32,754 bases of DNA from an uncultured Synechococcus sp. GTDB lineage: Bacteria > Cyanobacteriota > Cyanobacteriia > PCC-6307 > Cyanobiaceae. Numbering within the stretch: the stretch's first letter is position 1; each line of letters begins with the position of its first letter. Positions 1 to 32,754 of the stretch are shown in pieces. The notes under the pieces were generated by a model, which ran no database searches, was not told the DNA's origin, and saw only the letters and a list, made by a program, of their open reading frames with translations. The DNA lies in assembly GCA_913048995.1 (NCBI GenBank), contig CAJWXK010000007.1:1-32754 (forward strand), in the 5' to 3' direction. The translations under genes and the position numbers were made by a program.

Positions 1-2015
1 AGTGCGTTGTGCTTGATGAATGGCACGAGCTCCTGGGCAGCAAGCGCGGCGTCCAAGCTGAACTGGCACTTAGCTGGTTGCGTCAGCAGCGCCCGGCACT
101 TCAGACCTGGGTGATCAGCGCCACGATCGGCAACCTTGATGACGCCGCTCGCCATGGGCTGGGGCTGGGGATCGGGTCAGACGATCCGGAGTTGATCACC
201 AGCACTGAGCCCAAACAGCTGCAGATCCGCAGCGTGATTCCTGAGACGATCGATGGCTTCCCCTGGGCCGGACACCTAGGACTGCGGATGTATCAGCAGC
301 TGGTGGATCGCCTCTCTCCGGCCGTCAGCACTTTGCTGTTCACCAATACCCGGAACCAGTCGGAGCGCTGGTTTCAGTGCCTGCGCTACGCCTGCCCAGA
401 GATGGAAGGCCTGCTGGCGCTTCACCACAGCGCTATTGACCGAAACGAACGTGAACTCATCGAGGCGGGTGTCAAGGCAGGAGAGTTGCGCTGGGTGGTC
501 TGCACCAGTTCCCTGGATCTCGGAGTTGATTTCCAGCCCGTTGAGCGGGTGGTGCAGATCGGCAGTCCCAAGAACTTGGCGCGGCTGCTGCAGCGCGCTG
601 GCCGTTCGGCTCACTTGCCCGGAGGCACCTCTCAGGTGCTGTTCATGCCCACCAATGCCCTTGAGCTTCTGGAGGTAAGTGCTGTACGACGCGGCCTTGA
701 GGCCGGGCTGGTGGAGAGCCGCAAACCACCGCGGCACGCCCTGGATGTCTTACTGCAGCACCTGACCACGCTGGCCTGCGGCAGCGGCTTTGAGCCAATC
801 AGCACGTTTGAGACCGTGCGGAACACCGCCTCCTTTGCTGCACTCAGTGAAGAGGACTGGAACTGGTGCCTGCGGTTTCTTGAGGTGGGTGGCGATTGTC
901 TGAGTGCTTACCCGCGCTATCGCAAGCTCGAGCGCGATGAGAACGGTTGCTTCCGCATCAGCAGCCAGAGCATCGCCCGACTCCATCGAGTGAACATCGG
1001 CACGATCACCTCAGCGTCAGCCATCCGGGTGCGGTTTGTTCGTGGTGCCGTGCTGGGCCATGTGGAAGAGAACTTCATCAGTCAGCTCAAGCCAAAAGAT
1101 GTGTTCTTCTTCGCCGGCCGGCAGCTGGAATTCGTTCGCCTGAGGGACATGACGGCCTATGTCAAGGCGTCGACAAAGAAGAGCACGACGGTCCCGGCAT
1201 GGGCCGGTGGTCAGATGGCCCTCTCCGACTTGCTGACCGAGCACCTGCGCCGGGAAGTTGCCCGGGCCGCCAACGGCGAACTCGACACTCCCGAGCTGAA
1301 GGCCCTGGCACCGCTTTTCTACCGCCAGCAGGAGCTGTCGATGATTCCCAGGGCGGACCAACTACTTGTTGAAACCTGCACCACCCGTGAAGGCAGCCAT
1401 CTCTACATCTATCCCTTTGAAGGGCGCTTTGTGCACGAGGGACTGGGCTTTCTGCTGGCGTCCAGACTCACTGATCTCGAGAAGGGGACGATCACCGTCT
1501 CGGTCAACGACTACGGATTTGAGCTGCTGGCTCCGCGCAGTTTTCCAATCCAGGAGCTGGTGGACGACCATCTTCAGGATCTACTCAGCCTGGATGATCT
1601 AGAAGCGGACCTCGAGCGGGCACTGAATCTCTCTGAACTCTGCCGCCGACGTTTCCGTGCAATCGCCCAGGTGGCCGGTTTGACAGTGCAAGGCTTTCCA
1701 GGCTCGAGCAAGACCACAGGGCAGTTGCAGATCAGTGCGGCGCTGATCTACGACGTTTTCGAACGCCATGAACCTGAAAATCGACTACTGCTTCAGGCCA
1801 GGGCCGAGGTGCTCGAAGAGCAGCTGGAGCTACCTCGCCTGAGACAGGCTCTCGAGCGCATCGCCACCAGTGAGGTGATTCACAGCCCAATAGCTCGGCC
1901 TGGCCCGCTGGCCTTTCCTCTCCTGGTGGAGCGGCTCAACAACCGGATGAGCAATGAGAGCGTGCTCGAGCGGGTGCAGCGCATGATGCGGGAAGCCGAA
2001 AAGCATGAAGGTTGA
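1..2015 (+). CDS. Ligase-associated DEXH-box (Lhr-like) DNA helicase, C-terminal part
   Basis: This is the 3' part of an SF2 helicase; the N-terminus with Walker A lies before the window. The frame opens directly on the DEWH box (motif II). SATIGN (motif III), FTNTR (motif IV), CTSSLDLGVDF (motif V) and QRAGRSAH (motif VI) follow in order. Beyond about residue 230 lies a long region resembling the winged-helix and C-terminal domains of Lhr-type helicases. Relatives form the 'ligase-associated' DNA damage cluster with an ATP-dependent ligase, a nuclease and the PdeM phosphoesterase; pdeM is indeed two genes downstream. The stop codon overlaps the next gene by 4 nt (TTGA), implying one operon. 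Helicase identity is very sure and the ligase-associated subtype fairly sure, because of the pdeM context. Confidence 0.9.
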   Translation, partial: CVVLDEWHELLGSKRGVQAELALSWLRQQRPALQTWVISATIGNLDDAARHGLGLGIGSDDPELITSTEPKQLQIRSVIPETIDGFPWAGHLGLRMYQQLVDRLSPAVSTLLFTNTRNQSERWFQCLRYACPEMEGLLALHHSAIDRNERELIEAGVKAGELRWVVCTSSLDLGVDFQPVERVVQIGSPKNLARLLQRAGRSAHLPGGTSQVLFMPTNALELLEVSAVRRGLEAGLVESRKPPRHALDVLLQHLTTLACGSGFEPISTFETVRNTASFAALSEEDWNWCLRFLEVGGDCLSAYPRYRKLERDENGCFRISSQSIARLHRVNIGTITSASAIRVRFVRGAVLGHVEENFISQLKPKDVFFFAGRQLEFVRLRDMTAYVKASTKKSTTVPAWAGGQMALSDLLTEHLRREVARAANGELDTPELKALAPLFYRQQELSMIPRADQLLVETCTTREGSHLYIYPFEGRFVHEGLGFLLASRLTDLEKGTITVSVNDYGFELLAPRSFPIQELVDDHLQDLLSLDDLEADLERALNLSELCRRRFRAIAQVAGLTVQGFPGSSKTTGQLQISAALIYDVFERHEPENRLLLQARAEVLEEQLELPRLRQALERIATSEVIHSPIARPGPLAFPLLVERLNNRMSNESVLERVQRMMREAEKHEG

Positions 2016-2707
2016 GGCTGCAGCCCTTCCAGGTCAGCTCCCACTGGTTCCAGGCCCTGCGCTTTCGCCATCTGGCAGTGATTCAGCTGCTGGAGCTGCT
2101 GCTTCTGAGTGCTCCGCTGTCAGATCCGGATCGCTTCTCTGGACGGCTGCTGCTGTTCTCGGTACTTGTTCCGCTGCAGTTCTTCAATCGCCTGCTGGGA
2201 TTACGCCTCTCGGGGGAATCACGGCCATGGTTAATTGTGTACAGCTGGATCTTTGCCGTTCTCACCGTGATGTGGGGCGTGCTTAGTTTTGTACCGGGAC
2301 TTGAGCAAGCCAACATCTGGCTCAAACCAGCCTTCTACGCCAGCGTGGCCTTCGTATCGGCACTGGTGCTGCTGCGCTTCATCCGAAACATCTGGATCGC
2401 CCAGGACGTCCATGAGGACGTTCTGTTTGGGGTAGTGATCTGCTACGCAACATTGACCATTTTGGGCTTCGAGCTGCATGGGCTGAACCATCATCTGAAT
2501 CCGGCGGCCTACCGATTGCAAAGCGGCATCCCCCATCACTCCCAACTGATGTTTCTCAGCATTGGTGGCACCACCACTGCCGGAGCCCTTGTGAGACTTG
2601 AGAACAACTGGGCTCAGCTGATCTTCTATTTCCAGTCCCTTTTCAGCCAAATTTTTCTCGTGGTGTTTGTGGCCCGCATGATCGGCCTACACACCGGGCG
2701 GCGATGA
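2012..2707 (+). CDS. Polytopic membrane protein resembling a two-TM potassium channel, with degenerate selectivity filter
   Basis: A 231-residue membrane protein with about five or six hydrophobic segments, near residues 23-35, 45-63, 72-92, 108-125, 136-153 and 204-224. The end has the layout of the bacterial ion-channel domain: helix, re-entrant loop, then a last helix ending VARMIGLH. The loop reads SIGGTTTAG at residues 184-191, where K+ channels have T-x-G-Y-G, so the filter is not canonical. The start is TTG at 2012, overlapping the helicase stop (TTGA); no upstream ATG exists in frame and a later GTG would cut off the first helix region. The gene overlaps pdeM by ATGA. It may be a channel of altered selectivity or a non-conducting relative. 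Gene reality is sure; the channel assignment is moderate. Confidence 0.7.
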   Translation: MRLQPFQVSSHWFQALRFRHLAVIQLLELLLLSAPLSDPDRFSGRLLLFSVLVPLQFFNRLLGLRLSGESRPWLIVYSWIFAVLTVMWGVLSFVPGLEQANIWLKPAFYASVAFVSALVLLRFIRNIWIAQDVHEDVLFGVVICYATLTILGFELHGLNHHLNPAAYRLQSGIPHHSQLMFLSIGGTTTAGALVRLENNWAQLIFYFQSLFSQIFLVVFVARMIGLHTGRR

Positions 2708-3408
2708 GCGAAAAGAAGGAGAAAGAAGGGATCGGCTGGGGGAAGCAGAAACTGGAGTTCCTGCCCCAGCGTGCCCTTTGGGTTGCCAACCAGAGGTTGT
2801 TGCTCATAGCGGATGTGCATCTGGGCAAGGCAGAGCACCTTCAGAGCCACGGCATTCCCCTACCCAGTGATGGTGATGCCGAGAACATCAGCCGCATCGA
2901 GAAACTGGTTGATCAGCACCAGCCCGAAGAGCTAGTGATCCTTGGGGATTTGATCCACCATCCCCGCAGCGTCAGTTCCCTGCTCAGGCAACAGATCACT
3001 GCGCTAGTAGAACGCCTCGATTGCAAGGTCAGCTGGATTGAGGGAAATCACGACCGCGGCAGCAGCCTGGGCCCACTTCAAAGGGACGCATCCCAGTCAA
3101 GACAAGGACTCTGGCTAAGCCATGAACCAGAAGTCCCACCAGAAGGGCTCCTCAACGTATGCGGACACTTGCACCCTGTGTCCATCTTGAGACAGTCGAG
3201 TGATCGATTGCGGCTACCGTGCTTTTCATTCGTCCAGACAATCCCGAGGCTGGTATTACCGGCCTTCGGACGTTTGACTGGCGGCCAACCTGCTGAGCGG
3301 ACTTCAAAGCAATGGGTCGTCGCGGACGGAACAGTGCTGGCATTGCCGAAGTCTCTCCGGCCCGGGGAGCATCCCGCACGATGGCGTCAAAGCAGTCGCA
3401 GCGCCTGA
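2704..3408 (+). CDS. pdeM: PdeM-type metallophosphoesterase (ligase-associated DNA damage response)
   Basis: A 234-residue calcineurin-like phosphoesterase with all metal-binding motifs: IADVHLGK (D37, H39), GDLIHH (81-86), GNHDR (114-118), LSHE (138-141) and CGHLHP (153-158). This order and spacing fit the PdeM group that is co-inherited with a ligase-associated DEXH helicase, and such a helicase lies two genes upstream. The likely role is a DNA-repair phosphodiesterase or endonuclease; the substrate cannot be read from sequence. The ATG at 2704 overlaps the preceding stop (ATGA). The last about 28 nt overlap the start of the next gene, which is in another frame. Confidence 0.88.
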   Translation: MSEKKEKEGIGWGKQKLEFLPQRALWVANQRLLLIADVHLGKAEHLQSHGIPLPSDGDAENISRIEKLVDQHQPEELVILGDLIHHPRSVSSLLRQQITALVERLDCKVSWIEGNHDRGSSLGPLQRDASQSRQGLWLSHEPEVPPEGLLNVCGHLHPVSILRQSSDRLRLPCFSFVQTIPRLVLPAFGRLTGGQPAERTSKQWVVADGTVLALPKSLRPGEHPARWRQSSRSA

Positions 3409-4865
3409 ACGACAACCGGCCGCTCAATCTCAATAAGACACCCAACCGTCGCTGGCGCTGGCTTGCTTGGTGTGCAGCAGGTTTACCACTGGCGGGTTTC
3501 ACCTTTCTGCTGGCCATCGCGCCACCGAGTCCAAGACGTGAGCTCGGCTCTACCCACCCGACAGCAGAGACTATCGATCCAGTCACGGCGACCAGCGACA
3601 CCTTCCGCTACCTCCCCGATCAGGAGGTCTATGCCCTCGATTTCGATCCGCGCAAGGTTCGCTTCGATCTATTCGAGGGTTGGGACCGAGAGCAGGATGC
3701 TTACGCCGACAGCAGCGGTCTGGCATACATCAGTGGGCCCATGTATGAGCGCCACTACGAGGCCGATGGCAGTGAAGTGACAGTCCCACTGGGGGACATC
3801 AAGTTTGGCAACCAGGTTTGGCGCGGCCGCAACCGTTCAGCATCCCAACAGAGGGCCTACATCGGTATCACCCGTGATGGCACTGTCGAATTCAGTTACG
3901 GCGAACTCACCCCGGCACGGGCCCGACGCTACGAGACTTTTATCGGCGGCCTGCACGCTCTCTACAACGACTTTGAGCAGCCTCCTAGCGGCTATAAGGG
4001 CGCCTACTCGGTGTCGATGGGGCAGCGGATCCGCTACTACCTACCTCGAATCCGTATGGTCATGGGCCTGCGCAGCGACGGCCGTCTTGAGGTGTTCATG
4101 AGCCGCGACGGCCTCACCCTCGAGCAGACCAAGGATCTGTCCCGCGCCCGTGGTCTGGTGGCGGCTTACATGCCCGACCACGCATCCAAGAGTCGCTTCA
4201 TCATCCCTGGCACCAAGGGCTTCACCGAGGAAGACGCCAACTGGATCAGCGGCGGAGCCACCAGCTTTGTGCACGTTCCTTACATGCTCAAGCTGGAGCG
4301 TCGCCCCTATGACCTTCAGGGCTCGTTACTGGCCAATCTCAACCCACTGAATCGGGAAGAGGGATGCGGCAACCCAATCAGCTGCAGCCTGCAGATGGGG
4401 ACCAAGGTGACTGACCGCGCCCTAGCCGGGCTCAATCGCCTGATGGAGCAGGGTGTGGTGCCGCTGGCGCGGCTGATCTGGAGTCCCACCCAGGGCCCGG
4501 CACCCACGAGGCCAGCCCAGAATGCGCCCCTCCGTGAACCGCCGATCACCGCCGATCCCACCGAAGCTTTGACCGCTGCACCCCCACCATCCGCACCACA
4601 ACTCCAACGCGACGACACAGCAGCCGTGCGTCCTGTAGTTCCAGCCCCACTACCACCAGATCTGCCTGAACCTGAGACCTATAACGAAAGCCTTGATCCC
4701 GCCTACGACTCAGGCGAAATGCTGGCGCCCGTCTATGACCCAGATCTCTCGATCTCAGTGGGCAGTGACAACCCGCTTGTACCCGAGCCGCCGACCTTGC
4801 CACCTGCCAGCCCACCACCCACTCAAGAGTGGAACGAACCAACTGATCTGCCCTTCCTGCGTTAG
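3381..4865 (+). CDS. Conserved hypothetical membrane-anchored protein with Pro-rich C-terminal tail
   Basis: The start is set at ATG 3381 (MASKQSQ...); the frame stays open back to 3312, but that stretch lies inside pdeM. The protein is about 494 residues. A basic N-terminus is followed by one hydrophobic segment (about residues 25-45, WLAWCAAGLPLAGFTFLLAIA), then a soluble domain of about 330 residues rich in Tyr, Arg and Gly. A Pro/Ala/Thr-rich tail of about 130 residues ends the protein. Sections such as GLAYISGPMYE followed by an IGITRDGTVEFSYG stretch loosely recall the phosphodiester-glycosidase (NAGPA) fold, but I cannot confirm this. The tail suggests cell-wall spanning or a flexible periplasmic linker. 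Its stop overlaps the convergent CBS gene's stop by 4 nt. Function unknown. Confidence 0.75.
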   Translation: MASKQSQRLNDNRPLNLNKTPNRRWRWLAWCAAGLPLAGFTFLLAIAPPSPRRELGSTHPTAETIDPVTATSDTFRYLPDQEVYALDFDPRKVRFDLFEGWDREQDAYADSSGLAYISGPMYERHYEADGSEVTVPLGDIKFGNQVWRGRNRSASQQRAYIGITRDGTVEFSYGELTPARARRYETFIGGLHALYNDFEQPPSGYKGAYSVSMGQRIRYYLPRIRMVMGLRSDGRLEVFMSRDGLTLEQTKDLSRARGLVAAYMPDHASKSRFIIPGTKGFTEEDANWISGGATSFVHVPYMLKLERRPYDLQGSLLANLNPLNREEGCGNPISCSLQMGTKVTDRALAGLNRLMEQGVVPLARLIWSPTQGPAPTRPAQNAPLREPPITADPTEALTAAPPPSAPQLQRDDTAAVRPVVPAPLPPDLPEPETYNESLDPAYDSGEMLAPVYDPDLSISVGSDNPLVPEPPTLPPASPPPTQEWNEPTDLPFLR

Positions 4866-5332
4866 GTATCTGCTTCTGCCAAAGCCCTCACGACATCACC
4901 GCGTGTAAGGACACCCACCAGAACTTGATCATCGTCGAGGACAAAGAGGCGCTGGGTGCGACGGTCCTGCAGCAGCTTCGCCGCTGCAGGCAAACCCAGG
5001 TCTGAGCGACAGGTGTGGGGCTTGGCACTCATCAGCTCACCGACACTGTTGCCCAGAACCTGATGCACCTCCTTGTCCCATTGCAGAGGGTTCTTGAGAT
5101 AGATAACGCTGTCGAGAAGCATCACGTAGGGACCGGCATCAAAGCCGGTTTCCCTGGCCATCAGTTGCTGTTCAGTGAGCTCACCGACCAGCTGGCTGGT
5201 GTCATCAAGCACCGGCAAGCCAGAGATGTGGTGATCCGAGAGCAACTTCACCGCCTGCTGCAACGGAGTGGCCGCCGTCACGCTGATCACCGGGGCCGTC
5301 ATCACATCGGCCACCAAGCGCTGCACCACCAT
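4862..5332 (-). CDS. CBS-domain pair protein
   Basis: A 156-residue protein made of two CBS motifs. The first is near residues 8-60 (ADVMTAPVISVTAATPLQQAVKLL, then GLPVLDD, VGELTE). The second is near 95-152 (VGELMSAKPHTCRSDLGLPAAAKLL, then LFVLDDD, VGVLTRGDVVRAL). Standalone CBS pairs usually bind adenosyl ligands (AMP, ATP, SAM) and modulate a partner protein; no partner domain is fused here. A 35-residue insert separates the motifs and is typical of the cyanobacterial group. The gene is divergent from pgsA with a 35-bp spacer whose symmetry includes both start codons (see findings). Its stop overlaps the stop of the convergent upstream gene. Confidence 0.88.
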   Translation of the reverse strand: MVVQRLVADVMTAPVISVTAATPLQQAVKLLSDHHISGLPVLDDTSQLVGELTEQQLMARETGFDAGPYVMLLDSVIYLKNPLQWDKEVHQVLGNSVGELMSAKPHTCRSDLGLPAAAKLLQDRRTQRLFVLDDDQVLVGVLTRGDVVRALAEADT

Positions 5333-5370
5333 GGGCGGAATCCAACTGTTGGCATTCTGCAGCGCCCATG
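5330..5370. promoter_or_regulatory. Dyad-symmetric divergent spacer between CBS gene and pgsA
   Basis: The spacer plus both start codons form a nested palindrome. Outer arms CATGGGCG (5330-5337) and CGCCCATG (5363-5370) are perfect inverted repeats containing the two start codons. An inner perfect repeat CCAAC-T-GTTGG spans 5342-5352 and can be extended by GAAT/ATTC (5338-5341 / 5354-5357) with one bulged base. A regulator-binding site or symmetric divergent promoter is plausible; no clear -35/-10 pair is visible. Confidence 0.45.
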
Positions 5371-5901
5371 ACCGCTCAACAGCTGCGTCAGCTGGCTAAC
5401 GCCCTCACCCTGGGACGCGCGCTCATCGGTCTGCCGCTTCTCATAGCGCTGCAGCAAGATGCTGCAGCTCTCGCCTGGGGACTTCTTCTGTTGGGCGGCA
5501 TCAGCGATGGCGCTGACGGCTGGCTGGCCCGCCGCGCCGGTGGCGGGAGCACTTGGGGAGCACGGGTTGATCCACTCACCGACAAGATTTTGATAAGCGC
5601 ACCTTTGCTCTGGCTAGGCCAGCAGGGTGTATTGCCACTCTGGGCAATCTGGCTGATCTTGACCCGTGAGCTGATAGTGACCGGCTGGCGGACAGGTCTG
5701 AGCAGCGGCGGGCCAGCATCTTTCAGCGCTAAAGCCAAGACCAGCCTGCAGTTCATAGCTCTGCTGCTATTGATCTGGCCTCCGCTCTGGCCAGCAGCAG
5801 CTCTGCTTCATGGCCTTGGCTGGTGGCTGTTCTGGCCCTCATTAAGCCTGGCCCTGTGGTCTGCAACGGGCTACTTGATTCAGGCCTCAAACAAAGCCTG
5901 A
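5368..5901 (+). CDS. pgsA: CDP-alcohol phosphatidyltransferase, probable phosphatidylglycerophosphate synthase
   Basis: A 177-residue integral membrane enzyme. It carries the full CDP-alcohol phosphotransferase signature D-G-x2-A-R-x8-G-x3-D-x3-D, from DGWLARR to the VDPLTD aspartates (about residues 50-72). Several hydrophobic helices flank the signature. The size and the following LTRELIVTGWR segment fit PgsA, which condenses CDP-diacylglycerol with glycerol-3-phosphate for phosphatidylglycerol, an essential thylakoid lipid. The ATG at 5368 lies within the palindromic spacer shared with the divergent CBS gene. The 3' end overlaps the convergent epimerase gene by 22 nt. The family is certain and the substrate likely. 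Confidence 0.88.
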   Translation: MTAQQLRQLANALTLGRALIGLPLLIALQQDAAALAWGLLLLGGISDGADGWLARRAGGGSTWGARVDPLTDKILISAPLLWLGQQGVLPLWAIWLILTRELIVTGWRTGLSSGGPASFSAKAKTSLQFIALLLLIWPPLWPAAALLHGLGWWLFWPSLSLALWSATGYLIQASNKA

Positions 5902-6800
5902 TCGCAGCTGAAGTCCGATTCAACCTGTTGACGCTGACTGTGGTCCTTGCTGTAGCTGTCCAGCAAACCGGAGTCGAGATCAAAGGCAGGTGACCAGGCC
6001 AACTCCTGCTGAAGGCGCTGAACAGAGGTAAGAAAATGGGTCAGCCGCAAGGGAAAGGACTTGCGGGCCTTGGGATCAAGACCAGAGGGATCAAAACTGC
6101 GAAGCTCCACCTGATCCGGGGCCTTGCCACAAGCTCGAGCAGCTGCATGCACTAGCCCAAGGAAGGTGACGCCCTTGGTGTCGGTGCAGTTGTAGATGCG
6201 ATTGGTGGCGGCATCCACCTCAATGCAGCGGGCCATAGCCGTGGCCAGATCCTCCACATGACCTAGCTGGGTGATGGTGGTGCCATCACCGGGGATCGGC
6301 ACTGGTCGGCCAGCAACAATACGGTCAAAAAACCAGTTCTCGACTGGGTTGTAATTGCCGGGCCCATAGATGTAAGTCGGACGAAAGCTAGTGAAGGGAA
6401 TGCCCTCCGCGCGCAGCCAAGCCTCTGTTTCAGCCTTACCCGCATGACGGCTAGCCGGATCGGTGGGAGCCTCCTCGTCAAGGGGGAGACGTGCGTTGTC
6501 GCTGTACACCCCGGCAGAGCTGACATACACGAGCCGGTGACGTGGGGCCCCCGTCTGCGCGATCACAGCACAGGTGTCGGCCTGGGTGCGACCGGAGCTA
6601 TCAACGATCACATCGAAACTGCGGCCAGCCAATGCCTCCAGCCCATCAGGTTTGGCGCGATCCCCCTTGATGTGCTCCACCCCATCCGGCAATGGTTGCT
6701 TGCCTCGGGTCAACAAGGTGACGCTATGGCCGGAGCGCAAGAAATGACCGACCAGGGGGCGACCCACAAAACGGGTACCACCCATCATCAGGATGTTCAT
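5880..6800 (-). CDS. NAD-dependent epimerase/dehydratase family protein, CSP41-like
   Basis: About 306 residues from ATG 6800 (MNILMMGGTRFVG); the upstream extension to 6893 runs into hisA and is not credible. The N-terminal GGTRFVGRPLV is the Rossmann glycine motif of extended SDRs. YVSSAGVYSD near residue 100 carries the SDR active-site Ser and Tyr, but the usual YxxxK is not obvious. The MMGGTRFVG start and overall pattern match the cyanobacterial relatives of the chloroplast RNA-binding protein CSP41, which are SDR-fold proteins that may have lost catalysis. It is convergent with pgsA (22-nt overlap) and divergent from hisA. A sugar-nucleotide epimerase role is the alternative. Confidence 0.85.
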   Translation of the reverse strand: MNILMMGGTRFVGRPLVGHFLRSGHSVTLLTRGKQPLPDGVEHIKGDRAKPDGLEALAGRSFDVIVDSSGRTQADTCAVIAQTGAPRHRLVYVSSAGVYSDNARLPLDEEAPTDPASRHAGKAETEAWLRAEGIPFTSFRPTYIYGPGNYNPVENWFFDRIVAGRPVPIPGDGTTITQLGHVEDLATAMARCIEVDAATNRIYNCTDTKGVTFLGLVHAAARACGKAPDQVELRSFDPSGLDPKARKSFPLRLTHFLTSVQRLQQELAWSPAFDLDSGLLDSYSKDHSQRQQVESDFSCDQALFEA

Positions 6801-6844
6801 AATCCGCCGGCTGAGCTGCCGCAGCATTCTGCGTTGAGGTGATT

Positions 6845-6876
6845 GGGAGGATGAGCGCAGCAATGCGCTTGTGATG
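6845..6876 (+). promoter_or_regulatory. hisA leader: Shine-Dalgarno, small hairpin and mini-ORF
   Basis: A strong GGGAGG (6845-6850) lies 23 nt before the chosen hisA ATG, too far for a normal ribosome site. Between them AGCGC (6854-6858) pairs with GCGCT (6865-6869) around a 6-nt loop, which could bring the two closer. A seven-codon ORF (ATG 6851, Met-Ser-Ala-Ala-Met-Arg-Leu, stop TGA 6872-6874) overlaps the hisA ATG as TGATG. It has no run of histidine codons, so it is not a classical his attenuator. Confidence 0.35.
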
Positions 6877-7647
6877 CAAATCATTCCCGCCATCGACCTG
6901 CTGCAGGGCTCCTGCGTGCGACTGCATCAGGGGGACTACAACCAGGTGACGCGCTTTGGGGACGATCCGGTTGATCAGGCGCTGCAATGGCAGGAACAGG
7001 GGGCAGAACGATTGCACCTGGTGGATCTCGATGGGGCCCGCAGTGGCGAACCTGTCAATGACGCTGTTGTGAAGGCGATCACCTCCGCCCTCACGATCCC
7101 AGTGCAACTTGGTGGTGGTGTGCGTAGTGCCCAACGCGCCGAGGCGCTCCTCGAGTTTGGCCTGGACCGGGTGATCCTTGGCACAGTGGCAATCGAACAG
7201 CCCGATCTGGTGTCCCAGCTAGCTGGTCGACATCCCGGCCGAATCGTCGTTGGCATTGACGCCCGCGATGGCCGCGTGGCGACCCGAGGCTGGATCACCG
7301 AGACGGAAATGGAAGCATCAGCCCTTGCCCAACAATTTGAGGGTCTTGGACTGGCAGCGATCATTAGCACCGATATCGCCACTGACGGCACCTTGGCCGG
7401 ACCAAATCTGAATGCTCTCAGAGAGATGGCGAGCAGCAGCAGTACACCCGTGATCGCCTCGGGAGGTATCGGCAGCATCAGTGATCTACTCAGCCTGTTG
7501 CCACTCGAACCGTTGGGGGTCAATGGCGTGATCGTGGGACGAGCGCTCTATGACGGCACGGTGGTGCTCAAGGAAGCCCTTCAGGCTGTAAGCGATGGCC
7601 GTCTGCAGGATCCCAGCAGCGATCGCAACGGGATGACCCCTTGCTAA
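6874..7647 (+). CDS. hisA: Phosphoribosylformimino-5-aminoimidazole carboxamide ribotide isomerase HisA
   Basis: A 257-residue TIM-barrel isomerase of histidine synthesis, converting ProFAR to PRFAR. It begins MQIIPAIDLLQGSCVRL, with the catalytic Asp in AIDL. LHLVDLDGA, VQLGGGVRS, VILGTVAI and VVGIDARDG follow. The second-half catalytic Asp sits in ISTDIATDGTLAGPN, followed by VIASGGIGS and GVIVGRALYDG. Length is normal for the family. ATG 6874 is chosen over GTG 6871, one codon earlier. The fur-family gene begins 17 nt after the stop, so co-transcription is likely. Confidence 0.96.
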   Translation: MQIIPAIDLLQGSCVRLHQGDYNQVTRFGDDPVDQALQWQEQGAERLHLVDLDGARSGEPVNDAVVKAITSALTIPVQLGGGVRSAQRAEALLEFGLDRVILGTVAIEQPDLVSQLAGRHPGRIVVGIDARDGRVATRGWITETEMEASALAQQFEGLGLAAIISTDIATDGTLAGPNLNALREMASSSSTPVIASGGIGSISDLLSLLPLEPLGVNGVIVGRALYDGTVVLKEALQAVSDGRLQDPSSDRNGMTPC

Positions 7648-7664
7648 GTCCATAAGATGTGGCC

Positions 7665-8117
7665 ATGCAAGGCACATCACCTGCTAAAGAGCCTGCGCTG
7701 ACCCTGTCGGGGCTGGACGACGCCTACCAGCTTTGCCGTCGGCAGGGCCTGCGCCTCAGTCGCCAACGTCGTCTGGTGCTTGAGATCCTTTGGCGCAGCG
7801 GTGATCATCTGAGTGCCCGTGAAATCTACGAGCAGCTCAACGCCGACGGTCGACGAATCGGTCACACCTCCGTCTACCAAAACCTCGAATCACTGCATAC
7901 CCATGGAGTGATCGAGTGCCTGGAGAAAGCCCAGGGCAGGCTCTACGGCCACCGCGCTGATTCTCACAGCCATCTCACCTGCATGGAGAGCGGCAACATC
8001 AGTGATCTCGACATCACCCTTCCCGACACACTGCTGCAAGCAATCGAGCAGCAAACCGGTTATCGCATCGAGAACTACAGCCTCAATCTGCAGGGGCGTC
8101 CCCTACAGCAGCCATGA
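7665..8117 (+). CDS. Fur-family transcriptional regulator with incomplete zinc cysteines
   Basis: About 150 residues from ATG 7665 (GTG 7659 is an alternative start). The N-terminal winged helix reads GLRLSRQRRLVLEILWRSGDHLSAREIYEQL, with the recognition helix in RIGHTSVYQNLESL. The dimerisation part has the HSHLTC metal-site motif. The family's structural CxxC is C106-M-E-S109 here, and no second CxxC occurs near the C-terminus, so the usual four-cysteine zinc site is absent. Fur, PerR and Zur subtypes cannot be told apart by eye. The stop overlaps the next gene's ATG (ATGA), tying it to the DUF3685 gene. Confidence 0.88.
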   Translation: MQGTSPAKEPALTLSGLDDAYQLCRRQGLRLSRQRRLVLEILWRSGDHLSAREIYEQLNADGRRIGHTSVYQNLESLHTHGVIECLEKAQGRLYGHRADSHSHLTCMESGNISDLDITLPDTLLQAIEQQTGYRIENYSLNLQGRPLQQP

Positions 8118-9769
8118 CCATGAATACGCGTCTGCTGCTGATTGGCACGGGCTGGGCTGCCGACAGCCTTTTCACTTACTTAAAGGAACAACACAGCGAC
8201 TGGGAGTTCAATCAACGCAGCGGTCGCGACGCCGACACCAGAAGTGACCTGGTGATCTGGCTGCTGGCTGAAGTTTTGCCACCAGCAGCTCTTCATCACG
8301 AGCTGCAGCTATGGCAAGTTCAGCGCGGCAAGATCCCCATGCTCCTCGTGCTGCCAACTGGCCATCGCTATGAACGCGAATGGTTACTGCAGCTCCCGGT
8401 TGACGGGCTACTAGATCAACCCAGTGCCAAAGAGATCAATGAGGCCCTAGCGGTGCTCAGCAGCGGAGGTCGGGTCGTCCAGCTGCAGGAGCTTGCAGCC
8501 GATGATCGGACTGCTGCATCGGCTGTCGGAACGAAGGGACTCGGGCATTGGCTCTTCAGCAGCGGATCAAAGCAGATTGATCAGGAGTGCTTCGCGCTGG
8601 AACAGGAGCTGAACAATCCAAGCGTGCGGGGCCTAAAGCGGATGCTGATCCAAGGCCGACTGCGCGAGCTGGGCATGGCCCGCGAACTACTGGGAGTGAT
8701 CTGGGGCCAACCGCAGCAGCACGAGAGCGAACCAGCTACGGCAACCTCAATCACCCGTCAACCGCCTGAACGACTTGAGATCGTCCTGGCTAACCGCCAA
8801 GGAGTGACAGTCCTCGAGACGGTTGAGGATCGTCTAGCCAGGGCAGTCGGGGCGATCGAGGCCCTGGAAGGCCATGGCGCATTGATGGCCCTTGAAGCCC
8901 TCAATCCCAACCGCCGGCGCCAGCTGTTTGAAGCGCTTCTTGATGAGTTTCGTCTGCTCAGCGAACGGCTCAAGCAGCAGGCTGCTGAAGTCGGCACCGA
9001 GCAGTCCATGGCTCTCTGGCACAGTCAGCAGCCGCTGCTGCGCCAACGCGCCCTACAGCATCTGGTTGGTGCCTACACCCAGATGCCTCGAGATGGCGAG
9101 CTCGTTCCGATCGCTGACGCACTGCTCGCCAGCACCAATCTGACCCCAGAAGATCCTGAACTTGCCGATCTTCTGCCCAGCTTGATGGCACTCATCGAGG
9201 GTCGTCCTCTCTTGATCGACGGGAATCTTTTGGCAGCCGATGAACCTGCAGCGCTGCTGCACCTGCAGCAGCTGATGAGCAATTGGCTAGTGCGAAACGC
9301 CGAGCTGATCTCCCGCGAGCTGCTGAACAGCTGCAGCAGCTGGCCTGAACTGCGACGCTCGATGCTGATGCCGGAGCTCTTATCGACCCGACAACTGGAC
9401 CGGCAACGTAATCGAATCAACTCCTTCGATCGCTGGCAAATCCTGGTGGAACGGCCGATGGCCATCTACGAAAGCCGTCGACTGCTCTACGACATCGGCA
9501 ATGGCCAATTGGAGCAGTCAATGGTTAGGGAATTACGTGATGGGGAACTGCGGCAACTGAGCTGGTGGCAGCAGGTGGTCACTCTTCTACTAGAGACCAG
9601 AGATGCACTCGCACCCCAGGTGGAGTTGCTGATCAACCGCCTTGGTTCACTCACCGTCCTCCTGCTGACGCGTGTTCTGGGCCGAGCCATCGGATTGATC
9701 GGTCGCGGTGTGCTTCAGGGTCTCGGGCGCGGACTGCAGAATGCCGGCACTGAGCCCGAACGCCTTTGA
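8114..9769 (+). CDS. DUF3685-like cyanobacterial protein with N-terminal pseudo-receiver domain
   Basis: A 551-residue protein. Residues 1-120 look like a response-regulator receiver fold: strand RLLLIGTG, then SDLVIWLLAEVLP, PMLLVLPTGHRYEREW, VDGLLDQPSAKEINEALAVLSSGGRVV. The phosphoacceptor Asp position (DLVxxD) is Leu, so phosphorylation is unlikely. The remaining about 430 residues are mostly helical and Leu/Gln/Arg-rich, without clear membrane spans until a hydrophobic stretch near the end. This matches what I recall of the DUF3685/Ycf55-like family, restricted to cyanobacteria and plastids, of unknown function. It overlaps the fur-family gene by ATGA and the next gene by TTGA. Confidence 0.75.
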   Translation: MTMNTRLLLIGTGWAADSLFTYLKEQHSDWEFNQRSGRDADTRSDLVIWLLAEVLPPAALHHELQLWQVQRGKIPMLLVLPTGHRYEREWLLQLPVDGLLDQPSAKEINEALAVLSSGGRVVQLQELAADDRTAASAVGTKGLGHWLFSSGSKQIDQECFALEQELNNPSVRGLKRMLIQGRLRELGMARELLGVIWGQPQQHESEPATATSITRQPPERLEIVLANRQGVTVLETVEDRLARAVGAIEALEGHGALMALEALNPNRRRQLFEALLDEFRLLSERLKQQAAEVGTEQSMALWHSQQPLLRQRALQHLVGAYTQMPRDGELVPIADALLASTNLTPEDPELADLLPSLMALIEGRPLLIDGNLLAADEPAALLHLQQLMSNWLVRNAELISRELLNSCSSWPELRRSMLMPELLSTRQLDRQRNRINSFDRWQILVERPMAIYESRRLLYDIGNGQLEQSMVRELRDGELRQLSWWQQVVTLLLETRDALAPQVELLINRLGSLTVLLLTRVLGRAIGLIGRGVLQGLGRGLQNAGTEPERL

Positions 9770-10299
9770 ACCCGCTCCAGGTTGTCACCGCTGCCCTGCT
9801 GAGCCTGCTGCTGTGGATCACTCCACCTGCCATGGCCGCAAGGAACACGAATACCTACGACGGCAATATTTTTGCGCTCTACGCCGGCGACGGTGCTCTT
9901 GTCCCCCCACACGTCAGCCTGGCTGAGGCTCTGGCTGAGCAGCGGCCCGTACTGTTGGCTTTCTTTCTCGATGACAGTTCCGCAAGCAAGAACTTTGCGC
10001 CACTGCTTTCCGATCTTGAGGGGCGCTGGGGAAAAGTTGTTGAGGTGATCGCGCTGGCCAGTGATCCTTTCAGCGTTAATCCCAAGGCAGAACCTAGTGA
10101 TCCCTCCCACTACTGGCGTGGCACTGTGCCGCAGCTCCTAGTGCTCGATGGCCAGGGAAAGGTTCTCTACGACGTTGATGGTGTTATGGAGTCCGCTGAA
10201 ATCGAAGCAGCACTGAGCAAAGCCACAGGAATTGAGCTCACGATTGAGGAGCGCAGCAGCATCAATTTCAACGAGATCAACAGCGGCTACAGCAGTTGA
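9766..10299 (+). CDS. Thioredoxin-fold exported protein lacking cysteines; possible photosystem I accumulation factor
   Basis: A 177-residue protein. A signal peptide (LLSLLLWITPPAMA) ends at about residue 24 in an AMA cleavage site, so the mature protein is lumenal or periplasmic. The rest has a thioredoxin-like pattern: RPVLLAFFLDDSSASKNFAPLL, then VEVIALASDPF, then a cis-Pro motif in GTVPQLLVLDGQGKVLYDVDG. The place of the CxxC reads DSSASK and the whole protein has no cysteine, so it cannot be a disulfide reductase. Related cyanobacterial thioredoxin-like thylakoid proteins are annotated as photosystem I accumulation factors; I recall this and cannot confirm it. The start is TTG 9766, overlapping the upstream stop; no ATG precedes the signal peptide. 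Confidence 0.75.
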   Translation: MNPLQVVTAALLSLLLWITPPAMAARNTNTYDGNIFALYAGDGALVPPHVSLAEALAEQRPVLLAFFLDDSSASKNFAPLLSDLEGRWGKVVEVIALASDPFSVNPKAEPSDPSHYWRGTVPQLLVLDGQGKVLYDVDGVMESAEIEAALSKATGIELTIEERSSINFNEINSGYSS

Positions 10300-10342
10300 A
10301 GAGCATCCCCATCAAATCGAGCGAGGAAAAACTCCGAAAAGT

Positions 10343-10372
10343 GACGACTGACATCAAAACTTGTCAGTCGTC
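10343..10372 (-). terminator. Rho-independent terminator of the Nif11-like gene
   Basis: A perfect 11-bp inverted repeat: GACGACTGACA (10343-10353) and TGTCAGTCGTC (10362-10372) with an 8-nt loop. On the minus strand it is followed by a T-rich stretch (complement of 10324-10340, two T runs), about 44 nt after the stop of the Nif11-like gene. On the plus strand no U-tract follows, so it acts mainly for the minus strand. Confidence 0.75.
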
Positions 10373-10415
10373 TAGCTGCAGCGGCCTATAGCGAGCGACG
10401 TCAACATCCAGCCAC

Positions 10416-10808
10416 TCACCAAGCAATCTCAAGCTGCTCGCGAGCATGCTCATAGAGAGCCTTGGCATGGCCCAGATCAATGTCATGGGCCTTGGCGAGC
10501 TCCAGCAGCTGGGCCAAGTTGGCGCCAGCCAGTTGCTGCTTGAGTTGTGGATTGTCCTGAGCTGCCTGCAAAAGGGTATCCACGCCCTTGCTCGGTGTTT
10601 CCGCCGGCGCAGCATCACTGTGGCCGATACCCCAGAGCTCCATACCGTGCTTTGCATGCGCATAGAGCGCATCAGCCTCACCGAGATGGAGATCGTGCTC
10701 ATGGGCAATGGCGAGGAGGCCGGCGAGATCGGCCGACTGCAGCCGCTGCTTGAGCGAATCATCGCCCTGAGCCTTGCTGACGAAGGTGGCGACGCTCGAA
10801 TGAACCAT
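10416..10808 (-). CDS. Tandem Nif11-like domain protein
   Basis: A 130-residue soluble protein made of two similar helical repeats, residues 5-61 and 75-130. A Pro/Ala linker (DAAPAETPSKG) joins them. Shared pattern: AQ followed by LKQ-x-L, then LA-x-LL, A-x3-HD, LG, ALY-x-HA, and an ELxxI/ELEIA end. This resembles the Nif11 domain (nitrogen-fixation-associated small proteins and the leaders of prochlorosin-type peptides). There is no Gly-Gly cleavage site and no Cys/Ser/Thr-rich core, so it is not itself a lantipeptide precursor. A good terminator follows. It stands alone on the minus strand between plus-strand genes. Gene reality is sure; the domain name is moderate. Confidence 0.7.
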   Translation of the reverse strand: MVHSSVATFVSKAQGDDSLKQRLQSADLAGLLAIAHEHDLHLGEADALYAHAKHGMELWGIGHSDAAPAETPSKGVDTLLQAAQDNPQLKQQLAGANLAQLLELAKAHDIDLGHAKALYEHAREQLEIAW

Positions 10809-10942
10809 GGGTCGAAGCCGTAAGGCACAAGCAAGCCCAGGTTAGGAACGCCTTCTGACAGTGCTGCAGGGCAATGCTTAGGGAAAGCTGCAAGGGGCTG
10901 CAGCGGGTACTCTCCGGCCATTAACACCTGAACACCCGTCAG

Positions 10943-12130
10943 ATGCTCTCCCCTCTGTTGTCACTACTGGCGGTTGTTGCGCTCGTCCTATTCGTTCTTG
11001 GCCTGGCCCTTTTGTGGCTGGAACTGAGACATCGCTTGCGGCCCCGCTCGCCCCTGCAACTGCAACCCAAGGGCTGGAACGCACGCCGCCAGGGTGGCCG
11101 CTGGCTGGTGGAAGGGGAGCTGGAGATCAGCAACCCCCATCCCCGCATGGAGGTGTTTGTCCCTGAACTCACCGTGGTACCCACCCTTCTGGGCAAGGGA
11201 AACCTGGAGGGAATCAGCATCAGCAGTCGCATCGACCCACAACACCCCGACGAGGAGGCCCGCTCAGACGGTTACTGGTTCGCTTACATCGTCAAAGGGC
11301 ATAAGCAAACCCGCGCCCGAGTCAGCATCAGCCTGCAGGGTCTGGAACTGGAGCAGCTGCTCGACACTCTCTGGGTCGATGTGCACTGGTGGAACTACGG
11401 CCCGTTCGGGCGGCTACTGCGCCGCCAGGGCTTTCTCGTGCCTTTACGCCATCCTGAGCCAATGGATCCAGCAGCTGCCCGCTGGCGCCAAGGAGAGAAC
11501 TGTCAGGTCCTGGCCGTTCCAACCCATTTGCTCGGCGTGCTTGATGACGTGGACGACGTCCTCCGGCGTTATGCCCTTCCGGTAATGCGACGAGGCGACA
11601 TCCTCGCTCTGGCCGAAAGCCCGCTCGCCGTGATGCAGGGTCGCTATCAGCATCCTTCCCAGCTGCAGGTTTCCGGTCTGGCTCGGCAGCTCTGCCGCGT
11701 CTTTCACCCCACCAGCAGTCTCGCCACCGCCTGCGGTCTGCAGTCCCTGATTGATGAAGTGGGACCGGCGCGGGTACTCATGGCCTGGATATTGGGGTCG
11801 CTAATGAAACTGGCAGGTAGCCCTGGCGGGTTCTATCGCCTTGCTGGAGAGCAAGCCCGCCTGATCGATGACGTCACGGGCTCCACGCCCCCCTATGACC
11901 AAACCATCGTGCTGGGCCCAGACGGCAGCCAGCAGGTCGTGGAGCAGCTTGCTAACAGCCTTGGCCACGGCGTAGCCGTGGTCGATGTCAATGACCTAGG
12001 ACGCGTGAAGGTCTTGGCTGCCAGCAGCGGCTGCGATCTGGAGCTTCTGGAGCGTGCCCTCAAACCCAACCCCGCTGGGAATGCCAATGAGCGGACCCCA
12101 CTAGTGGTCGTGCGCAGCACAGGTGCCTGA
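10943..12130 (+). CDS. Membrane-anchored CofE-like (F420-0:gamma-glutamyl ligase family) protein
   Basis: A 395-residue protein with one N-terminal membrane helix (residues 5-27), a lipid-side basic stretch, then a domain of about 120 residues with beta-like character (VEGELEISNPHPRMEVFVPELTVVP). The C-terminal about 220 residues resemble CofE: RGDILALAESPLAVMQGRY matches the GD-x-hydrophobic-AxK/E-x-EGR segment, and STPPYDQTIVLGPDGS and VAVVDVNDLGRVKVLAAS follow. Cyanobacterial copies are commonly annotated as F420-0 ligases, but the fused N-terminal part and the lack of visible F420 genes nearby leave the true substrate open. The start ATG 10943 is supported by the immediate membrane helix. 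Confidence 0.75.
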   Translation: MLSPLLSLLAVVALVLFVLGLALLWLELRHRLRPRSPLQLQPKGWNARRQGGRWLVEGELEISNPHPRMEVFVPELTVVPTLLGKGNLEGISISSRIDPQHPDEEARSDGYWFAYIVKGHKQTRARVSISLQGLELEQLLDTLWVDVHWWNYGPFGRLLRRQGFLVPLRHPEPMDPAAARWRQGENCQVLAVPTHLLGVLDDVDDVLRRYALPVMRRGDILALAESPLAVMQGRYQHPSQLQVSGLARQLCRVFHPTSSLATACGLQSLIDEVGPARVLMAWILGSLMKLAGSPGGFYRLAGEQARLIDDVTGSTPPYDQTIVLGPDGSQQVVEQLANSLGHGVAVVDVNDLGRVKVLAASSGCDLELLERALKPNPAGNANERTPLVVVRSTGA

Positions 12131-12166
12131 TCACGCCGATAGGATTTACTCAGCGCTGGTCGGTTG

Positions 12167-13195
12167 ATGACATCCGGTCCACAGTGCGATCTTCTGGTCC
12201 TACGCCAGCTCGGCTTACTTGATGTAGCCCGACTGCCCAAGGCCGATCTCGCTGGCCTGGAGCCAAGGCTCCAACAGTTGGCCCTGCGCCAAGGACCAGA
12301 GCAGCTTCTGCGGCTGCTGAATCGCCAGCGACCTCCTACCCCTCTGGCTTTATTGGCTCATAGCCGAGAAGGCGCTGTTGCCGGAGCTTTGATCGCTGAA
12401 CCTTGCAACCGGCGTGGCAGCTGCTGGCGCATTGATGCTCTAACGATCAACGCCGCCGTCAGCAACCGCAGCGATACAAGCGCGCTCCTCATCCGCGATG
12501 CACTCAGCCAAGTGCAGGGGGCTGTCAGCTGGACCGCCAGGGCTTCAATACATGACACCGCTCTATTGAGCGGGCTCAGAGAGCAGGGATTCCAGACCCT
12601 GCAACAGCAACGTCTGTGGCGGCTTGAGAGCAGCGAACAGCTGGAATATTCGGAGGTCCTGCCCCAGCAGCTGGAATTGCAGCCGCTCGACCGCAACAAT
12701 GCCGCCCTGCTATTGCAGCTGGAGCTCAGCGCCACCCCCGCCCACCTGCGTCAGATGCAGGATCTGCGCAGCGAAGACCTACTCGATGACGCCCTGCCAG
12801 GCAGCCTGCTGCTGATTGACACACAAAGGCACCAAGCCGTAGCAGCAGCTCGGCTGCTTCGACGCCGCCAGCAAGGCAGCACCGAGGTGGAACTGAACTT
12901 GCATCCAGCCTGGACACAACTGCTCGGCCCGCCGCTGGGCAGGTTGCTGGAGCAAGCATGTAGGCGCAGCATGCCGATCACGCTGCGGTGCGATGTGCGC
13001 AATAGCCCTGGGATGGACTGGCTGGAGAGCCAGGGGGCTATATCCCTTCGGGAGGAGCTGGTGCTAGCCCGCAGCCTCTGGCGGCGACAGGAACTACCCG
13101 CAATGGGGGGACTGGCGAGCCGCACCCTTGAACGCCTCGTGGGTCAGTTGCAACCCAACCAACGGCCAGTTCCGGAAGCCATGCTGTGGCGCTGA
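12167..13195 (+). CDS. GNAT-like acyltransferase-fold protein (cyanobacterial)
   Basis: About 342 residues from ATG 12167 (TTG 12164 is the codon before). Two halves each look like an acetyltransferase fold. The first has AVAGALIAEP, WRIDALTIN, a SALLIRDAL helix, and REQGFQTLQQQRLWRL, the 'GF' end typical of GNATs. The second runs from LQPLDRNNAALLLQLE through AVAAARLLRRRQQGSTEVELNLHP to MDWLESQGAISLREELVLAR. No clear acetyl-CoA R/Q-x-x-G-x-G/A motif is seen, so activity is uncertain. Its 3' end overlaps ruvX by 10 nt, suggesting co-translation. Confidence 0.6.
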   Translation: MTSGPQCDLLVLRQLGLLDVARLPKADLAGLEPRLQQLALRQGPEQLLRLLNRQRPPTPLALLAHSREGAVAGALIAEPCNRRGSCWRIDALTINAAVSNRSDTSALLIRDALSQVQGAVSWTARASIHDTALLSGLREQGFQTLQQQRLWRLESSEQLEYSEVLPQQLELQPLDRNNAALLLQLELSATPAHLRQMQDLRSEDLLDDALPGSLLLIDTQRHQAVAAARLLRRRQQGSTEVELNLHPAWTQLLGPPLGRLLEQACRRSMPITLRCDVRNSPGMDWLESQGAISLREELVLARSLWRRQELPAMGGLASRTLERLVGQLQPNQRPVPEAMLWR

Positions 13196-13635
13196 GCGCA
13201 CGTCCCCGTCCACGATCGGTACTGGCGCTTGACGTGGGCCGCCGCCGCATCGGTCTTGCAGGTTGCGATCCGCTTGGTGTCACCGTGACCCCCTTACCAC
13301 CCCTGGCTCGAGCCCGCTTTGCCAAAGATCTCAGCCTCCTGCAGTCCTTGGTGCAGCAGCGCCGCTGCGAGGCCCTGGTGGTGGGTCTACCACTCGACAG
13401 CAACGGGCAGCCGACCGATCAGGCCGAGCACTGCCGCCGCTACGGCCAGCGATTGGCACTGGCACTGGACTTGCCGTTGGCCTGGGTGAACGAGCACACC
13501 AGCAGTTGGGCCGCAGCGGAGCGCCATGGACTGCACGGAGACCGGAGCGGACGACTTGATAGCGCCGCAGCAACTCTGTTGCTAGAGCAATGGCTGCAGG
13601 ACGGCCCGGAACCGGTCCCGGCGGCGGCCCTGTGA
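13186..13635 (+). CDS. ruvX: RuvX/YqgF family putative Holliday junction resolvase / pre-16S rRNA nuclease
   Basis: A 149-residue RNase H-fold protein. VLALDVGRRRIGLAGCDP contains the first catalytic Asp (D16). VVGLPLDSNG is the family's second motif, VNEHTSSWAAAE aligns with the usual DERLTT-x-x-A region (here NEHTSS), and LDSAAATLLLEQWL holds the last catalytic Asp. The role is 16S rRNA 5' maturation and/or junction resolution. The GTG start at 13186 lies 10 nt inside the preceding gene. A DUF3727/DUF1292-like gene follows, an arrangement that echoes the yrrK-yrzB pair of Firmicutes. Confidence 0.9.
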   Translation: MALSARPRPRSVLALDVGRRRIGLAGCDPLGVTVTPLPPLARARFAKDLSLLQSLVQQRRCEALVVGLPLDSNGQPTDQAEHCRRYGQRLALALDLPLAWVNEHTSSWAAAERHGLHGDRSGRLDSAAATLLLEQWLQDGPEPVPAAAL

Positions 13636-13687
13636 ACCTGGCAGCAGCACGGTGCTGCGGGAAGCTGTTCTCGATCGTGCCCCAGCC

Positions 13688-14236
13688 ATGAGCGACGCCA
13701 TCACAGGATCCGGCGAGGTCCCCACTGTTGTGGTCAAGGACGACCAGGGCCGTGAATTGCTCTGCTTCCTCGAGCAACTAATCCCTCTCGATGGACAGGA
13801 TTACGCCCTTCTGACTCCTGTTGACACTCCGGTCTGCCTATTCCGTCTCTCCAATGACGAGGAGCCAGAGCTGATGGATCCCACTAATGCCAGTGAGCCG
13901 GTGCTATCGACAGCCGAAGTTGTCCTGCAAGAGCATGAACTCAATCTGGTGCGCTCGGCCGTGACACTGACCGTGGCCGGCGAACTGGATGAGCCAGACC
14001 CTGAAGATCTTGATCTCGAAGGCGAGGAGGACGACGAAGACGACGCCGAAACTTATGAACTCTTGGTGAGCTTCTTGGTGGCAGAGCAGGAATACGGCCT
14101 GTATATCCCGCTGGATCCCTTCTTTGTGGTAGCTCGCCTGGAGAACGGCAACGCCCAGCTAGTCGAGGGTGATGAATTTGAGCGGGTCCAGCCCCGCATT
14201 GAAGCCGAGCTCGATGATCGGGAGAGTCAGGATTGA
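13688..14236 (+). CDS. DUF3727 (DUF1292-like) acidic protein
   Basis: About 182 residues from ATG 13688; an in-frame upstream start at 13652 is less likely because the conserved part begins MSDAITGSGEVPTVVVKDDQGRELLCFLEQLI. Two beta-rich halves (residues about 10-60 and 110-170) share the pattern of DUF1292: short acidic segment, then YALLTPVDTPVCLFRL in the first and YGLYIPLDPFFVVARLENG in the second. A very acidic linker (DEPDPEDLDLEGEEDDEDD) separates them. Function unknown. Position directly after ruvX is conserved in idea with Firmicutes. It overlaps or abuts the YqeG-like gene. Confidence 0.8.
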   Translation: MSDAITGSGEVPTVVVKDDQGRELLCFLEQLIPLDGQDYALLTPVDTPVCLFRLSNDEEPELMDPTNASEPVLSTAEVVLQEHELNLVRSAVTLTVAGELDEPDPEDLDLEGEEDDEDDAETYELLVSFLVAEQEYGLYIPLDPFFVVARLENGNAQLVEGDEFERVQPRIEAELDDRESQD

Positions 14237-14238
14237 GC

Positions 14239-14763
14239 ATGCGACGGCTGCTGGAACCCTCATGGGTTGCAACAGGAAGCCTCTGCGATCTACCGCTCGA
14301 GGTGTTTCTGGATCAAGGCATCAAGGGCTTAGTTCTCGATGTTGATTGCACCCTGCTGCCGCGCCACAGCCAAGTCTTGCCCGAATGCGTTGTCCGCTGG
14401 GTTCATATCGCACGACAGCAACTGCAACTGCACCTTTTCAGCAACAACCCGAACCGCCGCCGTATCGCAGCAGTGGCCAACTCTTTTGATCTTCCCTACA
14501 CCGCGGGAGCCGGCAAACCTCGCCGTGGTCCGCTGCGACTGGTGTTGGAGCAGCTGCAGCTACCAGGCGAGCAGGTGGCTTTGATCGGCGATCGGGTCTT
14601 TACCGACGTGCTGGCGGGCAATCGCCTCGGGCTGTTCACCGTGCTGGTGAGACCAGTAGCCGCCGATGGCCGTCCTTGCCCCTATGACCGCCTGCAGCGC
14701 AGTGAGCGCACCATTGCCCGCTGGTGCGGTGCCAGGGTCGATGGAGGTCTGCCCCACTCATGA
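14239..14763 (+). CDS. YqeG-family HAD-IIIA phosphatase
   Basis: A 174-residue HAD hydrolase. Motif I is VLDVDCTLL (D34, D36), motif II is LFSNN with the Ser, motif III is the Lys of AGKPRRGPLR, and motif IV is IGDRVFTDVLAGNRLG. There is no large cap domain, as in the IIIA subclass. Bacterial YqeG and the plant plastid PGP phosphatase belong here, so phosphatidylglycerophosphate dephosphorylation, the step after pgsA, is a possible role. ATG 14239 is chosen; TTG 14233, overlapping the previous stop as TTGA, is an equally plausible coupled start. The stop overlaps proB (ATGA). Confidence 0.86.
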   Translation: MRRLLEPSWVATGSLCDLPLEVFLDQGIKGLVLDVDCTLLPRHSQVLPECVVRWVHIARQQLQLHLFSNNPNRRRIAAVANSFDLPYTAGAGKPRRGPLRLVLEQLQLPGEQVALIGDRVFTDVLAGNRLGLFTVLVRPVAADGRPCPYDRLQRSERTIARWCGARVDGGLPHS

Positions 14764-15899
14764 GCCGCACATTGGTGGTGAAGGTAGGCACCAGCCTGCT
14801 ACGAGGACGCGAAGGGCAGAGCACCGAAGCCTTTATGGCTGATCTAGCCCGCTGCCTCAGCGCCGAACGTCGCCGCGGCAGCCAGGTAGTGCTGGTCACC
14901 AGCGGTGCCGTCGGTCTCGGCTGCCGGGAGCTGCAGCGCAGCCAGCGTCCTGAACTTGTGGAGGAGTTGCAAGCTGCAGCGGCTATCGGCCAGGGCCAGC
15001 TGATGGGGCTGTACGACCGAGCCTTCCGGCCGCACTGCCAAACCGTGGCCCAGGTGCTGCTGACCCGAAGCGATCTCGCCTCTCGCAGGCGCTTCCTTCA
15101 GGCCAGCCGCACCCTGCTTCAGCTCCTTCGCTGGGGTGTGCTGCCAATCGTCAATGAGAACGACACCCTCGCAACCGAGGAGCTTCGCTTTGGAGATAAC
15201 GACACGCTCTCGGCACTCGTTGCCGTTGCCATCAAGGCTGATGAGCTGATCCTGCTGACCGATGTCGATCGGCTCTACTCATCTGACCCCCGTAGCAACG
15301 CTGATGCCGAACCAATCAAAGTGGTGCGGAGCCTGCAGGAACTCGAGGCCCTCAGCGATGCTGCCGGCGATGGTGGTCGTTGGGGCACCGGCGGGATGAC
15401 CACCAAATTGGCGGCAGCACGCATCGCCACAGCCAGCGGCATCGCAGTGCGCCTAGCCGATGGACGCGACCCGACGGTGATCGATCAACTTCTGCTGGGC
15501 TCCAGCCATGGCACACGGTTCCTACCAAGCCCTGAGCCAATCTCAGATCGCAAGGGATGGCTGGCTCACGCCCTGGTGCCAAAAGGTCAGCTGCAAGTGG
15601 ATGCAGGAGCGGAACGGGCCCTATTGCTGAAAGGAGCTTCTCTACTAGCGGTTGGTGTTCGCTCCGTCCAGGGTGACTTCGAAGCCCAGGCACCTCTGCG
15701 GATCCTTGGCAGCAGCGGGCAGGAACTAGCGCGAGGACTCAGCAGCTGTAGTTCCAGCACTCTTCAGCGCATGCTGGGACTGCGCTCGGGAACCATCAGC
15801 AGCACAGTCGACAACGGCCTCAATGGAGTTGTCGTACACCGTGACCAGTTGGTCATCACTGCCCCACCTGGGGGACCTACGATCCCGCCGCCCCTTTGA
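14760..15899 (+). CDS. proB: Glutamate 5-kinase
   Basis: A 379-residue enzyme, first step of proline synthesis (glutamate to glutamyl-5-phosphate). [14 protein letters not shown] carries the ATP-site Lys8 and Gly10. [53 protein letters not shown] and [14 protein letters not shown] are the amino-acid-kinase motifs. [15 protein letters not shown] closes the kinase domain. Residues about 270-379 form the PUA domain ([32 protein letters not shown]). The ATG at 14760 overlaps the YqeG gene's stop (ATGA), which fixes the start. Confidence 0.96.
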
Positions 15900-15913
15900 G
15901 CGACGTGGTGGTC

Positions 15914-16942
15914 ATGCGATTTAGCTCCCTTCTCCAGCGCTTGACCGGGGCTGAGGGCCAGCAAAGCGACCACAGTAGTGATCCTGAACTGAGCGGTGCA
16001 GCAGCGCTTGATCAGGCCGGAGAAGGCCAGTTGAGCTTTCTCGAGCCAGGGAATGCACTGATCAAGTCACTGGAAAGTACTGGCGCCAGTGCCCTGCTTC
16101 TACCTCTCGATGATGAAGTGCAGAAGCGAGCCAGCGAGCGCGGCATCGCCTGGGTGGCTCTCAAAGATCCAAGACTGGGCTTTGCCGAGGCCCTTGAAGC
16201 TCTGTACCCGCGCCAGGTGCTGCGACCCGGCATTCACCCCAGCGCCGTGGTTGATCCAGCCGCTTGTCTCGGGGAAGGTGTTCATGTCGGGGCCCGGGCT
16301 GTAATCGCAGCCGATGTAAGCCTTGGTGCAGGCTGCGTGGTGCATCCCGGGGTCGTGATCTACGGCGATGTGGTCATCGCTGAGGACTGCGAGTTGCATG
16401 CCAATGCGGTGCTACATCCCGGCAGCCGCCTGGGACGCGGTTGCGTGGTGCACTCAACAGCCGTCGTGGGCTCAGAAGGTTTCGGCTTTGTTCCCACCGC
16501 CCAAGGATGGCGGAAGATGCCCCAGACCGGCCATGTGGTGCTGGAAGAGGGGGTCGAAGTGGGCTGCGGCTCAACGATCGATCGTCCCTCGGTGGGCGAG
16601 ACCCGCATTGGCGCCGGCACCAAGATCGACAACCTGGTGCAGGTGGGCCATGGCGTAGTGACAGGGCGTGGTTGCGCCATGGCCTCCCAGGTGGGCATCG
16701 CCGGCGGTGCCCGCCTCGGCGATGGCGTGATCCTCGCCGGCCAGGTGGGAGTCGCCAACCGTGCGGTGATCGGCGATCGCGCCATTGCCTCCAGCAAATC
16801 GGGCATCCATGGAGAGGTAGCAGCCGGGGAGGTTGTGAGTGGCTACCCCGCGATTCCCAACAGGCTGTGGCTGCGCTGCTCGGCGACCTTCAACAAACTT
16901 CCTGAGATGGCACGCGCCCTACGCAAGCTCAGTGATGGATAA
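15914..16942 (+). CDS. lpxD: UDP-3-O-acylglucosamine N-acyltransferase
   Basis: About 342 residues of left-handed beta-helix acyltransferase for lipid A. The N-terminal domain binds the uridine part ([18 protein letters not shown]). Many hexapeptide repeats run from about residue 105 to 290. [10 protein letters not shown]-like [32 protein letters not shown] is the LpxD signature, and [12 protein letters not shown] contains the expected catalytic His. ATG 15914 is preferred ([10 protein letters not shown]); TTG 15896 overlaps proB's stop as TTGA and adds six residues. It lies apart from other lipid A genes, among amino-acid genes. Confidence 0.92.
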
Positions 16943-16982
16943 AGCGACGCGATAAGTTCAGCGATCGGTTTTCGGGCCTTCG

Positions 16983-18062
16983 ATGAGCAGCTACCGCATC
17001 ACGCTTCTGGCCGGAGACGGCATCGGTCCTGAGATCACAGCGGTGGCTCAGAAGCTGCTCGAGGCTGTCGCTCAGAAGCATCGATTTGGCATCAGCTTTG
17101 ATCCTCAGCCCATGGGTGGTGCTGCCATAGATGTCTGCGGCGAACCTCTGCCAGCAAGCACCCTTGAAGCCTGCCGCAGCGCCGATGCCGTGTTGCTAGC
17201 AGCCATTGGAGGACCGCAATACGACAGCCTGCCGCGCCAGAAGCGCCCCGAGTCAGGTCTGCTCGCGCTGCGAGCCGGTATGGAGCTGTTTGCCAACCTG
17301 CGTCCGGTCAAGATTGTGCCGGCCCTGATCGGCGCTAGCACCCTGCGCGAGGAGGTGATCAGTGGCGTGGATCTAATGGTCGTTCGCGAGCTCACCGGTG
17401 GCATCTACTTCGGCCAGCCCAAAGGGCGCGTCACAGCCGACAGCGGCGAGGAGCGCGGGTTCAACACGATGACCTACAGCAGTTCTGAGATCGATCGGAT
17501 TGCCAGAGTCGCCTTTGATCTAGCTGTAGGGCGCCAGGGGCGCCTCTGCTCGGTGGACAAAGCCAACGTGCTTGATGTCAGCCAGCTCTGGCGCGAGCGG
17601 GTCGATGCCATGGCAGGGGATTATCCAGCCGTGGAGGTGAGCCATCTATATGTGGACAACGCCGCCATGCAGCTGGTGCGCAACCCGCGTCAGTTTGACG
17701 TGCTGCTGACTGGGAACCTGTTCGGTGACATCCTCAGCGATGAGGCCGCCATGCTCACTGGCTCAATTGGCATGCTGCCTTCAGCTTCGCTCGGGAGCGA
17801 CGGACCCGGTTTATTTGAGCCGGTGCACGGGTCAGCGCCGGATATTGCGGGACAAGACAAGGCCAATCCCCTGGCGATGGTGCTCTCCGCCGCGATGATG
17901 CTGCGAGTTGGCTTGGGACAAGAGGCTGCAGCCACCAGCCTTGAGACAGCGGTCGAACAGGTGCTGGCCCGGGGACTGCGCACCGGTGATTTGATGGCCG
18001 AAGGCTGCACCCCGGTGGGCTGTGGTGCGATGGGTGAGGCCCTACTGGCAGAACTGAACTGA
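16983..18062 (+). CDS. leuB: 3-isopropylmalate dehydrogenase
   Basis: A 359-residue decarboxylating dehydrogenase of leucine synthesis. It shows [11 protein letters not shown] near the start, [30 protein letters not shown], and the substrate region [15 protein letters not shown]. The metal site is in [34 protein letters not shown]. The NAD end [21 protein letters not shown] matches the LeuB pattern. Length is normal. There is a 40-bp gap after lpxD without a visible terminator, so read-through from lpxD is possible. Confidence 0.96.
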
Positions 18063-18113
18063 CCAAATCGGACGACCTTCTGGCAAACTCCCCCGTGCCA
18101 GCTCTGCGAAGCG

Positions 18114-19016
18114 ATGTCCTCCCTCCACCCGATCGTTGCGGTCACCGGTTCTTCCGGCGCCGGCACCAGCACCGTGAAGCGGGCGTTTGAGCACATCTTT
18201 GCCCGTGAAGGCATCACCCCCGCAGTGGTGGAAGGTGACAGCTATCACCGCTATGAGCGCATGGCCATGAAGGAGGCCATGAAGGAGGCCCTGGCCGCTG
18301 GTGAGAACTTCTCCCACTTCGGCCCCGAGGCGAATTGCTTCGACAAGCTTGAGGAGCTATTCCGCAGTTACGGCAAAACGGGCAGTGGTGAGAAGCGTTA
18401 TTACTTGCACAGCCCCGAGGAGGCAACAGAACACAACGCACGCCTCGGCACCGACCTAGAGCCTGGCCAGTTCACCCCCTGGGAGCCCATTCCTGGCAAG
18501 ACCGATCTGCTCTTTTACGAAGGTCTGCACGGTGGCGTCGTAGGCGATGGGTATGACGTGGCGTCCCTGGCTGACCTGCTGGTCGGAGTTGTTCCAATCA
18601 CCAATCTCGAGTGGATCCAAAAAATCCACCGCGACAACGCTGAGCGTGGTTATTCCGCAGAAGCAATTGTGGACACGATCCTGCGCCGCATGCCCGATTA
18701 CATCAACCACATCTGTCCTCAGTTCAGCCGCACTGACATCAACTTCCAGAGGGTGCCCACGGTTGACACCTCCAACCCATTCATCTGCCGCAACATCCCT
18801 ACCCCAGATGAGAGCTTCGTCATCATCCACTTCCGTAAGGGTGCTCGTGAGAAATGGGGGATTGACTTCTCCTACCTGCTGAACATGATCCACGACTCCT
18901 TCATGTCCAGCCCAACCTCAATCGTTGTTAACGGCGGCAAGATGGGCTTCGCCATGGAGCTGATCCTGACCCCGATCATTCACAAAATGATCGAAGAAAA
19001 GCGCTCTCAGGCCTGA
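18114..19016 (+). CDS. prk: Phosphoribulokinase, class I (bacterial octamer) type
   Basis: A 300-residue kinase making ribulose-1,5-bisphosphate for the Calvin cycle. The P-loop reads GSSGAGTST (residues 12-20), so the usual Walker A Lys is Thr and the redox Cys of plant-type enzymes is Ala. VEGDSYHRYER holds the substrate residues, and LLFYEGLHGG, NLEWIQKIHRD, QFSRTDINFQRVPTVDTSNPF and the C-terminal LTPIIHKMI follow. These match class I enzymes of proteobacteria (Rhodobacter type) rather than the class II form of plants and beta-cyanobacteria. Upstream, CTGGCA (18080-18085) and TGCCAG (18096-18101) can pair just before the start. Kinase family sure; physiological role very likely. Confidence 0.92.
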   Translation: MSSLHPIVAVTGSSGAGTSTVKRAFEHIFAREGITPAVVEGDSYHRYERMAMKEAMKEALAAGENFSHFGPEANCFDKLEELFRSYGKTGSGEKRYYLHSPEEATEHNARLGTDLEPGQFTPWEPIPGKTDLLFYEGLHGGVVGDGYDVASLADLLVGVVPITNLEWIQKIHRDNAERGYSAEAIVDTILRRMPDYINHICPQFSRTDINFQRVPTVDTSNPFICRNIPTPDESFVIIHFRKGAREKWGIDFSYLLNMIHDSFMSSPTSIVVNGGKMGFAMELILTPIIHKMIEEKRSQA

Positions 19017-19022
19017 TCCAAT

Positions 19023-19052
19023 CGCGCTCGCCCTAGCTAAGGTGCGAGCGTG
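19023..19052 (+). terminator. Strong hairpin just after prk
   Basis: CGCGCTCGC (19023-19031) pairs with GCGAGCGTG (19044-19052), nine pairs including one G-U, with CC/GG able to extend the stem inside. It begins 7 nt after the prk stop. No U-tract follows (the next bases are AAAATG), so it may be a processing or mRNA-stabilising element, or control translation of the next small ORF, whose possible GTG start (19050) is inside the stem. Confidence 0.4.
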
Positions 19053-19055
19053 AAA

Positions 19056-19340
19056 ATGCCCTCCTTTGCGATAAGCGGTACTGCTGGTGCCGTTGTTCCA
19101 GGGCCCGCACGCTGGTCCCCTGACCAGCTCTCGCGGATGTTGCACATTGGGCGACAGTTGTATGTCGCCCACTTGGAACGTTTTGGGTTACGCCCTGAAC
19201 CCATTGGCGTCGTTATCGAATTGCAGAACTGCAGCGGCAGAGTGGTATTTGACAGGCCAGTCCTGTTGCCAACAGAACAATTTTTAGATCTTGATCTTGT
19301 TCGCCCCCGCGCACATGGTCGTAACCGTTCACGGCGATGA
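19056..19340 (+). CDS. Small conserved-looking hypothetical protein
   Basis: About 94 residues from ATG 19056 (GTG 19050 would add two residues but lies in a hairpin). The sequence is soluble, with a central helix (WSPDQLSRMLHIGRQLYVAHLERFGL) and a strand-like part (PIGVVIELQNCSGRVVFDRPVLL) followed by a basic end. I do not recognise a family. Support for a real gene is the exact ATGA overlap of its stop with pilD and normal codon use. Sitting between prk and pilD, it probably belongs to the pilD transcript. Confidence 0.6.
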   Translation: MPSFAISGTAGAVVPGPARWSPDQLSRMLHIGRQLYVAHLERFGLRPEPIGVVIELQNCSGRVVFDRPVLLPTEQFLDLDLVRPRAHGRNRSRR

Positions 19341-20164
19341 TTTCTCCGCCACCCTTACTGGCTCTTATCGCTGCAGTATTTGGCCTCTGCGTGGGAAGTT
19401 TTCTCAATGTTGTGGTCTGGCGCCTGCCACGCGGTGAATCGGTGGTCTGGCCAGGAAGCCACTGCCCGCACTGTGGTCATGGCCTGCCCTGGTTTCACAA
19501 CATTCCACTCCTGAGCTGGTTACTTCTTAAAGGACGCTGCGGCTTCTGTAGCGCTCCGATCAGCATTCAGTACCCGGCACTTGAACTGCTGAGTTCGGGC
19601 CTCTGGGTCCTTCTGACCCTTCCAGGTGCTGGCCGCATGGGAAGCCTCCCACCAATGCTCAACCTGCTGGCTGGTGGAATCCTCATGAGCCAGCTCCTGC
19701 CTCTGGCGCTGATTGACGCTCGCACCATGCGACTGCCCGAACCGCTGTGCCGCTGGGGCGTGATTAGCGGACTTTGCGTCAGTGCAGCATTTGGTGTCTT
19801 GCAAGGACATGGAGCGCAGCTACTGCTCTGGCATGCCACTGCAGCCGCCACCGGACTGCTCGTCTTTGAAGCGATCAGTGCTCTAGCCGAGCGCATTCTT
19901 GGAGTACCGGCCCTGGGCCTTGGTGACGCCAAGCTGGCAGCGCTCCTGGGAGCCTGGCTGGGCCTACGGGGACTTGGCTTGGCCATTGCCTCAGCAGTGA
20001 TCCTTGGAGCTCTCTTTGGTGTGGTCGGCCGCCTCAGTGGTCGGCTTGGGCCACGCCAGCCCTTCCCCTTTGGACCTTTTCTTGTAGCCGGTGGGGTGCT
20101 GAGCTGGGTCGCCGCCGATACCCTCGCGTGGCTACTGCTACAGCCAGATCGTCTGGGCGTTTAA
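19337..20164 (+). CDS. pilD: Type IV prepilin peptidase / methyltransferase
   Basis: A 275-residue polytopic aspartic protease that cleaves and N-methylates type IV prepilins and pseudopilins. The N-terminal helix has VGSFLNVVVWRLPRGESVVWPGSHCP. The zinc-type cysteines CPHC and CGFC flank the cytoplasmic loop of the methyltransferase part. The catalytic aspartates are in LIDARTMRLPEPL and in the GLGDAKLAALLGAWLGLRG motif (GxGD family). About eight membrane helices. ATG 19337 overlaps the preceding stop. It shows that the cell makes type IV pilus-like machinery, used in picocyanobacteria for floating or DNA uptake. Confidence 0.93.
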   Translation: MISPPPLLALIAAVFGLCVGSFLNVVVWRLPRGESVVWPGSHCPHCGHGLPWFHNIPLLSWLLLKGRCGFCSAPISIQYPALELLSSGLWVLLTLPGAGRMGSLPPMLNLLAGGILMSQLLPLALIDARTMRLPEPLCRWGVISGLCVSAAFGVLQGHGAQLLLWHATAAATGLLVFEAISALAERILGVPALGLGDAKLAALLGAWLGLRGLGLAIASAVILGALFGVVGRLSGRLGPRQPFPFGPFLVAGGVLSWVAADTLAWLLLQPDRLGV

Positions 20165-20188
20165 TGGAGGGCACAGGAGAAAACCGCT

Positions 20189-21064
20189 GTGTCGCTGCTG
20201 GACTGGTTCGCTGATCGCCGCAAGACCACGCCGGCCCCGCGACCAAACCCCGAACCGGAAGATGGAGATGGCCTCTGGAGCAAATGCCCAGAGTGCGGTG
20301 AGGTCGTCTACCGCAAGGATCTGCTCGCCAACTCCAGTGTCTGCGCCTCCTGCGGCTATCACCACCGCGTCGACAGTGACGAACGACTGCGACTACTGCT
20401 TGATCCAGGCAGCTTTGAGCCCATCGACACGGACCTGAGCCCGATCGATCCACTGGCCTTCAAAGATCGACGTGCCTACGCCGATCGCATCAAAGACAGC
20501 CAGAGCAGCACCGGACTTCGGGATGCCGTTGTGTGCGGCATCGGTCAGCTTGAGGGCCGCTCGCTTGCTGTCGGCGTGATGGACTTCCGCTTCATGGGCG
20601 GAAGCATGGGCTCGGTTGTAGGAGAGAAACTCACCCGCCTGATCGAGGCCGCCACCGATCGAGGACTACCTGTACTGGTGGTCTGCGCTAGCGGAGGTGC
20701 CCGCATGCAGGAGGGCATGCTCAGCCTGATGCAGATGGCCAAGATCTCCGGCGCCCTCGAGCGACACCGCTCACGGCAACTCCTTTACCTGCCGCTACTC
20801 ACCCACCCCACCACCGGTGGAGTAACGGCCAGCTTCGCCATGCTTGGTGATCTCATCCTGGCCGAACCCAAGGCTCTGATCGGTTTCGCAGGTCGTCGCG
20901 TCATCGAGCAGACCCTGCGCGAGAAGCTGCCCGACGATTTCCAGACCGCGGAATATCTGCAAGATCATGGCTTTGTGGATCTGATCGTGCCCCGCACCAG
21001 GCTGCGGGAAACACTGTCCAGCCTGCTGCAGCTCCATCAGCAAGGAAAGCCTGTCACCGCATGA
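20189..21064 (+). CDS. accD: Acetyl-CoA carboxylase carboxyltransferase subunit beta
   Basis: A 291-residue beta subunit of the carboxyltransferase that makes malonyl-CoA. The N-terminal zinc ribbon is C33-P-E-C36 and C52-A-S-C55. The crotonase-fold body shows [59 protein letters not shown], and [40 protein letters not shown] 20189 is the start; AGGAG at 20175-20179 lies 9 nt upstream as a good ribosome site. It follows pilD by 24 nt and overlaps the next gene as ATGA. Confidence 0.95.
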
Positions 21065-21447
21065 TCAAGGCACTGCTGAAAGCGCTACTTGCACTGATCT
21101 TGCTGCTGCCACTACAACCGGCTCTGGCTGCACCGGTTGAGTGGATCGAGGTGCCTGCAACTGCAGAAGGTCAGCAGTGGTGGGACCGTGGCAGCTTGCG
21201 GGTCAACCGCCGCGATGAGCTCACCGTCCTGAGCCGTTTCACACCCGCAACTGGCGAAGACGGTGAATCGCGTGACAGTCGGCTCTATGTGATGGCGATT
21301 GACTGCGGTACCGGCCGCTTCCGTGATCTACAGATCAATGGCCTTCCTCGCCTCAAGCCGGAATGGGAGATTGCTGCAGACGATGCTCTGATTGGATCAG
21401 TGATTAATGAGGTCTGCAGCGCTGCGCGCGAGCGAGGGCTGGCCTAA
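21061..21447 (+). CDS. Small secreted protein, possibly adhesin-E-like
   Basis: A 128-residue protein with a clear signal peptide ([17 protein letters not shown], cleavage after ALA at about residue 23). The mature part is about 105 residues with strands [35 protein letters not shown] and [18 protein letters not shown]. Two cysteines in the mature part could form a disulfide. The W-x-x-V...D-x-x-S-hydrophobic layout recalls small surface-adhesin-E-like domains, a weak suggestion only. It is coupled to accD (ATGA) and to the next gene (TAATG). Confidence 0.65.
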
Positions 21448-22556
21448 TGAGTCAGACAAGACCCCTAGGTGTGGCAATCGCCGGCTTGGGCTTCGGAGAA
21501 AAGGTTCACCTGCCAGCTTTGAGGGCCTGCGACTCAACCGAACCGGTTGGGCTGTGGCATCCTCGACGGGCTCGAGTAGAGCAAGCCGCTACAGCTGCTG
21601 AACTACCCGGCACCGATGACTTCAACGCCCTGCTTGATGATCCCGCCGTGGAAGCGGTGGTGATCGCCACTCCACCATCAGCTCGCTTTGCCCTGGCCAA
21701 CCAAGCCCTAAAGGCTGGAAAGCACCTCCTGCTTGAGAAACCTGTGGCCCTCAGTGCTGCGGAAGCGGCCCAGCTCGAACGACTGGCCATGGCCCAAGGC
21801 TGCATCTGCGCAGTGAATTTCGAGTACCGGGCCGTGCCCGCCTTCCAGCAGCTAGCCCAGATGCTTCATCAGGGTTGGGTGGGTGACCCCTGGCTGCTGC
21901 GCTTTGACTGGTTGATGGGCAGCCGCGCCAACCCCGAACGCAGCTGGAACTGGTATTCCCAGAGCGATGAGGGTGGTGGAGTGCTCGGAGCCCTCGGGAG
22001 CCATGCCTTTGACATGCTCGCCTGGCTCGTTGGACCGGTGCGTCAGCTGCAAGCTCAGCTGTCTGTGGCGATTCAGGAGAGGCCCCGCCCCGATAACCAG
22101 GGCATGGGATCAGTCGATGCAGCTGATACGGCGTTTGTGCAGCTGCAACTGGAACCGCACTGGAGCGGAGTCAGATCTTGCCTGCCAGGTCAGGTAGCTC
22201 TTGCCTCCACAGCAAGGCAGGGCCGTGGCTGCTGGCTTGAGATCTATGGCTCAGAGGGCACGGTGGTGCTTGGCAGTGCCAACCAAAAGGATTACGTCCA
22301 TGGATTTTCGCTGCAGGGTTCACGCCAGGGAGAGCCACTAACACCGATTCCGCCAGATCCATCCCTCAGCTTCCAGCGCACATGGGAGGACGGTCGTATC
22401 GCCCCGGTTAGCCGTCTGCAAGGTTGGTGGGCTGAGGCCATTCGCGAAAGCCGCCCCATGGTCCCCGGACTCCTTGAAGGACTTGCTGCTCAGCAGGCGA
22501 TGGATGCCTGCCTCCTGAGTGAGACAAATCAGCAAACCATCCCCATCCGGGACTGA
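21447..22556 (+). CDS. Gfo/Idh/MocA family NAD(P)-dependent oxidoreductase
   Basis: A 369-residue two-domain oxidoreductase. The N-terminal Rossmann domain has VAIAGLGFGEKVHLPAL, DDPAVEAVVIATPPSARF and the family's EKPVAL motif with its Lys. The C-terminal domain has FEYRAVPAFQQL, DEGGGVLGALGSHAFDMLAWLVG (the GG...G-x-H-x-x-D motif with the catalytic His and Asp) and WLEIYGSEGTVVLGS. The family oxidises or epimerises sugars, inositols and similar compounds; the substrate here cannot be named. Start ATG 21447 shares one base with the previous stop. Confidence 0.9.
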   Translation: MSQTRPLGVAIAGLGFGEKVHLPALRACDSTEPVGLWHPRRARVEQAATAAELPGTDDFNALLDDPAVEAVVIATPPSARFALANQALKAGKHLLLEKPVALSAAEAAQLERLAMAQGCICAVNFEYRAVPAFQQLAQMLHQGWVGDPWLLRFDWLMGSRANPERSWNWYSQSDEGGGVLGALGSHAFDMLAWLVGPVRQLQAQLSVAIQERPRPDNQGMGSVDAADTAFVQLQLEPHWSGVRSCLPGQVALASTARQGRGCWLEIYGSEGTVVLGSANQKDYVHGFSLQGSRQGEPLTPIPPDPSLSFQRTWEDGRIAPVSRLQGWWAEAIRESRPMVPGLLEGLAAQQAMDACLLSETNQQTIPIRD

Positions 22557-22596
22557 TCGAAGTCAGGCGGTAGCGTCCTGACAGCAATCCGCCGCC

Positions 22597-23637
22597 ATGT
22601 CGAGCCTTTTCAGCAGTATTCCTGGGCTGGGGGTCCTCATCTGCGGCCACGGCAGTCGCAACCGACTTGCGGTTGATGAGTTCGCCAAGCTCGCCGACGG
22701 ACTGCGGCAGCGCCTACCTGAGCTACCGGTGGCCCATGGCTACCTGGAATTCGCGCGACCAATTTTGAGAGAGGGCCTCGACAGCCTGCGGCAGCAAGGA
22801 GTGACCCGGGTCCTGGCAGTACCAGGGATGCTGTTCGCCGCTGGCCATGCCAAAAACGATATCCCCTCAGTACTGAACACCTACAGCGCTGAAACCGGCC
22901 TACGCGTGGATTACGGCCGGGAGCTGGGGGTTGACCTCAAGATGATCCAGGCCGCGGCAGCAAGGCTTCAAGAGTGCCTTGATGGGGCGGAGGAGCATGT
23001 ACCCCTCAGTGAAACCGTGCTCGTGGTGGTCGGCCGAGGCTCCTCCGATCCCGATGCCAACTCCAATGTGGCCAAAGTGACCAGAATGCTGGTGGAAGGC
23101 TTTGGATTCGGCTGGGGCGAGACGGTCTACTCAGGGGTCACCTTTCCCTTGGTGGAACCAGGACTGCGCCATGTGGTGAAGCTGGGCTTCCGGCGCATCA
23201 TTGTTTTCCCTTACTTTCTCTTCTCAGGTGTGCTGGTGAGTCGCATTCGCCAGCACAGCGACCGGGTGGCAACCGACCACCCCGAAGTGGAGATGTTGCA
23301 AGCGAGCTACCTGGGTGATCACCCGCTGGTGATCGACACCTTTCGCGAACGAGTCGAGGAGGTGATCCGTGGTGATACGGCGATGAATTGCTCGCTCTGC
23401 AAATACCGCCAGCAGGTTCTGGGCTTTGAAGCCGAGGTGGGCGCACCCCAGCACAGTCACCATCACCACGTCGAGGGACTCGGGGAGCCTTGCCAGCTTT
23501 GCGAGAACGAATGCACTGGGGCCTGTCAGCCGGATGGGGTTCCCTTGAGCGAGGGCCAGGATCACCACCATCACCACCCGATCTACCCCCACGCAGACCA
23601 TCCACTAGGTCCACGCACACTCGCCTCACACACTTGA
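22597..23637 (+). CDS. cbiX: CbiX-type sirohydrochlorin chelatase with Fe-S motif and His-rich tail
   Basis: A 346-residue protein with two CbiX/CbiK-like chelatase halves. The first has VLICGHGSRNRLAVDEF with the metal-site His and GMLFAAGHAKNDIP. The second has VLVVVGRGSSDPDAN and VVKLGFRRIIVFPYFLFSGVLVSRI. The C-terminus has M263-N-C-S-L-C268, the MxCxxC motif that holds a 4Fe-4S centre in the Bacillus megaterium CbiX, then a His cluster, a CQLCENECTGAC cluster (about residues 300-311) and a second run of histidines. It inserts Co or Fe into sirohydrochlorin for cobalamin or siroheme. Marine Synechococcus make pseudocobalamin, so cobalt is plausible. Confidence 0.88.
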   Translation: MSSLFSSIPGLGVLICGHGSRNRLAVDEFAKLADGLRQRLPELPVAHGYLEFARPILREGLDSLRQQGVTRVLAVPGMLFAAGHAKNDIPSVLNTYSAETGLRVDYGRELGVDLKMIQAAAARLQECLDGAEEHVPLSETVLVVVGRGSSDPDANSNVAKVTRMLVEGFGFGWGETVYSGVTFPLVEPGLRHVVKLGFRRIIVFPYFLFSGVLVSRIRQHSDRVATDHPEVEMLQASYLGDHPLVIDTFRERVEEVIRGDTAMNCSLCKYRQQVLGFEAEVGAPQHSHHHHVEGLGEPCQLCENECTGACQPDGVPLSEGQDHHHHHPIYPHADHPLGPRTLASHT

Positions 23638-23996
23638 GCTCAAAGTGGAAGAAAAACAATGCGAATGGGAGTCACAGGTGTCCCGATCTCTTTCGCGACC
23701 CAACAGACTGAAGGGGTATTAGCCCTGCTAATGGAACAAGTCTTTCCACAACGGCAGCTGTTTTTCCCCAGGTCGGGCGCAATCTTTCCACAGGCTTGTC
23801 GGCCAGGATCCTCTGCTGCAGATAAGTCTGTGGAGATGGTCAGCCCGCCATTGAAGTGCTTGACGCATCCCGCTGGGCAGTTCAATCCAAACGCCCGACT
23901 GTCCTAGGAAGCAGTTAAAGTCAGGCCAGCACAGGGTTTTGCAGATTGAGATCACACCGTCATCACCTTGATGCGTGGCTTTGACGCAACCCCGTC
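23638..23996. other. Gene-free 359-bp spacer with DnaA-box-like motifs
   Basis: I see no convincing gene; the 82-codon open frame at 23659-23907 has atypical composition. A perfect ATTAGC-CCT-GCTAAT inverted repeat lies at 23718-23732. Four DnaA-box-like 9-mers lie at 23742-23837. TGCGT (23972-23976) and ACGCA (23984-23988) could pair just before the DUF2811 gene. Confidence 0.5.
23742..23837. repeat. Cluster of four DnaA-box-like 9-mers
   Basis: CTTTCCACA occurs twice (23742-23750, 23784-23792), TTTTCCCCA once (23762-23770), and ATCTCCACA on the minus strand (23829-23837). Compared with the cyanobacterial box TTTTCCACA they differ by one, one, one and two bases. The first three share one strand and about 20-22 bp spacing, i.e. 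two helical turns. Confidence 0.4.
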
Positions 23997-24272
23997 ATGT
24001 GTGGCTTCATCACGGGGCGAAAGGAGCGGAACTTGGACCAGAGGATCGGGACAGACCTGGAGGAAGTAGATCAAGACATCGTCAGCATGGAAGCGGAAGT
24101 ACCCGAAGCTCTGTTCCACAGCATGCGGGGATTTATCAAGGCGAACCCCTCATGGGATCAGTACCAGCTGGTGAGTTCTGCCCTGGCCACCTTCCTGTTC
24201 CAGAACGGGAGTAGCGACAAAACAGTCGCAACGCACTATCTCAACAGCCTGTTCAACCGATCGGAAGCATGA
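23997..24272 (+). CDS. DUF2811-like small protein
   Basis: Up to 91 residues. The conserved core is the last 61, starting at the in-frame ATG 24087 (MEAEVPEALFHSMRGFIKANPSWDQYQLVSSALATFLFQNG, then ATHYLNSLF). This matches my memory of DUF2811, a short helical domain in picocyanobacteria of unknown role. The preceding 30 residues (from ATG 23997) are polar and acidic and may be untranslated; no clear ribosome site is seen for either start, though GGAGGAA (24059-24065) lies 21 nt before 24087. A weak GTTAT/ATAAC hairpin follows at 24330-24347. Confidence 0.62.
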   Translation: MCGFITGRKERNLDQRIGTDLEEVDQDIVSMEAEVPEALFHSMRGFIKANPSWDQYQLVSSALATFLFQNGSSDKTVATHYLNSLFNRSEA

Positions 24273-24427
24273 TCCGGGATGCAGGTGCATCACAAACATC
24301 TGCGGACAAGGGGCTGATCTTCATAGACCGTTATCCCTTTTAATAACTTTGTAGAGCCGATTACCTTTGACGTGTCCTTTTTTTGTGGGCCTGATAGACC
24401 CGAAGAAGGATCATTGGATTCAGGCTG

Positions 24428-25174
24428 ATGTCGTTGTATTACGCAGCCAAGAAGCTCCCCAATGAACGAGAGCGCCTGGATGCGCTGGCCGAATTCCGCA
24501 TTCTCGGGACCCAGCCGGAGCAGTGCTACGACGACATCACCACCATCGCGTCAATCACTTGCGGTGCTCCGATCGCCTTAATGAGCCTGGTCGCTAAGGA
24601 CACGCAGTGGTTCAAGTCAAAGGTGGGTATCGAAGCAACTGAGACACCACGGGACTGGTCTTTCTGCGCCCATGCCATCCACTCGCATGAGCCGATGATT
24701 GTGGAAGATGCCCTCTTTGATCGGCGCTTTCAGAGCAATCCATTGGTTACTGGTGACCCCAAGATCCGCATGTACGCAGGTTTTCCTCTGGAGACCAGCG
24801 AAGAGCAGCGCCTCGGCACCCTCTGTGTGATCGACCGCAAGCCAGGTGTTCTGACATCAGCCCAAACCGAGGTGATGCAGGCTCTAGCCCGTCAGGTGGT
24901 GACTCTGCTGGAGCTGCGACGGCGTGCGCTCCGGCTTCTTGATGGCCTCAGCACAATGAATGGAGAAAGGCCGATCTTGCCGATCTGCTCTTACTGCCGC
25001 AAAGTCCGCGACTCCGATGGCGATTGGCAATACCTGGATCAATACCTTTCTCGCCGCAGCAAGATCGGTTTCAGCCATGGCATCTGCGACCACTGCCTAA
25101 GCGACCATTTCCCAGATGTTGTGGAAGCTTGGAAGGAAGAAGAAAAAGACTCAAGCAAACCTGGCTCTACCTAG
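24428..25174 (+). CDS. Standalone GAF-domain protein with C-terminal paired CxxC motif
   Basis: A 248-residue soluble protein. Residues about 15-165 form a GAF domain of the redox/light sensor type (FRILGTQPEQCYDDITTIAS, SFCAHAI, YAGFPLETSEEQRLGTLCVID). The C-terminal part has CSYCRKVRDSDGDW (C187, C190) and FSHGICDHC (C220, C223). This pattern is usually attached to PAS/GAF histidine kinases and response regulators and is thought to bind metal or act as a partner-binding module. No kinase, GGDEF or DNA-binding domain is present, so its output must be another protein. A TTGACG (-35 like) at 24368 lies upstream without a good -10. Confidence 0.85.
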   Translation: MSLYYAAKKLPNERERLDALAEFRILGTQPEQCYDDITTIASITCGAPIALMSLVAKDTQWFKSKVGIEATETPRDWSFCAHAIHSHEPMIVEDALFDRRFQSNPLVTGDPKIRMYAGFPLETSEEQRLGTLCVIDRKPGVLTSAQTEVMQALARQVVTLLELRRRALRLLDGLSTMNGERPILPICSYCRKVRDSDGDWQYLDQYLSRRSKIGFSHGICDHCLSDHFPDVVEAWKEEEKDSSKPGST

Positions 25175-25566
25175 CCAATTGGAATGAACACGCAAAAAGA
25201 TCAATATTTAAAATCCGACTTAAAAAGCTCCAACATGCAAGTAAGGACTCTGCAGTTCATGCATTTGCGAACCTAACAACTGCCCTAAACCCATACAAGT
25301 TGCGGCCAACAGGAATTTAGCCTCTACTTTTCCATCAGCCAAATCAGCTTCACTGCAGTCAATCAACAGGACAAGTCTCATCCTGAGCTGAAAACTTCAG
25401 TCCTTTTTAGGCTTCTATCTAGAGAAAACACGCCGTGGCATCGAATACCAGGAATGGCTGCATCCAGCCTTGATTGACATGCAGACTGCAAGGCTATTTT
25501 GCCGAGAATTCACCAGATCCAGACAATAAAAAAGGCCAGATAAATGGCCCTTCATTCAATCGAATT
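25175..25566. other. Gene-free AT-richer spacer before tRNA
   Basis: No credible gene. The stretch is visibly richer in A/T than its surroundings. Weak stem CTGAA-AAC-TTCAG (about 25387-25399) followed by TCCTTTTT may end the GAF gene's transcript. GGCTG-CATC-CAGCC (25456-25469) is a short hairpin. An isolated TTGACA (25474-25479) has only a poor -10 and nothing downstream on that strand. Confidence 0.4.
25528..25549 (-). terminator. Rho-independent terminator of tRNA-fMet
   Basis: On the minus strand GGCCA-TTTATC-TGGCC is followed directly by TTTTTT (complement of 25528-25533). It starts 18 nt after the tRNA 3' end, a classic intrinsic terminator. Confidence 0.85.
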
Positions 25567-25643
<77 letters not shown>

Positions 25644-25661
25644 GTGATCCACCGACACCTT

Positions 25662-25690
25662 AATTTAGTGATAAATGCGACGATTGGCAA
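25662..25690 (-). promoter_or_regulatory. Sigma70-type promoter of tRNA-fMet
   Basis: Reading the minus strand, TTGCCA (25690-25685; five of six to TTGACA) is followed after exactly 17 nt by TAAATT (25667-25662; four of six to TATAAT). The predicted start near 25655 is about 12 nt before the tRNA. It lies wholly in the spacer after the asparaginase gene. Confidence 0.6.
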
Positions 25691-25714
25691 GGGTTCAGAT
25701 GGGTGTTGAACTGA

Positions 25715-26680
25715 TTAGCGCAGCTCCCCAACCACATCGAGCCGCTGACCATCCATCGGAATAAGAAATTGCTGCTCCAGCTCTTCAAGAGCTGCCGGAG
25801 TGAGCCAGTCCAGCTGCTTGAGCAGGTGCAGCGCCACAGCCCGTTTTGCCCGTCCGGCGCCGTCCTCCACCTTGATGGCCAGACCAAGGCCCTCGCCGAC
25901 CCGAGCAATGCACTGGATCCCTTCAGCACCGCCCTTACTGATCAACATATTGAGACCGCGGCGCATCAATTCGGTATCAAACCGCCCCTCACCCGCCACC
26001 AGATCAGGATGAGCCTGCATCGCCCGTGCCAGGCGCTCGAGGTTGGGCAGCGACCCCCCGCCAAGGTGTGCAAAGAGCAATGCCATTTGACTGAGGGGCA
26101 GCTTCAAGGTTGGAGCACCGCAGTCGTCGCAAGCACTGATCAACTCAGCTGACGGCATCCCCAGCAGCTCAGCTACACGGTTGAACAGCTCCTGCTGCAA
26201 CGGGTGATCCAGGTTGAGATATCCCTCCAGTGGCCACCCCATGCGACGGCAGCTGGCGAGGAATGCGGCGTGTTTACCCGAACAGTTGTGTTGCAGGGGG
26301 CTGTCTTTGCCATTGGGACGGGGGCATCGCAAAAAGGAAATATCAACATCAGCTCGCCAAAGCAATTGAAAAGCTTCTCGGGCCTTATCAATGCGACCGT
26401 CATGGGAGGCACAGGCAATCGCCATAGCGCGTTCACCGCCGCCGTAGGCGTCTAGCGCACCACTGGAGACAAAGCTCTGGGCCTGAAATGGCTTAAGTGC
26501 TGAACGAATGAAGCTGGAGTGCTGAGCCTCACCAGCACGAAGCAAAAGGCGACCGCGCTGGTCACAGACCACCGCATGAACGCGGTGTACCGATTCAGTC
26601 ATGCCGTTGCGCTGAAGGAGCACCTCCAGAGGTGGCGAGCCGGGCCGGCTTCCACTGCCCAGCCCCATCGACGACGTCAT
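25715..26680 (-). CDS. L-asparaginase-II-family protein (Rhizobium thermolabile type)
   Basis: About 321 residues from the ATG at 26680 (MTSSMGLGSGSRPG); ATG 26668 is the alternative and the longer frame to 26761 is low-complexity. Motifs of PF06089 asparaginases: VHAVVCDQRGRLLLRAGEAQHSSFIRSALKPFQAQ with the Ser-x-x-Lys, IACASHDG, LQHNCSGKHAAFLASC (H-N-C-S-G-K-H), LISACDDCGAPTLKLPL, and FDTELMRRGLNMLISKGGAEG. This family hydrolyses asparagine and is unrelated to E. coli AnsA/AnsB. The CSGKH and CDDCG cysteines agree with the zinc-linked active site of the Rhizobium etli enzyme. Confidence 0.88.
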   Translation of the reverse strand: MTSSMGLGSGSRPGSPPLEVLLQRNGMTESVHRVHAVVCDQRGRLLLRAGEAQHSSFIRSALKPFQAQSFVSSGALDAYGGGERAMAIACASHDGRIDKAREAFQLLWRADVDISFLRCPRPNGKDSPLQHNCSGKHAAFLASCRRMGWPLEGYLNLDHPLQQELFNRVAELLGMPSAELISACDDCGAPTLKLPLSQMALLFAHLGGGSLPNLERLARAMQAHPDLVAGEGRFDTELMRRGLNMLISKGGAEGIQCIARVGEGLGLAIKVEDGAGRAKRAVALHLLKQLDWLTPAALEELEQQFLIPMDGQRLDVVGELR

Positions 26681-26705
26681 CCCTTCCCGCCTGAAAACAG
26701 CTGTT

Positions 26706-27191
26706 CTAAAGAGCCTGGCAGAGGCTGGCCCCCCACAGCAGCAGCGCCGCCAAAACACCAAGGGCCCGAAGCAGACGACTGAGGACAGGCCGCACCTGAT
26801 GCTGGGCCACCAGCAGATCTTTCTCGCGCCAATCCAGAGGCTTTTCCCATTCCTGTCCGTCGTACCAACCAGATTCCTCGTAGCTGATGCGGTGCTGCAT
26901 TAAGCGGCGATGCACATATGTCCAGCCCAGCCACTGCCGAACGAGTAACAGCAATGGCAGGACCAGCGCAGACACCGATGCTGCTGCCACCAATCGAGGA
27001 ATGTCATGGCGTAAGGGAACGCTGCCACTTGCGATGAGCAGGGTGATGGGCAGCAGCAAAATCCAGCCAACACTGAGAGGGCGGATTAGCGAGGCAAAGG
27101 TATTAGACGGCCAGCAGAAAAACCATGACTCACAGAGTTCCTTGTACTGGGTGAGCGGCTGTTGTTCCGCAGGCACCGGGCAGACCGTCAT
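26706..27191 (-). CDS. CGLD27/Ycf36-like (DUF1230) membrane protein
   Basis: A 161-residue protein with two adjacent membrane helices (about residues 38-56 and 66-84) and a third at the C-terminus (140-158). The segment WTYVHRRLMQHRISYEESGWYDGQEWEKPLDWREKDLLVAQHQVRPVL is the signature of Ycf36/CGLD27, a family shared by cyanobacteria, plastids and green algae, linked by knock-out work in plants and algae to iron or photosynthetic acclimation (recalled). It begins 3 nt after rsfS on the same strand, so both are one transcript. Confidence 0.85.
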   Translation of the reverse strand: MTVCPVPAEQQPLTQYKELCESWFFCWPSNTFASLIRPLSVGWILLLPITLLIASGSVPLRHDIPRLVAAASVSALVLPLLLLVRQWLGWTYVHRRLMQHRISYEESGWYDGQEWEKPLDWREKDLLVAQHQVRPVLSRLLRALGVLAALLLWGASLCQAL

Positions 27192-27194
27192 CGC

Positions 27195-27569
27195 TCAAGC
27201 GCTGGCGTTTGTGGGTGCTGACGCTGAGACGAAAGGAATGACCTCACCGTGGCCCCAGAAAGCCTCGAGATCGTAGTAACTCCGTTCGTCAGGAGTGAGC
27301 ACCTGCACAATCAAATCCCCATAATCGAGTAATACCCAGCGACCTTCTCTGAGGCCTTCTTTACGCAAAGGCAACTGTCCGGCCTCCTGCTCAAGCCTGT
27401 CTTCTACTGAGCGAGCGATCGCTTTGACCTGGACATCGGAGAGGCCACTACAGACCAGAAACCAGTCGGTAAGGGTGGTCACTTCATCGACCCGCAGCAT
27501 GCGGATGTCGACGGCCTTACGGTCATCAGCTGCTTCAGCAGCCAGCCGCACTAAGGCCTCGCTATCCAT
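27195..27569 (-). CDS. rsfS: Ribosomal silencing factor RsfS
   Basis: About 124 residues from ATG 27569 (MDSEALVRLAAEAADDRKAVDIRML); ATG 27575 adds two residues and either overlaps the upstream gene's stop by 8-14 nt. RsfS (DUF143/Iojap) motifs: DIRMLRVDEVTTLTDWFLVCSGLSDVQVKAIARSVEDRL, GWV-like GRWVLLDYGDLIVQVLTPDERSYYDLEAFWG. It binds ribosomal protein uL14 and blocks 30S/50S joining when nutrients are low. The tail after FWG is short and Ala/Ser-rich. Confidence 0.93.
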   Translation of the reverse strand: MDSEALVRLAAEAADDRKAVDIRMLRVDEVTTLTDWFLVCSGLSDVQVKAIARSVEDRLEQEAGQLPLRKEGLREGRWVLLDYGDLIVQVLTPDERSYYDLEAFWGHGEVIPFVSASAPTNASA

Positions 27570-28197
27570 AAACATTCTCGCTGGTAACCGAACGGCTGCT
27601 GCCCTGCTGCTGAGCCATCTCAGCGCGAGCGCGGCCAGCGCTCTTGCGAAGAGCCTCCAGGCGATCTTCAAAGAAGCCTCGCTGACGCTTCTTTCTCGTT
27701 TTCTCGATGCGTTCCTTCAAAGCACCACCAAGGCTCTTGTACGCATTAGGCAGGGTGTAACCAAATCGAGTTGCCAGAGCGATGGCACGCTCATCTGCAG
27801 CGATGGCGTCCTGGAGACGCTTTTCAGAATTATTTTTGAGATAAAGGCGATAACCAGCAAAACCTGACAAGCCCATGGCCAGCACAAGCAAAAGCCCGTC
27901 TTGAACCCATAGCTCTCCGATCGCACCACCAAGACCGATCGCTAACGCCGCCATCTCCCAACCGTCGCGGGGAATCGCGTCGTTCTGCACTCGGCCCACC
28001 TCATGCCAGAAGAGCAAGTTGCGGTGGTCTAAGGCCAACTCATCCCACTGCTGCAGGTCAACCTGGATCTCGACTTCGTCGCGACCAATCTCCTCCAGGC
28101 TCACCAGTGGCGGATCCGCTGCAGCGGCGGCCTCCACAAAGACCCAGCTCTGCATTTCCGGCGGCAGCAACCCCTTCAGGCGCTGGAGCTCACTCAT
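27562..28197 (-). CDS. DUF3318 membrane protein
   Basis: About 211 residues from ATG 28197 (MSELQRLKGLLPPEMQSWVFVEAAAA). The in-frame start at 28230 adds 11 residues of non-conserved type. A soluble N-terminal half with WDELALDHRNLLFWHEVGRVQNDAIPRDGWEMAALAIGLGG is followed by two hydrophobic segments (about residues 82-100 and 102-119) and a basic, helical C-terminus. The LLFWHEVGR segment is what I recall from DUF3318 of cyanobacteria and recalls a metallopeptidase-like HE, but without the HExxH pattern. Function unknown. First gene of a minus-strand run with rsfS and ycf36. Confidence 0.78.
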   Translation of the reverse strand: MSELQRLKGLLPPEMQSWVFVEAAAAADPPLVSLEEIGRDEVEIQVDLQQWDELALDHRNLLFWHEVGRVQNDAIPRDGWEMAALAIGLGGAIGELWVQDGLLLVLAMGLSGFAGYRLYLKNNSEKRLQDAIAADERAIALATRFGYTLPNAYKSLGGALKERIEKTRKKRQRGFFEDRLEALRKSAGRARAEMAQQQGSSRSVTSENVYG

Positions 28198-28271
28198 GGA
28201 CGCTGTTACTCGACTGGATTCAACCTTCACAGTAGCGAGAGTCTTCCCGCCCCTGACAGGGGGAATGAGAA

Positions 28272-28295
28272 GCTGAGCAGGTTTGCCTGTTCAGC
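28272..28295 (+). promoter_or_regulatory. carB leader hairpin
   Basis: GCTGAGCAGG (28272-28281) pairs with CCTGTTCAGC (28286-28295), ten pairs with one G-U, loop TTTG. It ends 6 nt before the carB ATG and covers the position where a ribosome site would lie. No U-tract follows. Confidence 0.5.
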
Positions 28296-28301
28296 CGGCC
28301 C

Positions 28302-31300
28302 ATGCCCCGCCGCACGGATCTTCGACGCATCCTGCTGCTGGGATCAGGCCCGATCGTGATCGGGCAGGCCTGTGAATTTGATTACTCCGGGACCCAGGCC
28401 TGCAAAGCCTTGAAGGCCGATGGCTTCGAGGTGGTGCTCGTCAACTCGAACCCTGCCTCGATCATGACCGATCCGGAGATGGCGGATCGCACCTACATCG
28501 AGCCACTCACACCTGAAGTGGTGCAACGGGTGATCGAAATCGAGCAGCCCGATGCCCTGCTTCCAACAATGGGGGGGCAGACCGCACTGAATCTTGCGGT
28601 AGCCCTGGCCAAGGACGGCACCCTTGAGCGCCATGGCGTGGAACTGATTGGCGCCAACCTTGCAGCGATCGAGAAGGCTGAAGACCGCGATCTGTTCAAG
28701 CGGGCGATGGAGCGCATTGGCGTGGCCGTCTGCCCCTCGGGAATCGCCACCAACCTCGAGCAAGCCGAACAGGTAGGTGATGAAATCGGCACCTATCCGC
28801 GAATCATTCGGCCCGCCTTCACCCTCGGCGGCTCAGGCGGCGGAATCGCTTACAACCCCGAGGAGTTCAAAGCCCTCTGTCAGAGCGGTCTAGAGGCCAG
28901 TCCCGTCTCCCAAATCTTGATCGAGAAATCCCTGCTGGGCTGGAAGGAATTCGAGCTGGAGGTGATGCGCGACACGGCTGACAACGTCGTGATCATCTGC
29001 AGCATCGAAAACCTCGATCCAATGGGAGTGCACACCGGTGATTCGATCACCGTGGCACCTGCCCAGACCCTCACTGACCGGGAATACCAGCGACTGCGGG
29101 ATCAATCATTGGCCATCATTCGCGAGATTGGAGTCGATACCGGCGGCAGCAACATCCAGTTCGCTGTTAACCCCGGCAACGGCGATGTGATCGTCATTGA
29201 AATGAATCCAAGGGTGAGCCGCAGCTCAGCACTGGCCAGTAAGGCCACCGGATTCCCCATCGCCAAGATCGCCGCCCGCCTTGCCGTGGGCTATCGCTTG
29301 GACGAGATCATCAACGACATCACCGGCAAGACCCCAGCGTGTTTTGAGCCGACGATTGACTACGTCGTCACAAAGGTGCCGCGCTTTGCCTTCGAGAAAT
29401 TCAGCGGTAGCTCCGCAGTGCTGACCACCTCGATGAAATCGGTCGGCGAAGCCATGGCTATCGGTCGCTGCTTTGAGGAATCGTTCCAGAAGGCTCTGCG
29501 TTCACTGGAGACGGGCCATGCCGGTTGGGGCGCTGATCGCCCTGAGGCAGTTCCCTCGGAAGGTGAACTTGATTCACAGCTGCGCACACCAACACCCGAG
29601 CGGATATTTGCGCTACGCAGCGCTCTTCTGCAAGGCCGCAGTTTGGAGCAGATCCACACCATCAGCGGCATTGATCCCTGGTTTATCGCCAAGCTCGAGG
29701 CACTGCTTCAGTCAGAAAACAACCTGCTCAAAGGGCGCAACCTCGATCAGCTAAGTGCCGATGAATTGCTGAAGCTCAAGCAGCTGGGCTACAGCGATCG
29801 ACAAATTGCATGGCACACAGGGTCCAACGAGCTGGCCGTGCGAGCGCATCGCCAAGCTCTCGGCGTCAACGCCGTCTTCAAAACGGTGGACACATGCGCG
29901 GCGGAGTTTTCTTCAAGTACTCCGTATCACTACTCCACTTACGAACGTCCCTCGGAGCGGTTCAATGCCTCCGGCGAGCTGGAGCTGCTACCTCCTCAGA
30001 GCGAGGTGCAACCGGAACGTCGTCGCAAGGTAATGATCCTTGGAGGAGGCCCCAACCGCATCGGCCAAGGCATTGAGTTCGATTACTGCTGCTGCCACGC
30101 ATCCTTTGCATTGCAGGACGAGGGACTCGCCACAGTGATGGTGAACAGCAACCCGGAGACGGTTTCTACTGATTACGACACCAGCGATCGGCTTTACTTC
30201 GAGCCCCTCACCCTCGAGGACGTCCTCAACATCATTGAGGCGGAGCGCCCTGAGGGAGTCATCGTTCAGTTTGGTGGGCAGACCCCGCTGAAGCTGGCAC
30301 TGCCTCTGCTGCGGTGGCTTGAGTCCTCCGCAGGACGCGACTGCGGCACAAGCATCTGGGGTACATCACCCCAGTCGATCGACCTTGCAGAGGACCGTGA
30401 GCAATTCGAAGCGGTCTTGAGGCGTCTGCAGATCCGTCAACCCGCGAATGGCATTGCCCGCAGCGAAGCCGAGGCCAAGGCGATCGCCGAACGCATCGGC
30501 TATCCAGTAGTGGTACGCCCTAGCTACGTGCTCGGCGGTCGAGCCATGGAAGTGGTATTTGGCTCCGATGAGCTCGATCGCTATATGCGGGAAGCCGTGC
30601 AAGTGGACCCTGAGCAGCCAGTGCTGATTGACCAATATCTCGAGAACGCCACTGAGGTGGATGTCGATGCGCTCGCCGATGACGATGGGCAGGTGGTGAT
30701 CGGCGGGCTCATGGAACACATCGAGCCGGCCGGAATCCACTCGGGCGACTCAGCCTGTTGCCTCCCCTCTGTGAGTCTGGAGCCGGAAGCCCTGGCCACG
30801 ATCCGCCGCTGGAGTCGGGAGTTAGCTGTTGCCCTTAAGGTGCGCGGCCTGATCAATCTGCAGTTCGCCGTCAAAGAGAACCAAGTTTTCATCATCGAGG
30901 CGAACCCACGCGCCTCTCGCACTGTGCCGTTTGTTGCCAAGGCGACCGGCGAGCCCCTGGCCAAACTGGCTAGCCGGTTGATGTCGGGCAAGACCCTGAA
31001 GGAGCTGGGACTGAGCGCCGAACCCACCCCTCCGCTGCAGGCCATCAAAGAGGCGGTGCTTCCTTTTCGACGATTTCCTGGCTGCGACACGGTGCTCGGC
31101 CCTGAAATGCGCTCCACCGGTGAAGTCATGGGAACGGCCTCCAGCTTCGGGCTTGCATACGCCAAAGCTGAGCTAGCCGCGAGTGAAGTGCTCCCCACCA
31201 GCGGCACGGTGTTCCTATCCACCCATGACCGAGATAAATCGGCATTAGTGGAGGTGGCCAAGAGCCTCAATAGCCAGGGCTTCCGCCTCACGGCCACCGC

Positions 31301-31604
31301 TGGCACCGCCCAACATCTCAAAGATGCTGGTCTTGATGTTGAGCCTGTACTGAAGGTGCATGAAGGGCGCCCGAATGTGGAAGATGCAATCCGCTCCGGC
31401 CAAATCCAACTAATCATCAACACGCCCATTGGCCGCCAAGCCGCCCATGACGACCGCTACCTGCGGCGTGCGGCCCTTGACTACCACGTCCCTACGATCA
31501 CCACCCTCGCCGGCGCCAGAGCGGTGGTCGAAGCAGTGGCGGCTCTTCAGGTCCAGAATGGATTCCCCATTCATGCCCTGCAGGATCTGCACGGACCGTC
31601 ATGA
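28302..31604 (+). CDS. carB: Carbamoyl-phosphate synthase large subunit
   Basis: A 1100-residue enzyme supplying carbamoyl phosphate for arginine and pyrimidines. Two homologous halves: the first starts [29 protein letters not shown], with ATP-grasp motifs [29 protein letters not shown] and [20 protein letters not shown]. An oligomerisation part lies near residues 430-560, and the second half starts [28 protein letters not shown], with [15 protein letters not shown] and [20 protein letters not shown]. The C-terminal MGS domain (from about residue 965, [20 protein letters not shown]) is the allosteric site. Intact and full length. It has a strong hairpin just upstream of its start. The next gene overlaps by ATGA. 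Confidence 0.97.
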
Positions 31605-32266
31605 GCGTCAGCACGGCCATCGCCCCCGGCACCGACATCCGCGACCTATTCCAGGCCGCCTACAACAACCGCTACACCTGGGAACCAGGGTTTGGTGGCT
31701 ACAACGGCCGATGCATCTGGATGCAAGAGGACCGAAAGGTGGAGGGCAGCTTCACAGTTGGCGCTGACCTCAAGGCCGAAGTGCACGATGTCACTGATGA
31801 AGAAGTACATAAGTCCTTCGCCTCCCAGCTATGGGAGGTATGTATCCATCGGGTGCGCCGCAGCTTTGAGCAGACCCACAGCGCCAACAGCTTCACCGCC
31901 GGCAATTGCACTGATGAAGGCCTCGAAGTAATCGTCGGCGGCAAAGGGGAAGGCGATAAGTACCGCATTAAGGATGATGTGGTGACGATGGTGCATCGAC
32001 ACATCCACGGAACCGTGGTGACGATCCACACACAAAGCACCACCGACACCGGTAACGGGTACCTCAGCCACTGCTACAGCAGCCAATACGCCGACCCGGA
32101 AAGTGGCGAGCCCAAAGGCGGCATCAACCATTTCACCGACACCTTTGTTCCTCTGATGGAAGGTGGTCCCTGGGTGCTAAGCGAGCGGGTGATCCGCACT
32201 GAGGCCTTTGCTGACGCCCCAGCCGGCGAGCAGACATTCCGCTTTGTTGACCTCACACCCGCCTGA
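31601..32266 (+). CDS. DUF3386 family protein
   Basis: A 221-residue soluble, beta-rich protein without signal peptide or membrane helix. Segments such as [50 protein letters not shown] and [37 protein letters not shown] are what I recall of the cyanobacterial and plant DUF3386 family, of unknown function. Many His and aromatic residues are noticeable. The ATGA overlap with carB makes it the second gene of that operon. Confidence 0.8.
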
Positions 32267-32300
32267 GTTGTGGCACCATCCCTTCAACAACCGGTGATGG

Positions 32301-32754
32301 ATGGAAAATCTGATTTCAGCCGTTAACGACCCAATCAACGGGATTGTCTGGGGCTGGCCGATGGTGAGCTTGATCGCCATCACAGGCATCGTGCTGATGG
32401 TTGGGCTGCAGCTCATGCCCCTGCAGCGCCTCCCCTATGGCGTGCGCATGCTCACGCGGCCATCTGCTGGAAGTGAGAACGGAGACATCACGCCTTTTGC
32501 CGCGCTGATGACGTCACTGTCAGCCACCATCGGCACGGGCAACATCGCTGGTGTAGCCGGTGCCATCGCTATCGGTGGGCCGGGAGCAGTGTTCTGGATG
32601 TGGGTCATTGCCGTCTTTGGGATTGCGACCAAGTACGCCGAAGCCGTACTGGCCGTGAACTACCGCGAGGTGGACGGGCTCGGCAATCATGTCGGCGGGC
32701 CGATGTACTACATCCGCAACGGCCTTGGCCCCAAGTGGCAATGGCTGGCCGTGC
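32301..32754 (+). CDS. Alanine/glycine:cation symporter (AGCS family), N-terminal part
   Basis: The frame runs from ATG 32301 off the window end, 151 codons. The first helix (VSLIAITGIVLMVGLQL) is followed by the family motif SATIGTGNIAGVAGAIAIGGPGAVFWMWVIAVFGIATKYAEAVLAVNYR, a near-diagnostic AGCS signature involved in Na+/substrate binding, then GGPMYYIRNGLG. It imports small amino acids with Na+. The start lies 34 nt after the DUF3386 stop. Confidence 0.92.
   Translation, partial: MENLISAVNDPINGIVWGWPMVSLIAITGIVLMVGLQLMPLQRLPYGVRMLTRPSAGSENGDITPFAALMTSLSATIGTGNIAGVAGAIAIGGPGAVFWMWVIAVFGIATKYAEAVLAVNYREVDGLGNHVGGPMYYIRNGLGPKWQWLAV

Follow-up and report, generated by a model that had tools for sequence, protein, structure and literature searches.

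A putative filter-altered pore-loop protein encoded within a ligase-associated DNA repair operon of Synechococcus

The described systems closest to the locus analysed here are a set of repair genes and a family of membrane channels. The ligase-associated DNA-damage response cluster comprises a ligase (TIGR04120), a DEXH helicase (TIGR04121) and the endonuclease PdeM (TIGR04123). It is the host operon of the membrane gene studied here, although this gene accompanies the cluster in one genus only. The channels are the short six-transmembrane-helix (6TM) cyanobacterial proteins of the Ion_trans_2 family (PF07885; here L009-L018 and L150). These have 220-250 residues, six transmembrane helices and a pore helix, as the membrane protein does; their S5-P-S6 region aligns with it over 141 columns, and the C-terminal end, VARxxxLH, is similar. 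They differ from it in the selectivity filter, canonically TxxTxGYGD but TTTAG-ALV in our protein, which falls below the Pfam threshold. SynK of Synechocystis is likewise a 6TM cyanobacterial pore-loop channel, but it is reported to have the GYGD filter and to carry K+ (PMC2853561), and the likeness does not imply a shared subfamily.

Layout of the locus

The window is the whole 32,754-nucleotide stretch that was analysed, and comes from a fragmented Synechococcus genome (G000) belonging to the genus that includes RCC307 (G002). The relevant features are as follows.

3..2015, + strand: final 670 codons of the ligase-associated DEXH helicase (TIGR04121), the contig beginning within the gene; 879.4 bits against a cut-off of 850
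2012..2015, + strand: TTGA overlap of helicase stop and membrane-gene start, kept in L005, L006 and RCC307
2012..2707, + strand: membrane gene, encoding a 231-residue 6TM protein with a predicted pore loop, very probably a divergent homologue of cyanobacterial Ion_trans_2 channels
2387..2704, + strand: predicted pore domain of the membrane protein (M1, pore helix, loop, M2), residues 126-231
2534..2560, + strand: predicted pore helix, residues 175-183 (AlphaFold model)
2570..2593, + strand: rebuilt filter TTTAGALV, residues 187-194, aligned with TLTTLGYGDI of canonical relatives
2704..2707, + strand: ATGA overlap of membrane-gene stop and pdeM start
2704..3408, + strand: pdeM, ligase-associated endonuclease (TIGR04123); 191 bits against a cut-off of 150
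3312..4865, + strand: conserved 517-residue protein, the right-hand anchor of the locus

The operon is the ligase-associated DNA-damage response cluster, its helicase, PdeM and ligase all being found. The ligase scores above cut-off on another contig of the same genome, C35, which breaks off just after it in the 5' part of a helicase gene, and which would adjoin the contig of the window. The membrane gene starts with TTG and overlaps its neighbours by 4 nt at both joints (TTGA at 2012-2015, ATGA at 2704-2707), as the preliminary description had reported. Both overlaps are present also in L006 and L005, and RCC307 (L008) has TTGA and GTGA. The earlier suggestion that the three genes are probably translated together is supported. 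A consensus scan of positions 1500-3600, a weak test, gave no promoter-like site.

The membrane protein is 93% identical to its counterpart in TMED19 (L006), 86% to that in an uncultured Synechococcus MAG (L005) and about 48% to that in RCC307. The gene is under strong purifying selection and is the most constrained of the three by dN/dS, with values of 0.091, 0.064 and 0.070 in three pairs, compared with 0.196 and 0.117 for the helicase (two pairs) and 0.354 for pdeM (one pair). Such low values (0.06-0.09) indicate a real gene and no chance reading frame.

It is worth adding that the gene for the 517-residue protein has a conserved MGRR start lying within the 3' end of pdeM (window 3312-3408), giving a 97-nt out-of-frame overlap. 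This start looks real, because the same N-terminus is found in S. lacustris, where pdeM is missing. A divergent paralogue of about 305 residues, 43-45% identical over the matched part, is encoded on the opposite strand just upstream of the ligase (G000 C35:12579-13232; G001 C22:14425-15078; G002 C1:933172-933816), so that the repair cluster is flanked by two paralogues.

Homology, filter and predicted fold

Direct scans of the window protein gave no Pfam or NCBIfam channel match (no PF07885), and a sequence search of the PDB also gave none. In a phylum sample of 386 genomes, the matches were the genome of the window itself and ten remotely related channel proteins (E 1e-7 to 6e-4). These ten are membrane proteins of about 220-241 residues whose filters are canonical (TLTTLGYGDI, for example), and the four of them that were run through Pfam are all assigned to Ion_trans_2. 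When the five members of the window's family were compared by hhalign with eight of the ten canonical relatives, the two sides aligned with 97% probability and an E of 1.1e-10 over 141 columns including the pore; sequence identity with the canonical profile is 18% across the aligned region. The five members each reach 32-45 bits with this profile, and none of 200 hydrophobicity-preserving shuffles of each exceeds 12.7 bits. Searched against the PDB, the profile also finds K+ channels, among them KirBac and two-pore types. The canonical relatives behind it (alignment A3) were picked by similarity to the window's family and are thus the nearest canonical ones by construction. A 41-sequence canonical profile had been cut from an alignment that also contained the window's family, and the A3 profile was relied on instead. 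Profile and hhalign results together point to sequence homology with the Ion_trans_2 channels, and we consider it very probable that the membrane protein is a highly divergent homologue of the short 6TM cyanobacterial members, with a pore-loop fold.

The preliminary description had noted that the loop SIGGTTTAG replaces the K+ filter, and this is borne out: the loop spans residues 183-191 and contains no GYG. Aligned to TTLGYGDI, the members read TTTAG-ALV (window and TMED19), TTTAG-SLI (L005), TTTLG-GPI (RCC307) and STTAG-TVI (S. lacustris). In all five, TTxG is kept, one residue is dropped and Y-G-D is gone, so that the K+ channel signature TxG[YFL]G is absent throughout. In SynK the single change of GYGD to GAGD served as a non-conducting mutant (PMC2853561). 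Given this precedent and the loss of Y-G-D, a K+-selective pore is unlikely, and judging from the sequence the membrane protein in all likelihood lacks canonical K+ selectivity.

The AlphaFold model, built from five sequences (pLDDT 78.5), has predicted transmembrane helices at residues 18-33, 42-66, 71-93, 104-129, 135-162 and 199-228, together with a pore helix at 175-183 and a re-entrant loop. Foldseek matches to the whole model all had E > 0.1, none reaching E<=0.001, and in VIA channels and GPCRs tie (Z 6.3-7.7). The case for a channel fold is therefore carried by the pore domain. Taken alone, this domain matches only K+ channels or ionotropic glutamate receptors among the 50 Foldseek matches listed (probability up to 0.99, E 0.14-0.78, TM about 0.6-0.67 to KcsA). 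Similarly, the 50 VIA matches listed are K+ channels (Kir, KATP, KirBac, hERG, GORK; Z 8.2-9.2), with the exception of one entry whose title says no more than 'CryoEM structure of a transmembrane protein'. The channel-like fold proposed earlier for residues 130-231 is thus predicted here for residues from about 126 to 231, as the succession of M1, pore helix, re-entrant loop and M2 that typifies the pore-loop superfamily; the structure check on this region, which might have returned no pore-loop fold, returned one in the predicted models.

Could the protein be a polytopic membrane protein that resembles a channel by chance? The missing Pfam channel match and the tie with GPCRs would fit such a resemblance, but the shuffle-controlled profile scores, the hhalign result and the pore-domain fold lists, made up of pore-loop channels, speak against it, and we regard it as very unlikely.

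The membrane gene and the repair genes

Within the family, five of 400 genomes carry the membrane gene, namely four of a single genus and that of S. lacustris. A scan of a genome-contig collection gave four loci (L005-L008). Viral contigs gave 282 pattern matches, none confirmed as a relative, and a literature search, with subscription papers mostly outside its coverage, found no report of the gene. It is present in four of the six genomes of the window's genus. The other two (G004 and G005) are 74% and 82% complete and hence poor evidence of absence; neither has pdeM above cut-off, and the contig of G005 stops 359 bases into the helicase gene.

The junction between helicase and pdeM was compared at 59 pdeM loci, these being all others in the family above cut-off, with the window excluded; 9 kb upstream was requested, the stretch being shorter in one of the 18 loci without an upstream helicase and in five others. 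The membrane gene lies in this junction at three of the 59 loci, all of one genus, which agrees with the earlier remark that ligase-associated clusters do not normally include a channel-like protein. The junction is closed at six loci, with the same ATGA overlap in G036; other genes intervene between helicase and pdeM at a further six; and at 18 no helicase is found in the upstream stretch. Clearly the membrane gene does not follow the cluster across lineages. In L060 a single GST gene occupies the exact place of the channel-like gene, and in L055, from another genus, this place is taken by the gene for a UPF0114 membrane protein, the names GST and UPF0114 coming from Pfam on one example each. 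A GST-like gene stands directly upstream of pdeM at 26 of the 59 loci (for example L060, L084 and L093).

S. lacustris (L007 = G429 = G488) is the informative case. Its membrane gene lies between nadA (named by Pfam in L071) and the gene for the 517-residue protein, which anchor the locus in the window's genus too, and the exonuclease-ligase-helicase-pdeM stretch is missing there, the label exonuclease resting on position and weak Pfam metallo-beta-lactamase matches only. Genome-wide, neither helicase (best score 70 bits, cut-off 850) nor pdeM nor ligase exceeds its cut-off. Other genomes of its genus (G443, G459 and G503) have no membrane gene, and in them nadA is directly next to the gene for the 517-residue protein; on a different contig, G459 has a ligase above cut-off with a nuclease-like gene next to it. 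The preliminary description had asked whether the gene would be found mostly away from helicase and pdeM. By count it is not, as four of the five carriers have it adjoining these genes, but the exception carries more information than the count.

Two readings of the association have to be weighed. According to one, the protein serves the DNA-damage response as a sensor or channel in the membrane, made together with helicase and PdeM and linking ion flux or membrane state to repair. The 4-nt overlaps at both joints, conserved in four genomes, are what such a link would predict, and the scan without a promoter-like site weakly agrees. However, S. lacustris retains the gene without helicase, pdeM or ligase, none of the 56 other pdeM loci in other genera has such a gene, and the same junction is taken elsewhere by unrelated genes. 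The membrane link to the DNA-damage response suggested earlier is therefore not supported, and we regard it as improbable. The other reading is that the gene is a passenger in the repair operon and no working part of the repair pathway. We judge this probable, because S. lacustris retains the gene without the repair genes, because junctions elsewhere are closed or hold GST or UPF0114 genes, and because only five of 400 genomes carry it, with the proviso that a single S. lacustris genome (95% complete) carries the argument, and that the overlaps kept in all four carriers of the window's genus are also expected under a functional link.

As a passenger, the membrane gene would be a lineage-specific insertion at helicase and pdeM that borrows the transcription and coupled translation of the operon. 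The simplest history would be that the gene entered a closed junction in the common ancestor of the window's genus and S. lacustris, and that S. lacustris then lost the surrounding repair genes, an order which is suggested by one genome.

A second filter-less clade and possible roles of the protein

Genomes of the family also encode another, separate clade of Ion_trans_2-like 6TM proteins, in which TTxG is kept and YGD is lacking (L181-L199, alignment A5; the copy in RCC307 is L184 and that in G005 is L185). At its 19 loci the motif is TT[VILT]G or TSVG, and the Y position that comes next holds S, T or A, except in L196, which is cut off there. These proteins have the same size as the window's family and form a commoner class, but are located elsewhere in the genome and are separate in the tree, where the window's family has a long branch to itself (100/100), away from the second clade (100/99). 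The tree gives no support to a single origin of the two filter-less groups, and an AU test does not reject their joint clade (p-AU 0.157).

On balance we incline towards describing the window protein as a filter-altered pore-loop protein that is not K+-selective and travels as a passenger in the repair operon. It may form tetramers, either by itself or together with a canonical paralogue, and such a tetramer would not conduct K+ selectively. Its role might be that of an accessory (regulatory or silencing) subunit of canonical channels or that of a cation pore with weak selectivity, serving ion or osmotic homeostasis, and the choice of the former over the latter is roughly an even call.

A non-conducting subunit that co-assembles with a canonical 6TM channel encoded elsewhere, and modulates it, is a tentative proposal made by analogy. 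Suitable partners exist in the form of canonical TTVGFGDI paralogues in RCC307 (L150), G003 (L159) and G001 (L168), and the proposal is also favoured by the conservation of TTxG and M2 while the upper-filter residues differ among members. The accessory reading is strengthened by the second clade, where a canonical TTVGYGDI channel gene lies directly downstream, overlapping or abutting, in three of the 19 loci (L186, L187 and L193). However, for the window's family the canonical gene is not adjacent in any genome seen, identity to the canonical profile is only 18% over the aligned part, the other match listed in the window's genome is a 56-residue frame where no ORF passed, and the function is argued from a different clade.

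Alternatively, the protein may form a homomeric cation channel whose selectivity has changed (non-selective, Na+ or H+) and which uses the TTxG ring that it has kept, along with the conserved Glu and His residues nearby (E154, H156 and H176). The invariance of T188, T189, G191, E154, H156, N159 and H176 in the five members favours this, as does the purifying selection, but the residues after TTxG vary (AL, SL, GP, TV), unlike those of a tuned filter, and this possibility appears somewhat doubtful.

A broader and speculative proposal is that picocyanobacteria hold a recurring filter-less 6TM class with TTxG kept, selected as accessory subunits or re-purposed cation pores, in which the window's gene would be an extreme lineage coupled to a repair operon, tying channel stoichiometry to the expression of repair genes.

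The finding is ordinary for DNA repair and moderately interesting for channel evolution: the underlying channel family is known and the lineage narrow, and it is the alteration of the filter that is new. Overlapping genes are often read as a sign of shared function, and a membrane gene that has outlasted its partner genes is a useful counter-example. If the filter-altered channels truly act as accessory subunits, silent channel subunits would have a counterpart in bacteria, and in marine phototrophs of very high abundance.
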